A stretch of 64,000 bases of DNA, from contig NZ_LT629786.1 of the NCBI RefSeq assembly GCF_900105675.1, positions 1,860,001 to 1,924,000 on the forward strand. The letters run 5' to 3'. This document shows, in pieces, positions 1 through 64,000 of this stretch (its first letter is position 1; each line of letters starts with the position of its first letter). This DNA is from Pseudomonas synxantha. Its GTDB lineage: Bacteria > Pseudomonadota > Gammaproteobacteria > Pseudomonadales > Pseudomonadaceae. Under the pieces are notes generated by a model. It saw nothing but the letters and a program-made list of their open reading frames with translations. It made no database searches and was not told the origin of the DNA. Made by a program: the position numbers and the translations under genes.

Positions 1-1
1 G

Positions 2-223
2 CAGCAACGGGCGATCACCATCGCGGTCCTGCAAATGGCCGACGCGCCCCAAGACATGGAAGCCCGCGTGGCCCTGTGGCTTGAGCAACACCAGGACATG
101 GCTGATCGCTGGCGCGCGATGATGGTGGAAATCCGTGCTGCCGTGGGCACGGACTACGCCATGTATGCAGTGGCCAACCGTGAGTTGCTGGACCTGGCGT
201 TGAGCGGTCAGTCGGTGCTGTAA
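2..223 (+). CDS. gdhB: C-terminal end of NAD-specific glutamate dehydrogenase (partial)
   Basis: The reading frame is open from the left edge and ends with TAA at 221-223, so only the last 73 residues of a longer protein are present. The tail, with WLEQHQDMADRWRAM followed by TDYAMYAVANRELLDLA, resembles the C-terminus of the large (about 1600 residue) NAD-dependent glutamate dehydrogenase of pseudomonads, which deaminates glutamate to 2-oxoglutarate in the cytoplasm. The catalytic region lies outside the window, so this rests on tail similarity only. A strong terminator follows 30 bases after the stop, so this is the end of its transcription unit. Confidence 0.7.
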   Translation, partial: QQRAITIAVLQMADAPQDMEARVALWLEQHQDMADRWRAMMVEIRAAVGTDYAMYAVANRELLDLALSGQSVL

Positions 224-253
224 CGACGCGACTGAACGTTAGCGCTTAAAAAG

Positions 254-283
254 TCCCCGGATCGAAAGATTCGGGGATTTTTA
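254..283 (+). terminator. Rho-independent terminator of the upstream dehydrogenase gene
   Basis: A 10-bp stem (TCCCCGGATC with GATTCGGGGA, one wobble pair) closes a GAAA tetraloop and is followed directly by a T-run. This is a textbook intrinsic terminator on the plus strand, 30 bases after the stop codon. The A-run on its left could also let it work for the convergent Sel1-repeat gene. Confidence 0.9.
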
Positions 284-323
284 TTGGGCGCAAGATCAAT
301 CGGCCAATACGGCAGGTGGGTCG

Positions 324-1370
324 TTATTTCGCGGTGCCGGGGATAATCAACTCCTCCAGGCGAGCGAACAGGTTTGGAGTGTTGTTTTCAACGGCGGTCA
401 ACGCCAGTTTCGCCTGTTCGTGATCTTCCAGGCTCATGCGCATTTCGATCATATGGACGTCCGCTGGAAGCCTTGGTGGGATAGGGGCCGGCATGCTTTT
501 CTGGACATACTTCAACAGGGCGTAGGCGAGGGGGATGTTTTTTGCCAACCCGTATGGGTTTGTAAAGGGCGGTGCGCTACCGTCCTCGTTCGGCGCGAAA
601 CGCTCACGGTAGGGCATGTTGGCGAGTGCATATCCATATTCCATCATCGCCTCCACGTGGCCCATGTTAGCCAGCCGAGCAAGCCGAGTGCGCTTTTCCG
701 CCACGCTGGCGGTGGAGTCCTCGAAGAAGACCCGTGCGTACAACGCCAATGGCAGGCCTGCGTCGGCAGATTCTTGATACAGTTCTTCGATTCGCGCCAG
801 GCGCAGCGCGTCGTTAGCAATCAATTTCGGATTGCGTTGATACTGTTCGGCGAGTTTGAACTGGGCCAGGCTGAAGCCTGCGGCGGCGGATTTTTCCAGC
901 CAGCTGAAGTCATCGGTGATGAGGTACTGGTAGTACATACCTTCGGGCTCTTTATGCGCGGGGAACTTGCTCACCAGTGTCTTGGCTGTTTCCAGCGACT
1001 CGGTATCCCCCAACTGTATAAGTGCCGGAATGTAGTTCAGCGCTGCGGCGAGTTTCAGCCATTTCTTGGTTTCTTCACTGGCGTGAGAGGACAGTTTTCC
1101 TTGCTCGCTGTGCCAGATGCCGTCTCGGTAAACGTTACACGTGGCCATGCCGAACTGACACTCGGGAAACTGGGCGGCCGAGGCTATGGTCAGAAAATGC
1201 TCGGCCTCTTCTATTTTATTGAGCCCGAGCATCTTCATTCCGGCCTGCGCCGCACTTTGGTTCAGCTCATCCAGTGCTGTTGTCATCGGCAGTGACAAAG
1301 TCTCTTTTTGAGCATTCAGTTGGGACAGCACATTGAACAGTGCGGGCCTCACATTTGATTCGGCGGACAT
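324..1370 (-). CDS. Sel1-like repeat protein of unknown function
   Basis: A 348-residue cytoplasmic protein without signal peptide or membrane segments. Several stretches in the C-terminal two thirds follow the Sel1/TPR-like helical repeat pattern (alanine-glycine-rich A-x-x-G-x-x-x-A units): AALNYIPALIQLGD, KSAAAGFSLAQFKLAEQY, SADAGLPLALYARVFF and LANMGHVEAMMEYGYALA. Such repeats form superhelical scaffolds for protein-protein contacts, so a structural or adaptor role is the likely guess. It converges on the dehydrogenase gene and stands alone. The opposite strand also holds a long open frame, but the repeat pattern fits this strand. No specific partner can be named. Confidence 0.75.
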   Translation of the reverse strand: MSAESNVRPALFNVLSQLNAQKETLSLPMTTALDELNQSAAQAGMKMLGLNKIEEAEHFLTIASAAQFPECQFGMATCNVYRDGIWHSEQGKLSSHASEETKKWLKLAAALNYIPALIQLGDTESLETAKTLVSKFPAHKEPEGMYYQYLITDDFSWLEKSAAAGFSLAQFKLAEQYQRNPKLIANDALRLARIEELYQESADAGLPLALYARVFFEDSTASVAEKRTRLARLANMGHVEAMMEYGYALANMPYRERFAPNEDGSAPPFTNPYGLAKNIPLAYALLKYVQKSMPAPIPPRLPADVHMIEMRMSLEDHEQAKLALTAVENNTPNLFARLEELIIPGTAK

Positions 1371-1472
1371 GATCTATACCTGTAATAAGCACTGAAATTG
1401 TGCGAATTCAGGTTATGGAACCGCGGTCCCTCACTGTCGCTACATATCTATCATTGGTCATGGCAGGCCGTA

Positions 1473-2165
1473 TCAATGCTGCAAGTGACGCGCCAAATGA
1501 TGCTCCAGGTGCTTCAAGTGCCGAGCCATCAGCGCCTGCGCGTGAGCAATGTCATTGCGCGCCAGAGCGTCGACAATGCCCAAGTGTTCTTCCCATGCAC
1601 ACCCGTTGCGCGGCTGCGTTTCACAGTGCGCAATCATCAGTGAGGTCAACGGCACCAGGCTGTTGAGGAATTGCTCCAATGGCTTGTTGCCCGCGATGAC
1701 CGCCAACCGCAGATGAAACTCGCCGGACAGCCGAATGGCTGCCGCGTGTTGGTCGCGTGCAAGGCTTTCCTGTTCCCGCAGGATGAGTTCGCGCAACTGG
1801 CGCAGGTGTTCCAGGGTGGCGTTGGCGCAGGCCAGTTGCACCACGGTCATTTCTGTCAGGCGCCGGGCTTCCAGGATCTGCTGCGCTTGTTGTCTGTCCG
1901 GTACCGCGACCTCGGCCCGCTTGTTGGGACGCAGGATGATCACGCGCTGCAGGGAGAGCCTGGCCAACACGCGGCGAATAACGCTGCGACTCACACCGAA
2001 GGTCTCGCCCAGGCCTTCTTCGGTAAAGCGGCTGGACGGGACGATGCGTTGCTCGAGGATGGCGTCGAATAGCTGTGGATAGATGTCGTCCACCGACGGT
2101 TTTTCACCGGCGACCAGGCGAAGGGCAGGGAGTATAGGGTTGTATTGCAGGGCGTGAGCGTTCAT
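1473..2165 (-). CDS. GntR-family (FCD subfamily) transcriptional regulator
   Basis: A 230-residue protein with an N-terminal winged helix (about residues 30-95; recognition region ETFGVSRSVIRRVLARL) and a C-terminal all-helical FCD effector domain. Histidines at GEFHLRL, EEHLGIVDAL and ARHLKHLEHH are placed like the FCD metal/ligand-binding residues. FCD regulators usually respond to carboxylic acids. It starts 16 bases after a second GntR gene and lies downstream of a dicarboxylate symporter on the same strand, so all three may form one unit. That would suggest control of organic-acid uptake, which is inferred from position only. Confidence 0.85.
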   Translation of the reverse strand: MNAHALQYNPILPALRLVAGEKPSVDDIYPQLFDAILEQRIVPSSRFTEEGLGETFGVSRSVIRRVLARLSLQRVIILRPNKRAEVAVPDRQQAQQILEARRLTEMTVVQLACANATLEHLRQLRELILREQESLARDQHAAAIRLSGEFHLRLAVIAGNKPLEQFLNSLVPLTSLMIAHCETQPRNGCAWEEHLGIVDALARNDIAHAQALMARHLKHLEHHLARHLQH

Positions 2166-2181
2166 GGCCAGTCTCCAAAAA

Positions 2182-2907
2182 TCAGCTGCCCAGATGGTCG
2201 TCCGGGATATTCAGGCGAATGCCCATGCGCAAGCCTTCCTGAAGGATATGCCGACGCATTTCGGCACTGGCCAGGGCGCTGTTCTTGTTGCGGATGGCGC
2301 GCACCACGGCTTCGTTTTCCTGCAGGCGCTCAGCCAGGTGTTCAGGCGAGTTGCGCAGCACTTGTGCGCTTTGCTTGAGTGCGTTGCTGGTTTGCTGCAC
2401 CACATTCTGGAAAATCGGGTTGGAGGTGAGGGCGAACAGTTCTTCGTGGAAATCGATATAGGCGTTCATGCCGGCTTCGGCATCACCAGCATCCAGGGCT
2501 TCGCGCATGTCCATCAGGGTAAGGCGCAATTGGCCGACTTCCTTGCTGCTGATGGATTGGGCCACCAGGCCGACGATAAAAGGTTCGAGGGTGTAGCGCA
2601 GTTGCAGGATGTCTTCGAGGCTGGCATCGGCCACGGCGTCGCTCGATTGCGGCTCGCTGACGCTGGTTTCCAGCACAACGACGCCTTTGCCGGGCATGGA
2701 ACGCACCAGGCCGAGTGTTTCCAGCACGATCACGGCTTCACGCAGGCTCGGGCGGCTGATGCCCAACTGTTCAGCCAATTCACGCTGGCCGGGCAGCATT
2801 TCCCCGCGCCGCCACTGGCCGCGCTTAAGTGCGGCGCGCAGTTTCTCTACAACTGAATTGACGACGGTTGAAGTGCTGATCACGTCGTGTGCTCCTTGAA
2901 GTTGCAA
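2182..2907 (-). CDS. GntR-family FadR-like transcriptional regulator
   Basis: A 241-residue regulator with the classic GntR winged helix: LPGQRELAEQLGISRPSLREAV, then LGLVRSMPGKGVVVLE. An FCD/FadR-type ligand domain follows, with the DFHEELFALTSNP motif and a late EMRRHI. An internal methionine a few codons in is an alternative start. It lies between the symporter gene (56 bases upstream in the direction of transcription) and a second GntR gene (16 bases downstream). The arrangement transporter-GntR-GntR is unusual; one may be a local repressor of the symporter and the other may act elsewhere. Effector unknown. Confidence 0.85.
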   Translation of the reverse strand: MQLQGAHDVISTSTVVNSVVEKLRAALKRGQWRRGEMLPGQRELAEQLGISRPSLREAVIVLETLGLVRSMPGKGVVVLETSVSEPQSSDAVADASLEDILQLRYTLEPFIVGLVAQSISSKEVGQLRLTLMDMREALDAGDAEAGMNAYIDFHEELFALTSNPIFQNVVQQTSNALKQSAQVLRNSPEHLAERLQENEAVVRAIRNKNSALASAEMRRHILQEGLRMGIRLNIPDDHLGS

Positions 2908-2937
2908 ATACGAGGTTCAAACTGTTGAAGATCAAAG

Positions 2938-2961
2938 TGTGAGAGGGGCAAGCCCCTCCCA
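2938..2961. repeat. Short REP hairpin between symporter and regulator genes
   Basis: GTGAGAGGGGC and GCCCCTCCCAC face each other across two bases, with one mismatch. This is a minimal REP palindrome of the same family as the larger REPINs in the window. It lies just after the symporter stop codon and could stall or partly terminate transcription before the regulator genes. Confidence 0.8.
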
Positions 2962-2963
2962 CA

Positions 2964-4274
2964 TTAAAATTCCTGATGCGCCGGCAGTACCGGTTTCTTG
3001 GCCTGGAAGGCATACCCTTGCTGGCCGTCCAGCACCTTGTTGGCGCGTTGGATATCAATGTCTTTCTCCCAGCGCGCAATCGCCACGGTAGCCACGCAGT
3101 TGCCGATCAGGTTAGTCAATGCACGGCCAATGCCCATGAACCAGTCCACCGCCAGCACCAACACCAGGCCGACCACCGGAATGGCCGGGATCGCCGTGAG
3201 CGTCGCCGCCAGGATTACCAGCGCCGAACCCGGAATACCATGGGCACCTTTGGAGGTGATCAACGATACCAGCAGGATCGTCAGCAAGTCGGTCATCGAC
3301 AAGGGTGTGCCGGTGGCATTGGCGATAAACACGATGGCGAGGGTCAGGTAGATGGAAAAACCGTCGAGGTTGAACGAATACCCTGTCGGAATCACCAGGC
3401 CCACGGTGGAACTGCCAATACCCAGGTGTTCCAGCTTACGCATGATCTGCGGCAGCACTGCATCAGAGGAGGCGGTGCCCATCACGATCAGCAGCTCTTC
3501 ACGCAGGTACTTGAGCAGGGGCAGCATGCGCAGGCCCGACAGGCGCATCACCAGGCCGAGGATCAGCGCGACGAAAGCAAAGCAGGTCAGGTAGAACAGC
3601 CCCACCAGGCTGCCAAGGTGTTGCAGGGAGTCCAGGCCATAAGTGCTGGTGGTGAACGCGATCGCGCCGAATACACCAATTGGCGCCAGGCGCACGATCA
3701 TGCCCATGATGCGGAAGATCACATGGCTCAGCTCGTTGATCAGCCGGGAGATGCCGCTGGCCGCTTCGCCCACCAGGTTCAGCGCACTACCGAACAGCAC
3801 CGAGAACAGCAGCACTTGCAGCACGTTGTTGTCGGCGAATGCGCCGATCACCGAGTTGGGGATCAGGTCCATCAGGAACTGGCTGGTGCCCTTGATGTGC
3901 TGGCCCTTGTCGGCCAATTCGTTCAAGCCAGCAGACGACAGTTGCTCCAAGTGAATATTGGCGCCGCTACCAATGCCGGTGCTGAACGCCATGATCAGCC
4001 CGAGCACCAGGGCGACGGTGGTGAGTACTTCAAAGTAGATCACCGACTTGAGGCCGATGCGTCCGACTTTCTTCAAATCGCCGGCGCCGGAAATACCGCT
4101 GACCACCACGCAGAAGACGATCAGGCCAATCAGCATTTTGATCAGCTTGATAAAGCCGTCGCCCAGGGGTTTGAGTTGCGAGGAGAATTCGGGAAGGGCC
4201 AGGCCGCAGACTATGCCCAGGATCAGGCCAATCACGACTTGCAGGAAAATCGAACGCGAGCACCATCTGAGCAT
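2964..4274 (-). CDS. dctA: Dicarboxylate/amino acid:cation symporter (DctA/SDF family)
   Basis: A 436-residue inner-membrane carrier of the DAACS (SDF) family, which couples uptake of C4-dicarboxylates or acidic amino acids to protons or sodium. The family hallmarks are visible: IKMLIGLIVFCVVVSGI near residue 45, LRMLPLLKYLREELLIVMGTASSDAVLP around 250-280 with the serine-rich hairpin motif, then GYSFNLDGFSIYLTLA and the SKGAHGIPGSALVIL segment. Multiple hydrophobic helices span the protein. Exact substrate is not proven; succinate, malate and fumarate are usual for DctA. The gene heads a possible unit with two GntR regulators, and two palindromes lie in its upstream region. Confidence 0.88.
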   Translation of the reverse strand: MLRWCSRSIFLQVVIGLILGIVCGLALPEFSSQLKPLGDGFIKLIKMLIGLIVFCVVVSGISGAGDLKKVGRIGLKSVIYFEVLTTVALVLGLIMAFSTGIGSGANIHLEQLSSAGLNELADKGQHIKGTSQFLMDLIPNSVIGAFADNNVLQVLLFSVLFGSALNLVGEAASGISRLINELSHVIFRIMGMIVRLAPIGVFGAIAFTTSTYGLDSLQHLGSLVGLFYLTCFAFVALILGLVMRLSGLRMLPLLKYLREELLIVMGTASSDAVLPQIMRKLEHLGIGSSTVGLVIPTGYSFNLDGFSIYLTLAIVFIANATGTPLSMTDLLTILLVSLITSKGAHGIPGSALVILAATLTAIPAIPVVGLVLVLAVDWFMGIGRALTNLIGNCVATVAIARWEKDIDIQRANKVLDGQQGYAFQAKKPVLPAHQEF

Positions 4275-4328
4275 GGGAAGGATCTCTATTCGGGTGCCCT
4301 GGTGGGTCCAGGGCTTAATTGTTGTGGT

Positions 4329-4340
4329 CTTACCGGTAAG
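4329..4340. promoter_or_regulatory. Candidate operator palindrome upstream of the symporter gene
   Basis: CTTACCGGTAAG is a perfect 12-bp palindrome lying 55 bases upstream of the symporter start. It is in the region expected for a repressor site and the neighbouring GntR regulators are the natural candidates. Its role is inferred from position and symmetry only. Confidence 0.4.
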
Positions 4341-4411
4341 TCCAGTGCGCGGCCAGTCTACGCTTGGCTTTTTTCAAATCACAAGTAAATATTCGACGGT
4401 CGGCGGGTCCC

Positions 4412-4420
4412 GGTCTGACC
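4412..4420. promoter_or_regulatory. Candidate GntR operator, GGT-N3-ACC
   Basis: GGTCTGACC has the GGT-N3-ACC core seen in PdhR/LldR-type GntR operators. It lies between the divergent tag and symporter genes. It is followed after about 10 bases by GGTCGGTAAGTCC, which repeats the GGTAAGTCC found next to the 4329 palindrome. Assignment is tentative. Confidence 0.35.
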
Positions 4421-4506
4421 AGTGGGTCGGTAAGTCCGGTGCTTGAGCGGTTGGCGGGGTTTGAATTTTTTTGCGTATCATCCGCCCTCGGCACACGAGG
4501 TGATGG

Positions 4507-5136
4507 ATGGACCAATCAGGGCTGACCACCGACGCAGCAGGGCTTCGCCATTGCACCTGGCGCAACGCCGCCCCCGAATACCCGCATTACCACGACCACG
4601 AGTGGGGCGTGCCGGTGGCCGATGACATCCAGTTGTACGAGAAGATCTGCCTGGAGGGCTTTCAGGCGGGGATGGCGTGGATCACCATCCTGCGCAAGCG
4701 TGAAAGCTTTCGGCAGGCGTTCGAGGGCTTTGATTTTCGCCGGGTGGCGCAGTATGGCGAGGCGGATGTCGAGCGCTTGATGCGTGACCCGGGCATCGTG
4801 CGCAATCGGGCCAAGATTATTTCCGCAATCAATAATGCGCGGCGGGCCTGTGAGTTGGTGGATGAGACTGGATCATTGGCACGTTGGCTGTGGGCATTTG
4901 AGCCTGCCGAAGATGAGCGCCCGACGCGGGTAGATATGGCTTACTGGGCCGCCAATCCGACCTCGCCGGCGTCGGTGCGCTTGTCCAAGGCCCTGAAGAA
5001 GCGCGGCTGGACCTTTGTCGGTCCGACCACCATGTACGCGCTGATGCAGGCGATGGGGATGGTCAATGATCATCTGGAAGGCTGCGTTTGCCGCCCGCGC
5101 ATCGAAGCGCTACGGTGCACGTTCAAGCGCCCTTGA
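4507..5136 (+). CDS. tag: DNA-3-methyladenine glycosylase I
   Basis: A 209-residue base-excision repair enzyme that removes 3-methyladenine from alkylated DNA. Tag hallmarks are present: HCTWRNAAPEYPHYHDHEWGVP at the N-terminus (the family's zinc-binding Cys and His and the catalytic-pocket region), LEGFQAGMAWITILRKRE, and a C-terminal GMVNDHLEGCVC that supplies the remaining zinc ligands. Full length for the family (about 187-210). It is divergent from the symporter gene and appears to be a single-gene unit; a REP and a long repeat follow it. Confidence 0.93.
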   Translation: MDQSGLTTDAAGLRHCTWRNAAPEYPHYHDHEWGVPVADDIQLYEKICLEGFQAGMAWITILRKRESFRQAFEGFDFRRVAQYGEADVERLMRDPGIVRNRAKIISAINNARRACELVDETGSLARWLWAFEPAEDERPTRVDMAYWAANPTSPASVRLSKALKKRGWTFVGPTTMYALMQAMGMVNDHLEGCVCRPRIEALRCTFKRP

Positions 5137-5230
5137 ATCGGCGTGTAAAGGGGCGGTGCGACGATCCGACTTGCTCCCGTTTGCTGCCTGACAGCTTATA
5201 GCTATCTGACTGATGCGCCGCGATCCAAAT

Positions 5231-5652
5231 GTGGGAGGGGGCTTGCCCCCGATGGTGGCCTTGGGGCCGACCAGGATGTTGGATCAGATCGAGTACATAT
5301 CCATTGCTGCGGTAACGGCCACTTAGGGGTCCGCTCTGACAGCGGCTCACTTTTGGAAGGACCGGAATGCCGGCCCAGCCAAAAGTAAGCAAAAGGTCCT
5401 CGCCCCACCACTCGGCACCTCGCTTAGGCTCGGTGTACCCGTAATCCGCCAGGGATTTGGGCGGCTAAACCGGCATCCCTGCCGGTTTACCCCCCAAATC
5501 CCTGTCGAATTCCGGCCAGCGTGGTTTAACGGGGCGCCTAAGATCAAAAGCAGATCAAGATCAAGAGCGACTCGCTGCGCATCGTGGTTACGGTCGGCTG
5601 CTACAAAGTTGTGTAGATACCCGTGCTCATCGGCGGCGAGCCCCTACATTGG
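5231..5652. repeat. Long REP-flanked structured repeat, copy 1
   Basis: This 422-bp stretch without genes starts with a REP half (GTGGGAGGGGGCTTGC), ends with a degenerate REP half, and is matched block by block at 45802-47503. Shared blocks include GATCGAGTACATATCC, AGCGGCTCACTTTTG, CCAAAAGTAAGCAAAAGG, the GCCCCACCACTCGGCACCTCG block, and GTGGTTTAACGGGGCGCCTA followed by AGATCAAAAGCAGATCAAG. In the middle is a nested hairpin: 12-bp perfect outer arms at 5450-5461 and 5493-5504, and 9-bp perfect inner arms around a TCCC loop at 5467-5488. The arm sequences differ from the second copy although pairing is kept. No open frame with coding character is seen. Likely an amplified non-autonomous element; not an annotated family that I can name with certainty. 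Confidence 0.8.
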
Positions 5653-5669
5653 TTCAGTGGTGCGGCGGC

Positions 5670-6071
5670 TTACTGTGGCAGGGGTGTGAGCACTTCAGCC
5701 TTGTCATCCATCACCATCACCACCAGCAGTTTCGCCGGTTGGGTCTGGCTGGCATTGCTCGACTCAAAGTGCCGTGAGCCCGCCGGTTCGTAGAACGATT
5801 CCCCGGCTTTGTAGGTGATCGCCTTTTCCTCGTTGACCCGCGACGTGATCTGGCCTTCAAGCACATAGGCTACGGCAGTACCGGTGTGGCTGTGAGGTAC
5901 GGTGGCCTGGCCGGGGGCGTAATCCACGGTCAGCATGAGGACTTTCTTGCCGGGTACGTTGCTCAAGGCATGCTCGTGCAACACCTTGAGCGTTTCTTTG
6001 TTATAGACCGGGTCGTGGGCGTGGGCGCTGAGGGACGCGAGCATCAGCGTAGTGACGAGCAGTCGTTTCAT
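5670..6071 (-). CDS. Exported cupin-domain protein
   Basis: A 133-residue protein with a clear signal peptide (MKRLLVTTLMLASLSAHA, cleavage after AHA), so it should act in the periplasm. The rest is a single cupin_2 barrel: motif 1 PHSHTGTAVAYVLEGQI contains the metal-binding His pair and Glu, and motif 2 is ESFYEPAGSRHFESSN with the final His. Small cupins of this type bind a metal and may be enzymes or binding proteins; the substrate is unknown. It stands alone between a long repeat and a MocR regulator gene. Confidence 0.85.
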   Translation of the reverse strand: MKRLLVTTLMLASLSAHAHDPVYNKETLKVLHEHALSNVPGKKVLMLTVDYAPGQATVPHSHTGTAVAYVLEGQITSRVNEEKAITYKAGESFYEPAGSRHFESSNASQTQPAKLLVVMVMDDKAEVLTPLPQ

Positions 6072-6155
6072 GGTGAGGGTTCCAGGTAGTTCGAGACCTC
6101 TTCACCCTACGCCGTAGCCTACACGCCACCAATGACCAATGCGCCGGAAAAAACC

Positions 6156-7589
6156 TTAGCCAATCTGCTCGAGGATGTCGCGGACCTTGTCCAGCGCCAG
6201 GTCGATGTCCAGGGTTTCAATGGCACCGAAACCGATGATCAGGCCCGGGCGAGCAGGTGCGTCGTGGTAGAACACGTCCAGCGGATACAAGCCCACTCCA
6301 GCCTGGCGTGCCATTTCTATCAGCAGCGTGATATCCACCGGCACTTTGCACAACGCTGCCATATGAAAGCCGGCCACCGTGGGTACTGCTTCAAACCAGG
6401 GTGACAGATCACCGGCCAGGCGCTGCAGGATGCGTTCGCGGCGCCCAGCATAGACGCTATGACAACGGCGGATATGCTTGAGCAAATAGCCCTCGCTGAT
6501 GAACTTGGCCAGTGCCCATTGCGGCAGGGTCGAACAGTGCTGGTCGGTCAGTTGCTTGGCCTTGAGCACCGCGGCATAAATCGCCGGCGGCAGCACCGCG
6601 TAGCCCAGGCGCAACTGCGGCAGCAAGGTTTTCGAGAAGGTCCCGACATAGGCCACCACGCCACGGGTGTCCATGCTTTGCAGGGAGTCGGTGGGGCGGC
6701 CTGCGTAGCGAAACTCGCTGTCGTAGTCGTCTTCGATGATGATCGCGCCAAGCTCGATGGCCCGTTCCAGCAGGGCTTCGCGGCGTGGCTGGCTCATGGG
6801 CATGCCGAGGGGGAACTGGTGGGACGGGGTCACGTAGATGAGCCGGGTTCCCTCGGGAATGTCCTTGACCCGGATGCCCTGGTCGTCCACCGGCACACTG
6901 GCGACGCTCGCGCCCATGGCCATGAACAGTTGGCGTGCGGGGCTGTAGCCTGGGTCTTCCATGGCCACGATACTGCCCGGCTCCAGCACCACACGGGCGA
7001 TCAGGTCGAGGGCCTGCTGGGCGCCATTGGTGACCACGATGTCGTGGTCGAGGCATTTGACCCCGCGGGAAAACGCGATGTGCCCGGCGATGGCACTGCG
7101 CAGGGCGGGCAGGCCCTCGGGCTGGCTGTAGAAACCGCTGTGCTGGGCGATACGGCGCAGGGCATGCTGGGTGCAGCGCCGCCATTCCTCCTGGGGGAAT
7201 TGATTGCGCGTGGTGGCGCCGCCGATAAATTCGTAGCGCAGGATATCGTCGTCGGTGGGATGGCGCATGGGCGAGGGCAGTGCCGCCCACTTGCTCAGGT
7301 TGGCGGCGCAGGCCAGGTCGGTGGCGCTCTGCACGCGGTCGGGCTGTGGCGCCCACGCATTGACGAAGGTGCCCCGGCCAATCTTGCCGACCAGCAGGCC
7401 TTCGTAAGTCAAGGTGGCGTAGGTGTCGGAGACAGTTTTGCGCGATATGCCCAGTTGCTCGGCGAGCAGCCGGCTGGGAGGCAGTTGTGCACCGGCCGAG
7501 AGTCGCCCGGTGGCGATGGCTTCGCGCAACTGCTGGTAAAGCTGGGCAGCCAGGTCCTTGCGGCCGGTGATGACGAGGTGCAGTTCCAT
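6156..7589 (-). CDS. MocR-family regulator (GntR helix-turn-helix fused to aminotransferase fold)
   Basis: A 477-residue fusion. Residues about 10-80 form a GntR winged helix (LPPSRLLAEQLGISRKTVSDTY); about 110-475 resemble a fold-type I PLP aminotransferase. The PLP lysine is visible in GTFSKTLLPQLRLGY, with EDDYDSEFRY and GAQQALDLIARV as further cofactor-pocket segments. MocR proteins bind PLP and sense an amino compound rather than catalyse, for example in vitamin B6, GABA or taurine control. Target genes are not obvious: the neighbours on the same strand are an SDR/phosphotransferase pair upstream and an exported cupin downstream. Confidence 0.88.
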   Translation of the reverse strand: MELHLVITGRKDLAAQLYQQLREAIATGRLSAGAQLPPSRLLAEQLGISRKTVSDTYATLTYEGLLVGKIGRGTFVNAWAPQPDRVQSATDLACAANLSKWAALPSPMRHPTDDDILRYEFIGGATTRNQFPQEEWRRCTQHALRRIAQHSGFYSQPEGLPALRSAIAGHIAFSRGVKCLDHDIVVTNGAQQALDLIARVVLEPGSIVAMEDPGYSPARQLFMAMGASVASVPVDDQGIRVKDIPEGTRLIYVTPSHQFPLGMPMSQPRREALLERAIELGAIIIEDDYDSEFRYAGRPTDSLQSMDTRGVVAYVGTFSKTLLPQLRLGYAVLPPAIYAAVLKAKQLTDQHCSTLPQWALAKFISEGYLLKHIRRCHSVYAGRRERILQRLAGDLSPWFEAVPTVAGFHMAALCKVPVDITLLIEMARQAGVGLYPLDVFYHDAPARPGLIIGFGAIETLDIDLALDKVRDILEQIG

Positions 7590-7659
7590 GTTTCATCCTG
7601 GGACAGATCGATCTGCGCCAAGGTTACGCGCAAACCGATCCGAAGAAACCCAGGCGATG

Positions 7660-8427
7660 TCAGGACAGGAAGCCGCCATCCACATTCAGCGACACGCCGG
7701 TGGTGTAGCTCGACGCATCACTGGCCAGGTACAACACCGCGCCGGCCATTTCGCTGGGGGCGGCCACGCGCTTGAGCGGGATCTGGGCCAGGGCAGTTTT
7801 CAGGATCGAGTCGTTCTTGACCAGCGCCGAGGCGAACTTGGTGTCGGTCAGGCCCGGCAGCAGTGCGTTACAACGGATGCCGAACGCCGCACATTCCTTG
7901 GCAAACACCTTGGTCATGTTGATCACGGCGGCCTTCGTCACCGAATAGATGCCCTGGAACACACCCGGCGAGATGCCGTTGATCGAAGCCACGTTGATGA
8001 TGCTGCCGCCGCCGTTTTCGCGCATCAGCTTGCCGGCCTCCACCGACATGAAGAAGTAGCCGCGAATGTTGACGTCAACGGTCTTCTGGAATGCACCGAG
8101 GTCCGTGTCCAGCACGTTGCAGAACTGTGGGTTGGTCGCGGCATTGTTGACCAGGATATCCAGGCGCCCGAACTGCTCGCGGATGCCGGCAAACACCTGG
8201 GCGATCTGCTCCATTTCCCCAATGTGGCAGGCAATGGCGGTGGCCTTGCCGCCGTCGGCGATGATTGCATCGGCCACGTGCTGGCAACCTTCCAGTTTGC
8301 GGCTGGAAACAATCACATGGGCGCCTTGCTGGGCCAGCAACTTGGCGATGGCTTCGCCGATGCCACGGCTGGCGCCGGAAACGAAAGCAATCTTGCCGTC
8401 AAGGTCGAACAGGTTGGTCTTGGACAT
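7660..8427 (-). CDS. Short-chain dehydrogenase/reductase
   Basis: A 255-residue NAD(P)-dependent oxidoreductase of the classical SDR family. GASRGIGEAIA is the nucleotide-binding motif, NNAATN the structural motif, and the catalytic Ser and YxxxK lie in NVASINGISPG and YSVTK. The C-terminal segment LYLASDASSYTTGVSLNVDGG is typical. The start at 8427 is preferred because AAGGAA lies 7 bases upstream. It begins 21 bases after the phosphotransferase-like gene, so the two are probably co-transcribed; in pseudomonads such pairs often accompany acyl-CoA metabolism genes. Substrate unknown. Confidence 0.88.
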   Translation of the reverse strand: MSKTNLFDLDGKIAFVSGASRGIGEAIAKLLAQQGAHVIVSSRKLEGCQHVADAIIADGGKATAIACHIGEMEQIAQVFAGIREQFGRLDILVNNAATNPQFCNVLDTDLGAFQKTVDVNIRGYFFMSVEAGKLMRENGGGSIINVASINGISPGVFQGIYSVTKAAVINMTKVFAKECAAFGIRCNALLPGLTDTKFASALVKNDSILKTALAQIPLKRVAAPSEMAGAVLYLASDASSYTTGVSLNVDGGFLS

Positions 8428-8448
8428 GAGGGTTCCTTGTGGTTGCAA

Positions 8449-9516
8449 TCAGAGCGCGGATTTGCCGATGACATTCAGGCTCATCTGCTCAAGCAATGTG
8501 TTCATATGGATGAACTGCGCAAAGCGTTTGTCCTGGGTCTGGCCGTGGAAGAAGCGGTAGTAAATCTGCTGCACGATGCCGGCCAGGCGGAACAGGCCGT
8601 AGGTGTAATAGAAATCGAAATTATCGATCTGGATGCCGGAGCGTTCGGCGTAGTAGTCGACGAACTGGCGGCGGGTGAGCATGCCCGGGGCGTTGCTCGG
8701 CTGGCGTCGCATCAGTTGCACCGGCGCCGGGTCGGCGGCTTCGATCCAGTAGGCGAGGGTATTGCCCAGGTCCATCAGCGGGTCGCCCAGGGTGGTCAGT
8801 TCCCAGTCCAGCACGCCGATGATCTGCATCGGGTTGTGTGGGTCGAGGATCACGTTATCGAAGCGGTAGTCGTTGTGCACGATGCTGGAGGTCGGGTGGT
8901 CGGCGGGCATTTTGTCATTGAGCCAGGTGCGCACTGCTTCCCATTTTGGCGCGTCGGGGGTCAGGGCCTTTTCGTAGCGGTCGCTCCAACCGCGAATCTG
9001 CCTTGCCACGTAGCCTTCGGGCTTGCCCAGGTCGGCCAGGCCGCAGGCCGCATAGTCGACCTGATGCAACTCGACGAACTTGTCGATGAAGCTTTTGCAC
9101 AAGGCTTCAGTCTTGGTCGCGTCCAGCCCCAGTTCGGTCGGCAGGTCGGAACGCAGGATGATGCCGTTGACCCGTTCCATCACATAGAACTCGGCGCCGA
9201 TTACTGACTCATCGGTGCAGTGCACGTAGGCCTTGGGGCAGTACGGGAAGCCATCCTTGAGTTGATTGAGAATGCGGTATTCGCGGCCCATGTCGTGGGC
9301 GGACTTGGCCTTGTGGCCAAACGGTGGGCGGCGTAGCACGAACTCCTGGCCCGGGTATTCCAGCAGGTAAGTCAGGTTCGAGGCGCCACCGGGGAATTGG
9401 CTGATCTTGAGCGTTCCCTGCAAGCCTGGGATATGAGCCTTGAGGTAGGGATCAATCAGGCTGGCATCAAGCTCTTCGCCGGGGCGAATCTGGGTCGATT
9501 GGTCGTTCAGCGCCAT
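8449..9516 (-). CDS. Phosphotransferase-family protein (APH/ACAD10-like)
   Basis: A 355-residue protein with an aminoglycoside-phosphotransferase-like kinase fold. The catalytic loop is IVHNDYRFDNV and the metal-binding segment GVLDWELTTLGDPLMDL; the nucleotide-binding part includes FPGGASNLTYLLE and EFVLRRPP. This subgroup is related to the kinase domain of ACAD10/11 and is usually found near acyl-CoA dehydrogenases and SDRs, so phosphorylation of a hydroxyacyl substrate is more plausible than drug resistance. It is the first gene of a two-gene unit with the downstream SDR. No acyl-CoA dehydrogenase is adjacent here. Confidence 0.85.
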   Translation of the reverse strand: MALNDQSTQIRPGEELDASLIDPYLKAHIPGLQGTLKISQFPGGASNLTYLLEYPGQEFVLRRPPFGHKAKSAHDMGREYRILNQLKDGFPYCPKAYVHCTDESVIGAEFYVMERVNGIILRSDLPTELGLDATKTEALCKSFIDKFVELHQVDYAACGLADLGKPEGYVARQIRGWSDRYEKALTPDAPKWEAVRTWLNDKMPADHPTSSIVHNDYRFDNVILDPHNPMQIIGVLDWELTTLGDPLMDLGNTLAYWIEAADPAPVQLMRRQPSNAPGMLTRRQFVDYYAERSGIQIDNFDFYYTYGLFRLAGIVQQIYYRFFHGQTQDKRFAQFIHMNTLLEQMSLNVIGKSAL

Positions 9517-9645
9517 GCTTATCCCTTCTGCTTATTCTAAAGGCCTTGGACTATTTCCTAATCTAATGCGCACCACCGCCCAGCGACAAGGTCGGGGCGG
9601 TTTAATAGGTTAGCGTGTTGAAGGGTGATCAGCGTGCCTGATTGG

Positions 9646-10599
9646 TCATTTTGCGGGCGCTGGCAACGTGACCGGGGTCAGTACGGGACGGCCGGCAAAG
9701 TATTCCACCAGGTTGTCCGCCACCCGTTGCACCGTATCGTGGGTAGCTTCCGGTGACAGGCCGGCCACGTGGGAGGTGAGCACGGTATTGTTCAGGCGCT
9801 TGAGGGCGTCCGGCACCTTGGGCTCATCGTCGAATACATCCAGCGCGGCGCCGCCGATACGCCGTTGTTCCAGCGCGGCCACCAGGTCGGCGGTCACCAC
9901 CACGCTGCCACGGCCGATATTCACCAGGAAGCCGTGCGGTCCCAGTGCGTCCAAGGCATGGCGGTCGATCAGGTGCCGGGTGCTGGCGCCGCCGGGTGTC
10001 GCCAACACCAGGAAGTCGGAGTTGCGGGCCAGCTCCACGGCGGTTGCACAGTAGGTGTACTCCACGTCATCGCGGGGTTGGCGGTTGTGGTAACTGACCT
10101 CCATGCCGAAGCCGAGGGCGGCACGCTTGGCGATCTCCATGCCCACGGCGCCAAGCCCGAGAATCCCCAATTGCTTGCCCGCGAGGGAAGGGCGCATGAC
10201 CTTCGGCCATTCGTTGCGCCGCACGGCCGCATCGGTTTGGGGAATGCCGCGCACCAGTGACAGCAGCAATGCCATGGCGTGGTCGGCCACCGAGGGCGCG
10301 TTCACCCCGGCGCCGTTGGTCACCACGATCCCACGGTTACTCGCCGCCTGCAGGTCTACATGCTCGTAGCCGGCACCGATCACGCAGATGATCTCCAGCA
10401 ACGGCAACGCGGCGATTTCCTCAGCGTATAGCCCCAGCGGCCCGCGGGTCAGCACGGCCTTGATCTGCCCTGCGTGGGCCTTGATCGCCTGGGCCCGCTC
10501 TGCGGGCGTCGGCGCCAGGATCACGTGAAAGTCGTTGCTCTCGATGATTTGCAGGTATTCGTTGATGGTTTCAACCAGGACCAGGACAGTGTTGGGCAT
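9646..10599 (-). CDS. D-2-hydroxyacid dehydrogenase (hydroxypyruvate/glyoxylate reductase type)
   Basis: A 317-residue NAD(P)-dependent dehydrogenase. The Rossmann motif is GILGLGAVGMEIAKRA, followed by LVNIGRGSVV with the catalytic Arg, the Glu in VFDDEPKVPDAL, and the catalytic His in TSHVAGLSPE. Early residues match the GhrB/hydroxypyruvate reductase branch, which reduces glyoxylate or hydroxypyruvate. It is monocistronic by spacing (130 bases from the next gene downstream on the same strand). The precise substrate cannot be decided from the sequence. Confidence 0.87.
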   Translation of the reverse strand: MPNTVLVLVETINEYLQIIESNDFHVILAPTPAERAQAIKAHAGQIKAVLTRGPLGLYAEEIAALPLLEIICVIGAGYEHVDLQAASNRGIVVTNGAGVNAPSVADHAMALLLSLVRGIPQTDAAVRRNEWPKVMRPSLAGKQLGILGLGAVGMEIAKRAALGFGMEVSYHNRQPRDDVEYTYCATAVELARNSDFLVLATPGGASTRHLIDRHALDALGPHGFLVNIGRGSVVVTADLVAALEQRRIGGAALDVFDDEPKVPDALKRLNNTVLTSHVAGLSPEATHDTVQRVADNLVEYFAGRPVLTPVTLPAPAK

Positions 10600-10772
10600 G
10601 GGGCAGCTCTTACTGTGGGGTTCGATCCTGGGATTATGCGGGATTTTTGTGGCACTAAAACCGGGGGGCCAAAAGAATGTTTGCCTGGTTGAATGGGGGG
10701 CGTGCCGCTGACGCTGAGCCGGCTGGCAGCACAGGGTAATAGCGCCTCGGTGCCCAGGAGACGCTGACAGGG

Positions 10773-11204
10773 TTATTTGCTTTCTCGAGCCTTCTGTTGT
10801 GCCGCCTGGAAGATTTCCCGGTAATCATAGCTAGGAAAGAATTCCGTTTTGTAAGGACCCCAGGCGGTATTTTCCAGCGCCAGGTTTACAGCCGCCAACC
10901 GCGATGCCGGCAAGCGCAGAACGATAACGTGGCCGATACCCATGGTGATATTCCAGCTGACGATCTCTACGCCTGCTGGAGGAAATGTCTTGAAAAAATC
11001 CTGCTTTTCGAGTTGGGCCCTTAGTTCACCCAGTGGGCGTGATTGATCATGTTTCAGGAATACAGTCAGCATCAATGCATCGTCGGGAGTGGCAACAGAC
11101 TCTTTAACAGCAGCAGGTGCCTTGGCTTGTGCAACAACACTGGTTGAAATTAAAGCTGATGCAACGACTGTGGATATCAGCAACGATTTGAGTGGGTTTT
11201 TCAT
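10773..11204 (-). CDS. Exported protein of unknown function
   Basis: A 143-residue protein with a signal peptide (MKNPLKSLLISTVVASALIS through VVAQA), so a mature protein of about 117 residues in the periplasm. The mature part has a compact alpha/beta pattern with LMLTVFLKHDQSRPLGELRAQL, a central GIGHVIVLRLPASRLAAVNLAL and a tail rich in aromatic residues (AWGPYKTEFFPSYDY). I do not recognise a named family. The next gene upstream on the same strand (73 bases away) also encodes a small exported protein, so the two may be related in function. Confidence 0.75.
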   Translation of the reverse strand: MKNPLKSLLISTVVASALISTSVVAQAKAPAAVKESVATPDDALMLTVFLKHDQSRPLGELRAQLEKQDFFKTFPPAGVEIVSWNITMGIGHVIVLRLPASRLAAVNLALENTAWGPYKTEFFPSYDYREIFQAAQQKARESK

Positions 11205-11277
11205 GGGGACGTATCTTCTTGTTAGTGGTTTATAAAGGGCGAACGTTAATGATTGGCGCGGGACAACGTCGATTGCT

Positions 11278-11796
11278 TTAATAATGCGGATGTAGCGAGT
11301 GGGTCGTGGTGGTTTTTATCGGCCCTTTGTAAGGTGCGTGAACGACATAGATACGTACGTTTTCGTTGGTCTCGACCATGTCGCGAGGTACTTCCCGGGA
11401 ATAAGTGAATTCCTCGGTGTTGAGTGCTTCCAGGCGTCTGACGATGGACCTGTGCGGGCCTTTATCAGGCACGAGGATATGGGTTTTCCTGTCGCCTGTG
11501 ACCAGGAAGTACCCACCACCGCCCTGTTCATATTTTGATCGCCCGGTGTCGGTATAAAAGAATTCATAACGGTTGCGTTCGGGATCCCACATCGAGATGC
11601 CGACCACACCCGGGTACTTGTCCTTGACGTCTACATCAGGGGCGCCTTCTATATAAACTTTTGTGGTCAGCCATTGGGGCGATGTGCCCAGTGCGTGGCT
11701 GTCAGCATGTTCGGTTGTTTGTCGTGCCTGACTCACGAGTGGATTAAGGAGTCCGGCGAAAAGTACAACAGTGAAGAGCAATCTGCGCTTTTGCAT
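11278..11796 (-). CDS. Exported protein of unknown function, possibly DUF4822-like
   Basis: A 172-residue protein beginning MQKRRLLFTVVLFAGLLNPL with a signal peptide ending near SQA. The mature part contains YPGVVGISMWDPERNRYEFF, GGGGYFLVTGDRKTHIL and FTYSREVPRDMV, segments that remind me of DUF4822 proteins; this family match is from memory and unverified. The start at 11796 is chosen over one 36 codons upstream because it begins the signal peptide and has AAGG about 10 bases ahead. Base composition around its 5' end is markedly AT-rich. Function unknown. Confidence 0.7.
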   Translation of the reverse strand: MQKRRLLFTVVLFAGLLNPLVSQARQTTEHADSHALGTSPQWLTTKVYIEGAPDVDVKDKYPGVVGISMWDPERNRYEFFYTDTGRSKYEQGGGGYFLVTGDRKTHILVPDKGPHRSIVRRLEALNTEEFTYSREVPRDMVETNENVRIYVVHAPYKGPIKTTTTHSLHPHY

Positions 11797-11904
11797 ATCA
11801 ATAGACCTTGCGAAATATGGATATTGTGGTGTTGGTGGCTTGTTGGTTTGCAATATAAGCGTGATAACTTGGCCGCTCAATGCTCGCGAAAATCCTTGTA
11901 ACAA

Positions 11905-12275
11905 AAGCTGCGGTTAATAATGAAAACCACATTAAAAAATATTATTTCAAAGCGCTGTAAGTAGGTTTTTTCTTACAGGTTTTTATATCTGATTAAAGCT
12001 TAACTATTTTTTCTGTAACTTCGCGTCGATCAGAATCTGGTTAATAGAGTCAACCAGGCCAATGTCTGTGCTGGCAGCTGCTCAATTGCGGCTAATGGTC
12101 GCTGTCGAGGGCACTGCGCATCTGTCCCATGCGCGCGGGCAGCCTGACCATTGCTCAGCTAAGTCTTTGCTTATTCAAGAGAATCCCGGACAATCCGGGC
12201 CTTGTTATGGTCAGGGCGCTGCCTGTCAGGTTTTTCTGACTCGTCCTGGCCGTGTGAATGCGGAGATCCGACCGG
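11905..12275. other. AT-rich intergenic region upstream of sdaC
   Basis: About 370 bases without a credible gene. The first half is AT-rich with T-runs (for example around 11961-12015), the second half has normal GC content. It must hold the divergent promoters for the exported protein on the left and sdaC on the right. I could not pick out a convincing operator or riboswitch. Confidence 0.5.
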
Positions 12276-13553
12276 ATGAATGATCAGGCCAATAGCGTCG
12301 ACGAACGCTATGCAACGACACCTGCAACCCTCACAAGCTGGAGCCGCCAGGACACGACCTGGATGCTTGGGCTGTTCGGTACCGCCATTGGCGCCGGTAC
12401 TTTGTTCTTGCCGATCAACGCGGGCCTGGGGGGCTTCTGGCCACTGGTGATCCTGGCGCTGCTGGCCTTCCCGATGACATTCTTTGCCCACCGTGGGTTG
12501 ACCCGTTTCGTGCTGTCGGGCCGTGAAGGCTCCGATATCACCGATGTGGTCGAAGAGCATTTCGGCATCAAGGCCGGTGCGCTGATCACGTTGCTGTACT
12601 TCTTCGCGATCTTCCCGATCCTGCTGATCTACAGCGTGGCCCTGACCAATACCGTCAGCAGTTTCATGGAGTATCAGCTGCACATCATGCCGCCACCCCG
12701 GGCGGTCCTGGCGTTCGTGCTGATCCTCGGCTTGCTGGCCGTGGTGCGTTGCGGCGAGCAGGTGATCGTCAAGGCCATGAGCCTGATGGTGTATCCGTTT
12801 ATCGTCGCCTTGCTGTTCCTGGCCGTGTACCTGGTGCCGCACTGGAACGGTGGCATTCTCAGCACCGCCAGCGAAGTGCCGGCTCCGTCGGCATTGCTTA
12901 ACACGCTGTGGCTCGCGATTCCGGTGATGGTGTTCTCGTTCAACCACTCGCCGATCATCTCGGCCTTTGCGGTGGACCAGAAGCGCCAGTACGGCGCACA
13001 TGCCGAGGAGCGCAGCTCGCAGATCCTGTCCCGCGCGCACCTGTTGATGGTGGCGATGGTGCTGTTCTTCGTGTTCAGTTGCGTGCTGACCCTGTCGCCC
13101 GCGCAGTTGGCCGAGGCGAAGGCGCAGAACTTGTCGATCCTGTCGTACCTGGCCAACCACTTTGACAACCCGACTATCGCCTTCGCTGCGCCATTGATTG
13201 CGTTCGTGGCGATTGCCAAGTCGTTCCTGGGCCACTACATCGGTGCCAGCGAGGGCCTCAAGGGCCTGGTGGTCAAGACCGGTCGCCGCCCGGCACCGAA
13301 GACCCTGGACCGCATGACCGCCGCCTTCATGCTGGTGGTGTGCTGGATCGTCGCCACGCTCAACCCGAGTATCCTCGGCATGATCGAGACCCTGGGTGGG
13401 CCGGTGATTGCGTCGATCCTGTTCCTGATGCCGATGTACGCGATCCGCAAGGTGCCGGCCATGGCCAAGTATCGCGGGCAGGCTTCGAATGTGTTTGTTA
13501 CGGCAGTCGGCTTGATTGCCATTACGGCATTGGTCTATTCGCTGATTGCCTAA
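12276..13553 (+). CDS. sdaC: Serine/proton symporter of the HAAAP family
   Basis: A 425-residue inner-membrane permease closely resembling Escherichia coli SdaC, which imports serine with protons. Shared segments include TTWMLGLFGTAIGAGTLFLP, FPMTFFAHRGLTRFVLSG, ITDVVEEHFGIKAG, PVMVFSFNHSPIISAF, LSILSYLANHFDNP and NPSILGMIETLGGP. About eleven hydrophobic helices are present. The start at 12276 is preferred over 12258 because GGAG lies upstream and the family starts here. No serine dehydratase gene is adjacent. The last roughly 50 bases of the gene recur in degenerate form in every unit of the downstream tandem array. Confidence 0.92.
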   Translation: MNDQANSVDERYATTPATLTSWSRQDTTWMLGLFGTAIGAGTLFLPINAGLGGFWPLVILALLAFPMTFFAHRGLTRFVLSGREGSDITDVVEEHFGIKAGALITLLYFFAIFPILLIYSVALTNTVSSFMEYQLHIMPPPRAVLAFVLILGLLAVVRCGEQVIVKAMSLMVYPFIVALLFLAVYLVPHWNGGILSTASEVPAPSALLNTLWLAIPVMVFSFNHSPIISAFAVDQKRQYGAHAEERSSQILSRAHLLMVAMVLFFVFSCVLTLSPAQLAEAKAQNLSILSYLANHFDNPTIAFAAPLIAFVAIAKSFLGHYIGASEGLKGLVVKTGRRPAPKTLDRMTAAFMLVVCWIVATLNPSILGMIETLGGPVIASILFLMPMYAIRKVPAMAKYRGQASNVFVTAVGLIAITALVYSLIA

Positions 13554-15378
13554 GGCCTGACACAGCCTGCAAGGACTACACAGATTCAAATGTGGGAGGG
13601 GGCTTGCCCCCGATAGCGGTGTATCAGTCGCCCATCAATTGACTGAGCCACTGCTATCGGGAGCAAGCCCCCTCCCACAGTTGTTTGGTGGTGGTGTTGA
13701 CGCCGAAGTACAGCCTGGTTGGTGTTTCCGCTGCTTGCTCAAGGCCTGACACAGCCTGCAAGGACTACACAGATCCAAATGTGGGAGGGGGCTTACCCCC
13801 CGATAGCGGTGTATCAGTCGCCCATCAATTGACTGAGCCACTGCTATCGGGAGCAAGCCCCCTCCCACAGTTGTTTGGTGGTGGTGTTGACGCCGAAGTA
13901 CAGCCTGGTTGGTGTATTCGCTGATTACTCAAGGCCTGACATAGCCTGCAAGGGCTAAGCAGATCCAATGTGGGAGGGGGCTTGCCCCCGATAGCGGTGT
14001 ATCAGTCGCCCATCAATTGACTGAGCCACTGCTATCGGGAGCAAGCCCCCTCCCACAGTTGTTTGGTGGTGTTGCTGATGCCGAATTACAGCCTGGTTGG
14101 TGTATTCGCTGATTGCTCAAGGCCTGACATAGCCTGCAAGGGCTAAGCAGATCCAATGTGGGAGGGGGCTTGCTCCCGATAGCGGTATATCAGTCACCCA
14201 TCAATTGACTGAGCCACTGCCATCGGGAGCAAGCCCCCTCCCACAGTTGTTTGGTGGTGTTGCTGATGCCGAATTACAGCCTGGTTGGTGTATTCGCTGA
14301 TTGCTCAAGGCCTGACACAGCCTGCAAGGACTACACAGATCCAAATGTGGGAGGAGCTTGCCCCCGATAGCGGTGTATCAGTCACCCATCAATTGACTGA
14401 GCCACTGCTATCGGGAGCAAGCCCCCTCCCACAGTTGTTTGGTGGTGTTGCTGATGCCGAATTACAGCCTGGTTGGTGTATTCGCTGATTGCTCAAGGTC
14501 TGACACAGCCTGCAGGGACTACACAGATCCAAATGTGGGAGGGGGCTTGCTCCCGATAGCGGTATATCAGTCACCCATCAATTGACTGAGCCACTGCCAT
14601 CGGGAGCAAGCCCCTTCCCACAGTTGTTTGGTGGTGTTGCTGATGCCGAATTACAGCCTGGTTGGTGTATTCGCTGATTGCTCAAGGCCTGACATAGCCT
14701 GCAAGGGCTAAGCAGATCCAATGTGGGAGGGGGCTCGCCCCCGATAGCGGTGTATCAGTCACCCATCAATTGACTGAGCCACTGCTATCGGGAGCAAGCC
14801 CCCTCCCACAGTTGTTTGGTGGTGGTGTTGACGCCGAAGTACAGCCTGGTTGGTGTATTCGCTGATTGCTCAAGGCCTGACACAGCCTGCAAGGACTACA
14901 CAGATCCAAATGTGGGAGGGGGCTTGCCCCCGATAGCGGTGTATCAGTCACCCATCAATTGACTGAGCCACTGCTATCGGGGGCAAGCCCCCTCCCACAG
15001 TTGTTTGGTGGTGTTGATGATGCCGAATTACAGCCTGGTTGGTGTATTCGCTGATTACTCAAGGCCTGACATAGCCTGCAAGGGTTAAGCAGATCCAATG
15101 TGGGAGGGGGCTTGCCCCCGATAGCGGTATATCAGTCGCCCATCAATTGACTGAGCCACTGCTATCGGGAGCAAGCCCCCTCCCACAGTTGTTTGGTGGT
15201 GTTGCTGATGCCGAATTACAGCCTGGTTGGTGTATTCGCTGATTGCTCAAGGCCTGACACAGCCTGCAAGGACTACACAGATCCAAATGTGGGAGGGGCT
15301 TGCCCCCGATAGCGGTGTATCAGTCACCCATCAATTGACTGAGCCACTGCCATCGGGGGCAAGCCTCCTCCCACAGTA
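13500..15378. repeat. Ten-unit tandem array of REPIN plus sdaC 3'-end copy
   Basis: Ten units with a period of 188-189 bases fill the sdaC-acnB gap. REP left arms start at 13592, 13781, 13970, 14158, 14347, 14535, 14723, 14912, 15100 and 15289. Each unit contains a REPIN (GTGGGAGGGGGCTTGC arm, GATAGCGGTGTATCAGTC, CATCAATTGACTGAGCCACTG, inverted arm), a TTGTTTGGTGGTG linker, and a stretch that mimics the end of sdaC (TATTCGCTGATTGC). In the repeats the stop codon position reads CTCAAGG instead of CCTAAGG. Two unit subtypes alternate irregularly: GACACAGCCTGCAAGGACTA (189 bp) and GACATAGCCTGCAAGGGCTA (188 bp). Small open frames inside the array are by-products of the copied gene end. Confidence 0.95.
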
Positions 15379-15393
15379 TTACGGGCATAAAAA

Positions 15394-15421
15394 ACGCCGC
15401 GTATCTTGCGATACGCGGCGT
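15394..15421 (-). terminator. Rho-independent terminator of acnB
   Basis: A perfect 12-bp stem (ACGCCGCGTATC with GATACGCGGCGT) around TTGC, followed on the minus strand by a run of six T. It lies about 20 bases after the acnB stop codon and separates acnB from the REPIN array. Confidence 0.92.
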
Positions 15422-15440
15422 CTTTCACATCAACACACCG

Positions 15441-18050
15441 TTAAGCTTGGATCACCGGGATGTTGGCGCTTGCTGCGATCTTGCGGAACTCAGCGATCTG
15501 GTCGAAGTTCAGGTAGCGATAGACGTCGCTGGCCATGGTGTCCAGTTTCGCTGCGTAGCCCATGTACTCTTCGACGGTCGGCAGGCGACCCAGAGTGGAA
15601 GCGACTGCCGCCAACTCAGCCGAAGCCAGGTAGACGTTGGCACCATCACCCAGGCGATTCGGGAAGTTACGGGTCGAGGTCGACACCACGGTCGAATTCG
15701 GCTCTACCCGTGCCTGGTTACCCATGCACAGCGAGCAGCCCGGCATTTCCATGCGTGCGCCAGCCTTGCCGTAGATGCCGTAGTAGCCTTCTTCGGTCAG
15801 CTGATGCGCGTCCATCTTGGTCGGTGGCGACAGCCACAGGCGGGTTGGCAGCTGGCCCTTGACCTGTTCCAGCAGCTTACCGGCAGCGCGGAAGTGACCG
15901 ATGTTGGTCATGCACGAACCGATGAACACTTCGTCGATCTTCTCGCCGGCAACGCTGGACAGCAGACGGGCGTCGTCCGGGTCGTTTGGCGCGCAGAGGA
16001 TCGGCTCGTTGATCTCGGCCAGGTCGATCTCGATGATTTCGGCGTATTCGGCGTCGGCATCGGCTTCCATCAGTTCCGGGTTGGCAACCCAGGCTTCCAT
16101 CGCCTGGGCGCGGCGTTCCAGGGTACGCGCATCACCGTAGCCTTCACCGATCATCCAGCGCAGCAGGGTGATGTTGGAGTTCAGGTACTCGGTGACGGAG
16201 TCCTTGGACAGCTTGATGGTGCAGCCGGCAGCCGAACGTTCGGCCGAGGCGTCGGACAGCTCGAAAGCCTGTTCCAGCGTCAGGTCGTTCAGGCCTTCGA
16301 TTTCCAGGATGCGCCCGGAGAAGGCGTTCTTCTTGCCTTTCTTCTCTACGGTCAGCAGGCCAGCCTGGATCGCGTAGTAAGGAATGGCATGCACCAGATC
16401 ACGCAAGGTGATGCCAGGCTTCATCTTGCCTTTGAAGCGCACCAGGATCGATTCCGGCATGTCCAGTGGCATCACGCCAGTGGCTGCGGCAAACGCGACC
16501 AGGCCGGAACCTGCGGGGAACGAGATGCCCATCGGGAAACGAGTGTGGGAGTCGCCACCGGTACCGACGGTGTCCGGCAGCAGCATGCGGTTCAGCCAGC
16601 TGTGGATGATGCCGTCGCCTGGACGCAGCGATACACCGCCACGGGTCATGATGAAGTCAGGCAGGGTGTGGTGGGTGGTCACGTCGATCGGCTTTGGATA
16701 GGCCGCGGTGTGGCAGAAGGACTGCATCACCAGGTCGGTCGAGAAGCCCAGGCACGCCAGGTCCTTGAGTTCATCACGGGTCATCGGACCTGTGGTGTCC
16801 TGGGAGCCCACGGTGGTCATCTTCGGCTCGCAGTAGGTGCCAGGACGAACGCCTTTGCCTTCTGGCAGGCCGCAGGCCTTGCCGACCATTTTCTGTGCCA
16901 GGGTGAAGCCCTTGCCGGTGTCGACAGGCGCTTCAGGCAGCTTGAACAGGTCGGTAGGGCCCAAGCCCAGTTCGGCACGGGCCTTGTCGGTCAGGCCACG
17001 ACCGATGATCAGCGGGATACGGCCGCCGGCGCGAACTTCGTCCAACAGCACCGGGGTCTTCATTTCGAAGGTGGTCAGGACTTCATCGGTGCCGTGCTTG
17101 CAGACTTTGCCAGCATAAGGGTACAGGTCGATCACGTCGCCCATGTTCATGTTGGTCACGTCGAATTCGATCGGCAGTGCGCCCGCATCTTCCATGGTGT
17201 TGTAGAAGATCGGAGCGATCTTGCTGCCGAAGCAGAAACCGCCGGCACGCTTGTTCGGCACGTAAGGCACGTCGTCGCCGAAGAACCACAGTACCGAGTT
17301 GGTTGCCGACTTACGCGACGAACCGGTACCGACCACGTCACCGACGTAGGCGATCGGGAAGCCTTGGCCGCGCATCTCTTCGATCTGCTTCATCGGGCCG
17401 GTCTTGCCTTGCTCGTCCGGCACGATGCCTTCGCGAGCCATTTTCAGCATAGCCAGGGCGTGCAGCGGGATGTCAGGGCGGGACCAGGCGTCAGGCGCAG
17501 GGGACAGGTCGTCGGTGTTGGTCTCGCCGGTGACCTTGAACACGCGCAGGCTGATCTTGTCGGCCAGGGTAGGGCGGTTACGGAACCACTCGCCGTCAGC
17601 CCAGGACTGGATCACGCCTTTGGCATGCTCGTTGCCATTGCGGGCTTTTTCAGCCACGTCGTGGAACGCATCGAACATCAGCAGGGTGTGCTTGAGCTGG
17701 GCGGCCGCGACGGGCGCCAGGGTGGCGTCGTCCAGCAGCTCGACCAACGTCACGATGTTGTAGCCGCCTTGCATGGTGCCGAGCAGTTCAACAGCGCGTT
17801 TCTTGTCAATCAGGGGGGAAGTGGCTTCGCCCTTGGCCAGGGCAGACAGGAAGCCGGCCTTGACGTAGGCAGCTTCGTCAACGCCCGGTGGAATGCGGTT
17901 GGTGATCAGGTCAACGAGGAATTCTTCTTCGCCAGCCGGAGGATTTTTCAGCAGCTCGACCAGGCCTGCGGTTTGTTCGGCGTTAAGCGGCTGGGGAACG
18001 ATACCCAGGGCGGCACGCTCTTCGATATGTTTGCGGTAGGCTTCAAGCAC
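15441..18050 (-). CDS. acnB: Aconitate hydratase B (bifunctional aconitase/2-methylisocitrate dehydratase)
   Basis: An 869-residue TCA-cycle enzyme that interconverts citrate and isocitrate via cis-aconitate with a 4Fe-4S cluster. The order is that of AcnB: N-terminal HEAT-like domain ([16 protein letters not shown]), then the swivel domain ([18 protein letters not shown]), then the catalytic domains with [18 protein letters not shown] and the cluster cysteines in SFCHTAAYP and [12 protein letters not shown]. The start is taken as GTG at 18050 ([16 protein letters not shown]) because a GAGGG ribosome site lies 8 bases upstream and this gives the standard family length; the ATG further upstream adds nine residues without family support. 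Single gene with its own terminator and a long inverted repeat upstream. Confidence 0.95.
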
Positions 18051-18162
18051 AGTTATTACCCTCATCAGTGGTCCCACGGGACGCTCATCCAGGCATGAAC
18101 GGCACGCATGCGCTCGGGGGCTTTTTGAGCCGCAAAGCCAGCGCTGCCGTCATTCCTTTACA

Positions 18163-18298
18163 GAAGCTGCTTTCAAAGTTTTACGCCTGCAGAACGGAGC
18201 TGATGAGGGTTGGCGCGGGTTCTGACCTACCGGGTCGAGCCCACGCCAACACCGTTCTGAAGGAACGACTGTGCTCGTGACGCTTTGAAAACAGCTTC
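18163..18298. repeat. Long imperfect inverted repeat between acnB and the DUF1289 gene
   Basis: This 396-base gap (18051-18446) contains a 136-bp imperfect palindrome. Outer arms at 18163-18178 and 18283-18298 match at 15 of 16 positions (GAAGCTGCTTTCAAAG and CTTTGAAAACAGCTTC). Middle arms CAGAACGG (18190-18197) and CCGTTCTG (18252-18259) are perfect, and inner arms GTTGGCGCGGG (18209-18219) and CCCACGCCAAC (18240-18250) match at 10 of 11. An unpaired bulge lies on the left side. It could be a structured RNA, an acnB leader or promoter structure, or a MITE-like insertion. It is unrelated to the REP family. Confidence 0.75.
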
Positions 18299-18446
18299 CA
18301 GCGGATTATTGGCGCCTTACAAGGCCGGGTGATTCTACGGCAAAAAAAATCTAAAGGTAAGTTGCCTGTCCAAGTTTGCTGGGTGATCAACCTTAGACAA
18401 AGGGCTAACATGGCGCACTGTTTCGCTGATTTGCGTGTTGTTGACC

Positions 18447-18917
18447 ATGCCCAACCAAACCATCAAGACCCCCTGCGTCGGCCTGTGCTCCACGGTCTAC
18501 GGCGATCTCGTGTGCCGCGGCTGCAAGCGCTTCCACCACGAAGTGATCCAGTGGAACGGCTATAACGAAGAGGAAAAACGCGCAGTCTGGCGCAGGCTTG
18601 AGCAACTGCTGGTGCAGGTCATGGCCGGCAAAGTGGAGGTCTTCGACCCCAAGACCCTGCGCGGGCAGTTGGAGCAACGCAAGATTCGCTTTGTGCCGCA
18701 CCAATCCGAGTACTGCTGGGCCTACCAACTGATTGCGCGCGGGGCGCGGGTGATCAACAACCTGGAGGCGTATGGAATGGTGCTGTTGCCGGAGTTTCGC
18801 GATTGGCCCTTGCCGGACCTGCGCGATGCCATTGATCGGGAGTTCTTTATCTTGTCCGAGGCGCATTACCAGCGCTATATCGCGCCGGGGTTCCTGAGAG
18901 ATGCGCTGTCTACCTGA
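18447..18917 (+). CDS. DUF1289-domain protein
   Basis: A 156-residue cytoplasmic protein. Residues about 7-35 form the DUF1289 signature: TPCVGLCSTVYGDLVCRGCK followed by RFHHEVIQW, with four cysteines able to bind a metal or iron-sulfur cluster. The remaining two thirds are longer than the minimal family and contain LRGQLEQRKIRFVPHQSEYC and a C-terminal IDREFFILSEAHYQRYIAPG. Function in the literature is not established to my knowledge. The start at 18447 is preferred over 18435 because the family begins close to the cysteine motif. It diverges from acnB; a REPIN follows its stop. Confidence 0.85.
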   Translation: MPNQTIKTPCVGLCSTVYGDLVCRGCKRFHHEVIQWNGYNEEEKRAVWRRLEQLLVQVMAGKVEVFDPKTLRGQLEQRKIRFVPHQSEYCWAYQLIARGARVINNLEAYGMVLLPEFRDWPLPDLRDAIDREFFILSEAHYQRYIAPGFLRDALST

Positions 18918-18933
18918 CAGCATGCATCCAAAT

Positions 18934-19020
18934 GTGGGAGGGGGCTTGCTCCCGATAGCAGTGTGTCAGTCAGCCCATCCTTCACTGACCCACTGCAATC
19001 GGGAGCAAGTCCCCTCCCAC
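18934..19020. repeat. REPIN (paired inverted REP sequences)
   Basis: Two REP arms (GTGGGAGGGGGCTTGCTCCC and its inverted partner ending in CCCTCCCAC) flank a central segment; total 87 bp. It sits between the convergent DUF1289 and universal stress genes, where it may act as a two-way transcription brake. Confidence 0.9.
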
Positions 19021-19040
19021 ATTTTGCCCTCTATTGTTCT

Positions 19041-19904
19041 TCAGGGCTTGGTTGCCAGTTCTTGCAGATGATCCATCAACTCCTGCGGCTTGAGCACCAG
19101 CACATCGCTTTGCACCGCATCCAGCACCACCTCCGCCGTATTGCCAATCAACGCCCCGGAAATCCCGGTGCGCGCCACGGTGCCGATGATGGTCACTGCC
19201 GCTTGCAACTGATGGGCGATGTGCGGGATCAGCACATCGGCCGGGCCTTCCTTGATATGCAGGTGCCTTTCGTCCACGTCGAACTCAGCCTGGAACGCCC
19301 GGCACTGCTCGCGATAGCGCGCCTCGATGGTTTCCTTGAGCTGGAAGGTAGGATCCGCCGCCGACAGCATTGGCGACGGGTGGGCGCTGATCACATGCAG
19401 CTGCGCCTTGGCCAGGCTGGCGATATCAAACCCGTGGTCGATGATCGAATTGTGCAGCGAGCGGTGTTCGCCGTCGGTGTTGCCCACATCGATGGCCGCC
19501 AGAATCACCCCGCCGGCCCATGGCGTGGCGGTCTTGACCAGCAGCACCGGCGTCGGGCAATAGCGCAGCAGTTTCCAGTCCGCCGGCGTCAGCAGGGCCT
19601 TTTTCAGCGGGCTGTCGGGAAAGTGTTGCTTGATCACCAGGCCGCAGCCCTCGGCTTGCTGCACATCGATGATGGTTTCATGCAGGCTGTCGTTCCACGC
19701 CTGTTCGGTGGAGACGCTGTAGCCGTCATTCCTTAAACCTTCCTTGAGCACGCTCAACAGCGCCGAATGCTCATGGTTCTTGTCGCAGACCAGCAGGTGC
19801 AGGTGTGCGTCGGTCACCCCGGCGATCAGCTTGGCGCGCTTGAGGGCCAGGCTTTCCGAATGCTCGGGCTCGATGACCACCAGAATGCTGCGGATGGCTT
19901 GCAT
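19041..19904 (-). CDS. Tandem-domain universal stress protein (UspE-like)
   Basis: A 287-residue cytoplasmic protein with two Usp domains (about 1-140 and 150-280). The first opens with IRSILVVIEPEHSESLALKRA; the second ends with the nucleotide-binding-type signature IIGTVARTGISGALIGNTAEVVLD followed by VLVLKP. Tandem Usp proteins support survival under low oxygen or energy stress. The start at 19904 has GGAG 11 bases upstream. A perfect ANR/FNR box lies 61 bases ahead of the start, which points to induction under oxygen limitation, as known for several pseudomonad Usp genes. Confidence 0.9.
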   Translation of the reverse strand: MQAIRSILVVIEPEHSESLALKRAKLIAGVTDAHLHLLVCDKNHEHSALLSVLKEGLRNDGYSVSTEQAWNDSLHETIIDVQQAEGCGLVIKQHFPDSPLKKALLTPADWKLLRYCPTPVLLVKTATPWAGGVILAAIDVGNTDGEHRSLHNSIIDHGFDIASLAKAQLHVISAHPSPMLSAADPTFQLKETIEARYREQCRAFQAEFDVDERHLHIKEGPADVLIPHIAHQLQAAVTIIGTVARTGISGALIGNTAEVVLDAVQSDVLVLKPQELMDHLQELATKP

Positions 19905-19964
19905 GATCAGAATCTCCAGGAAGGGGCATGCAACAACTATAGTTGCTGCCCGCCAGACGTCATG

Positions 19965-19978
19965 TTGATACACATCAA
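19965..19978. promoter_or_regulatory. ANR/FNR box upstream of the universal stress gene
   Basis: TTGATACACATCAA is a perfect TTGAT-N4-ATCAA match to the ANR/FNR consensus. It ends 61 bases before the universal stress protein start codon, a suitable distance for class II activation. It also lies 74 bases before miaE on the other strand, so an effect there is possible but less likely. Confidence 0.85.
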
Positions 19979-20051
19979 GGCCGGTGGCTGGTGGTCTTTG
20001 ACGGGGTCGGTATAATCGGCGGCCTTTTGTGATCCTTTACCCGTGAGCCCG

Positions 20052-20654
20052 ATGAACCTGCCCGAAATCCATGAATTCCTCGGCTGCCGCACCCCTGACG
20101 CCTGGGTGCAGGCTGCCCTGGCCGATCAGGACACCCTGCTGATCGACCACAAGAACTGCGAATTCAAAGCGGCCAGCACCGCCCTGAGCCTGATGGCCAA
20201 GTATCACGCCCACGTTGACCTGATCAACATGATGTCGCGCCTGGCCCGCGAAGAGCTGGTGCACCATGAGCAAGTCATGCGCCTGATGAAAAAGCGCAAG
20301 GTCGAGCTGCGCCAACTGCACGCCGGCCGTTATGCCTCGGGCTTGCGCAAGGTGGTGCGCAGCCATGAGCCGGTCAAGCTGGTGGACACCCTGGTGGTCG
20401 GCGCTTTTATCGAAGCACGCAGTTGCGAGCGTTTCGAAGCGTTGGTGCCGCACCTGGACGAAGAACTCGGCAAGTTCTACTTCGGCCTGTTGAAAAGCGA
20501 GGCGCGGCACTTCCAGGGCTACTTGAAGCTGGCGTACCAGTATGGCGACGCCAAGGACATCGCCCAGGTGATCGAGCGGGTGAGGGCGGCCGAGCAGGAA
20601 CTGATCGAATCACCCGACATCGAGTTCCGCTTTCACAGTGGCGTGCCAGCCTGA
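20052..20654 (+). CDS. miaE: tRNA-(ms2io6A)-hydroxylase
   Basis: A 200-residue non-heme diiron enzyme that hydroxylates the isopentenyl group of ms2i6A at tRNA position 37. Ferritin-like iron-ligand helices are visible: EFKAASTALSLMAKYHAHVD, LAREELVHHEQVM (ExxH), GAFIEARSCERFEAL, and SEARHFQGYLKLA (ExxH). Length and order fit MiaE. ATG at 20052 (MNLPEIHEF) is preferred over GTG at 20043. Its last 45 bases overlap the end of the convergent MFS gene. Apparently monocistronic. Confidence 0.93.
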   Translation: MNLPEIHEFLGCRTPDAWVQAALADQDTLLIDHKNCEFKAASTALSLMAKYHAHVDLINMMSRLAREELVHHEQVMRLMKKRKVELRQLHAGRYASGLRKVVRSHEPVKLVDTLVVGAFIEARSCERFEALVPHLDEELGKFYFGLLKSEARHFQGYLKLAYQYGDAKDIAQVIERVRAAEQELIESPDIEFRFHSGVPA

Positions 20655-21809
20655 GGCCACGACCACACCGAGCAAGGCGGTGATGCCGGCCAGCAGCAGG
20701 ATCACCGTTCGCATGCCCAGGGGCGCTGCCAGCACGGCAATCATCAGGCCCGCCAATGGCTGGGCCAGGTTGTTGAGCAAGGTGATCACACCCACCGTCT
20801 TGCCGAAATCCTGTACTGGAATGACCCGTTGGCGGGTGCTGCGCAGGTATACGTTGAACATCTTGTCGAAGCCGGTCACCAGCAGGAAACCCACGGCGTA
20901 GGTCCACACGCCGGGGCTGATCGCAGTGATCAGCGCGCCGACGGCAATCATCGAATACGACAGCCCGCCCATCACCTTCAGCGGCAACGCTGAGCGCGCC
21001 AGATAAAACAGAATCACGATGGTGACCAGCGCGCCGGCGGCTTGCAGCAGGGCGTAGGCATCCTTGTCGGCGGCGTAATGGCCGGTGACCATCGCGGCCG
21101 AAGTGGCCAGCGTCACCCCGACAATCAGATTCACGCCGACCGCCAGGGTGATGATGCGTTTCAACTCCACCCGGCTGCGGATGTGGCCGAACGCGGTGCG
21201 CAGGGGTTGCAGCCAGATACCCGGGTGCTGCTCATGGATCTGCAGGTTCGCCGTGGTGTTGCGCTGCCAGGTCAGCATTGCCAGGTCTGCCAGCACGAAC
21301 AGTGCGGCGACACCGAGCACTACCCAGGGCCACGCCCAGACTTCCAGCATCAGCGCTGCCAGCAACGGCCCGAGCACCAGGCCGCTTTGATCGGCGATCT
21401 GTGAGTAGGACAAGGTCTTGGCGTAGGTGTAATGCTGGAAGATATGCGGCATCACCACTTCCCGCGCCATGATGCCCTGGGTGGTCAATACTCCGCACAA
21501 CGCGGACAGGATCACCAGCCAATAGATACCCTCGAACAGCCCGTAAAGCGCCACCGCCACCACACAGGCCAATGCCCGGTACACCTGGCTGATATGCAGG
21601 ATGCGCACCGGTGAAAACCTGTCGCAGAGCGCTCCGCACACCGGAAACGCCAGGTAGCGCGGCAGTGACTCGACAAAGAACGCCAGGCCCGCCCATGACA
21701 CGCTCTTGGTGGTCTGGAACACGATCAGCGGCACGATGAACAGCAGGATCTGGTCGGCCAGCCGAGACAGGAACAGCGAAACGAAGAACGCCAGGTAATC
21801 CTTGCGCAT
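20610..21809 (-). CDS. MFS transporter (EntS/MFS_3-like)
   Basis: A 399-residue inner-membrane protein with about twelve hydrophobic segments. The pattern (LSRLADQILLFIVPLIVFQ, VCGALCDRFSPVRILHISQV with the family RxxR loop, and GFDKMFNVYLRSTRQRVIPV near residue 310) fits MFS exporters of the EntS/MefA-like branch. The substrate is not evident; no siderophore synthesis genes are near. GGGAG lies upstream of the start. It diverges from rstA with a shared 157-base regulatory region, so RstA control is possible. The 3' end overlaps miaE tail-to-tail by 45 bases. Confidence 0.85.
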   Translation of the reverse strand: MRKDYLAFFVSLFLSRLADQILLFIVPLIVFQTTKSVSWAGLAFFVESLPRYLAFPVCGALCDRFSPVRILHISQVYRALACVVAVALYGLFEGIYWLVILSALCGVLTTQGIMAREVVMPHIFQHYTYAKTLSYSQIADQSGLVLGPLLAALMLEVWAWPWVVLGVAALFVLADLAMLTWQRNTTANLQIHEQHPGIWLQPLRTAFGHIRSRVELKRIITLAVGVNLIVGVTLATSAAMVTGHYAADKDAYALLQAAGALVTIVILFYLARSALPLKVMGGLSYSMIAVGALITAISPGVWTYAVGFLLVTGFDKMFNVYLRSTRQRVIPVQDFGKTVGVITLLNNLAQPLAGLMIAVLAAPLGMRTVILLLAGITALLGVVVASGWHATVKAELDVG

Positions 21810-21850
21810 GGAACTCCCTGTGAATGGCGTAAAAGATTGCAGGTTATTTG

Positions 21851-21866
21851 TTAAAAACTCTTAAAA
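21851..21866. promoter_or_regulatory. Direct TTAAAA repeats between rstA and the MFS gene
   Basis: TTAAAA occurs twice with a 10-base period. OmpR-class regulators such as RstA bind direct half-sites one helical turn apart, so this could be an autoregulatory or MFS-gene site. AT-richness alone could also explain it. Confidence 0.25.
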
Positions 21867-21966
21867 GCATGAAGCTTCGTCGGCACGTACTGGCCAGCGG
21901 CTTCTGTTGGCCAGCTTGCCACCTATAATGCCCACACTTCAATCCGCCTATCCACACTGAGAACTT

Positions 21967-22674
21967 ATGGAAAACCTGGGTCTGGGCAAGGTCCTGCTCG
22001 TTGAGGACGATGAGAAGCTGGCAGGGCTGATCGCACATTTTCTATCGCAACATGGTTTTGAGGTACGGGTGGTCCACCGGGGCGATAAAGCCTTGGCGGC
22101 GTTCATTGAGTTCAAGCCGAAGATTGTCGTGCTCGACTTGATGCTGCCGGGCCAGAGCGGGTTGCATGTATGCCGCGAGATTCGCAATGTGTCGGATACG
22201 CCCATCGTGATCCTCACCGCCAAGGAAGATGACCTGGACCATATCCTCGGCCTTGAGTCCGGCGCTGACGATTACGTGATCAAGCCGATCAAGCCACCGG
22301 TACTGCTGGCTCGCCTGCGCGCCTTGCAACGCCGTCAAGTGCCCGAACCCACGGTGCGCGGTGCCCTGGAGTTCGGCCGCTTGTCGATCGATCGCAGTTG
22401 CCGGGTGGTCAGCCTGGGTGGCGAGAACATTGACCTCACCACCATGGAGTTCGAGCTGCTGTGGTTGCTGGCCAGCAGCTCGGGCAAGATTCTTTCGCGC
22501 GATGACATCCTCAATCGCATGCGCGGCATTGCCTTCGACGGCCTCAATCGCAGCGTCGACGTCTATATCAGCAAATTGCGCGGCAAGCTCAACGACAACC
22601 CCCGCGAGCCGGTGTGCATCAAGACCATCTGGGGCAAGGGTTACCTGTTCAATCCGTTCGCGTGGGAGGCCTAG
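21967..22674 (+). CDS. rstA: OmpR-family response regulator RstA
   Basis: A 235-residue two-component regulator. The receiver domain (about 8-120) has the acidic pair ED at 13-14, the phospho-acceptor Asp57 in VVLDLMLPG, and the conserved Lys in DDYVIKP. The C-terminal winged-helix domain (about 135-230) ends with SVDVYISKLRGKL and KTIWGKGYLF. The sequence resembles E. coli RstA along its length (HILGLESGADDYVIK, GIAFDGLNRSVDV). It is followed with no gap by the rstB kinase gene (TAG then ATG). Acid or magnesium response is known for the enterobacterial system; here the signal is unknown. Confidence 0.9.
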   Translation: MENLGLGKVLLVEDDEKLAGLIAHFLSQHGFEVRVVHRGDKALAAFIEFKPKIVVLDLMLPGQSGLHVCREIRNVSDTPIVILTAKEDDLDHILGLESGADDYVIKPIKPPVLLARLRALQRRQVPEPTVRGALEFGRLSIDRSCRVVSLGGENIDLTTMEFELLWLLASSSGKILSRDDILNRMRGIAFDGLNRSVDVYISKLRGKLNDNPREPVCIKTIWGKGYLFNPFAWEA

Positions 22675-23952
22675 ATGCTGAGATTGTATCTGCGCCTCTA
22701 CGTCATCCTCGCGCTCGGCCTGGCTGGCTCGATCTGGCTGGTCAACTACGGCTTGGACGCGTACATGCCCGAGTCCAACGAGACCTATAACCGTGAAGCC
22801 CTGCGCGGCCCGGCCTGGGCTTTGGTGGAGCAACTGCGGCCGGTGCGGGGTGAAGCGCGCCAGGCACGCCTGGATGAGCTGCAACCGCATTATGGCTTGC
22901 GCCTGCAACTGGTGCCGCGCGACGCACAGCACCTGAGCGAGCGCGAACAGAAGCTCCTGGCCAATGACCAAGTGGTGGTGCGCGAGGACTTCATGAAGTT
23001 CCTGGCACCTATCGACGACGGCCCGCAATTGCTTGAGATCCAACTGCCGGAAGAGCCCAAATGGCTGTACTTGTGGGCCTATGGCTTTCTGGGCGTGAGC
23101 CTGGCCGTTGTCCTGTATTTCTGGGTGCGCCCGCACTGGCGCGACCTGGAGCACATCCGCCTGGCCGCGCAACGCTTTGGTGACAACGACCTCGGTTCGC
23201 GCATCCTGCTGCCGCGTCGTTCCACCGTGCGCGAACTGGCGGGGCACTTCAACCAGATGGCCGAGCGCATCGAAAGCCTGATCGCCAACCAGCGCGAACT
23301 GACTAATGCCGTGTCCCATGAATTGCGCACACCCATTGCGCGTTTGTCGTTCGAGCTCGATCAGCTCAGGCAACAAAGTGATCCACGCCAGAGCCGTGAG
23401 CTGATCAGCGATATGTATTCCGACCTGGGCGAGCTGGAGGAAATGGTCTCCGAGCTGTTGACCTATGCCAGCCTGGAGCGCGGCGCCACCCAGGTGACCC
23501 GCGAGAATATCGAGGCCCACAGCTGGCTCGACAGCGTCATCGGCAGCGTGGCGCTGGAGGCCGAGGCGGAAGGGGTGCAGTTGTCACTGCGCACCTGTGA
23601 GGTCGACTTTATCCGGATCGAGCCACGCTTTATGGCGCGCGCAGTGATCAACCTGTTGCGCAACGCCATTCGTTATGCCGACCGCCGTGTCGAAGTGTCG
23701 CTGGTCAAGTTCGGCAGCGGTTACGAAGTGCGGGTCAATGACGACGGCCCAGGCGTACCGCTGGAGGGCCGCACCAAGATCTTCGAACCCTTCCTGCGCC
23801 TCGACACCAGCCGCGACCGCCGCACCGGCGGCTTTGGCCTGGGGCTGGCGCTGGTCAAGCGCGTAAGCCAATGGCATGGCGGGCAGGTGCAAGTGCTGGA
23901 CTCGGAGTGGGGCGGGGCGTCATTCCGGATGACCTGGGCGTATGCCGAGTAA
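22675..23952 (+). CDS. rstB: Sensor histidine kinase RstB
   Basis: A 425-residue inner-membrane kinase. Transmembrane segments at about 6-26 and 131-150 bracket a periplasmic sensor of about 100 residues. A HAMP linker is followed by the H-box SHELRTPIARLSFEL with phospho-acceptor His215, then the ATPase domain with N-box INLLRNAIRYA, DDGPGV and FGLGLAL. It would phosphorylate RstA, encoded immediately upstream; the two genes abut and must be co-translated. A short REP hairpin follows and likely ends the transcript. Confidence 0.9.
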   Translation: MLRLYLRLYVILALGLAGSIWLVNYGLDAYMPESNETYNREALRGPAWALVEQLRPVRGEARQARLDELQPHYGLRLQLVPRDAQHLSEREQKLLANDQVVVREDFMKFLAPIDDGPQLLEIQLPEEPKWLYLWAYGFLGVSLAVVLYFWVRPHWRDLEHIRLAAQRFGDNDLGSRILLPRRSTVRELAGHFNQMAERIESLIANQRELTNAVSHELRTPIARLSFELDQLRQQSDPRQSRELISDMYSDLGELEEMVSELLTYASLERGATQVTRENIEAHSWLDSVIGSVALEAEAEGVQLSLRTCEVDFIRIEPRFMARAVINLLRNAIRYADRRVEVSLVKFGSGYEVRVNDDGPGVPLEGRTKIFEPFLRLDTSRDRRTGGFGLGLALVKRVSQWHGGQVQVLDSEWGGASFRMTWAYAE

Positions 23953-23976
23953 CACCTTTTGAATACTGCGCGGCTC

Positions 23977-24010
23977 AAATGTGGGAGGGAGCAAGCCCCC
24001 TCCCACATTT
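23977..24010. terminator. Short REP hairpin between rstB and mipA-like gene
   Basis: AAATGTGGGAGGG and CCCTCCCACATTT pair perfectly around a short loop, with a T-run on the plus side and an A-run on the other. It lies between two convergent genes and probably works as a two-way terminator that uses REP sequence. Confidence 0.65.
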
Positions 24011-24031
24011 TGATTGGGTTACCAACTTGAA

Positions 24032-24823
24032 TCAGAAGGTGTATTCCACCATCCCCATCACCGACGTCTGCAAGCGCCGCTCCACAATCGGGCTCTTGCC
24101 CGCTTTATCCGCCAGGTACTGCACATCCAGCAAGGTGGAGAACTGAGTGTGCTCGTTGATCGGCAAGCTCCACACCAGGTTCATGCCATTGCTGATATTG
24201 CCGCCTGCGGCCTTATATTCCTTGAAGCGGCTGCGGGCGGCCTGGCCGGTGGTCACGCCGTACCAGGTCTGCAGGTAGTCGCGGTCGCCGAAGTGGCTGT
24301 TGAGGCTGGCATCGACGGAACCGAAGCGGCCTTCATACAGGTTGGTGCCCAGGCTCAGCTCCAGGTGGGTGTAGGCCTTGCCGGTGTCTTTGTGGTCGTC
24401 TTCCTTGAGCGCGTGTTCCAGGGTGGCGCCGATAATCACGCCACCGAGGTTGTAGGCTGCGTTCATGCCCAGTTGCGGGCGTGATTTGATTTCGCCCATG
24501 CCTTTGAGGCGTTTGGAGCCGGCATGCATGCTTTGGTTTTTATCTTTGCGAGAATCGCTTGCGCCGACGTAGGCGCTGAGGCTCAAGGCATTGCCTTCAT
24601 AGGCCCAGCCCAGCCCCGTGTCGGTGTCGAGGAAGATGCCCCAGGGGCTGATGATTTTGCCGCCCAGCACGGGGGCTGTCATGCGTTCGTCGCTGCCGCT
24701 GTAGCGCGGCGCATTGCCCACGCCGGCCTTGAGGCTGTATTGCCAGTCTTCGGCCAGGGCCGTGCCGGCAGTGGCCAGCAGGCACAAGGAGGTGAATGAC
24801 AGGCACAGGTTCTTAGGGTACAT
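24032..24823 (-). CDS. MipA/OmpV-family outer membrane protein
   Basis: A 263-residue outer membrane beta-barrel protein. A signal peptide (MYPKNLCLSFTSLCLLATAG through TALA) precedes the mature sequence, which opens with DWQYSLKAGVGNAPRYSGSDE, the typical MipA/OmpV start, and ends with the aromatic residue expected of a barrel (VEYTF). MipA proteins have been linked to murein synthesis complexes and outer-membrane permeability. It ends 22 bases beyond the short hairpin and starts 17 bases after the gene for the serine-hydrolase-like lipoprotein, so the two genes form one unit. Confidence 0.85.
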   Translation of the reverse strand: MYPKNLCLSFTSLCLLATAGTALAEDWQYSLKAGVGNAPRYSGSDERMTAPVLGGKIISPWGIFLDTDTGLGWAYEGNALSLSAYVGASDSRKDKNQSMHAGSKRLKGMGEIKSRPQLGMNAAYNLGGVIIGATLEHALKEDDHKDTGKAYTHLELSLGTNLYEGRFGSVDASLNSHFGDRDYLQTWYGVTTGQAARSRFKEYKAAGGNISNGMNLVWSLPINEHTQFSTLLDVQYLADKAGKSPIVERRLQTSVMGMVEYTF

Positions 24824-24839
24824 CAGGGGTTGCTCCTGG

Positions 24840-26663
24840 TTAGAAATTCAGGGGGGGGTGGGGAGGATGCGTACGTTTGAAGGAGTAGCCCGAAGCACTC
24901 AGGCCGTTGATCTGGCGGCTGACGGTGTCTCCCAGGCCGTAGCCGCTGCCGGCCAACACCGCATGGGCGTTGTCCACGGGTAGCAGGATGTAGTCGGTCA
25001 GCGGCTCGTCATGCAATTGGCCGCGAATCACCAGGAAGCCCTCTTCCAGGCGCACGCTGATGCCGCTCAATGGCGCGTCGGGTTCATGGGTGTTAAGCAC
25101 CTGGTAGGTGCCGATAGTGTCGGCCCAGGCCGTGGGCAAGGGCGGTGCCTCGATGCGCTCGCCAATGGCGATGCGCTGGCCGTGACTGCGCGCAGTGAGT
25201 ATCTGCCGGCCTTGTACTCTCATTACATCAAGCTGGATGCGGCCCAGGTCGCCCAGGTCCTTGAGCCAGAAACCGAGGACCTTTTTCTGCGCGCGCAACC
25301 AGCCTTGGTCATCGCGCAATAACTCGAAGTCATAGCCGGCCAGTTCACCGGCCAGGCGTTCATGGTCATCCTTAATGCGGAACACGCCCCAGGCGGTCGC
25401 GTAGAATCCGGCCAGGCGCTTGCGATCAATGGCTGCCGGTACATGACGCAGCTTGAGGCCGTGGCTGGGGGCCTGGCAGTCGTCGGCGCAGACGGGTTTG
25501 CCGGTCTGGGCCTCAAGCATCAGGCGCAGGCTGTCGGTGGACAGCGACACCACCATCTCTTCGGCATTGCTGTCGTTGGCCATGATGATCACGGCCAGTT
25601 GCTGGTCCGGCAGCAGGGTCAATTGCGCGGCGAAATCGTCACCGCCACCACTGTGCTGATAGGTGCGCACGCCCGGACCAATCGGCTCGTCACCGCAGGG
25701 CGCCAGGAACCAGCCCAGGCCCATCTGGCAGTCGAAGTCCAGGGCGTTGCCGGTGTTTTGCTGGATGAACATCGCGTCAATCGATGTGCTGTCCAGCACC
25801 TGGTTGCCTTTGTAGCGGCCTTTGGCGAACAGCATCTGCACATAGTGGCTGAGGTCCTTGGGGCTGGCCCACAGGCCGCCGGCGGCGAGGTCGCGCACCT
25901 GCGCGTCGGTGCTCGCGTTGCCGTCCTCATAGCCCAGGGCGCGAAAGCTCAAGTGCGCGCCGGTGCCGAGGAAACTGGACTGATTCATCTGCAAGGGTTT
26001 GAACAGGCTGCTTTGCAATTGCGCTTCGAAACTTTTGCCGCTGCTGCGTTCGATGGCGGCGCCCACCAGTGAATAACCGAGGTTGGAATAAGCCACCTGG
26101 GAACCTGGCAGGCTGCTCAGCCACACGCCCGATACGCGCATCGGCATCTGCCCCATGGCGTAGGTGCTGTGCAGGTCGCGCAGGTGTTCGCTGGGTAAAC
26201 CGGATTGATGGCTGAGCAAACGCCGCAAAGTGATCGCACGATCAGCCTCGGCCTGGTCGCTATGAAAACGTGAGCGTACGTAGAATTCGCGCAGGGTTTG
26301 CTGGATCGGCGCCTCCAGTGCCAGGCGTTGTTGCTCTACCAGTTGCAACGCCGCGGCGGCGGTGATCAGTTTGGAGATGCCGCCGGCACGAAACGCCGTA
26401 TTGGCAGTGACCGGTACCCCTTGGGCCTTATCGGCCAAGCCAAAGCCACGGGCCCAGATCAGTTCCTGGCCGTTGACCAGGGCAATCGACAAGCCCGCTA
26501 CATTTTCCCTCGCCATGTCCTTGGGAATGCGGGCTTGCAGGTAACGGATGATCGCGCCGTAATCGCCTTTTTGAATCGCCGGCGGGGCAGGCGGCTGCGA
26601 GTGGCAACCGATACTGCCCAACAGGCAACCCAACAGCGGAATACCGCGCAATCTGCGAAACAT
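24840..26663 (-). CDS. Serine-hydrolase-like lipoprotein (beta-lactamase fold) lacking the nucleophile
   Basis: A 607-residue protein with a lipoprotein signal (LLGSIGC, acylated Cys20). Residues about 35-380 follow the class C beta-lactamase/penicillin-binding-protein fold; the rest is a C-terminal extension of unknown role. In the SxxK motif the expected Ser is glycine: the sequence is FRAGGISKL, so residue 95 is Gly and Lys98 is kept. The later motifs are intact: YSN at 192-194 and HSG at 337-339. The codon is a clean GGC, so the change is in the DNA as given. The protein may be a pseudoenzyme that binds peptidoglycan-like ligands. It precedes the mipA-like gene by 17 bases, which fits an envelope role. 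Confidence 0.82.
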   Translation of the reverse strand: MFRRLRGIPLLGCLLGSIGCHSQPPAPPAIQKGDYGAIIRYLQARIPKDMARENVAGLSIALVNGQELIWARGFGLADKAQGVPVTANTAFRAGGISKLITAAAALQLVEQQRLALEAPIQQTLREFYVRSRFHSDQAEADRAITLRRLLSHQSGLPSEHLRDLHSTYAMGQMPMRVSGVWLSSLPGSQVAYSNLGYSLVGAAIERSSGKSFEAQLQSSLFKPLQMNQSSFLGTGAHLSFRALGYEDGNASTDAQVRDLAAGGLWASPKDLSHYVQMLFAKGRYKGNQVLDSTSIDAMFIQQNTGNALDFDCQMGLGWFLAPCGDEPIGPGVRTYQHSGGGDDFAAQLTLLPDQQLAVIIMANDSNAEEMVVSLSTDSLRLMLEAQTGKPVCADDCQAPSHGLKLRHVPAAIDRKRLAGFYATAWGVFRIKDDHERLAGELAGYDFELLRDDQGWLRAQKKVLGFWLKDLGDLGRIQLDVMRVQGRQILTARSHGQRIAIGERIEAPPLPTAWADTIGTYQVLNTHEPDAPLSGISVRLEEGFLVIRGQLHDEPLTDYILLPVDNAHAVLAGSGYGLGDTVSRQINGLSASGYSFKRTHPPHPPLNF

Positions 26664-26800
26664 GGAAGAGCACCCGATTGGTATTTGGATGCTCGAATGC
26701 TAGGGCTGCGGGGGCCAACAATCTTTGAGTGCTTTGTCGAGAAACTGTCAAAGACTGTTAACGGCTACCGCTCCACACTACTTAAGTACGGCGCAACACT

Positions 26801-26826
26801 GTGGGAGGGGGCAAGCCCCCTCCCAC
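26801..26826. repeat. Minimal REP hairpin
   Basis: GTGGGAGGGGGC and GCCCCCTCCCAC form a perfect 12-bp stem across two bases. It lies between the lipoprotein gene's upstream region and the stop of the GFA-family gene, and may terminate the latter's transcript. Confidence 0.85.
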
Positions 26827-26840
26827 CTTTCAAGCCTCTG

Positions 26841-27329
26841 TTAACCCACAAGTCCCAAACGCTCATGCCAATCGGCAATCGATTCCTCAGGGTATTCATC
26901 GAACCGCAAGTCACCCTTGCGCACACTGACCTCCACCCACGGCGCCTTGGAGCCCAGCATCAGGTGCGTGTGTTCCGGCGGCACCGGCAGCGGCGTGTCG
27001 ATGGCCGAGGCAAACGGGTGGATCAGCTCCGGCCACTGCGGGCTGAACAGCCACAGGCCGCTGCCGCACCGGGAGCAGAAATGCCGCTCGGCGCTGCTCG
27101 CATGGGCACGGCTGGCGCCCTCGGGCTTGAGCTTGGCGTGGTAGATGGAAATCTGCTTGCGCCCGCGTACCTTCAAGCTCTTGGCATCACCACCAAGGTT
27201 GATCGCATAACCGCCGCCGCCCTGGGTCTTGCGGCAGATCGAGCAGTAGCAGCGCTGGTAAGGGTAGGGGTGGGCGCTGGTCAGGCTGAATGTCACAGCG
27301 CCACAATGGCAGGATCCTTCGAGTTGCAT
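26841..27329 (-). CDS. GFA-family (glutathione-dependent formaldehyde-activating-like) zinc protein
   Basis: A 162-residue protein of the GFA/CENP-V family. The zinc-binding cysteines are in the usual order: GSCHCGAV at residues 5-12, RCYCSICRKTQGGG at about 26-39, and HFCSRCGSGLW at about 84-94. Only some family members act on formaldehyde-glutathione adducts, so the substrate is open. It starts 33 bases after the LysR-type regulator gene on the same strand and may be co-transcribed with it, although its link to itaconate metabolism is unclear. Confidence 0.88.
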   Translation of the reverse strand: MQLEGSCHCGAVTFSLTSAHPYPYQRCYCSICRKTQGGGGYAINLGGDAKSLKVRGRKQISIYHAKLKPEGASRAHASSAERHFCSRCGSGLWLFSPQWPELIHPFASAIDTPLPVPPEHTHLMLGSKAPWVEVSVRKGDLRFDEYPEESIADWHERLGLVG

Positions 27330-27362
27330 GGGGCATCTCCTCTGGCAAGGTGACGTTCAAGC

Positions 27363-28253
27363 TTAGGCGTTTTCCGGCATCAAGGTAGCGATCAGTGCGC
27401 GAATGGTCCCCGGCAGCGCCTCCAATTCGCGCACCAGGATGCTGCGCTCGCGAATCGCCCAGGGCTCGTCCAGCTTCACGGTCACCAACTGCATGGTGCG
27501 GCTGTGGCGCAGGGCAGCGGACTCGGGAATGATGCCAATGCCCACCCCGGCCTCGACCATCCGGCAGATCGCTTCGAAGCTCGAGACCTGGATGCGCAGC
27601 GACAACTGCTTGCCCAGGCGCTCAACGTGTTCACGCAAAAAACTCAACAGCGTGCTGCCTTCATGCAGGCCGATATGCTGGTACGCCAGGGTCTGCTCCA
27701 GGCTGACCGACGGCTGGTCTGCCAGGGGATGCCCGACCGGCACCATCAGCACCAGTTCATCGGTGCTGAAATGCAGCACTTGCAAACCCGATGCTTCTAC
27801 GGGACCGGCAATGATACCCATGTCACTGGTGCCATCGAGCACGCCGCGCACGATATCCCGGGACAGGCGCTCCTGCAGGTCAACGGTCACCCCCGGCCGC
27901 TGGGACAAAAAGCCCGCCAGCACTTCCGGCAAGAACTCGGTGACCGCCGTGGTGTTGGCGAAGATGCGGATATGCCCGGCCGAGTCCACGCCGTATTGGG
28001 TGAACTCGCTTTTCAGGTAATCCACCTGGCGCATGATCAACCGCGCATGGTGCAGCAGGCGCTCGCCTGCCGGTGTGATCTCCACCCCACGGCTGTCGCG
28101 GTACAACAGGCGGGTGTCGAGCTGGCCTTCCAGGGCCTTGATTCGCGCACTGGCGGCGGCCGGCGAGAGGAACGCCCGCTTGGCGCCCTGGGTCAGGCTG
28201 GGGGATTCGGCGATATGGATAAACAGGCGCAGGTCGGCGAGATCAAAATGCAT
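27363..28253 (-). CDS. LysR-type regulator of the itaconate locus (ItcR/RipR-like)
   Basis: A 296-residue LysR-family activator: helix-turn-helix at about 1-60 (LRLFIHIAESPSLTQGAKRAF, then ASARIKALEGQL) and a periplasmic-binding-like ligand domain. It is divergent from ich, the position of the itaconate-responsive regulator in the matching P. aeruginosa cluster. It therefore most likely senses itaconate or its CoA ester and activates the catabolic genes; this is by context. The start at 28253 is preferred over an upstream ATG because the HTH begins here. Its ribosome site GGGAG (28260-28264) is part of a truncated REPIN. Confidence 0.87.
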   Translation of the reverse strand: MHFDLADLRLFIHIAESPSLTQGAKRAFLSPAAASARIKALEGQLDTRLLYRDSRGVEITPAGERLLHHARLIMRQVDYLKSEFTQYGVDSAGHIRIFANTTAVTEFLPEVLAGFLSQRPGVTVDLQERLSRDIVRGVLDGTSDMGIIAGPVEASGLQVLHFSTDELVLMVPVGHPLADQPSVSLEQTLAYQHIGLHEGSTLLSFLREHVERLGKQLSLRIQVSSFEAICRMVEAGVGIGIIPESAALRHSRTMQLVTVKLDEPWAIRERSILVRELEALPGTIRALIATLMPENA

Positions 28254-28260
28254 AAAAAAC

Positions 28261-28330
28261 TCCCGATAGCAGTGGGTCAGTACCCAATGTGCTAGCTGAT
28301 ACACCGCCATCGGGAGCAAGCCCCTCCCAC
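28261..28330. repeat. Truncated REPIN abutting the LysR gene start
   Basis: The right REP arm (CATCGGGAGCAAGCCCCTCCCAC) is complete but the left arm begins only at TCCCGATAGC, so about 16 bases of the outer stem are missing. Read on the minus strand, the truncation edge provides the ribosome binding site of the regulator gene. Confidence 0.8.
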
Positions 28331-28360
28331 ATTGGAGATGCGGCGTTTTTTTGTAAGTTG

Positions 28361-28406
28361 GCGTTCAGCATAACCGAACGCTGGTTTATTGAAATGCAAA
28401 TTCTCA
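28361..28406 (+). promoter_or_regulatory. LysR-type operator-promoter module upstream of ich
   Basis: GCGTTC-N9-GAACGC (28361-28381) contains a T-N11-A LysR box. Seventeen positions downstream is AAATTCTCA (28398-28406). Both parts recur with identical spacing upstream of dctP, which supports function in binding the divergent LysR regulator and positioning RNA polymerase. Confidence 0.7.
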
Positions 28407-28466
28407 GAACGGCCAGGCCCTTGCATGATCGGCAGCAGACACCCACTGCCTGAGGATCTGCACCCG

Positions 28467-29285
28467 ATGAGTGCCACTGATTGGATCGGCCGAAGTGAAA
28501 CCGCCCCCGACCACCTGAGCCATAACCTGCTCAAGCGTATCGCCGCTACGTTCGGAGAAACTGTGCCCGCCGAGGGCGAAGCCGTTGCGCCACTGTGGCA
28601 ATGGTGCTTTTTCCAGGACGCGCTGCCGGAATCGGCCTTGGGTAGCGACGGTCACCCCGCCCGCGGCGGCTTCCTGCCGCCGGCCGATAATCGCAATCGC
28701 ATGTGGGCCGGTGGGCGTATCGAATTCCTGCAGCCACTGCGTGCCGGCGAGGCGGCCACCCGTATGTCGACCATCACCCAGGTCGAAGAAAAGGCCGGGC
28801 GCACCGGCTCGTTGCTGTTTGTCACTGTGCGCCATGACTACTCCCAGGACGGCCGCCTGGCGATCCGCGAGGAACAGGACATTGTTTACCGCGAACCGAC
28901 ACCGCCCAAGCCCGGCAGCGGCGATGCCCTGGCCCAGGGCGAATGGACGGAGACGGTCGAGCCGACGCCCACCTTGTTGTTCCGCTACAGCGCCGTGACC
29001 TTCAACGGCCACCGCATCCACTACGACTACCCCTATGTCACCGGTACCGAAGGTTATGCCGGCCTGGTGGTGCATGGCCCGCTGATCGCCACCTTGAACC
29101 TGCGGGCGTTCTGCCGGGCGCATCCCGACGCGACGCTGCGTCGTTTCAGCTATCGCGGCATACGCCCGTTGATTGCGCCGCAGCCATTTGAGGTGGGCGG
29201 GCGCCTCACCGCAACCGGGGTCGCAGAACTCTGGGCCGGCAATGCCGAAGGCCTGGCGCAGACCGCCCAGGTGCATTTCGAATAA
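28467..29285 (+). CDS. ich: Itaconyl-CoA hydratase (MaoC/FAS1-like dehydratase family)
   Basis: A 272-residue hot-dog-fold hydratase. The N-terminal half carries QWCFFQDALPES and GGFLPPADNRNRMWAGG; the C-terminal half has the hydratase motif YSAVTFNGHRIHYDYPYV and LVVHGPLIATL. In P. aeruginosa the corresponding first gene of the itaconate cluster hydrates itaconyl-CoA to citramalyl-CoA, and gene order here matches that cluster. The start at 28467 (MSATDWIGR) has GAGG about 11 bases upstream; an ATG 42 bases earlier is possible. It is first in a five-gene catabolic unit and follows the LysR operator module. Confidence 0.87.
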   Translation: MSATDWIGRSETAPDHLSHNLLKRIAATFGETVPAEGEAVAPLWQWCFFQDALPESALGSDGHPARGGFLPPADNRNRMWAGGRIEFLQPLRAGEAATRMSTITQVEEKAGRTGSLLFVTVRHDYSQDGRLAIREEQDIVYREPTPPKPGSGDALAQGEWTETVEPTPTLLFRYSAVTFNGHRIHYDYPYVTGTEGYAGLVVHGPLIATLNLRAFCRAHPDATLRRFSYRGIRPLIAPQPFEVGGRLTATGVAELWAGNAEGLAQTAQVHFE

Positions 29286-29313
29286 TCCAAGAACAATAGG
29301 CGGAGAGCCGTTA

Positions 29314-30477
29314 ATGAACCCCAATGACAACGAAGAACTCACTGCCATCCGCGAAGGCGTGCGTGCCTTGTGCGCGCAGTTCGATGCCGCCTATTGGCGC
29401 AGCATCGATGAACAAAAGGGCTTCCCCGAAGCCTTCGTCAAGGCGCTGACCGACGCCGGTTGGCTGTCGGCGATGATTCCCGAGGCGTACGGCGGCTCCG
29501 GCCTGGGGCTGGCCGAAGCCTCGGTGATCCTCGAGGAAGTCAACCGCTGCGGCGGCAACTCCGGCACCGTGCACGGCCAGATGTACAACATGTTCACGCT
29601 GTTGCGTCACGGCAGTGAGGCGCAGAAACGCTTCTACCTGCCCAAGCTGGCCAGCGGTGAGCTGCGCCTGCAATCGATGGGCGTCACCGAGCCGACCACC
29701 GGCACCGACACCACCAAGATCAAGACCACCGCGATCAAGCGTGGCGACAAGTACGTGATCAACGGTCAGAAAGTCTGGATCTCGCGGGTGCAGCATTCCG
29801 ACCTGATGATCCTGCTGGCGCGCACCACGCCCTTGGCCGAGGTGAAGAAAAAGTCCGAAGGCATGTCGATCTTCCTGGTTGACCTGCGTGACGCCATCGG
29901 TAACGGCCTGACCGTGCAACCCATCGCCAATATGGTCAACCACGAGACCAACGAGCTGTTCTTCGACAACCTCGAGTTGCCCGCTGACAGTCTGATTGGC
30001 GAGGAGGGCAAGGGCTTCAAGTACATTCTCGATGGCCTGAATGCCGAGCGCACCCTGATCGCCGCCGAATGCATCGGTGATGGTCGCTGGTTTATTGAAA
30101 AGGCCAGCGCCTACGCGCGCGACCGCGTGGTGTTTGGCCGGCCCATCGGGCAGAACCAGGGCGTGCAATTCCCGATTGCCGAGGCCCATATCGAGATCGA
30201 AGCGGCCGACCTGATGCGCTGGCGCGCCTGTGAGGAATACGACAGCGGCAAGCACGCCGGGGCCAGCGCCAACATGGCCAAGTACCTGGCGGCCAAGGCG
30301 TCCTGGGAAGCGGCCAACGCCTGTCTGCAAACCCACGGCGGTTTTGGCTTTGCCTGCGAATACGACGTGGAGCGCAAATTCCGCGAGACCCGCCTGTACC
30401 AGGTGGCGCCGATCTCCACCAACCTGATCCTGTCCTACGTGGCCGAGCATTTGCTCGAACTGCCACGTAGCTTCTGA
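29314..30477 (+). CDS. Acyl-CoA dehydrogenase family protein of the itaconate cluster
   Basis: A 387-residue FAD-dependent flavoprotein with the full acyl-CoA dehydrogenase order: N-terminal helices (GWLSAMIPEAYGGSGLGLAE), beta domain (LQSMGVTEPTTGTDTTKIKT, VINGQKVWISR) and C-terminal helices (AAECIGDGRWFIEKASAYAR, QTHGGFGFACEYDVERKFRE). GGAGAG lies 7 bases ahead of the start. The reaction in itaconate breakdown is not required for the known three-step route, so it may feed a related C5 diacid (for example methylsuccinyl-CoA) into the pathway. That is inference from context. Confidence 0.88.
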   Translation: MNPNDNEELTAIREGVRALCAQFDAAYWRSIDEQKGFPEAFVKALTDAGWLSAMIPEAYGGSGLGLAEASVILEEVNRCGGNSGTVHGQMYNMFTLLRHGSEAQKRFYLPKLASGELRLQSMGVTEPTTGTDTTKIKTTAIKRGDKYVINGQKVWISRVQHSDLMILLARTTPLAEVKKKSEGMSIFLVDLRDAIGNGLTVQPIANMVNHETNELFFDNLELPADSLIGEEGKGFKYILDGLNAERTLIAAECIGDGRWFIEKASAYARDRVVFGRPIGQNQGVQFPIAEAHIEIEAADLMRWRACEEYDSGKHAGASANMAKYLAAKASWEAANACLQTHGGFGFACEYDVERKFRETRLYQVAPISTNLILSYVAEHLLELPRSF

Positions 30478-30487
30478 GGGCCTGAGC

Positions 30488-31837
30488 ATGCGTGATACCC
30501 AGGCCCTGTGCCGTTTCCTCGCCGATCTGACGTACCAACAGGTGCCCGAGCCGGTACTGGCGCGCATCGAAGAGCTGTATCTGGATTGGCTCGCTTCGGC
30601 GTTGGCCAGCCGGGGCGCACACCCGATTCCACTGTTCGAACGCTATGCGCAGAAGATGGGCCCGAGCAGCGGCCCGGCCCAGGTGATCGTCAACGGCACC
30701 GGCACCAGCGCGTATTTTGCCGCGCTGGTCAACGCGGCCTCATCCCATCTGGTGGAGCAGGATGACCTGCACAACAGCTCGGTGCTGCACCCGGCCACGG
30801 TGGTGTTTCCTGCCGCTTTGGCCGCTGCCCAGGACCTCAATAAGTCTGGCCGTGAGTTGTTGTTGGCCTCGGTGGCCGGTTATGAGGCTGGGATTCGCAT
30901 CGGTGAATTCATGGGTCGCTCCCACTATCGCATCTTCCACACCACGGCCACGGTCGGCACCCTGGCGGCGGCGGTCGCAGTGGGCAAGTTGCTCGATTTC
31001 AATCAGGAACAGTTCATCAACCTGCTCGGCAGCGCCGGCACCCAGGCGGCCGGGCTGTGGGAGTTCTTGCGCGATGCCGCCGACTCCAAGCAACTGCATA
31101 CGGCCAAGGCGGCGGCGGACGGCTTGCTGGCGGCCTATCTCACCGCCGATGGCTTGACCGGCGCACGCAATATCCTGGAAGGCGACCAGGGGCTGGCGGC
31201 GGGCATGTCTACTGATGCCGAGCCAGGCAAATTATCCGCCGGCCTGGGCAGCCGTTGGGCGCTGGTGGAAACCTCGTTCAAATTCCACGCTTCCTGTCGC
31301 CACACCCATCCAGCCGCCGATGCGCTGCTGGCGGTGATGCAGCGCGAAGGTTTGAGCGCGGTACAGATTGCTCGGGTACAGACCCGCGTGCATCAAGGCG
31401 CCATCGATGTGCTCGGTCGAGTGACGGTGCCGACCACGGTGCACCAGGCCAAATTCTCCATGGGCACCGTGCTCGGCCTGATCGCCGTGCATGGCAAGGC
31501 TGGGCTGCCTGAATTCCATGAACTGGCGTTGAGCGATCCTGCTGTCGCGGCCTTTCGCGACAAGGTCAGCATGACTCTCGACCCCGAGGTCGATGCTGCC
31601 TACCCGCAGCGCTGGCTGGGCCGCGTCACCGTCACCACCACCGATGGCCGCACGTTGCACGGCGCCATCGACGAGCCCAAGGGCGACCCGGGCAACACCC
31701 TGAGTCGCGCCGAACTGGCGGATAAGTTCCAGCGCCTGACCCACTTCAGCGCTGCCCGCACACCGGCCCAGGCCACCGACCTGATCGAGCAGGTGTGGAA
31801 CCTGCGTCACACCGCGTCCATGGCCCATTGGCTTTGA
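30488..31837 (+). CDS. MmgE/PrpD-family protein of the itaconate cluster
   Basis: A 449-residue protein of the MmgE/PrpD family, which includes 2-methylcitrate dehydratase and cis-aconitate decarboxylase (the itaconate-forming enzyme). Family segments: LYLDWLASALASRG, SHLVEQDDLHNSSVLHPATV, FHTTATVGTLAAAVAVG, and FKFHASCRHTHPAADAL. It follows the dehydrogenase gene by 10 bases and precedes ict by 10 bases. Within a breakdown operon it might isomerise or dehydrate a C5/C6 acid, but the reaction is not known to me. A decarboxylase role cannot be judged from sequence alone. Confidence 0.87.
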   Translation: MRDTQALCRFLADLTYQQVPEPVLARIEELYLDWLASALASRGAHPIPLFERYAQKMGPSSGPAQVIVNGTGTSAYFAALVNAASSHLVEQDDLHNSSVLHPATVVFPAALAAAQDLNKSGRELLLASVAGYEAGIRIGEFMGRSHYRIFHTTATVGTLAAAVAVGKLLDFNQEQFINLLGSAGTQAAGLWEFLRDAADSKQLHTAKAAADGLLAAYLTADGLTGARNILEGDQGLAAGMSTDAEPGKLSAGLGSRWALVETSFKFHASCRHTHPAADALLAVMQREGLSAVQIARVQTRVHQGAIDVLGRVTVPTTVHQAKFSMGTVLGLIAVHGKAGLPEFHELALSDPAVAAFRDKVSMTLDPEVDAAYPQRWLGRVTVTTTDGRTLHGAIDEPKGDPGNTLSRAELADKFQRLTHFSAARTPAQATDLIEQVWNLRHTASMAHWL

Positions 31838-31847
31838 GGGATTTGTC

Positions 31848-33041
31848 ATGAGTAATCAACGACCGCTGGACGGCATTACCGTCGTCAGCCTGGAACACGC
31901 GATTGCCGCGCCATTCTGTACGCGCCAACTGGCCGATCTCGGCGCCCGGGTGATCAAGGTCGAGCGCCCCGTTGCCGGTGACTTTGCCCGGGGCTATGAC
32001 GAGCGCGTGCGTGGCCTGGCGTCGCACTTTGTCTGGACCAACCGTTCCAAGGAGAGCCTGACCCTGGACCTCAAGCAGGACGAGGCGGGCGCCATTCTCG
32101 AGGCGCTGCTCGCCGATGCCGATGTGCTGGTGCAGAACCTGGCCCCGGGTGCGGCGGCGCGCATGGGCTTGTCGTTCGAGGCGCTGCATGAGCGTTTCCC
32201 GCGGCTGATCGTCTGTGATATTTCCGGCTACGGCGAAGGCGGGCCCTACGAGAACAAGAAAGCCTACGACCTACTGATCCAGAGTGAAGGCGGCTTTCTC
32301 TCGGTGACCGGTGGCCCGGGTGACGAGCAAATGGCCAAGGCCGGTTGCTCCATCGCCGATATCTCCGCTGGCATGTACGCCTACAGCGGCATCCTTTCGG
32401 CGCTGCTGCTGCGTGGCAAGACCGGCAAGGGCAGCCGCATCGACGTGAGCATGCTCGAAAGCCTGGTGGAGTGGATGGGTTACCCGATGTACTACGCCTT
32501 CGACGGCGCGCCACCGCCACCGCGTGCCGGCGCGGCGCATTCGACAATTTACCCGTATGGGCCGTTTCCCACCGGTGACGGCGGTACGGTGATGCTCGGG
32601 TTGCAGAACGAGCGTGAGTGGGCGGCGTTCTGCGACAAGGTATTGCTCACCCCAGCGCTGGCGACGGACGAACGTTTCAGCGCCAATTTCAAGCGTTCGG
32701 CCAATCGCGACGCGCTGCGCCAGATCATTGTCGCAAGCTTTGCCCAGTTGGACGCCGAGGCGGTGATCCAGCGCCTGGAGGACGCGCAGATCGCCAGCGC
32801 TCGGGTCAACGATATGCAAGGCGTGTGGGACCACCCGCAACTCAAGGCCCGTGACAGCTGGCGCGAAGTCGATAGCCCGGCCGGGCCGTTGCCGTCGCTG
32901 TTACCACCGGCACGCAATGCCGCGTTTACCCCGCGCATGGATGGCGTGCCGGCCTTGGGACAACACAGCCAGGGTATCCTCGACCAGCTGGGTTATTGCG
33001 CCGACACCATCGACAGCCTGCGTGCACGCGGCGTTATCTAA
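31848..33041 (+). CDS. ict: Itaconate CoA-transferase (family III CoA-transferase)
   Basis: A 397-residue CaiB/BaiF (family III) CoA-transferase, which moves CoA from succinyl-CoA to a carboxylic acid. Family marks: VVSLEHAIAAPFCTRQLADLGARVIKVERP at the N-terminus (shown here in part), NRSKESLTLDL, DISGYGEGGPYENKKAYDLL with the catalytic Asp in AYDLLIQ, and the downstream GTVMLGLQNEREW. Cluster position between the MmgE gene and the lyase gene matches ict of P. aeruginosa. It would make itaconyl-CoA for Ich. Confidence 0.89.
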   Translation: MSNQRPLDGITVVSLEHAIAAPFCTRQLADLGARVIKVERPVAGDFARGYDERVRGLASHFVWTNRSKESLTLDLKQDEAGAILEALLADADVLVQNLAPGAAARMGLSFEALHERFPRLIVCDISGYGEGGPYENKKAYDLLIQSEGGFLSVTGGPGDEQMAKAGCSIADISAGMYAYSGILSALLLRGKTGKGSRIDVSMLESLVEWMGYPMYYAFDGAPPPPRAGAAHSTIYPYGPFPTGDGGTVMLGLQNEREWAAFCDKVLLTPALATDERFSANFKRSANRDALRQIIVASFAQLDAEAVIQRLEDAQIASARVNDMQGVWDHPQLKARDSWREVDSPAGPLPSLLPPARNAAFTPRMDGVPALGQHSQGILDQLGYCADTIDSLRARGVI

Positions 33042-33056
33042 CCAGGAATTTCAGCG

Positions 33057-33872
33057 ATGCCAAAGCCCTTAGTACGTTCAGCGTTATTTGTGCCGGGCAG
33101 CCGCCCGGAGCGGTTTGCCAAAGCCCTGGCCAGTGGCGCCGACGCGGTAATCGTGGATTTTGAAGACGCAGTGGAAGAACCGCTCAAGCGCCAGGCCCGG
33201 GACAACCTGGGGGAGTTCTTGCACGCCCATCCCAGGGCCCAGGTGTGGGTGCGTATCAATGCGCCGGAGCACGCCGAGCATTTTGAGGATGTGGCGTTCT
33301 GCAAGGCCCATGCAAATGTCGCGGGTGTGCTGCTACCCAAGGTTGAGAGCGCAGCCCAGGTCGCCGTAGTAGCTGCCACCGGCAAACCCATCTGGCCGAT
33401 CATCGAAAGCGCTCGCGGCTTGTTGGCGGTGGCCGACATTGCCCACGCTCCGCTGGTGGAGCGGCTGTCGTTCGGTGGCTTGGACCTGGCCCTGGACCTC
33501 AACCTGAGCAGCCATTCCCGCGCCGCTGAGTTTGCCCTTGACCAGGCGCGCCTGGCGCTGATCGTGCATTCGCGCGCCGCCGGGCTGGTCGCACCGCTGG
33601 ACGGCGTACACCCCGCCATCGACGACCCCGAGGGCCTGCGCTGCTCGATCCGGCATGCGTATGAAATGGGCTTTGCCGGGGCGTTGTGTATCCATCCCAA
33701 GCAGGTTCCGGTGATTCACCAGGCGCTGGCGCCCAGCGCCGAAGACCTGGCCTGGGCCAAGCGCGTGGTGGAGGCCGGAGCCCATGGGGCAGGGGCGTAT
33801 CAGATTGATGGGCAGATGGTGGATGCGCCGGTGCTGTTACGGGCACAAAGACTGCTGGCTGCCCAACTTTGA
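33057..33872 (+). CDS. ccl: Citramalyl-CoA lyase (CitE-like)
   Basis: A 271-residue HpcH/HpaI-type TIM-barrel lyase of the CitE-like group. RSALFVPGSRPERFAKAL, VDFEDAVEEPLK (magnesium and substrate site), KVESAAQV, IIESARGLLAVADIA and GALCIHPKQVPVI are characteristic. In the itaconate route it splits citramalyl-CoA to acetyl-CoA and pyruvate. It ends the five-gene catabolic unit; the 155 bases to dctP hold a small REP remnant and a second LysR operator module. Confidence 0.89.
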   Translation: MPKPLVRSALFVPGSRPERFAKALASGADAVIVDFEDAVEEPLKRQARDNLGEFLHAHPRAQVWVRINAPEHAEHFEDVAFCKAHANVAGVLLPKVESAAQVAVVAATGKPIWPIIESARGLLAVADIAHAPLVERLSFGGLDLALDLNLSSHSRAAEFALDQARLALIVHSRAAGLVAPLDGVHPAIDDPEGLRCSIRHAYEMGFAGALCIHPKQVPVIHQALAPSAEDLAWAKRVVEAGAHGAGAYQIDGQMVDAPVLLRAQRLLAAQL

Positions 33873-33924
33873 CTGGATAACCCGGAGCAAGCCCCCACAG
33901 GGTTCTCCATTGTTCTTGAGATTG

Positions 33925-33970
33925 GTGTTCGGCCAGGCCGAACGCAGGTATCTAGATTTCGAAATTCTCA
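33925..33970 (+). promoter_or_regulatory. Second LysR-type operator-promoter module, upstream of dctP
   Basis: GTGTTC-N9-GAACGC (33925-33945), whose centre is the perfect palindrome GTTCGGCC-A-GGCCGAAC, followed 17 positions later by AAATTCTCA (33962-33970). The architecture equals that before ich. It indicates that dctPQM have their own promoter controlled by the same regulator. Confidence 0.7.
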
Positions 33971-34021
33971 ACACGCGTCACATCAGGCACCTTGCCTTAC
34001 AACACAACAATAAGAAGGTGA

Positions 34022-35011
<990 letters not shown>

Positions 35012-35037
35012 TCCCCCAGGGTGTACTGAGATCCAAT

Positions 35038-35124
35038 GTGAGAGGGGGCTTGCTCCCGATAGCGGTGGATCAGAGACAGATCTGCAAGCTGACACACTGC
35101 TATCGGGAGCAAGCCCCCTCCCAC
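35038..35124. repeat. REPIN inside the dctP-dctQ gap
   Basis: A complete 87-bp REPIN (left arm with one change: GTGAGAGGGGGCTTGC) lies between the binding-protein gene and the membrane-subunit genes. Such palindromes can protect upstream mRNA and cut read-through, which would favour more binding protein than membrane subunits. Confidence 0.88.
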
Positions 35125-35175
35125 ATTTCGGGCAAGTTCCACCCTGGTATTTCATTTGCCTCGCGAGGTTTTGCC

Positions 35176-35808
35176 ATGCAAACGCTAAGGCGCGTCTGGG
35201 AGCATCTGGAGGAAGGTTTCATCGCCTTCCTGCTCGCCGCCATGACTCTGGTGACATTCGTCTACGTCATGCTCAACAACATCTACACCCTGTTCTTCGC
35301 CCTGGCGGATAAATGGGCGTGGAGCAGCAATTTCTTCACCGTCCTGGGCGACGGCACCATGACCTGGGCCCAGGACATGACCTGGAGCGTGGCGCTGACC
35401 AAGGCCATGTTCGGCTGGCTGATTTTCTTCGGTATTTCCTACGGTGTACGCACCGCCGGCCACCTCGGCGTGGACGCGTTGGTCAGACTGACCAAGCGCC
35501 CGGTGCAACGCCTGCTCGGCATGCTCGCTTGCTTGTGCTGCCTGGCCTATGCCGGGTTGTTCATGGTGGCCAGCTACAAGTGGGTGAGTGCAGTGATGAC
35601 CGCACATATCGGCGCCGAAGACCTCGACCAGTTCGGCGTCGATGTGGGCGACATCGTGGTGATCGTGCCCATCGGCTTTGCCTTGGTATTCATCCGCTAC
35701 CTGGAAATTTTCTACCGCATCTTTACCCACCGCCAAGTGGGGTTGGGGCTGGCCGACGAGGCCGGTGAGGCCAGCAAGTTGGCCGGCAGCCATGAGGAGC
35801 GTCACTGA
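35176..35808 (+). CDS. dctQ: TRAP transporter small membrane subunit (DctQ family)
   Basis: A 210-residue inner-membrane protein with four hydrophobic helices (FIAFLLAAMTLVTFVYVML; ALTKAMFGWLIFFGISYGV; LLGMLACLCCLAYAGLFMV; DIVVIVPIGFALVFIRYLE). The GVRTAGHLGVDALV segment is the family motif. It pairs with DctM to form the channel that accepts solute from DctP. The start at 35176 begins the first helix region and avoids the REPIN. It overlaps dctM by one base (TGATG). Confidence 0.88.
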   Translation: MQTLRRVWEHLEEGFIAFLLAAMTLVTFVYVMLNNIYTLFFALADKWAWSSNFFTVLGDGTMTWAQDMTWSVALTKAMFGWLIFFGISYGVRTAGHLGVDALVRLTKRPVQRLLGMLACLCCLAYAGLFMVASYKWVSAVMTAHIGAEDLDQFGVDVGDIVVIVPIGFALVFIRYLEIFYRIFTHRQVGLGLADEAGEASKLAGSHEERH

Positions 35809-37088
35809 TGGCCGTGCTCTGTCTGTTTCTGCTGTTGTTTGTGTTCATGTTCCTCGGCGTGCCGATTGCGATTTCCCTGGGGCTGTCCGGTGCGGTGTCG
35901 ATCCTGATGTTCAGCCAGGACTCGGTGAGTTCCCTGGCGATCAAGCTGTTTGAAACCTCCGACGCCTACACCTTCCTGGCGATTCCGTTCTTCCTGCTGT
36001 CCGGCGCGTTCATGACCACCGGCGGCGTAGCCCAGCGGCTGATCGACTTTGCCAATGCCTGTGTGGGCCACATTCGTGGCGGCCTGGCGATTGCGGCGGT
36101 GCTGGCCTGCATGTTGTTTGCGGCGCTGTCCGGCTCGTCACCAGCCACGGTGGCGGCGGTGGGCTCGATTGCCGTGGCAGGCATGGTGCGTTCCGGTTAT
36201 CCGAAGGAGTTTGGTGCGGGGATCATCTGCAACGCCGGGACCTTGGGTATCCTGATTCCGCCGTCGATCGTGATGGTGGTGTATTCGGCGGCGACCGAAA
36301 CCTCGGTGGGCAAGCTGTTCATGGCCGGGGTGATCCCCGGACTGTTGCTGGGCCTGATGCTGATGATCGCGATCTATATCGTCGCACGCATCAAGAAATT
36401 GCCGGCGCAACCACGGGCGACGTTCCGCGAGTGGCTCAGTTGCGCACGCCGGGCTTTCTGGGGCCTGTTGTTGTTGGTGATCATCCTCGGCGGCATCTAC
36501 AGCGGCATGTTCACCCCCACCGAAGCGGCGGCGGTGGCGGCGGTGTATTCGGCGTTTGTCGCGCTGTTCATCTACAAGGACATGAAGCTGCGCGATTGCC
36601 CCAAGGTGCTGCTGGAATCCGGGCGGCTGTCGATCATGCTGATGTTCATCATTGCCAACGCCATGCTGTTTGCCCATGTGCTGACCACTGAGCAGATCCC
36701 CCAGGAAATCACTGCGTGGGTAATCTCCGAAGGGCTGACGCCGATTGGTTTCCTGATCATGGTCAACGTGGTGCTGCTGATTGCCGGCAGCTTCATGGAA
36801 CCGTCGGCCATCGTGCTGATCCTGGCGCCGATCTTCTTCCCGATTGCGATGAAGCTGGGCATTGATCCGATTCACCTGGGCATCGTGATGGTGGTGAATA
36901 TGGAAATCGGCCTGGTGCATCCACCTGTGGGGTTGAACCTGTTCGTGACCTCGGCGGTGACCGGGTTGACGCTGGGGCAAACCATCCGCGCGGCGATGCC
37001 GTGGTTGATGATTCTGTTGGTGTTCCTGATCATGGTCACTTATTTACCGTTCATTTCCCTCGCACTGCCGCAGTGGCTCGGAATGTAA
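35808..37088 (+). CDS. dctM: TRAP transporter large membrane subunit (DctM family)
   Basis: A 426-residue inner-membrane carrier with about twelve hydrophobic helices. Family segments: FVFMFLGVPIAISLGLSG, FLLSGAFMTTGGVAQRLIDF, AALSGSSPATVAAVGSIAVA, GTLGILIPPSIVMVVYS, GMFTPTEAAAVAAVYS, and EIGLVHPPVGLNLFVTS. It drives sodium-coupled uptake together with DctP and DctQ. Last gene of the itaconate locus; a REPIN follows, shared with convergent ampC. Confidence 0.9.
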   Translation: MAVLCLFLLLFVFMFLGVPIAISLGLSGAVSILMFSQDSVSSLAIKLFETSDAYTFLAIPFFLLSGAFMTTGGVAQRLIDFANACVGHIRGGLAIAAVLACMLFAALSGSSPATVAAVGSIAVAGMVRSGYPKEFGAGIICNAGTLGILIPPSIVMVVYSAATETSVGKLFMAGVIPGLLLGLMLMIAIYIVARIKKLPAQPRATFREWLSCARRAFWGLLLLVIILGGIYSGMFTPTEAAAVAAVYSAFVALFIYKDMKLRDCPKVLLESGRLSIMLMFIIANAMLFAHVLTTEQIPQEITAWVISEGLTPIGFLIMVNVVLLIAGSFMEPSAIVLILAPIFFPIAMKLGIDPIHLGIVMVVNMEIGLVHPPVGLNLFVTSAVTGLTLGQTIRAAMPWLMILLVFLIMVTYLPFISLALPQWLGM

Positions 37089-37102
37089 ACGCAGTCAAAA
37101 AT

Positions 37103-37188
37103 GTGGGAGGGGGCTTGCTCCCGATGGCGGTGGGTCAGTTACAGATGCATTACTGACACGCCCTCATCGGGGGCAAGCCCCCTCCCAC
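37103..37188. repeat. REPIN between dctM and ampC
   Basis: A complete 86-bp REPIN located between two convergent genes (dctM ends 14 bases before it, ampC 22 bases after it). It probably limits read-through from both sides. Confidence 0.9.
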
Positions 37189-37210
37189 ATTTTATGTACT
37201 GTGTTCGGCC

Positions 37211-38413
<1,203 letters not shown>

Positions 38414-38484
38414 CTAGGTGGATTTCAGGACGCGGGCAAACGATGATATCTCGCATCAGCCATTAGAAAAATTTGGGGTAAGCC

Positions 38485-39396
38485 TTGCTGCGTTCCCACC
38501 TGCCGCTCAATGCCCTGCGTGCCTTCGAAGCCTCGGCGCGCCATTTGAGCTTTACCCGTGCGGCCATTGAGCTGTGCGTGACCCAGGCGGCCGTCAGCCA
38601 CCAGGTCAAAAGCCTCGAAGCCCAACTCAATGTTACGTTGTTCAAGCGCTTGCCTCGGGGCCTGATGCTCACCAGCGAAGGCGAAACCCTGCTGCCGGTG
38701 CTGCGTGATGCCTTTGATCGCATTGCCCTGACGTTGGGCCAGTTCGAGGGCGGGCATTACCGTGAAGTGCTGACGGTGGGGGCGGTCGGCACCTTTGCGG
38801 TGGGCTGGCTGTTGCCACGTCTGGCGGATTTCCATAGTCGCTTTCCGTTTATTGATTTGCGCCTGTCCACCCACAACAACCGCGTGGATGTGGCCGCTGA
38901 AGGCTTGGATTATGCGATCCGCTTTGGCGCCGGTGCCTGGCACGGCACCGACGCCTGCCCATTGCTGGAGGCGCCGTTGACGGTGTTGTGCGTACCGCAG
39001 ATTGCCGAGCAACTGCACAGTCCGGCGGACGTGTTGAAGCACACCTTGCTGCGCTCCTACCGTGTCGATGAGTGGAGCCTCTGGTTTCAGGCCGCCGGCT
39101 TGCCCTTTGACACGCGGGTGCCGCGCAGTATCGTGTTCGACTCCTCGCTGGCGATGATGGAAGCCGCCCTGCAAGGCAGCGGCGTGGCGCTGGCGCCGGC
39201 GCTGATGTTTTCGCGACAGTTGGAGAGCGATGTGTTCCGCCAGCCGTTCGCGGTGGGGATCACCACCGGCAGGTATTGGTTGACGCGTTTGCAGTCGCGC
39301 AATGAGACACCGGCGATGTTGGCGTTCAAGGGGTGGTTGCGTGAAGAGGCGAGTGTGCGGTCACTGGGTAGGGGCGGTCACAGGGGACTTTTTTGA
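38485..39396 (+). CDS. ampR: LysR-type regulator of ampC
   Basis: A 303-residue LysR regulator whose N-terminal half is nearly the same as P. aeruginosa AmpR as I recall it (LPLNALRAFEASARHLSFTR, then VTQAAVSHQVKSLE, VGAVGTFAVGWLLPRL, AEGLDYAIRFGAGAWHGT). It uses a TTG start with GGGGTAA upstream, which keeps the family N-terminus; there is no ATG in a suitable place. It shares a 131-base promoter region with ampC. Its last 71 bases overlap the convergent small gene at 39326. Confidence 0.92.
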   Translation: MLRSHLPLNALRAFEASARHLSFTRAAIELCVTQAAVSHQVKSLEAQLNVTLFKRLPRGLMLTSEGETLLPVLRDAFDRIALTLGQFEGGHYREVLTVGAVGTFAVGWLLPRLADFHSRFPFIDLRLSTHNNRVDVAAEGLDYAIRFGAGAWHGTDACPLLEAPLTVLCVPQIAEQLHSPADVLKHTLLRSYRVDEWSLWFQAAGLPFDTRVPRSIVFDSSLAMMEAALQGSGVALAPALMFSRQLESDVFRQPFAVGITTGRYWLTRLQSRNETPAMLAFKGWLREEASVRSLGRGGHRGLF

Positions 39397-39652
39397 AGCT
39401 GCCCGCAACGGGTGCGAGCATTTCATAGCTGTGTTCGTCATGTTGCACGCACAGCCAGTAATCACCATAAGCATCGACGTGGTCGATTTTCCATACCAGG
39501 CCGCTCTCGAAGAGGAACCAATAGAAACACTGTTCCTGCAGGCTGATCTCGGCGTAAGGCACGCTGGTGATCTGGAGGCCGAAGTTCAGCCAGGTCAGGT
39601 TATGACCCTCGGAAAATTGCTCATTGAGCCCCAGACAAATCTCACATGTCAT
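39326..39652 (-). CDS. Small protein of unknown function
   Basis: A 108-residue protein, unusually rich in Trp, Tyr, Cys and acidic residues (MTCEICLGLNEQF, FYWFLFESGLVW, HVDAYGDYWLCVQHDEHSYE), without signal peptide or membrane helix. The composition looks like a real soluble protein rather than an antisense frame, and the DNA is less GC-rich than neighbours. A CxxC pair at residues 3-6 could bind metal. It overlaps the end of ampR by 71 bases, and its tail may be a chance extension. Family unknown. Confidence 0.5.
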   Translation of the reverse strand: MTCEICLGLNEQFSEGHNLTWLNFGLQITSVPYAEISLQEQCFYWFLFESGLVWKIDHVDAYGDYWLCVQHDEHSYEMLAPVAGSFKKVPCDRPYPVTAHSPLHATTP

Positions 39653-39741
39653 CTCTAAATGCTCTTCAATGCAGGGTGTCAGATCATGGCTGTGCCCGCA
39701 GCAAAAGCAAGTAGGGCATTTCTGATCAACTCAGTCCTGGA

Positions 39742-40236
39742 TCACACCTCGCGACCATGGGCGGCCGCGGCCAGTTGGCCGGTGTCGACGCGCACGAACA
39801 CCGAGTCACCGATGGCGGTGAGTACGTCGCCGGCATACACCTCGCAGACTACGCGGCTTTTGCGTCCGACCTCGCCTTCGACCCGCGCACGCAGGGTCAG
39901 GGGCACACCCATGGGGGTGGGCTTGATGAACTTGATACCGAGGTTACCGGTGACGCAGTCAATGCGTGGCAGGCTGCCGGGTTCACGTTGCTCGGCACGG
40001 TAGTGGTAGGCCATGGCGGTCCAGTTGGAATGGCAGTCCACCAGCATGGCGATCAGGCCACCGTAGACCAAGTCCGGCCAGCCGCTGTATTTAGCCTCGG
40101 GCTGATGCTCGGCGATGACGTGCACGCCATCGTCGGCCCAGCGGCTCTTGATGTGCAGGCCGTGGGGGTTGCTGCTGCCGCAGCCGTAGCAGATGCCTTC
40201 AGGCGCGGTCGTGTCCTGCAGAGATGCGCTGTGCAT
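39742..40236 (-). CDS. PaaI-family hot-dog thioesterase
   Basis: A 164-residue hot-dog-fold protein. CYGCGSSNPHGLHIKSRW is the typical start of this 4HBT/PaaI-like subgroup, followed by WPDLVYGGLIAMLVDCHSNW, which holds the acidic catalytic residue on the central helix, and LGIKFIKPTPMGVPLTLRA on the strands. It likely hydrolyses an acyl-CoA; substrate unknown. It ends 90 bases before the small gene at 39652 and starts 52 bases after the EamA transporter gene; co-transcription with the latter is possible. Confidence 0.85.
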   Translation of the reverse strand: MHSASLQDTTAPEGICYGCGSSNPHGLHIKSRWADDGVHVIAEHQPEAKYSGWPDLVYGGLIAMLVDCHSNWTAMAYHYRAEQREPGSLPRIDCVTGNLGIKFIKPTPMGVPLTLRARVEGEVGRKSRVVCEVYAGDVLTAIGDSVFVRVDTGQLAAAAHGREV

Positions 40237-40287
40237 GTAGAGTCCTTGTTGTTATTGGGGCGACGCCTCTGTTTAGCAGGCTGCGCG

Positions 40288-41178
40288 TCAGCGAGCAAAC
40301 TTCTTCGCCCCGGCCACGCAGCCGATCACTGCCACCGTCACCAGCACCATGTCCAGGCTGACCTGTTCGTGCAGCAGGCCCGCCGCCAGCGCCAGGCCGA
40401 AGAACGGCTGCAGCAACTGCAACTGGCCGACTGCAGCAATACCGCCCTGGGCCAGGCCGCGATACCAGAACACAAAGCCGATCAACATGCTGAACAGTGA
40501 CACGTACCCCAGGCTCAGCCACGCCGGCAGGCTGATGCCGTGGAAGGACGAAGGCGCCAGCAGCAGGCTCAGTGGCACCACCACCGGCAGCGACACCGCC
40601 AACGCCCAGCAGATCACCTGCCAGCCGCCGAGGCTGCGCGACAGTTTGGCGCCTTCGGCATAACCCAGGCCGCATACCAGCACTGCCAACAGCATCAATA
40701 AGTCGCCCGCAGGAGCGGCGCTCAAGCCTTGGGCCAAGGCATAACCCATCACCAACAGGCTACCCAGGGTCGAAAACAACCAGAACACCGGCCTGGGCCG
40801 CTCACCGCCGCGCAGCACGCCGAACACCGCCGTGGCCAGTGGCAGCAGGCCGATGAAGACGATGGAGTGGGCCGAGGTCACGTATTGCAGGGCCAGGGCA
40901 GTCAGCAGTGGGAAGCCGATCACTACGCCGAGGGCGACGATGATCAGCGGTGCCCATTGCTGGCGGGCAGGGCGTTTCTCCTTGAACAGCCACAACAGGC
41001 CTATGCCCAGCAAGGCGGCGAGGGTCGCGCGGATCATGGTCAGGAATACCGGGTCGAATTCCATCACCGCCAGGCGCGTGGCCGGCAGCGAGCCGCTGAA
41101 AATCACCACGCCGATAAAACCGTTGATCCAGCCCTGGGTACTGCTGTCCAGGGTGCCGAGGGGGGAGGTACGTTCCAT
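40288..41178 (-). CDS. DMT-superfamily transporter (EamA domains)
   Basis: A 296-residue inner-membrane protein with ten hydrophobic helices in two EamA repeats (about 15-145 and 160-290). WINGFIGVVIFSGSLPATRLAV opens the first repeat and FSMLIGFVFWYRGLAQGGIAAVGQ marks the second. DMT carriers of this size often export amino acids or metabolites. The start at 41178 is preferred over an upstream ATG. It is divergent from a MocR-type regulator gene 89 bases away, a common pairing in which the regulator controls the exporter. Confidence 0.87.
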   Translation of the reverse strand: MERTSPLGTLDSSTQGWINGFIGVVIFSGSLPATRLAVMEFDPVFLTMIRATLAALLGIGLLWLFKEKRPARQQWAPLIIVALGVVIGFPLLTALALQYVTSAHSIVFIGLLPLATAVFGVLRGGERPRPVFWLFSTLGSLLVMGYALAQGLSAAPAGDLLMLLAVLVCGLGYAEGAKLSRSLGGWQVICWALAVSLPVVVPLSLLLAPSSFHGISLPAWLSLGYVSLFSMLIGFVFWYRGLAQGGIAAVGQLQLLQPFFGLALAAGLLHEQVSLDMVLVTVAVIGCVAGAKKFAR

Positions 41179-41267
41179 GAGGGCCTGTCCAAAAAAGGGA
41201 GGTTGCGTGTCGGCTATCCTAGGGTCGAAGATTAGGGCAATCAAAAAATTGTCATGGATACAGCCCT

Positions 41268-42593
41268 ATGCCCCGTGCCCGCTACAAGTCGCTGGTCGAT
41301 ACCTTCGCCGAGGCCATTCGCAGCGGCCAGATGCCACCCGGTACGCGCCTGCCCACCCATCGGCAATTGGCCGCCGAGCATGGCTTGGCGCTGGTCACTG
41401 CCAGCCGGGTGTACAGCGAGTTGGAAGCCATGGGCCTGGTCAGTGGCGAGACCGGGCGCGGCACCTTCGTGCGCGAGATTGCGTTGCCGCCGGGGCAGGG
41501 CAGTGGGCAGATGACGGTGGCGGCGGGCCTGCTGGATCTGAACTTCAACTACCCGTCCTTGCCGGGCCAGGCCGAACTGTTGCGCACGGCGTTGCGTCAA
41601 CTGGCGCTGTCCGGCGACCTGGAGGCGCTGCTGCGTTACCAGCCCCATGCCGGGCGTGTGCATGAGCGCGCCGCTGTGGCGCGACACTTGTTGAACCGAG
41701 GGCTGACGGTGGATGCCGAGCAAGTACTGGTGGTCAGCGGCGCCCAGCATGGTCTGGCGGTGACCCTGATGGCGTTGCTCAAGCCTGGGGATGTGATCGC
41801 GGTGGATGCGCTGACCTACTCAGGCTTCAAGGTGCTGGCTGAAACCCTGCACCTGGAAATCGTCGCCATCCCGGTCACGGCCAGCGGCCCGGACCTGGAC
41901 CACCTGCACAACCTGTGTCGCAGGCGCCCGGTACGTGCGGTGTACAGCATGCCGACCCTGCATAACCCGCTGGGCTGGGTGCTGAGCCTGGAACAGCGCG
42001 AGCGCTTGGTGGCGATTGCCCGGCAGCACAACGTGATGATCATCGAAGATGGCGCCTATGCGTTTCTCGCCGACGAAGCGCCCGCGCCGTTGGCGACGCT
42101 GGCCCCGGAGCGCACGGTGTATATCGGCGGGTTGTCCAAGAGCGTCGCCACCGGTTTGCGCGTGGGTTTTATCGCTGCGCCGTCGGCTTGGGTGAACACG
42201 TTGGAACGCGTGATCATGGCCACCACCTGGAACGTACCGGGGGTGATGAGTGCGATTGCGGTGGCCTGGCTCGAAGACGGTACGGTGGCGCAACTGGAAG
42301 CGCAAAAGCGCAAGGATGCCCAGGCCCGCCAGGTGTTGGCGGCGCAGGTGCTGGCGGGGGTGAGGTATATCACCCATCCGTCATCGTATTTTTTGTGGTT
42401 GCCACTGGCGGAGGATGCGCGCGCCGATCAAGTCGCCATGACCTTGCAGCGCGACGGCGTTTGCGTCTCCACCGCCGAGCCTTTCGCGGTCTCGGCCCAG
42501 GTGCCCCACGCACTGCGCCTGGCCCTGGGCTCGGTGACAATGGCGCAGTTGCGTGAAGCCCTGATGAAGGTGCGCAAGGTGGTGGCGTGGTGA
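41268..42593 (+). CDS. MocR-family regulator (GntR HTH plus aminotransferase domain)
   Basis: A 441-residue fusion: winged helix at about 1-75 (LPTHRQLAAEHGLALVTASR) and a fold-type I aminotransferase-like domain from about 90 to the end, with VVSGAQHGLAVTLMALLKPG, EDGAYAFLADE and the PLP lysine in GGLSKSVATGLRVGF. It shares a divergent promoter region with an EamA exporter gene and probably controls it in response to an amino compound. A self-standing aminotransferase activity is less likely but not excluded. Confidence 0.88.
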   Translation: MPRARYKSLVDTFAEAIRSGQMPPGTRLPTHRQLAAEHGLALVTASRVYSELEAMGLVSGETGRGTFVREIALPPGQGSGQMTVAAGLLDLNFNYPSLPGQAELLRTALRQLALSGDLEALLRYQPHAGRVHERAAVARHLLNRGLTVDAEQVLVVSGAQHGLAVTLMALLKPGDVIAVDALTYSGFKVLAETLHLEIVAIPVTASGPDLDHLHNLCRRRPVRAVYSMPTLHNPLGWVLSLEQRERLVAIARQHNVMIIEDGAYAFLADEAPAPLATLAPERTVYIGGLSKSVATGLRVGFIAAPSAWVNTLERVIMATTWNVPGVMSAIAVAWLEDGTVAQLEAQKRKDAQARQVLAAQVLAGVRYITHPSSYFLWLPLAEDARADQVAMTLQRDGVCVSTAEPFAVSAQVPHALRLALGSVTMAQLREALMKVRKVVAW

Positions 42594-42600
42594 GCAGTCC

Positions 42601-43032
42601 TCAGTATTTGTAAGCCTGGCGCCCGATCAGCAGCCATTTTCCATGTTGCTTCTGCCAGACCTGGAAGTTATCGATATCGGTTGGCGTGTCCACACCGCTG
42701 TTCACCGCCAGGGCATGGAAGTGGTTGCGCACCAGGGCGGTATCGCCATTGAGAGTGATGGTCTGGTTCTGCATTTCCAGGGTTTTGAAGGCGCTGGTGT
42801 GTGTTTCCAGGTCGGCGATGAATTGCGCCTTGTTCTGCACCTTGCCGCTGGAGTGGCCGTAGGTGAGCTTGTCGGACGTCAATGCGTGAAGCTGTTTGAG
42901 GTCCAGGTGCAGCATGGCTTGGGTCAATTGATCGACTGCCTGGGCCACATCCTTTTCTGCGGTAGCAGGCGCGGCGGCGACATAGCCGCAGAACAGGCAC
43001 AGAAAACCGATCAGCACTTTGAGCTTGGGCAT
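42601..43032 (-). CDS. Exported NTF2-like (DUF4440-type) protein
   Basis: A 143-residue protein with a signal peptide (MPKLKVLIGFLCLFCGYVAA). The mature part is one NTF2-like/SnoaL cone fold: AVDQLTQAMLHLDLKQLHAL, a strand segment LTLNGD-like (ITLNGDTALVRNHFHALAV) and the C-terminal FQVWQKQHGKWLLIGRQAYKY. Such domains bind small ligands or act as isomerases; no function is assigned. AAGGAA lies 7 bases before the start. It converges on the MocR gene with 7 bases between stops. Confidence 0.8.
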   Translation of the reverse strand: MPKLKVLIGFLCLFCGYVAAAPATAEKDVAQAVDQLTQAMLHLDLKQLHALTSDKLTYGHSSGKVQNKAQFIADLETHTSAFKTLEMQNQTITLNGDTALVRNHFHALAVNSGVDTPTDIDNFQVWQKQHGKWLLIGRQAYKY

Positions 43033-43189
43033 GGGTGTTTCCTTGTTTTTGTTGGGGTGGATACGACGAGGTATGTCGTCGTACAACCATGCAATAGTTT
43101 CGGCGTGGAAGGAAAGTGAAATTTTGCAGCGGTGTGAAGTGATTAGAGGTTAGGGTGGGTAAACCCCCCTCCATAAGCCAAGGTGCAAA

Positions 43190-43405
43190 ATGGATTTTGA
43201 CTGGCACAGCGACCGTCTCACCCGCGCTACACCCGTGACTGCGAACTACAAAAACACACAGAACGTCCGCCGCTTCATGCTTGAACAGTGCGGCCCGACA
43301 TTCAAGTTCAACCGTCCATTCATGGCGTGGATACGCAATGGCGACCCCAAGACTATGGGCGATGTAGTGGACGAGTGGCGGCGTCGCGAGGCTCCGCGCT
43401 CCTGA
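43190..43405 (+). CDS. DUF6434-domain small protein
   Basis: A 71-residue basic protein: DFDWHSDRLTRATPVTANYK, NTQNVRRFMLEQ, FNRPFMAWIRN and KTMGDVVDEWRRR. The pattern fits DUF6434, a short domain often found alone or beside SAP domains and thought to be nucleic-acid associated, though this is unproven. It has a clear start but only a weak ribosome site (CCAAGGTGC). A REPIN follows its stop. Confidence 0.8.
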   Translation: MDFDWHSDRLTRATPVTANYKNTQNVRRFMLEQCGPTFKFNRPFMAWIRNGDPKTMGDVVDEWRRREAPRS

Positions 43406-43439
43406 GCCAGGGTGCTTGATGTGAAAATACGCTCAAAAT

Positions 43440-43526
43440 GTGGGAGGGGGCTTGCTCCCGATAGCGGTGTGTCAGTACCCGATGTGCTGACTGAACTGCC
43501 GCTATCGGGAGCAAGCCCCCTCCCAC
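43440..43526. repeat. REPIN between the DUF6434 and amidase genes
   Basis: A complete 87-bp REPIN with both arms intact, located between convergent genes and 13 bases after the amidase stop. Confidence 0.9.
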
Positions 43527-43539
43527 AGTTGAATTGCGT

Positions 43540-45246
43540 TTAGCTGGCTGCCAATGGTGGCGTACGCGGCGGGATCATCCGTTTACTGCCGGTGGCTTCG
43601 AACGCCGAGGCAAAGCGCAGCAGCGCCGAATCGTCATAGGCACGCCCGGCAAACGTCAGCCCCACCGGCATGCCGATATCCGCCATCACGCCCATCGGCA
43701 CGGTGACGGTGGGCACGCCCAGGTGGCGAATCGCGAGGTTGCCGTTGGCTACCCAGACGCCGTTGCTCCAGGCGATGTCGGCAGACGCTTCGTTCACATC
43801 GGCATCCGCCGGGCCCACATCGGCCACGGTCGGGAACAGCACGGCGTCGAGGCCGAGGTTGTCCATCCAGTCTTCCAGGTCGATACGCCGGGTTTGCTCA
43901 AGGCCACGCAGGCCATCGGGCAGGGTGCCGATCTGGTCCCATGGAGTGATGCCGCGTTGGGCCATGCGCACGTATTCGTCCATGCCGGCGGCCAGGTCGT
44001 CTTCGCGGTTGGGCAGGGTGCCAGGGTCGTGGGGGAAGATCTTCGGCCCATCCACGTCGGCCAGGCGATTCAGGCTCGGGTCGCCGTTAGCGCGCAGGAA
44101 GTCGTCGAACGCCCACGCGGACAGCTCCCACAACTCATCGTGGAGAAACTCCTTGGACACCAGGCCACGGGTGAACACCGTCGGCGCGCCGGGACGGTCG
44201 CCTTCGCAGTTGGATACCAGCGGGAAGTCCACCTCGATCACTTCGGCCCCGGCAGCTTCCAGGGCCTGGCGCGCGGCTTGCCACAACTCGATCACCGTGG
44301 CACGGGTATGGATCCTTTGCCCGGTCGGCCCGCCGATCCCGGGTTTTTCGCTGGTGCCGGCTTCAGGGTCGGCATTGATGTACATGCGCGGCACGCCAAA
44401 GCGTTTGCCGGCCAGGCTTGCGCTGCCGGCCGCCAGGGCGGCGTACGACGCCGGGCGCACCGACGTGACGCTGGGGATCGGCACCCAGGGCTGCAGGCGC
44501 CACAGGTCGCCACGCTTGTCGGGGTCTTCGGCCACCACCACATCGAGCACTTCGAGCAGGTCAGCCATGGTGCGCGCATAGGGCACCACGACGTCCATAG
44601 TCGGGGTCAACGGCCAATTGCCGCGTACCGAAATCACGCCACGGGAAGGCGTGTAGGCACACAGGCCATTGTTGGAGGCCGGACCGCGACCGCTCGACCA
44701 GGTTTCTTCAGCCAGGCCAAACGCCGCAAAGCTGGCGGCAGTGGCTGTGCCGGCACCGTTGGAGGAGCCGGAGGCAAACGGCGCGGTGAGGTAGTCGGCG
44801 TTATAGGGGCTTTCGGCACGGCCATACACGCCACGCTGCATGCCGCCATTGGCCATCGGCGGCATATTGGTTTTGCCCAGGCAGATGGCGCCGCCCGCAC
44901 GCAGGCGTTCAATGGTGAAGGCGTCACGCTGGGCAACCAGCTTGGCAAACGCGGGACTGCCGGATGCAGCGGTCAGGCCCTTGACCAGGTAACTGTCCTT
45001 GGCGGTGTAGGGGATGCCATCCAGCGGCCCCAGGGTCTGGCCCTTGGCACGGCGCGCGTCAGAGGCTTCGGCTTCCTTGAGGGCGTCGGGGTTGCGTACC
45101 ACCACGGCATTCAATGCGGTGGCGGTGTGCGGGCCATCGTAGGCATCGATCCGCGCCAGGTAGGCCTGGACCAGTTCAACTGCCGTGGTCTGACCGGCTT
45201 CCAGCGCAGCGCGCAATTGGGCAATGGAGACTTCAGTAACTTGCAT
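43540..45246 (-). CDS. Amidase-signature-family amidase
   Basis: A 568-residue hydrolase of the amidase signature family. The catalytic triad region is visible: Lys in GIPYTAKDSYLVKG, the glycine/serine-rich FASGSSNGAGTATAASFAAF with the cis-Ser, and the nucleophile Ser region WSSGRGPASNNGL. A C-terminal part with LGLDAVLFPTVADVGP and LGVPTVTVPMGV completes the fold. No signal peptide. It may hydrolyse an amide such as an indole-acetamide or an aryl amide; the exact substrate is open. It stands alone, and the opposite strand's long frame is a shadow. Confidence 0.87.
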   Translation of the reverse strand: MQVTEVSIAQLRAALEAGQTTAVELVQAYLARIDAYDGPHTATALNAVVVRNPDALKEAEASDARRAKGQTLGPLDGIPYTAKDSYLVKGLTAASGSPAFAKLVAQRDAFTIERLRAGGAICLGKTNMPPMANGGMQRGVYGRAESPYNADYLTAPFASGSSNGAGTATAASFAAFGLAEETWSSGRGPASNNGLCAYTPSRGVISVRGNWPLTPTMDVVVPYARTMADLLEVLDVVVAEDPDKRGDLWRLQPWVPIPSVTSVRPASYAALAAGSASLAGKRFGVPRMYINADPEAGTSEKPGIGGPTGQRIHTRATVIELWQAARQALEAAGAEVIEVDFPLVSNCEGDRPGAPTVFTRGLVSKEFLHDELWELSAWAFDDFLRANGDPSLNRLADVDGPKIFPHDPGTLPNREDDLAAGMDEYVRMAQRGITPWDQIGTLPDGLRGLEQTRRIDLEDWMDNLGLDAVLFPTVADVGPADADVNEASADIAWSNGVWVANGNLAIRHLGVPTVTVPMGVMADIGMPVGLTFAGRAYDDSALLRFASAFEATGSKRMIPPRTPPLAAS

Positions 45247-45441
45247 CAGGTTTTTTTCGCCGCCTTCAAGTGGGGGTATGGCGGCAGTCTACGTACAGAT
45301 ATTTCACAAAACCAGCGTGGCATGCACTGGGTAGGCGGCGTGCATGATCGGCCAGATGAACACGTCAACGCGATTGCGAGCGGTAGAGCTTTGTCGCTAA
45401 TGTGGCCGCGATGACGACCATTGCACTTCAAGGAAGAGACC

Positions 45442-45756
45442 ATGCACAGACCCTATATCGCCCTGGCTGCCTTGCTGGGATTTACCCTCTACACGGTGGG
45501 GACGATGCTCACGGCCGAGCAATCGCTGTTGGCGTTTGGACGGGAACTGATGTCGCGGCCCGATACGGCGCAGGTGGTGATCGACCTGTATTTGATGGCG
45601 GTGCTGGCGTGTGTGTGGATGTACCGCGATGCGCGTGGGCGAGGGCGGTCGCTGGCGTCGGTGTTGCCGTACTTTTTGTTGACGGCGGTGTTTGTGTCGG
45701 TGGGGCCGCTGCTTTACATCGTGGTCAATGGGTTTTCCCGTCGAGCACGTAACTGA
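45442..45756 (+). CDS. DUF2834-domain membrane protein
   Basis: A 104-residue inner-membrane protein with three hydrophobic helices (YIALAALLGFTLYTVGTML; VVIDLYLMAVLACVWMY; YFLLTAVFVSVGPLLYIVV). The WMYRDARGRGRSL loop between helices is typical of DUF2834. The start at 45442 has AGGAAGAG 5 bases upstream. Function unknown. It is followed after 45 bases by the second copy of the long structured repeat. Confidence 0.82.
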   Translation: MHRPYIALAALLGFTLYTVGTMLTAEQSLLAFGRELMSRPDTAQVVIDLYLMAVLACVWMYRDARGRGRSLASVLPYFLLTAVFVSVGPLLYIVVNGFSRRARN

Positions 45757-45934
45757 GCTGATGTGGTGGTTCGTTATGACCCTGTGGTGGGGACGTATTA
45801 TGTGGGAGGGGGCTTGCCCCCGATGGCGGCCTGACAGCCGACCAGGATGTTGGGCTTTGATCGAGTACATATCCGTTATTTGGGCAACGGCCCCTTATGG
45901 TTCCGCTCTTACAGCGGCTCACTTTTGAAAAGCC

Positions 45935-47193
45935 TGTACGGACCGGACACATGGTTGACACCTGTGCGGGGACATAGTGGACACATTATGCCCCGTAGTC
46001 AGGGTTGTTTACGTCGAAGGTCCGTAGAAATTGATGGCAGAAATAGACGTCAAACAAGCCATCTCTTTCAGCGTTAGGGCGTATTGCTATGTGTTGCCCA
46101 CGCAGGCCTTTGGCGATGCTGAAGTAGCGTTTCTGAAAGCGAAATCGACTGTCATAAACCTTTGCCAATACATCATCTGGGCCATATTCAAAGTCCGACA
46201 GTTGCTGTGGATATGCCCAGGGGCTACTCCGATAGCGGTCCATCGGCACCTTGTAGCCCAGCGCCTGATGAGGGCGCTGCAGGTTATAAACCTCACGCCA
46301 TTGATCAAAAGCCGATTGAGCGTCCATCAGTGTGGAAAAGTACCGTCCATCAAGTACTTCTGCTTTGAGCGAGCGGTGGAAACGTTCGATCTTTCCATTG
46401 GTTTGAGGGTGGCGAGGACGGCTGAAGCTGATCCGGATTCCCAGGCGAATCAGCCAGATACTCAACTCTGAAACCTCACCTGGATTGCGTGGCGAGCCCC
46501 AGGGAGCACCGTTATCAACGTTGATCCGAACCGGCAAGCCATAGCGCTGGAAAACCTCAATCATCTTCTCCTTCACCGTGGCTCCCCGTTCGTTATCACA
46601 GGCCTCAATGGCTAGGCTGAACCGGGAGTGGTCGTCCAACAGAGTCAGGGGGTGGCATCGACCTTGCTGCAGTGCGAAATGCCCTTTGAAATCCATCTGC
46701 CAAAGATCATTAGGCGCGTCGTGTTCAAATCGCAGCGTCGCCGAATGCTCCTTCAGAGACGGTTGAATCAGGTCATGCCGGTGCAAGATATTGGTGACGG
46801 TGCTGGGGGCGATGCGCTTTTCCAACAGGCTACTAATTGTGCGTCCGCCCCATGCTGGATGGGCCTGTCTAAGTGTGATGACTTGTGCTTCCAAGGCCGT
46901 CTGGGTCAGTTTGGGACTGCTCGCTGGTCTGCGGGATTTCTCTTGCAGACCAGGCTGACCCAGCGCCTCGTAGCGTTTGAGCCACTTGTACGCTGTTTGT
47001 GGGCTGATACCGAATCGTCGACACAGCTCACGTTTGTTGCTGCCGGGTTGCCGTGCTAAGGCAACGAACTCTTCTTTCAGGCTCATGGTGTCTCTCGTAG
47101 TCCAAGGCATGATGGCTTCCCGGCGAAGTTAGTTCGCCGCAAAGTGTCCACCATGTCCCCGCACACCCGTCAACCATGTGTCCGGTCCGTACA
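45935..47193 (-). mobile_element. Complete IS481-family insertion sequence
   Basis: A 1259-bp element bounded by 50-bp inverted repeats (45935-45984 and 47144-47193) that match at 46 of 50 positions and begin TGTACGGACCGGACACATGG. It is flanked by a 7-bp direct repeat AAAAGCC (45928-45934 and 47194-47200), the target duplication. One transposase gene fills the interior. With intact ends, an intact gene and a perfect duplication it looks recently inserted and possibly still active. Confidence 0.95.
45986..47086 (-). CDS. IS481-family transposase
   Basis: A 366-residue DDE transposase. An N-terminal helix-turn-helix (RELCRRFGISPQTAYKWLKR) is followed by an rve integrase core with the catalytic residues in WQMDFKGHF (D), NVDNGAPWG (D) and NGKIERFHRSLKAE (E). 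The C-terminal region YNLQRPHQALGYKVPMDRY is typical for the family. ATG at 47086 with GAGAG about 6 bases upstream is preferred; an ATG eight codons earlier is possible. The stop lies one base inside the left inverted repeat boundary. No frameshift or internal stop. Confidence 0.93.
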   Translation of the reverse strand: MSLKEEFVALARQPGSNKRELCRRFGISPQTAYKWLKRYEALGQPGLQEKSRRPASSPKLTQTALEAQVITLRQAHPAWGGRTISSLLEKRIAPSTVTNILHRHDLIQPSLKEHSATLRFEHDAPNDLWQMDFKGHFALQQGRCHPLTLLDDHSRFSLAIEACDNERGATVKEKMIEVFQRYGLPVRINVDNGAPWGSPRNPGEVSELSIWLIRLGIRISFSRPRHPQTNGKIERFHRSLKAEVLDGRYFSTLMDAQSAFDQWREVYNLQRPHQALGYKVPMDRYRSSPWAYPQQLSDFEYGPDDVLAKVYDSRFRFQKRYFSIAKGLRGQHIAIRPNAERDGLFDVYFCHQFLRTFDVNNPDYGA

Positions 47194-47527
47194 AAAAGCC
47201 CAAAAGTAAGCAAAAGGCTCTTGCCCCACCACTCGGCACCTCGCCCAGGCTCGGTGTGCCCTCACTCCGGTTTGAATCCGTGGGCCGCCGTCATGGGCCA
47301 TCCCTGGCCCAGGACGGCTAACCCGGCGTCCTGCCGGGTTACCCCACGGCTTCAAGCCTGCGTTCGGCCAGCGTGGTTTAACGGGGCGCCTAAGATCAAA
47401 AGCAGATCAAGATCAAGAGCGGCTCGATGCGCATCGTGGTTACCGTTGACTGCTGAAAAGTTGTGTAGATACCCATGCTCTTCGGGGGCAAGCCCTCTCC
47501 CACATTTGGATTGGGTGCACCCAGCAA

Positions 47528-48739
47528 TCAAACCCCCTTGGTCGACGGCAGCAATATTGTCAGGATGCCCACCAACGGCAGGAAAGAGCACAATTTGTAG
47601 ACGTACTCGATGCCATGATGGTCGGCGAGCATGCCGAGCAGCGCCGCACCGATCCCGCTGAAACCGAACATCAGGCCGAAGAATATCCCGGCGATCATGC
47701 CCACATTGCCTGGCACCAGCTCCTGGGCAAATACCACGATGGCCGAGAACGCCGAAGCGATGATGAAGCCGATGACCACGCTGAGTACGGCGGTCCAGAA
47801 CAGGTCGACGTAGGGCAGGGCGAGGGTGAACGGCGCGGCGCCGAGGATCGAGAACCAGATGACTTTCTTGCGGCCGATCTTGTCGCCGATCGGGCCACCG
47901 GCGAAGGTGCCGACTGCCACGGCGCCGAGGAACAGGAACAGGTACATCTGCGAGCTGGAAACCGACAGCTGGAACTTCTCAATCAGGTAGAAGGTGAAGT
48001 AGCTGGTCAGGCTGGTCATGTACCAGTATTTGGAGAACACCAGCACGGCCAGGACCACCAGGGCAAAGGTCACGCGGCCCTTGGACAGGCCATGGGTTGC
48101 CTGGCTGCCTTGCTTGAGCTTGAACAGGTTGAGGTGGTGGCGGTACCAGCGACTCAGGCCGTACAGCACCAGGATCGCGAACACCGCGAACAGGCCGAAC
48201 CAGGCGATATGGCTTTGGCCGTAGGGAATGATGATGGCCGCCGCCAGCAACGGGCCGAAGGCGCTGCCGGTGTTGCCGCCGACCTGGAAGGTCGATTGCG
48301 CCAGGCCATAGCGGCCACCGGAGGCCAGGCGGGCGACGCGGGAGGTTTCTGGGTGGAAGGTCGACGAGCCAACGCCCACCAACCCCGCCGCGAGCAGAAT
48401 CGCCGGGAAGCTGCCGACAAACGCCAGCATCAAAATACCGACCAAGGTGCACACCATGCCCGCTGGCAGCAGCCAAGGCTTGGGATGACGGTCGGTGTGA
48501 TAGCCGATCCAGGGTTGCAGCAAGGAGGCGGTCAACTGGAAGGTCAGGGTGATCAGGCCGACCTGGGTGAAGCTCAAGCCGTAGTTGGCCTTGAGCATCG
48601 GGTAGACCGACGGCAGCACGGCCTGGATCAGGTCATTGATCATATGCGCCAGGGCGCAGGCGCCGAGGACGCGCATCACCAGGGGGCTTATCTGGGGCGT
48701 GGTTGTGGCAGCGGCGGGTGTCGCGGTGAGACTCGACAT
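47528..48739 (-). CDS. fsr: MFS efflux protein of the fosmidomycin-resistance (Fsr) family
   Basis: A 403-residue inner-membrane exporter with about twelve helices. CALAHMINDLIQAVLPSVYP and FTQVGLITLTFQLTASLLQP are the characteristic start of Fsr, with GVGSSTFHPETSRVARLASG and FQVGGNTGSAFGPLLAA further on. E. coli Fsr exports fosmidomycin and related compounds; the natural substrate here is unknown. It is divergent from an AraC-type regulator gene, which likely controls it. Confidence 0.88.
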   Translation of the reverse strand: MSSLTATPAAATTTPQISPLVMRVLGACALAHMINDLIQAVLPSVYPMLKANYGLSFTQVGLITLTFQLTASLLQPWIGYHTDRHPKPWLLPAGMVCTLVGILMLAFVGSFPAILLAAGLVGVGSSTFHPETSRVARLASGGRYGLAQSTFQVGGNTGSAFGPLLAAAIIIPYGQSHIAWFGLFAVFAILVLYGLSRWYRHHLNLFKLKQGSQATHGLSKGRVTFALVVLAVLVFSKYWYMTSLTSYFTFYLIEKFQLSVSSSQMYLFLFLGAVAVGTFAGGPIGDKIGRKKVIWFSILGAAPFTLALPYVDLFWTAVLSVVIGFIIASAFSAIVVFAQELVPGNVGMIAGIFFGLMFGFSGIGAALLGMLADHHGIEYVYKLCSFLPLVGILTILLPSTKGV

Positions 48740-48882
48740 GCGGGCATTCCATACAAGGCAGCAAACAGGGGCAGACAGGACTTAGCTGGCAACCATTTCT
48801 AATTGTTTCGAAAGCTATGCTAGATTCGAAGGAAAAGCCTGTCTCGCGCAATTCGGGCGGAAACCATCGCAAAAAGGGCAAA

Positions 48883-49656
48883 ATGATCAGATCACTGGAT
48901 AAATTTCTTCGGGATATCGATGAGGGCGACTGGGCTGTCATCAGCTCGGCTACCGATTATCCGGAAAACTGGGTGATCCCTGAGCACAGCCACAACAAAC
49001 ATCAACTGCTGTACGCCATCGGTGGCGTCATGGTGGTGTATTCGGCCCTGCGGCAATGGACGGTACCGCCCAATCGTGGCTTTTGGATGCCCTGTGGTCA
49101 AGTTCACTCATTGCGCTGCGTAGGCACGTTGAAGATGCGCAGTGTGTTCGTGCGCCCGGACAGCTTCCCGAACCTGCCGGCCGAGCCGAAAACGGTGACG
49201 GTTTCCCCATTGTTGAGCGAGCTGATCAAGGCCTCGGTCAGCCTGAAACCGCCCTATGCCGAGGACTCACGCGATGCCCGGATCATGCACCTGATCCTCG
49301 ACGAGCTGGCCAACCTACCCGCCTTGCCACTGTCCCTGCCACAGCCTGTCGACCCGCGCCTGAGCCAGATCTGCCTGGTGTTGCAGAACGAACCGGGAGA
49401 TGCCTCCACCGTCGCGCACTGGAGTGCGCGCCTGGGGCTGGACCAAACCACCATCCAGCGCCTGTTCCGCAAGGAAACCGGCATGACCTTCGGCCAATGG
49501 CGCCAGCAGGCGCGGCTGCTGCTGGCGCTGGAGCGCATTGCGGTGGGGGAGAAGATTATCGATGTGGCGTTTGAACTGGGGTATGAAAGCCCGAGTGCGT
49601 TTACCAGTATGTTCAAGAAGCAGTTTGGGCGCACGCCGAGTCAGTTTTTCAGGTAG
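48883..49656 (+). CDS. AraC-family transcriptional regulator
   Basis: A 257-residue regulator. The N-terminal cupin-like ligand domain (PEHSHNKHQLLYAIGGVMVV, PPNRGFWMPCGQVHSLRCVG) precedes two C-terminal helix-turn-helix motifs (HWSARLGLDQTTIQRLFRKE; IIDVAFELGYESPSAFTSMF, then KKQFGRTPSQFFR). The start at 48883 has AAAGGG upstream; a further 22 codons upstream are possible but unsupported. The divergent fsr gene is the obvious target. Confidence 0.88.
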   Translation: MIRSLDKFLRDIDEGDWAVISSATDYPENWVIPEHSHNKHQLLYAIGGVMVVYSALRQWTVPPNRGFWMPCGQVHSLRCVGTLKMRSVFVRPDSFPNLPAEPKTVTVSPLLSELIKASVSLKPPYAEDSRDARIMHLILDELANLPALPLSLPQPVDPRLSQICLVLQNEPGDASTVAHWSARLGLDQTTIQRLFRKETGMTFGQWRQQARLLLALERIAVGEKIIDVAFELGYESPSAFTSMFKKQFGRTPSQFFR

Positions 49657-50170
49657 CGCTAACCTGAAATTGCATCTCCATTATTCCAAAAATGTCTAGA
49701 GAACTGTGAATGTTGACAGGTGCCAAATACTAAGGATATGCATAAACTTTGGATAGCCGATATTTCGCATGAAGTGCAGCTGTTAGCTAAGGGTATGCGT
49801 AAAAAGATTTGACGATCAATGAGAAAGTCGAAATGCAATATTTGGGTAAGCATCATAAAAAAGATACTTCAATCACGGCGACACGATTTCCTGATGTCAT
49901 TAATGTTTAAAGTTTGTGCTTGATAGTACGCAGATTAAATCTGCTTATAGAGCTGTTATTCAACTTGGTTGATCCGCAGTCTGTAATGTTGACTTGTACG
50001 CTATCGGCGAATGCCCCTGTGTGCTTAAGGTCCTTGAAGAATGGCAGCCCCGACGGACTCGCATTTGTCAGGTTGCAAAGCTTTTGATCAAAAAGAGAAA
50101 GATCGATTAAATATTATCTATTCATGGTTTTTTGCTGTAAGTGAAAGTAAAGAATGAAAGGAGATTTTTT
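49657..50170. other. AT-rich intergenic region without recognisable genes
   Basis: About 510 bases, clearly richer in A and T than the rest of the window. No frame has coding character. The only structured item seen is GCAGATTAAATCTGC at 49930-49944, a 7-bp inverted repeat around one base. The region leads into the orphan gene at 50171, so it may hold its promoter. The composition suggests DNA acquired from elsewhere. Confidence 0.6.
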
Positions 50171-50524
50171 ATGTCTATAATAAACCTGAAATTCACTTTC
50201 AATACCTCTGAAGCTTTGGAGCTTTTTTATGAGGATTTGGGAAATGTTGTGAAACTTGTGACATTTTCAGGCCGGACGGTAGATTATTCCATCTGGCGTG
50301 AAGTAGAGCATGGGCCCAATGGGCAATACTTGGTGATGAAGGGGTGTTTCGTTGATCTGAAAGAGGCCCAGAAGGTAACGATTTTGAACTTGAGTGGTTT
50401 TGAGCTCAACATCAGGGGGGCAGAGACTAAAGTTTTAGGTAGGGATGAGGCGATGGATTTGACGTTCAGTCCCCCTGGTGCGCAGTACCATATCGAAGCG
50501 ACCAGTGAAAATAAACGCGAGTAA
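50171..50524 (+). CDS. Orphan protein of unknown function in AT-rich DNA
   Basis: A 117-residue soluble protein (MSIINLKFTFNTSEALELF, WREVEHGPNGQYLVMKGCF, LSGFELNIRGAETKVLG, FSPPGAQYHIEA). Alternating hydrophobic residues suggest mainly beta strands. An excellent ribosome site, AAGGAG, lies 7 bases ahead of the ATG, which argues for a real gene. Codon use is AT-rich compared with neighbours, a sign of horizontal transfer. No family is recognised. A probable terminator follows. Confidence 0.7.
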   Translation: MSIINLKFTFNTSEALELFYEDLGNVVKLVTFSGRTVDYSIWREVEHGPNGQYLVMKGCFVDLKEAQKVTILNLSGFELNIRGAETKVLGRDEAMDLTFSPPGAQYHIEATSENKRE

Positions 50525-50584
50525 TAGCTTTTGAATTCCACCGGTTGAATGGCTTGTCGAATTCGTTTGATCTCGATTGCAAAG

Positions 50585-50624
50585 AGGCTGCTGAGCGACA
50601 TTTTTCTTGCAGCCTTTTCTTTTC
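50585..50624 (+). terminator. Probable Rho-independent terminator after the orphan gene
   Basis: AGGCTGC (50585-50591) and GCAGCCT (50609-50615) pair across a 17-base loop and are followed by TTTCTTTTC. The loop is long, but the T-rich tail supports termination on the plus strand. Confidence 0.5.
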
Positions 50625-50710
50625 AAAAAACCATAGGCCAAGCGTTGAGACTCAGTCAGGCTGATGTTCTGCAAAACCGGTGAGCTGATTGTTACGAAGC
50701 CAATGGGGCG

Positions 50711-51214
50711 TTACTGATCTGCCGGGTTCAAGTTAGCATAGAAAATGCAGCCGATAAGCCGCGCAAACAGGCTCAGGGTCTCGGGCAGATTGGGGTCGTC
50801 GAACAGCATCGCCCGCGAATCCAGCGCACATAGCGCTCCAAACAGACGCCCATCGGGCAGAAAGATCGGCGCGCCGGCATAGCTTTCGATGGCGTATTGC
50901 TTGACCACCGGGCGCGCCGCAAAGCGGCCGTTCTGGCTGATCTGCGGGATGAACAAGACTTGAGGGTCGATGCAGAACTCACTGCACAGGGTGGTTTCCA
51001 GGTCGAGCACGTCGTCGACGTTGATGCCCATTTGCAGAGGGTCGTAGGCCGAACACACCACCCATTCCAGGTCGGTAAATTTGGCGATGCCGGCGAATCT
51101 CATGCCGGTCAAGCGTGTGACCAGCTTGAGAATGTTGGTTGTGGCTTCGATTTCGGCGATAGCAGCGCGTTCATCTGCGCTGAGTAACGATTGTGCAGTG
51201 ACGCTTGGAATCAT
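50711..51214 (-). CDS. GAF-domain protein
   Basis: A 167-residue cytoplasmic protein made of a single GAF domain (about 25-160): LVTRLTGMRFAGIAKFTDLE, LETTLCSEFCIDPQVLFIPQ, QYAIESYAGAPIFLPDGRLF and GALCALDSRAML. GAF domains bind small ligands, nucleotides or chromophores. Here there is no attached output domain, so it may sense a signal for another protein. The start at 51214 removes 13 residues of unsupported sequence. It starts 53 bases after proP on the same strand and may be part of the same transcript. Confidence 0.85.
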   Translation of the reverse strand: MIPSVTAQSLLSADERAAIAEIEATTNILKLVTRLTGMRFAGIAKFTDLEWVVCSAYDPLQMGINVDDVLDLETTLCSEFCIDPQVLFIPQISQNGRFAARPVVKQYAIESYAGAPIFLPDGRLFGALCALDSRAMLFDDPNLPETLSLFARLIGCIFYANLNPADQ

Positions 51215-51266
51215 GCTGAACACTCCAGTGGCATGGCCGCTCGCAGCGGCCATGCACAGTCAGGTC

Positions 51267-52769
51267 TTAGTTAATCCGTGGATGCTGCTGCACCAGGTTT
51301 TCACGCTTGGCTTGCAGCGCGGCAATCTCGGCATCGATGTCTTCGATTTTCTGCTCGATATTGTCGTGATGTTCCTGCAGCAGCTCCTTGGCTTCTGCCA
51401 TGTCGGACGCCGCAGGGGCCGCACCGCGTAGGGGCTTGTTGGCGGTTTCCTTCATGGTCAGGCCAGTGACCAGGCCGACTACGGCGAACACCATCAGGTA
51501 GTAGGCGGGCATGTACAGGTCGTTGGTGCTTTCCACCAGCCAGGCGACGACGGTTGGCGTGACGCCGGCGATCAGCACCGAGACGTTGAATGCACTGGCC
51601 AGGGCGCTGTAGCGCAGGTGAGTAGGGAACATCGCCGGTAAGGTGGAGGCCATCACGCCGATAAAGAAGTTCAGGACAATGGCCAGGATCAACAGGCCGC
51701 TGAAAATCAGCCCGGTCTTGCCGCTGGTGATCAGCATGAACGCCGGGATCGACAGGAACAGCAGGCCAATGCTGCCGGCGATGATGAACGGCTTGCGGCC
51801 GATTTTGTCGCTGACAAAGCCAATGAACGGCTGCACGAACAACATGCCGACCATGATTGCGATGATGATCAACACGCCGCTGTTTTCGGCGTAGTGCAGG
51901 TTGTGGGACAGGTAGCTCGGCATGTAGGTGAGCAGCATGTAGTAGGTCACGTTGGTGGCCGCGACGATACCGATGCAGGTCAACAGGCTGCGCCAGTGCT
52001 TGGTGGCGATCTCCTTGAACGACACTCGAGGGCCGTGGGTCAGGCCTTCGCGGTCGCCCTGTTCGAGCTTGTCGACGTGTTGCTGGAACGCCGGGGTCTC
52101 TTCCAGCGCATGGCGCAGGTACAGGCCGATCATGCCCAGGGGCAGGGCGAGGAAGAACGGCAGGCGCCAGCCCCAGGATTCGAATTCCGCTTCGCCGAGC
52201 ACGGTGGAGATCAATACCACCACACCAGCGCCAAGCACGAAACCGGCAATCGAACCAAAGTCCAGCCAACTGCCGAGGAAACCGCGCTTGCGGTCCGGAG
52301 CGTACTCGGCGACGAAGATCGACGCGCCGGTGTACTCGCCACCCACCGAGAAGCCTTGGGCCATTTTGCACAACAGCAGCAAAATCGGCGCCCAGATGCC
52401 GATGGAGGCATAGCCGGGAATCAAGCCAATGGCGAAGGTGCTCAAGGACATGATCACGATGGTGGCGGCGAGGACTTTTTGCCGCCCATACTTATCGCCC
52501 AGAGCGCCAAAGAACAGGCCACCCAGTGGGCGAATCAGGAAGGGCACGGAGAAGGTGCCCAGTGCAGCGATCATTTGCACGCTGGGAGACGCGTCGGGGA
52601 AGAATACCTTGCCCAGCACGTAGGCGACAAAGCCATACACACCAAAGTCGAACCATTCCATGGCATTGCCCAGTGCGGCAGCAGTGATTGCTTTGCGCAT
52701 CTTGCTGTCGTCGACAATGGTGATGTCTTTCAATCCGATGGGTTTGACGCGTTTTTTCCGTAATTTCAT
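51267..52769 (-). CDS. proP: Osmoprotectant/proton symporter ProP
   Basis: A 500-residue MFS carrier, the same length as E. coli ProP and very similar along its whole length as I recall it: AITAAALGNAMEWFDFGVYG, KMAQGFSVGGEYTGASIFVA, LEETPAFQQHVDKLEQGDRE, TNVTYYMLLTYMPSYLSHNL, PAMFPTHLRYSALASAFNVS. ProP imports proline, glycine betaine and other compatible solutes under high osmolarity. The C-terminal extension EQKIEDIDAEIAALQAKREN has a heptad pattern, matching the osmosensory coiled coil. ATG at 52769 is preferred over GTG at 52778 because the protein then begins as in E. coli. Confidence 0.95.
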   Translation of the reverse strand: MKLRKKRVKPIGLKDITIVDDSKMRKAITAAALGNAMEWFDFGVYGFVAYVLGKVFFPDASPSVQMIAALGTFSVPFLIRPLGGLFFGALGDKYGRQKVLAATIVIMSLSTFAIGLIPGYASIGIWAPILLLLCKMAQGFSVGGEYTGASIFVAEYAPDRKRGFLGSWLDFGSIAGFVLGAGVVVLISTVLGEAEFESWGWRLPFFLALPLGMIGLYLRHALEETPAFQQHVDKLEQGDREGLTHGPRVSFKEIATKHWRSLLTCIGIVAATNVTYYMLLTYMPSYLSHNLHYAENSGVLIIIAIMVGMLFVQPFIGFVSDKIGRKPFIIAGSIGLLFLSIPAFMLITSGKTGLIFSGLLILAIVLNFFIGVMASTLPAMFPTHLRYSALASAFNVSVLIAGVTPTVVAWLVESTNDLYMPAYYLMVFAVVGLVTGLTMKETANKPLRGAAPAASDMAEAKELLQEHHDNIEQKIEDIDAEIAALQAKRENLVQQHPRIN

Positions 52770-52953
52770 GCGGGCCACTCTTAAAGCTGAACAGGGGAGG
52801 TGCCATCGCTACGATGGCACCACTCTGTCAGTTCAGATACAAGAGGACACGAAATAATTCACCCCGTCGGGTACTTTTTCTCGCGTTTGCGAAAATATCG
52901 TTATCAGTGCCCTCGCGCCGGCGTGCGAATCCACGGCTTAACCAAATTTAAAT

Positions 52954-53040
52954 GTGGGAGGGGGCTTGCCCCCGATGGCGGTGGGTCAGTTAACAAATAG
53001 GCGTCTGGCACACCGCTATCGAGGGCAAGCCCCCTCCCAC
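52954..53040. repeat. REPIN upstream of the acetyltransferase gene
   Basis: A complete 87-bp REPIN in the gap between proP and the divergent acetyltransferase gene. It is unusual in lying between two gene starts rather than two ends. Confidence 0.9.
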
Positions 53041-53153
53041 ATTGGGTCGTCGCTGTTTTGAGCATTTCGTTCGCTTAACTGACTGCGGCGACGATGGCGA
53101 TATTGGCTAAACTCGGCTCGCAGGCCTATGCCGCAAACAGGAACGCCATTTGT

Positions 53154-53684
53154 ATGCCAAACCGCCATTCACGCCTCATCTACCGCCAACCGCAGCCCGC
53201 TGATGTTCAGCGATTGCTCGAGATCTTCGGCGACCCGCAGACCAATTTGTTCAACCCGGCCGGGCCCATGCCGGATCTCGCGGCGGCCCAGCGCTTGCTG
53301 GCCCATTGGATGGAACAATGGGCCACTCATGGCTACGGCTGGTGGGCGATTGCCCGCAAAGAAGCGCCCGGACACATCATCGGGTTTGGCGGCATTGCGC
53401 AGCTCAACTATCTGACACAACGACGCGTCAACCTCGGCTATCGCTTTGCCGTCGAAGCCTGGGGGCAGGGCTACGCCACCGAGGTGGGGCGTGATGCGTT
53501 GGTGCTGGCGTTTGAAACCTTCGGTCTGCCGGAAGTCTTCGGCCTGGTACGACCCGACCATGTTGCGTCGATCCGTGTGCTGGAAAAGATCGGCATGCAA
53601 CCTTTCGGCCTGTTGGACGACGTGCCAGGCCAGGCACCTAGCTTGGTGATGCGGGTTTGTCATCCTACAACTGCACAAAGCTGA
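53154..53684 (+). CDS. GNAT-family acetyltransferase (RimJ/RimL-like)
   Basis: A 176-residue N-acetyltransferase. RLIYRQPQPADVQRLLEIFG opens the domain; the acetyl-CoA loop region is LGYRFAVEAWGQGYATEVGR, and VFGLVRPDHVASIRVLEKIG is the conserved C-terminal part of the Acetyltransf_3 group. It acetylates an amino group on a protein or small molecule; substrate unknown. Start at 53154 chosen because the domain begins shortly after it. Monocistronic. Confidence 0.87.
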   Translation: MPNRHSRLIYRQPQPADVQRLLEIFGDPQTNLFNPAGPMPDLAAAQRLLAHWMEQWATHGYGWWAIARKEAPGHIIGFGGIAQLNYLTQRRVNLGYRFAVEAWGQGYATEVGRDALVLAFETFGLPEVFGLVRPDHVASIRVLEKIGMQPFGLLDDVPGQAPSLVMRVCHPTTAQS

Positions 53685-53777
53685 CTTTTTTCATATCGCT
53701 CTAACTCCTCGATAAGCGGCACTCTTTCCGATTGACACTGCGTGGGCGTCCCGATATAAAAGTCGCAGTTGTACGAC

Positions 53778-53799
53778 GACATATGACGTTACATATGTC
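53778..53799. promoter_or_regulatory. Inverted repeat upstream of the hexuronate-type MFS gene
   Basis: GACATATG and CATATGTC form perfect 8-bp arms around ACGTTA. It starts 50 bases before the MFS start codon, where a repressor such as a GntR-family regulator would bind. GTTGTACGAC just upstream (53768-53777) is itself nearly palindromic. Confidence 0.45.
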
Positions 53800-53827
53800 C
53801 TACCTAACAAAAATAAAAAGTGATGCC

Positions 53828-55231
53828 ATGAATCTGAACGAGCCCATCAGTGCCCATCGTGTCGGCCAGGCAGTCGGCAGCTATCGCTGGACGATCTGCG
53901 CGATGCTGTTTTTCGCCACCACGGTCAACTACCTCGACCGCCAGGTGCTCAGCCTGTTGGCACCGCAACTCTCGACACAATTTGGCTGGAGCAACACCGA
54001 TTACGCCAACATCGCGGCGGTGTTCCAGTTTGTCTATGCCATCTCCATGCTGTTTGCCGGGCGCTTCGTCGACAAGATCGGCACCAAGGCCGCGTATGTA
54101 GTGGCGATTGGGATCTGGTCCACCGGGGCGATCATGCATGCGTTTTCGGTGCCGATGGGCGAGGGCATCGCCGCGATCAGCGGGGCAATCGGCCTGGCGG
54201 TGATCCCGGTGTCGATTGCCGGTTTCATGCTGTCCCGCGCTGTATTGGCGATTGGCGAAGCAGGCAACTTTCCCATTGCGATCAAGGCGACTGCCGAATA
54301 TTTCCCCAAGAAAGAACGCTCACTGGCCACCGGCATTTTCAACTCCGGTGCCAACGTCGGTGCGATCCTGGCACCGATCTGCGTGCCACTGCTTGCCGGC
54401 CTTTGGGGCTGGGAAGCGGCCTTCATGGTCATCGGCATGCTGGGGTTCTTGTGGGTCGCGGTATGGGCCGCGGTATACGAAAAACCGGAACAGCAAAAAC
54501 GCCTGTCAGCCGAAGAACTGGCCTATATCCGCAGCGACCAGACCGTACAACCTTTCACCCCAGCGCCTACAGGCACCACCTCAAAGAAAATCTCCTGGTT
54601 CAAGCTGCTGACCTACCGCCAGACCTGGGCGTTCGCCTTTGGCAAGTTCATGACCGATGGCGTGTGGTGGTTCTTTCTGTTCTGGCTGCCCACCTACCTG
54701 TCGGCACAGTACGGCATGAAAGGCGCCGATATCGTCATGCCGCTGGCGGTGCTGTACAGCATGACCATGGTCGGCAGCATCGGTGGCGGCTGGTTCCCCA
54801 GCTATTTCATGGCGCGTGGCGATGCACCCTATGACGGACGCATGAAAGCCATGCTGGTGATTGCGCTGTTCCCGCTGGTGGTGTTGCTGGCGCAGCCGTT
54901 GGGCTACCTGAGCTTCTGGGTGCCAGTGCTGCTCATCGGCGTGGGCGCCTCGGCGCACCAGGCATGGTCGTGCAATATCTTCACCACCGTGTCCGACATG
55001 TTCCCGCAGAAAACCGTGGCCTCGGTGGTCGGCATCGGTGGCATGGCCGGTGGCCTGGGCGGTGTAGTCATGACCAAGATCGGCGGCTGGGTGTTCGACT
55101 ACTACAAGTCGATCAACGACATCCACACCGGCTACATGATCATGTTTGCCATCTGCGCCCTGGCCTATCTGGTGGCCTGGAGCGTGATGAAGGCATTGGT
55201 GCCGCGCCACAAGGAAATCACTGATCTCTAG
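53828..55231 (+). CDS. MFS transporter of the hexuronate (ACS/ExuT-like) family
   Basis: A 467-residue inner-membrane carrier with about twelve helices. MLFFATTVNYLDRQVLSLLA, LAIGEAGNFPIAIKATAEYF and KERSLATGIFNSGANVGAIL are typical of anion:cation symporters for hexuronates such as glucuronate or galacturonate. The start at 53828 begins the family domain; upstream in-frame ATGs overlap the putative operator. No uronate catabolic genes are adjacent, so the substrate is uncertain. Its end overlaps the stop of the broken hydrolase gene on the other strand. Confidence 0.85.
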   Translation: MNLNEPISAHRVGQAVGSYRWTICAMLFFATTVNYLDRQVLSLLAPQLSTQFGWSNTDYANIAAVFQFVYAISMLFAGRFVDKIGTKAAYVVAIGIWSTGAIMHAFSVPMGEGIAAISGAIGLAVIPVSIAGFMLSRAVLAIGEAGNFPIAIKATAEYFPKKERSLATGIFNSGANVGAILAPICVPLLAGLWGWEAAFMVIGMLGFLWVAVWAAVYEKPEQQKRLSAEELAYIRSDQTVQPFTPAPTGTTSKKISWFKLLTYRQTWAFAFGKFMTDGVWWFFLFWLPTYLSAQYGMKGADIVMPLAVLYSMTMVGSIGGGWFPSYFMARGDAPYDGRMKAMLVIALFPLVVLLAQPLGYLSFWVPVLLIGVGASAHQAWSCNIFTTVSDMFPQKTVASVVGIGGMAGGLGGVVMTKIGGWVFDYYKSINDIHTGYMIMFAICALAYLVAWSVMKALVPRHKEITDL

Positions 55232-55607
55232 TGACCACTGCGGGCAAGTGTAGAAACGCCATCAGCGCGGCAACTATGGACTCTGGAGCATCTTCTTGCA
55301 CCAGATGCCCGGCATGGGGGACACGCAGGTAGCGTGCCCCAGCCAATCTGCCAGCCAGTGCATCGCCTTGCGCCACCGGGATCTACTGATCCTCCTCACC
55401 CCGGAGCAGCTGCACCGGGCAGCGGATACTGGCAAGCTGCACTTCAATGGCGTCGGTATAACGCTGATCCATTTGTGCAATCTGACGGTAAAAGGCTGCC
55501 TGGCCACTCTCGCCTGTCCATGGCGTGACATAGGCGTGCAGCACCTCGGCGTGGCCATGAAAATCAAAGGTTTCGGGCAGTGCCAGGGCGTCACTTGAGT
55601 CAGTCAT
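55218..55607 (-). pseudogene. Broken alpha/beta-hydrolase gene
   Basis: The frame reads the C-terminal third of an alpha/beta hydrolase: FYRQIAQMDQRYTDAIEV, IRCPVQLLRGEEDQ, then a TAG at 55383-55385 where family members have Trp, then IPVAQGDALAGRLAGARYL and VPHAGHLVQEDAPESIV up to TGA at 55218. The catalytic Asp (EED) and His (HAGH) regions survive, but the nucleophile elbow and N-terminal domain are absent and the amber codon cuts the remnant. It starts inside the end of the EamA gene. A start at ATG 55607 is probably incidental. This is a decayed gene, unless the TAG is a sequencing error. Confidence 0.8.
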
Positions 55608-56586
55608 GTTGGAATTCCCCCAAGGTTGGGTGGGTTGCCGCAGGTTTTGCCTGCGCCAGGATGATACGCACCGCCATCACCACGCCAATCAGCACGGCGG
55701 CCAGGCCCGCGACTTCCAGGGGCGTCGGCCAGCGCTGGTGAAACCAAAGGCCGAGCAGGGTGGCGAACAAGGATTCAAGGGCAATCAATTGACCGCTCAG
55801 CACCATGGGCAGGCGCCGCGTCGCTGCGTTCCAGGCCCACGCGCCGACGACGGTGGACATCACCGCGATCACCAGGCTCCAGGCATACAACGGCCATGCC
55901 TGGCTCCAGCCAGCGCCAAGGGTTGGCAACTGCAATAAGCCTAGCGCGTATATCCAGGGCAGCAGGCACAGCGCCGCGACGCCTGCACCCACCAGCATCA
56001 GGGCGGTCCACAGGCCGGTCGCGCAGGCCGGCAAGCGCGCCAGCTGCTTTTGGTTGATCACGCTGAACCCCAGCCATAAAGCCACCGCACCCAACGAGAA
56101 GCACAGCCCGGCCAGCCAGGAACCAGCACCCAGCGAGGGCTGGTGCAGGCTGCTGATGTTGGCCAGCAACAGCCCCACCGTGAGGCAAGACAGCGGCATC
56201 ACCAACTGGCGCCAACGCAGGGTCTTATGGCTGGCGTTGCCTACCAGCGCCAGTAAGACCGGGACCATTGCTACACAGGCTGGCGTCAATACCGGGCCGC
56301 CGAATATCACGCCGGCGGCAATACAGACGCCATAGCCCAGGCAACCCAATGCGCCCAGTACCGCCGCGAACACACGCTGGCCTGGGCTTAGCACAGGCAG
56401 TTGCGCCCGGCACAGGATCATCCAGACGACACCGAGCCCACCGGCTATCAAGAAGCGCACGGCCATCAGGTCGTAGAGGCTGTAAGCCCCGGTGACGTAG
56501 GGCGCAATAAAATTCAGCGCCCAGCCGAGGGTGGCGACCACCGCGAATATCACGCCGATAGAAACTGAGGTTGGGGAAGTGCTCAT
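55600..56586 (-). CDS. DMT-superfamily transporter (EamA domains)
   Basis: A 328-residue inner-membrane protein with ten hydrophobic helices in two EamA repeats (VSIGVIFAVVATLGWALNFI at the start; VGAWAWNAATRRLPMVLSGQ in the second). Substrate unknown, possibly an amino acid or metabolite exporter. The start at 56586 (MSTSPTS) is preferred over one 14 codons upstream. It is divergent from a LysR-type regulator gene 92 bases away, the likely controller. Confidence 0.87.
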   Translation of the reverse strand: MSTSPTSVSIGVIFAVVATLGWALNFIAPYVTGAYSLYDLMAVRFLIAGGLGVVWMILCRAQLPVLSPGQRVFAAVLGALGCLGYGVCIAAGVIFGGPVLTPACVAMVPVLLALVGNASHKTLRWRQLVMPLSCLTVGLLLANISSLHQPSLGAGSWLAGLCFSLGAVALWLGFSVINQKQLARLPACATGLWTALMLVGAGVAALCLLPWIYALGLLQLPTLGAGWSQAWPLYAWSLVIAVMSTVVGAWAWNAATRRLPMVLSGQLIALESLFATLLGLWFHQRWPTPLEVAGLAAVLIGVVMAVRIILAQAKPAATHPTLGEFQHD

Positions 56587-56678
56587 CAGGCTGATCCATG
56601 AAGTAATGCATCCATGGTGCCCAGCCACATGGGTGTGCTACAAACGAGTTCTCGGTCTTGAATGCATAACTTCAGATT

Positions 56679-57587
56679 ATGAACCTACTCGGCAAAACCC
56701 TACCGCCCCTTGCCAGTTTGTTGCCGTTTGAAGCGGCGGCGCGCCTGGAGAGTTTCTCCAGGGCGGCCGATGAGCTGCACATCACCCAGGCGGCTGTCAG
56801 CCGGCAAATTCGGGGGCTGGAAGACAACCTGGGGGTGAAGCTGTTCATCCGGCGCAACCGTGCGGTGTTCCTCACGCAAGAGGGGCGTGAGCTGGGGCGG
56901 GTGGTCAGCCTTGCGTTGCGAAGCATCAGTGATGGCGCGGCTAACCTGCGCGCCTCCCCGCAACGCAACCGGGTGGTGTTGTTGTGCCAGTTGTGCGAGG
57001 CGTTTTATTGGCTGATGCCGCGTTTGTCGACGTTTCACCAGCAATACCCGCAGATTGAAATCCAGGTAGTGACCTGCACGCGGCCTATCACCCAGTTCGA
57101 TGGCCATTTCGATGTGGCCCTGCAAAGTACCCGGCGCGCCAGTGGCGCCCATAGGCTGATGTTCACCGCCTCCGACGAAGTGTTCCCCGTGTGCAGCCCC
57201 GCTTATCTTTGTCCGGAACAGCCGTTAGCGCTGACTGAATTACAACCCTGCACATTTTTGCACCATGGCTCCGAACCCCCGCACCTGATGGCATGGGATG
57301 AGTGGCTTCTGGTGTTTGGCCACGTGTTGGCCAGGGATGCGCGCAGCGCCACCTTCGACAGCTACCCGCTGATGTTGCAAGCCGCGGTGGAAGGGCACGG
57401 TGTCGCCATGGGCTGGCGTCGTACCGCAAGCCGGCTGATTGACAGTGGGGCGTTGGTCCGGCCCTGTGCTGAAAGCGTATTTTTGCCTGAGGCAATTTCG
57501 GTCTACAGGCAGCAAGGGGCGGGCAGTCGGGACGGGGTCGAAGCGCTGCTGGCGTGGCTGCAAGCGCAATTGCACAGTGACGGCTGA
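56679..57587 (+). CDS. LysR-family transcriptional regulator
   Basis: A 302-residue LysR regulator of the GcvA/AmpR-like branch. The helix-turn-helix region is FEAAARLESFSRAADELHIT and QAAVSRQIRGLEDNLGVKLF; the ligand domain includes YWLMPRLSTFHQQYPQIEIQ and FDVALQSTRR. It shares a promoter region with the divergent EamA transporter gene and probably regulates it. Effector unknown. Confidence 0.87.
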   Translation: MNLLGKTLPPLASLLPFEAAARLESFSRAADELHITQAAVSRQIRGLEDNLGVKLFIRRNRAVFLTQEGRELGRVVSLALRSISDGAANLRASPQRNRVVLLCQLCEAFYWLMPRLSTFHQQYPQIEIQVVTCTRPITQFDGHFDVALQSTRRASGAHRLMFTASDEVFPVCSPAYLCPEQPLALTELQPCTFLHHGSEPPHLMAWDEWLLVFGHVLARDARSATFDSYPLMLQAAVEGHGVAMGWRRTASRLIDSGALVRPCAESVFLPEAISVYRQQGAGSRDGVEALLAWLQAQLHSDG

Positions 57588-57617
57588 CAGGGGCGTCGCC
57601 ACCCCTGTCATATCCGA

Positions 57618-58910
57618 TTAACGGTTACGGGTGACTCGCCAAACCGTATTGGCCAAGTCATCGGCAATGATCAGCGCACCTTTGGGGTCCACCGTCACGC
57701 CCACCGGGCGCCCACGGGTCTTGCCATCGTCACCGCGAAATCCGGTGGCGAAGTCGATGGGTTCGCCAGCAGGCTTGCCATTGCTGAACGGCACGAAGAT
57801 CACCTTGTAGCCCACCGGATTGTCGCGGTTCCAGCTGCCGTGTTCGCCGACAAACACGCCAGCGGCAAATTTTTCACCCATGGCCGGGATGGAAAAATCC
57901 ACGCCCAATGCAGCCACATGGGAGCCCAGGCTGTAATCGGGCTTGATCGCCGCGGCCACCTTGGCCGGGTTCTGCGGTTGCGCGCGTGGGTCGACGTTCT
58001 GGCCCCAGTAGCTGTACGGCCAGCCGTAGAAGGCGCCTTCCTGCACCGACGTCAGGTAGTCCGGCACCAGGTCGGGGCCGAGTTCATCGCGTTCGTTGAC
58101 CACCGTCCACAGTTGCCCGGAGCCAGGTTGAATGGTCAGCGCCGTGGGGTTGCGCAAGCCGGTTGCGTAGGGCCTGTGGGCCCCGGTAGCCGCGTCGATC
58201 TGCCAGACCATGGCGCGGTCAATCTCCACTTCCATGCCGCGCTCGGTGATGTTGCTGTTAGAGCCAATCCCGACATACAGCTGGCGTCCGTCATCACTCA
58301 CGGCCAATGACTTGGTCCAGTGGTGGTTGATCTGCGCTGGCAGGTCGGTGACTTTGACCGGCGGGGCGCTGGCCTTGGTCTGGCCGTCGGCATAGTCGAA
58401 GCGCACCAGTGCGTCCTGGTTGGCTACATAGAGTTTGCCGTCGGCGAACGCCAGCCCATAGGGCGCGTTGAGGTTATCGGCGAACACCGTCTTGAGCTCA
58501 TAGGTGCCGTCACCGTCGGCGTCGCGCAGCAGGGTAATGCGGTTGCCGCCCTTGACCTTGGTATTGCCCTGGGCCTTGATCACGCTGGCGATCACATCCT
58601 TGGGCTTGAGCTTGGCCGCACTGCCGCCACGGCCTTCGGCCACCAGGATGTCACCGTTGGGCAGCACCAGGGTCTGGCGCGGGATCGCCAGGTCGGTGGC
58701 GATGGCGGTCACGCTGTAGCCTTCGGGCACCTTGGGCTTTTGCTCGCCCCACGGGGTGGGCTGCGCAATCTTCATGCTCGGCAACAGGCTGCTTTGTTGT
58801 TCAGGCAGTTTAGGGTCAGGGCCGCGGGCCTGGGTCTTGTCGCCTTCGCCACCACAGGCACTGAGCAGCAGGGCTGCGCTGAGTAAGGTCAGTGTATTGA
58901 GTGGTTTCAT
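57618..58910 (-). CDS. PQQ-type sugar (L-sorbosone) dehydrogenase-like lipoprotein
   Basis: A 430-residue protein with a lipoprotein signal (MKPLNTLTLLSAALLLSACG). The mature part is a glucose/sorbosone dehydrogenase beta-propeller: DLAIPRQTLVLPNGDILVAE, ITLLRDADGDGTYELKTVF, NAPYGLAFADGKLYVANQDA, GIGSNSNITERGMEVEIDRA, ATGLRNPTALTIQPGSGQLW and GEHGSWNRDNPVGYKV. Such enzymes oxidise sugars in the periplasm with PQQ. The start at 58910 is set by the lipoprotein signal; the longer open frame upstream reads the DUF2231 gene out of frame. It overlaps that gene by four bases (ATGA), so they are translationally coupled. Confidence 0.87.
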   Translation of the reverse strand: MKPLNTLTLLSAALLLSACGGEGDKTQARGPDPKLPEQQSSLLPSMKIAQPTPWGEQKPKVPEGYSVTAIATDLAIPRQTLVLPNGDILVAEGRGGSAAKLKPKDVIASVIKAQGNTKVKGGNRITLLRDADGDGTYELKTVFADNLNAPYGLAFADGKLYVANQDALVRFDYADGQTKASAPPVKVTDLPAQINHHWTKSLAVSDDGRQLYVGIGSNSNITERGMEVEIDRAMVWQIDAATGAHRPYATGLRNPTALTIQPGSGQLWTVVNERDELGPDLVPDYLTSVQEGAFYGWPYSYWGQNVDPRAQPQNPAKVAAAIKPDYSLGSHVAALGVDFSIPAMGEKFAAGVFVGEHGSWNRDNPVGYKVIFVPFSNGKPAGEPIDFATGFRGDDGKTRGRPVGVTVDPKGALIIADDLANTVWRVTRNR

Positions 58911-59332
58911 CGGGCAGCTCCTGAGCGCAGGTTGGTCAAGCCGATCCAGGTCGCGATGATCGCCAGCACCGTGACAATCGCTGACAGTATCAAGCCGGTG
59001 GGCATCATGGCGTAGGCGTCCTTGGCATGCTGGAACGCATTGACCAGCCCAAGCACCCAGGTGCCCAGCAACAGCAGGAAGTAAGCCACAGGGCGCCCGC
59101 CCTTGTGCTCGGCACGCACCAGGTTGACCAGCGCAAACAGCAGGGCGAGACCGCAGAACACCAGCGCCCCGGCGATCAGCCAAGAGGCGAAGTTGGCCCA
59201 TTGGATCTGGTAAGTCTGGCCGTAGGCGATATCACTGAGCAAAGCCCCGAGGAACAGTGGCACGGTGCCTGCCAGCAAGGTCCCATGCAATGGGCCAGGT
59301 CTGACGACGGGGTAAGTGGGGAGGGTAGTCAT
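58907..59332 (-). CDS. DUF2231-family membrane protein
   Basis: A 141-residue inner-membrane protein with four hydrophobic helices (LHGTLLAGTVPLFLGALLSD; FASWLIAGALVFCGLALLFA; VAYFLLLLGTWVLGLVNAFQ; TGLILSAIVTVLAIIATWIG). DUF2231 proteins often accompany periplasmic redox enzymes and may pass electrons or anchor them. It overlaps the start of the sorbosone-dehydrogenase-like gene by four bases, which supports a joint function. Confidence 0.85.
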   Translation of the reverse strand: MTTLPTYPVVRPGPLHGTLLAGTVPLFLGALLSDIAYGQTYQIQWANFASWLIAGALVFCGLALLFALVNLVRAEHKGGRPVAYFLLLLGTWVLGLVNAFQHAKDAYAMMPTGLILSAIVTVLAIIATWIGLTNLRSGAAR

Positions 59333-59419
59333 GGGGGTGGCGGCTCCTTATCGTTCTGCACCCTGGGGTCAGGGCGCCTGACTTCGCATAGGAAAGGAGC
59401 GTGGCATTTGTAAGAAAGT

Positions 59420-59743
59420 TCACTGAGAGGTCGTGTCGAGATGTTTTTCGAACCATGCCGCATAAGGGGTATTGCTGACTTTGCAACGGTTGTAATCCGG
59501 AGCGCCATCGTGCCACCACGCCGGCCCACGCTCGCCCAATGCGACCTTGGCATGCTGCACCTGCTGCCGAGCGGCTTTCAATGCCTGGGCGTCAGCGGCG
59601 CCCTTGGCCGCCTTGACCGCCCGGCGTGCATCCATCAGTGCATTGACCCAATGTAGCCGGGTTGCCTCATCCAAGGCCGGATTGGTACAGCGCCACAGTT
59701 GCCCCTTGACCACAAAATAGCGGCCATCCGGTGTGCTAAGCAT
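59420..59743 (-). CDS. Conserved protein of unknown function
   Basis: A 107-residue soluble protein: STPDGRYFVVKGQLWRCTNP, an alanine-rich amphipathic helix region (ALMDARRAVKAAKGAADAQA, then AARQQVQHAKVALGERGP) and AWWHDGAPDYNRCKVSNTPY. I recall very similar proteins in many proteobacteria, none with a known role. Its ATG lies inside the end of a 34-residue membrane protein gene (CATGCTTAG), so the two are translationally coupled. Confidence 0.8.
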   Translation of the reverse strand: MLSTPDGRYFVVKGQLWRCTNPALDEATRLHWVNALMDARRAVKAAKGAADAQALKAARQQVQHAKVALGERGPAWWHDGAPDYNRCKVSNTPYAAWFEKHLDTTSQ

Positions 59744-59840
59744 GATGCCGGTGCAGCACCCGCAGCACGCCCCACAGCATCGACATTACAATTGCCATCC
59801 AACCGGCAAACAGGCTGAAAAGTGTCATTGCAAGGTTCAT
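59736..59840 (-). CDS. 34-residue single-helix membrane protein
   Basis: Too short for usual gene finding. MNLAMTLFSLFAGWMAIVMS followed by MLWGVLRVLHRHHA is one hydrophobic helix with a basic, histidine-rich tail. GGAAG lies 6 bases before the ATG, and the stop TAG overlaps the next gene's start by 8 bases, which favours a real coupled gene. Family and function unknown; it could be a small regulator of a membrane complex or a toxin-like peptide. Confidence 0.55.
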   Translation of the reverse strand: MNLAMTLFSLFAGWMAIVMSMLWGVLRVLHRHHA

Positions 59841-59966
59841 AAAGGTCTTCCATTGCGTTGTCGTCTCTTTATAGGTGACCTCGCTTGCAAACCAGGATTC
59901 AACTGGATGTGTTTACGGCCGCGGCTGCATGATTCATCCTGCCGGGCCGACAAGAGGAAACGCCTT

Positions 59967-60446
59967 ATGCCAACCCTGCATCTACTGTGCGGCAAGATCG
60001 CCTCCGGCAAGTCCACGCTCGCCAAGACCCTGGGCGCCGAGCACCGAGCCATTGTGCTCAGCGAAGACCACTGGCTGGCCAGTCTTTACCCCGGTGAAAT
60101 CCAGGCCATCGCCGACTACCTGCGCTGTGCCCAGCGGGTGCGCGGTGTACTTGGGCCGCTGGTGGTCAATCTGTTGGAATCCGGCGTGAATGTGGTTCTG
60201 GATTTCCCGGCCAACACCCTGGCCAACCGTGAGTGGTTGCTCGGCCTGGCCCAAACGGCCAAAGTGCCTCACCGCCTGCATTATCTGGAACTGGACGATG
60301 CGACCTGCCGTGCCCGCCTGCATGCGCGCAACGCCCAGGGCGAGCATGACTTTGCTGCGACTGACGCCGAATTTGACCTGATCACTCGCCACTTTAGTGT
60401 GCCGAGTGAAGAGGAAGGCCTGGTGATTGAGGTGCATCGCCCGTGA
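59967..60446 (+). CDS. AAA-type small kinase (P-loop phosphotransferase)
   Basis: A 159-residue P-loop protein. The Walker A motif is CGKIASGKSTLAKTL at residues 8-22; a Walker B-like strand is GVNVVLDFPANT; and LELDDATCRARLHARNAQGE resembles the lid arginine region of small kinases (AAA_33, zeta-toxin and chloramphenicol phosphotransferase relatives). It probably phosphorylates a small molecule. AGAGGAA lies 8 bases before the start. It overlaps the following nucleotidyltransferase gene by four bases (GTGA). Confidence 0.85.
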   Translation: MPTLHLLCGKIASGKSTLAKTLGAEHRAIVLSEDHWLASLYPGEIQAIADYLRCAQRVRGVLGPLVVNLLESGVNVVLDFPANTLANREWLLGLAQTAKVPHRLHYLELDDATCRARLHARNAQGEHDFAATDAEFDLITRHFSVPSEEEGLVIEVHRP

Positions 60447-61240
60447 CCCTCCTGCAAACCACGGGCGTCGATGCCGACGGGTTTATCCTCACCGTCGCCG
60501 ATGTTCCGGTACAAATCGAGTTCCAGCCCGTGCTGGCGGATGTCTGCGCAACCCTGTCCCAGGCGGCGTTCGGGCTGCATGGGATTTATATGTATGGCAG
60601 CGTCGCACGAGGCCAGGCCGAGGTCGGGGTTTCTGATCTCGACCTCTCGTTGATACTCAACGATCCCCCGGATGCCTCGGTGCTCGAGCAAATTGAAACG
60701 ACCCGAATTGCCTTGGAACAACGGCATCCGCAAGTGACCAAGATCGACTTCGATATCGGTCATCACGCTCAAGTGTTGGCGCCGGAAAATCGCAACAGTT
60801 GGGGCTTCTGGCTCAAGCATCATTGCCGCTGTGTATGGGGCGAAGACCTTGCACGGCACTTCGACCCGTTTTGCCCGTCCCGCGCCATCGCCATGGCGGT
60901 CAATGGTGACTTCGAGCAAGCGCTCACGGCGTATCTCGTGCGTATCGAACAGGCCCGCACTGAACACGCACGTCATCGCCTGCAGCGTGAAGCATCGCGA
61001 GCCTTGATCCGGGCCACTCACACCTTGCGCGCAGACGATGCGCACATGTGGCCGCATACCCTGGAAGAGTACGTCGCGCTGTTTGTTCAGCAGTACCCCT
61101 CGATGCGCGTGCAAATCGCGTACTTCCTGTTTGAAGCGCGTAACCCCAGCGCTGAGTGCGAGGTGTTTTCCACGCGGCTACGGGCGTTTTTGAGTTGGAT
61201 GGTTTCGGCGCTCAGGGAAAGGAATCAATCAAATGCGTGA
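60443..61240 (+). CDS. Nucleotidyltransferase-fold protein
   Basis: A 265-residue protein with the DNA polymerase beta-type nucleotidyltransferase motif YGSVARGQAEVGVSDLDLSL (about residues 51-70), the third acidic residue probably being in KIDFDIG. The C-terminal half is helical, as in aminoglycoside adenylyltransferases. It would transfer a nucleotide to a small molecule or protein. GTG start within the stop of the kinase gene; its end overlaps the NUDIX gene by 8 bases. Target unknown. Confidence 0.83.
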   Translation: MTLLQTTGVDADGFILTVADVPVQIEFQPVLADVCATLSQAAFGLHGIYMYGSVARGQAEVGVSDLDLSLILNDPPDASVLEQIETTRIALEQRHPQVTKIDFDIGHHAQVLAPENRNSWGFWLKHHCRCVWGEDLARHFDPFCPSRAIAMAVNGDFEQALTAYLVRIEQARTEHARHRLQREASRALIRATHTLRADDAHMWPHTLEEYVALFVQQYPSMRVQIAYFLFEARNPSAECEVFSTRLRAFLSWMVSALRERNQSNA

Positions 61241-61682
61241 ACGCAAAGCCGCACGACTATTGGTGATAAGCCCTGCAAAGCAGGTGCTGCTGTTCCGCTT
61301 CGTGCATAAAGACGGCGCATTGGCCGGCAGGAATTACTGGGCTACGCCGGGCGGTGGCGTCGAAGCCGGGGAAACCTATCACAGCGCCGCAATCCGTGAA
61401 CTGCGCGAAGAGACCGGCATCACTGTCAGCAGCGTTGGCGAATCCGTGGCAGAACGCAGTTTCCCATTGATGCTGCCCAGCGGCGAAACCGTGCTGGCGG
61501 TCGAGCGCTACTTCGTGGTGCAGGCGCCCAGCGAGGCGCTGTCCAGGGCCGAGTGGACGGCGCAAGAGACCCAGGTGATGGCGGATCATCGTTGGTGGTC
61601 GGCAGAGGAGCTGCGCACTACGACGGACACGGTGTGGCCGCAGGGGCTGGTGGAAATGCTCGAGGACGTCGGCGCCTTCTAA
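61233..61682 (+). CDS. NUDIX hydrolase
   Basis: A 149-residue pyrophosphohydrolase. The NUDIX box is complete: GGGVEAGE, then seven residues and IRELREETGI, which provides the magnesium-binding glutamates. Flanking parts (LVISPAKQVLLFRFVHKDGA; AQETQVMADHRWWSAEELRT) fit the family. It cleaves nucleoside diphosphates linked to another group; substrate unknown. Third gene of an overlapping cassette with a kinase and a nucleotidyltransferase. Its stop overlaps the end of the convergent oxidoreductase gene by 4 bases. Confidence 0.92.
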   Translation: MRERKAARLLVISPAKQVLLFRFVHKDGALAGRNYWATPGGGVEAGETYHSAAIRELREETGITVSSVGESVAERSFPLMLPSGETVLAVERYFVVQAPSEALSRAEWTAQETQVMADHRWWSAEELRTTTDTVWPQGLVEMLEDVGAF

Positions 61683-62731
61683 CCGTTTTCAGCTTGGAAG
61701 AACCGCTCGGGCCGGCAAGGCGCCAGGGCAGGGCAGACCCTATCCTCCATGATCTCTTCGCTGGCAAGACTCCCCACGATGGCTGCCAGTGTCACGCCAG
61801 GATGCATCGCGCAGACGTACACACCGCTGATGCCTGGCAATTGGCCAATGATCGGAATGCCATCGGCCGGGATGGGCCGCAGCCCGACGCAGGCCAATTG
61901 TGGTTCGATGAACGTGACCCCTTCGAGTTCACCCGCAATAGCCTGGGCGGTGCGCCGAGCGATGGCGGCCGCCTGGTTTTCCGGGGCGTCGTCCAGATAG
62001 TCTTCGGCTGCCAGCCAGGTCCCCTCAGCACTTTCGCGCACCTCCATTGCAGGGTTGGAAATAAGCGTGCGCACGATGCCGGGTGAGGCGTTGTAGCGGA
62101 TAAAGATCGCGGGGGAGGCATCAATCGGCAAGGGCACACACAACAGCTTCGTCAGCGCGGGGATTCCGGTGCCGGCTGCGAGCACCACCACGTCGGCATC
62201 GATGACGCCCAGGCTGGTTTCAACGCCGGTGACCTGTGAGCCGTGCATCCTGAAACCCAACACCTGGGTGTGTGTCAGCAGCGTGGTACCGTGGGCCTGG
62301 GCTCCGGCAATTAACGCATGGGTGGTTTGCACCGCGTCGAGCGCACCTTCTTCGGCCTTGAATTGGGCATGCTCAGGCGGGTTTCTCAAACGCGGCTCAA
62401 GTGCCTGGATACGCTGGCGAGTGATCCGTGAATCCGCCCCAGGCTGAATGTCTGCGCCGTAACACAGGGCGCCTGTCCAGCGTATCTCCACGGCGGGCAG
62501 TTCATGCTCCAGGCGGTGATACGAGTCAATCGCTGCACTGCGCAAAGCGGCAATGGGGTCGGGTGCGTCGTGGGTCGTGTTGAGCCAGGCAAATGAGGTG
62601 GCCGTGACCCCGGACGCGACTTCGCCGGCCTCGACCACCGTCACATTCGCGCCCTTGCCGGCCAGGTGATAGGCCAGTGAAGCCCCCACGATACCGGCGC
62701 CAATCACCACAATGCGCTTACCTTGATGCAT
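61679..62731 (-). CDS. FAD-dependent oxidoreductase (DAO family)
   Basis: A 350-residue flavoprotein of the D-amino-acid oxidase/glycine oxidase family. The FAD-binding motif is VVIGAGIVGASLAYHLAGKG with the ribose Glu in VVEAGEVASG; the C-terminal FAD segment is VGLRPIPADGIPIIGQL and GVYVCAMHPGVTLAAIVG. It likely oxidises a secondary or primary amine. AAGGAAG lies 6 bases before the start at 62731. It follows the isochorismatase-fold gene by 13 bases, so the two probably act on the same compound or its breakdown product. Confidence 0.87.
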   Translation of the reverse strand: MHQGKRIVVIGAGIVGASLAYHLAGKGANVTVVEAGEVASGVTATSFAWLNTTHDAPDPIAALRSAAIDSYHRLEHELPAVEIRWTGALCYGADIQPGADSRITRQRIQALEPRLRNPPEHAQFKAEEGALDAVQTTHALIAGAQAHGTTLLTHTQVLGFRMHGSQVTGVETSLGVIDADVVVLAAGTGIPALTKLLCVPLPIDASPAIFIRYNASPGIVRTLISNPAMEVRESAEGTWLAAEDYLDDAPENQAAAIARRTAQAIAGELEGVTFIEPQLACVGLRPIPADGIPIIGQLPGISGVYVCAMHPGVTLAAIVGSLASEEIMEDRVCPALAPCRPERFFQAENG

Positions 62732-62744
62732 ATCCGCTTCCTTG

Positions 62745-63305
62745 TTAATGACCCGCCAGGATCTCGCTGGTCTGGAACACCCTGGCATAGTCCATCGCCA
62801 GGTTACTGAGCGACAACGCATGCACATCTTCAGCCGGCCACAGGCGTCCCGACAGGTCGGTTTGATCGAAAGTAAAACAGGCATCCGCCGCCACGATCAC
62901 ATAAAACCCCAGGTTGCCGCCTGAACGCACAGTGGCCTCCACGGAGTTGTTGGTAATAACCCCGACGATCACCAATTGCTTGATCGAGCGCATATGCAGC
63001 CAGCGCTCAAGGCCCGTGGCGATGAAGGCATCCGGTACGTTTTTCTCCACCACATGCTCCTGGGCCAGGGGGTGCAGTGCGTCCTGGAATTCACAGCCGG
63101 GCTGGCCTGGCCAGAACACCGAGCCGGGAGAACGGGAGATATGCCGCACATGGACGACCGGGCGTTGAGCATAGCGCCAGGCGTTGAGCAGTTGCTGTAT
63201 GCGTAGCTCGGCGTCTGGGTTGTTGCGACGGCCAAGGGCGGGGTCGGCCATGCCTTTCTGCATATCGATGATCACCAGTGCAGCGTTCGTCGCTAACGGT
63301 TCCAT
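62745..63305 (-). CDS. Isochorismatase-fold hydrolase with Ser at the nucleophile position
   Basis: A 186-residue protein of the isochorismatase/nicotinamidase fold. Catalytic-type residues are Asp14 (VIIDMQKGM) and Lys88 (VEKNVPDAF). The usual nucleophilic Cys is Ser121 (GVITNNSVEATVRSGG), as in a subgroup I recall from annotated genomes; cysteine-type chemistry is therefore unlikely. The end has DACFTFDQTDLSG. Start at 63305, eleven codons into a longer frame, because the domain begins there. It precedes the FAD oxidoreductase gene by 13 bases. Confidence 0.85.
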   Translation of the reverse strand: MEPLATNAALVIIDMQKGMADPALGRRNNPDAELRIQQLLNAWRYAQRPVVHVRHISRSPGSVFWPGQPGCEFQDALHPLAQEHVVEKNVPDAFIATGLERWLHMRSIKQLVIVGVITNNSVEATVRSGGNLGFYVIVAADACFTFDQTDLSGRLWPAEDVHALSLSNLAMDYARVFQTSEILAGH

Positions 63306-63441
63306 GGCCTGTCCTTTTGCGGGTGAGACGCGAAACATATCAGCCGATGCGGGGCTTATATAGAGGCCTGTTCGAAAACATGATGGGCCAATGGCAGCTT
63401 GACGCTTGACCGTTACTCAACTGGTTTGGCGCAATCCAAAT

Positions 63442-63528
63442 GTGGGAGGGGGCTTGCTCCCGATAGCGGTGTGTCAGTGAGCTTATTTGTCACTGATCGA
63501 CCGCTATCGGGAGCAAGCCCCCTCCCAC
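63442..63528. repeat. REPIN upstream of the last gene
   Basis: A complete 87-bp REPIN in the 375-base gap 63306-63680. It lies between two divergent starts. Apart from it, the gap shows no clear operator. Confidence 0.9.
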
Positions 63529-63680
63529 AGAAGATCGCCCTGACCCTCGGCGCTTGCTGAGCGCCAGGCAATCAGCGAACGGCTCTGGATTGGCCTTCTG
63601 GCTGCTGAAACGCTACCCTCGTTCTCAATTCCCCAACCACCGGCTGTGACAGTGAGTCACGGTCTACATGAATCAGGACG

Positions 63681-64000
63681 ATGAACGATTACTCTCTGAA
63701 GCTCGCGAACTACTGGCGAAACTCCCTGGCCGATGCCGAAAACGGCAATGGCGCTTTATTCAACAGCCATGTCAAAACCTATACGGTCTTGCCCATGGCC
63801 GCCTTGGCCGCGGGCTGTTTGCCGGCTGAGCAGGTGGAGCTGCTATTTGCCGGCGAACCTGCGCAGTTGCTGCACGTCGACGTGACCTTGCGACCGTTTG
63901 TCTATGCCTCGCGCCCGGAACACCGCAAGGCGCGCAATGGGTTGCCGGCGTTCATCACACCGATTCTTTGTCGTGTGTCGGTCACCCGCGACGGGCGCAT
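63681..64000 (+). CDS. N-terminal part of a protein of unknown function (runs off the window)
   Basis: An open frame from ATG at 63681 (MNDYSLKLANYWRNSLADAE) to the right edge, 106 codons, with no stop. The visible part is soluble, with VKTYTVLPMAALAAGCLPAE, ELLFAGEPAQLLHVDVTLRP and SRPEHRKARNGLPAFITPIL. AGGA lies close upstream. I do not recognise the family from this part; the remainder is needed. Confidence 0.7.
   Translation, partial: MNDYSLKLANYWRNSLADAENGNGALFNSHVKTYTVLPMAALAAGCLPAEQVELLFAGEPAQLLHVDVTLRPFVYASRPEHRKARNGLPAFITPILCRVSVTRDGR

Follow-up and report, generated by a model that had tools for sequence, protein, structure and literature searches.

The window, a 64,000-nucleotide stretch of a Pseudomonas synxantha genome assembled as a single contig of 6.84 Mb, contains a tandem array between the serine/threonine transporter gene sdaC on its left (TIGR00814) and the convergent aconitase gene acnB on its right (TIGR00117), the position at which the initial annotation had placed ten tandem REPINs. 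TRF described positions 13530–15377 as a repeat of period 188 with 9.8 copies and 94% matches, and ten REPIN centres together with ten unit anchors confirmed ten units at 13527–15378 in this one assembly, each 188–190 bp long except the last, which is cut (Table 1). Successive anchors are spaced 189, 190, 188, 188, 188, 189, 188, 189, and 188 bp apart and the final unit measures 155 bp: the period of 188–189 bp first noted holds for most units, with the 190-bp unit and the short last one departing from it. Each complete unit runs from 24 nt of the sdaC end through a leader (37 nt in unit 1) and a REPIN of ~88 bp to a flank of 38 nt. The apparent acnB terminator beyond the array was absent from the output of the terminator scan; an element similar to it also lies 3′ of the REPIN in relatives.

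Table 1. Features of the sdaC–acnB locus (positions are those of the window).
Feature	Position	Strand	Remarks
sdaC, serine/threonine transporter	12258..13553	+	TIGR00814 above cut-off; last 24 nt (13530–13553) form the coding part of the repeat unit
Unit 1	13527..13715	+	Genuine sdaC end, stop TAA, 37-nt leader, REPIN at ~13591–13679, downstream flank
Unit 2	13716..13905	+	sdaC-tail copy with CTCAAGG
Unit 3	13906..14093	+	
Unit 4	14094..14281	+	RNA fold −100.1 kcal/mol, z −8.73
Unit 5	14282..14469	+	
Unit 6	14470..14658	+	
Unit 7	14659..14846	+	Mosaic: leader of unit-3/4/9 type, downstream flank of unit-1/2 type
Unit 8	14847..15035	+	
Unit 9	15036..15223	+	
Unit 10	15224..15378	+	Truncated; stops at the REPIN, without most of the downstream flank
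Apparent acnB terminator	15388..15424 (approximate)	−	GC-rich hairpin and T run; direct sequence reading
acnB	15441..18077	−	TIGR00117; start codon per ORF tool; convergent with sdaC

The repeated element has the properties by which REPINs are recognized. Two inverted REPs with GTGGGAGG..CTCCCAC arms form one full-length hairpin in unit 4, the only unit folded, and a 17-mer core of the element was found, with at most one mismatch, 494 times in forward and 507 times in reverse orientation in genome-wide counts that do not separate out the extragenic share, against 0 for the reversed control. The genome also encodes a REP-associated tyrosine transposase (RAYT) at L280:1429-1884 (NF047646, 148.6 bits against a cut-off of 80), with REPIN-like translations on both sides of the gene as judged by eye from the ORF list; a second Y1_Tnp gene (L279) scores 63.2, under the NF047646 cut-off. 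Rfam at gathering thresholds gave no match on the array; its one match in the window was a TwoAYGGAY RNA at 47262–47365 on the − strand (44.4 against 43).

How much of sdaC the unit contains was the point on which the initial annotation needed most correction, having described each unit as a fusion of a REPIN with the last 45–55 bases of the gene. The unit was indeed born at the 3′ end of sdaC and includes some coding DNA, but this part is 24 nt long, the last 7 codons and the stop, since self-BLAST of the array halts at 13530. When the 38 nt that precede it (TTGTTTGGTGGTG...) were compared with sdaC, 154–162 of 500 shuffles scored at least as high as the real sequence for the commoner subtype and 260–344 of 500 for the other. 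Compared with the flank that follows the REPIN in relatives, the commoner subtype was equalled by 0/500 shuffles for G232, G212, G122, G278, and L054 and by 11/500 for L046, and the other subtype by 0/500 for G212 and L046, 1/500 for L054, and 8–15/500 for G232, G122, and G278. Because these 38 nt match the relatives' REPIN flank and not sdaC, the supposed 45–55 bases resolve into 24 gene bases and the REPIN's own downstream flank, and a 45–55-bp copy of sdaC was rejected. Nor is any special fusion needed: relatives have sdaC, a short leader, the REPIN, and the flank in this order as a single copy, and duplication of the segment is enough to produce the unit.

The stop-codon context that is CCTAAGG in sdaC has become CTCAAGG in all nine extra copies (9/9), as had been read from the sequence at the outset, and this common change points to one founder rather than to repeated copying from the gene. 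Mixing between units had been read from alternating 188/189-bp subtypes: the mixing stands, while regular alternation was dropped, the subtype order AABBAABABA containing 7 runs (P = 0.31). In a four-gamete test with gaps scored as a state, 40 of 78 two-state site pairs failed (14 informative sites, units 1–9), and recurrent mutation could explain some of these failures; the pattern supports exchange between units, of which unit 7, with one leader type joined to another flank type, is a mosaic example. Mean pairwise divergence is 0.038 for the sdaC-tail copy, 0.080 for the leader, and 0.040 for the REPIN (units 2–10), and 0.057 for the flank (units 2–9), meaning that the hairpin is no better preserved than the dead gene tail.

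G232, G212, and G278 each have a single REPIN between sdaC and acnB with homologous leader, flank, and acnB terminator, and the contigs of G122 and G330 break inside the gap. Among the best 80 of 580 named relatives, acnB lay within the stretch in 69, with a gap of <1000 bp in 36 of those 69. Counts of the exact 7-base REP arm, which leave aside other REP classes, gave none in 35 of these gaps, one in 28, two in 4, three in 1, and four in 1. The four-arm locus is that of P. sivasensis L055, whose 2.4-kb gap contains, near acnB, a distinct array with 4.1 copies of 114 bp. The remaining 11 relatives were unresolved; six (L047, L049, L051, L053, L062, and L080) end at a contig edge, so arrays there cannot be excluded. 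The nearest sdaC DNA among 23 loci compared is just 93% identical, too distant to set limits on when the array arose, and the duplication junction is for this reason blurred with respect to its base-level endpoint and any microhomology.

Duplication of a single REPIN, divergence of one founder copy, and amplification accompanied by exchange probably account for the array, which to judge from its sequence is most likely a near-neutral by-product. The ancestral sdaC–acnB gap would have held one REPIN, as is seen in several relatives, and the junction suggests that the second unit arose by tandem duplication of ~188 bp, from a point within sdaC 24 nt before its end to one ~38 nt beyond the REPIN. 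This founder copy would have lost the stop codon, a loss common to all nine extra copies, and unequal exchange or replication slippage, which the long hairpin probably favoured, would then have raised the number of units to ten, with exchange between units producing the mosaics to which the incompatible sites point. Lying between two gene tails, with the apparent acnB terminator left in place, the array would have been tolerated. The two named relatives closest in sdaC differ in this gap: by the exact arm motif, L045 has no REPIN of this type and L046 has one, and the former counts against this history.

We regard it as unlikely that the array was selected as a regulatory 3′UTR in which repeated REPIN hairpins block 3′ exonucleases or end transcription from sdaC ahead of a collision with acnB. 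Unit 4 has a far better fold than shuffled sequences, all nine terminator-like matches in 13400–15500 (9/9) lie on the + strand, one per complete unit, against a shuffle mean of 1.4, the gene pair is convergent, and repeats of this kind have a published tail-repeat-tail bias (PMC2718517). One hairpin should suffice for this purpose, however, and the 69 resolved loci have one exact REP arm in 28 cases and none in 35; moreover, the T tails of the terminator-like sites are weak, and the divergence of the hairpin is not below that of the dead gene tail. If transcribed, the array would place up to ten strong predicted hairpins at the 3′ end of sdaC mRNA that could protect or terminate it, and such a role is possible because of the strong unit-4 hairpin and the nine + strand sites.

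Direct construction of the array by the RAYT transposase, through repeated excision and re-insertion of REPIN-containing intermediates, is improbable. The genome does encode one such transposase above the NCBIfam cut-off and a second below it, and a model cited in PMC3733652 derives complex REP arrays from alternative processing of circular intermediates, but head-to-tail units, locus-specific non-REP DNA, and endpoints inside genes form the pattern of tandem duplication and not of precise REPIN insertion. An assembly artefact, with the copy number inflated or the array misassembled, is very hard to credit: there is only one assembly, and the draft contigs L047, L049, L051, and L062 stop 79–409 bp past the sdaC stop, where the gap is maybe hard to assemble, but the genome is a single contig and the units differ from one another at 2–16 positions over the first 155 columns, hence are not copies of one read.

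REPIN arrays also occur elsewhere in this genome. In 100 evenly sampled stretches, which cover 2.0 of the 6.84 Mb, TRF (periods 90–500) detected three further ones of 385 bp × 3.4, 203 bp × 5.9, and 207 bp × 8.0 copies, with REPIN arm counts giving 4, 6, and 8 units, as well as three tandem loci without REP arms. The units of these three arrays carry the flank of their own locus and all take in the 3′ end of an adjacent gene. One includes 198 nt from a gene weakly similar to acetyltransferases, another 68 nt from a cystathionine gamma-synthase-family gene (NF005871), and the remaining one 69 nt from a GGDEF gene on one side and 17 nt from a response-regulator-like gene on the opposite side. 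Two arrays of G212 likewise include gene ends (53 nt of pvdO in one, and 68 nt of an EmrB-type efflux gene plus 31 nt of lpxH in the other), and self-BLAST found no gene end in the unit of an array in G004. Gene-end capture was thus seen in 6 of 7 array loci, those of G212 and G004 having been found outside the systematic sampling. In a layout model, a random unit around a REPIN touches coding DNA with probability 0.63 for a gap laid out like that of sdaC in relatives, and with probability 0.98–1.00 for the seven arrays when distances at present array edges, not ancestral gaps, are used; capture was predicted for the G004 array as well, which we counted as a miss. Capture is therefore expected, because the gaps between genes in which REPINs lie are short, and a special mechanism, given probabilities of 0.63–1.00, is not needed.

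Several other repeats came to light during this survey. The G004 array (L296:4198-5375) comprises 6.5 copies of 181 bp by TRF, and on its minus strand could encode the end of an unknown protein; when the origin of its spacer was sought in nine genomes, only one gave matches, all of them to the array itself. Window positions 5478–5619 and 47365–47471, both near REPINs, are copies of another dispersed repeat, ~76–97% alike to more than 12 other places in the genome sample.

A six-unit 203-bp array with the 3′ end of a PLP-enzyme gene lies at L156:7539-8735 (about G000:C1:1929538-1930734), ~5.5 kb past the right end of the window. Arrays of 3–6 units are present at this PLP-enzyme locus in G000, G232, G212, and G122, not in G278, and in the three relatives the period is 178–179 bp. 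Divergence between units is 0.089 when both come from one genome (22 pairs) and 0.196 when they come from different genomes (69 pairs). This is only suggestive of concerted change, because a start motif was missed in G232, where two units share a row, and another in G212, where the final unit is omitted, and the last rows are cut. The occurrence of these arrays in four genomes could mean persistence under selection, and we count it against the near-neutral account given above.

We also detected a fragment of the sdaC tail 270 kb from the array, outside the window, between SDR-like and MFS-like genes (named by eye). At L014:1422-1662 (about G000:C1:2144632-2144872), one REPIN (A) is followed by an in-frame sdaC end with intact TAA, the leader, and a second REPIN (B). 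No sdaC tail was present in the corresponding gap of relatives (0/7; L164 and L166–L171, the gap having been extracted from 7 of the 12 searched). BLAST against the window and the sample placed the ten array REPINs as the 2nd to 11th best of 325 hits to REPIN A, self-match excluded, and one other REPIN ranked higher; REPIN B had no such preference for array REPINs within this genome, and its left part together with the tail and leader matches the sdaC–REPIN stretch of G122 at 86% over 117 nt. The intact stop and slightly longer sdaC part argue that the fragment does not come from a present extra unit. It may be a piece of an earlier array, where a REPIN precedes the tail, or a single-copy sdaC tail and REPIN may have landed beside a REPIN. 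By either origin the sdaC tail and a REPIN seem to have moved together in this one case, which suggests that REPIN-linked DNA, perhaps in the form of array fragments, was exported.

A bolder and rather doubtful proposal is that REPIN arrays act as small copy machines, in which duplication captures the tail of a neighbouring gene and ectopic exchange between REPINs exports it, with the remote locus as a caught case; we count against it that no array is required for this order, which would also result if a single-copy sdaC tail and REPIN had landed next to a REPIN already present. Of 383 REPIN flanks scanned in the sample, the remote locus having been deliberately included in the pool, 49 had any distant match and 32 had at most two; 19 of these 32 were the sdaC array against the remote locus. 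One pair from the scan, window 18435–18917 and L186, looks by eye like true paralogues. No second clear exported gene tail was seen among the 32, the 17 flanks with at least three matches falling outside this one-by-one reading. We noticed no account of REPINs exporting gene tails in open-licence PMC text, in searches that did not target export by name.

Tandem clusters of this kind have been described before. Bertels and Rainey (2011; PMC3116915) reported 16 tandem REPIN clusters that include flanking sequence in P. fluorescens SBW25, of which the largest spans 700 bp and contains four REPINs and one REP. The array shares with these clusters the head-to-tail arrangement of near-identical REPINs with flanking sequence, and the order of flank, REPIN, and shorter flank in the published legend (Fig. 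S7) recurs here as the 24-nt tail and 37-nt leader, the ~88-bp REPIN, and the 38-nt flank. It differs in size, with ten REPINs over 1.85 kb against at most four over 700 bp, and in the coding DNA within its unit, which is not mentioned for SBW25 in the parts of that paper considered here. Di Nocera et al. (2013; PMC3733652) described REPIN singletons or dimers in tandem with flanking DNA, and tandem reiteration also for Pseudomonas GTAG-1 repeats; the tandem description is the same, and the analysis of gene ends given here has no counterpart in the portions of their text that we draw on. The R0 intergenic repeats of SBW25 (Silby et al. 2009; PMC2718517) are 89 bp long with inverted ends, occur in 612 copies, and belong to a class of intergenic repeats favouring tail-repeat-tail gaps, and the REPIN of ~88 bp between two gene tails resembles them in length and setting. 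The view that a ten-fold array is unusual therefore holds for its length, which exceeds that of the largest SBW25 cluster, but not for its kind, as shown by the three more gene-end arrays in this genome and by the clusters already published.

The array is thus a long example of a published kind of repeat cluster, plus one unusual remote fragment, in which the order REPIN, sdaC tail with stop, REPIN is an observation new to us. This one genome has REPIN arrays at several loci, and the units of those found here take in ends of neighbouring genes because REPINs occupy tight gaps between gene tails. A REPIN-linked gene tail can also turn up far away, and if gene ends are exported by exchange between REPINs, these elements would serve as substrates not only for transposition but also for gene conversion.
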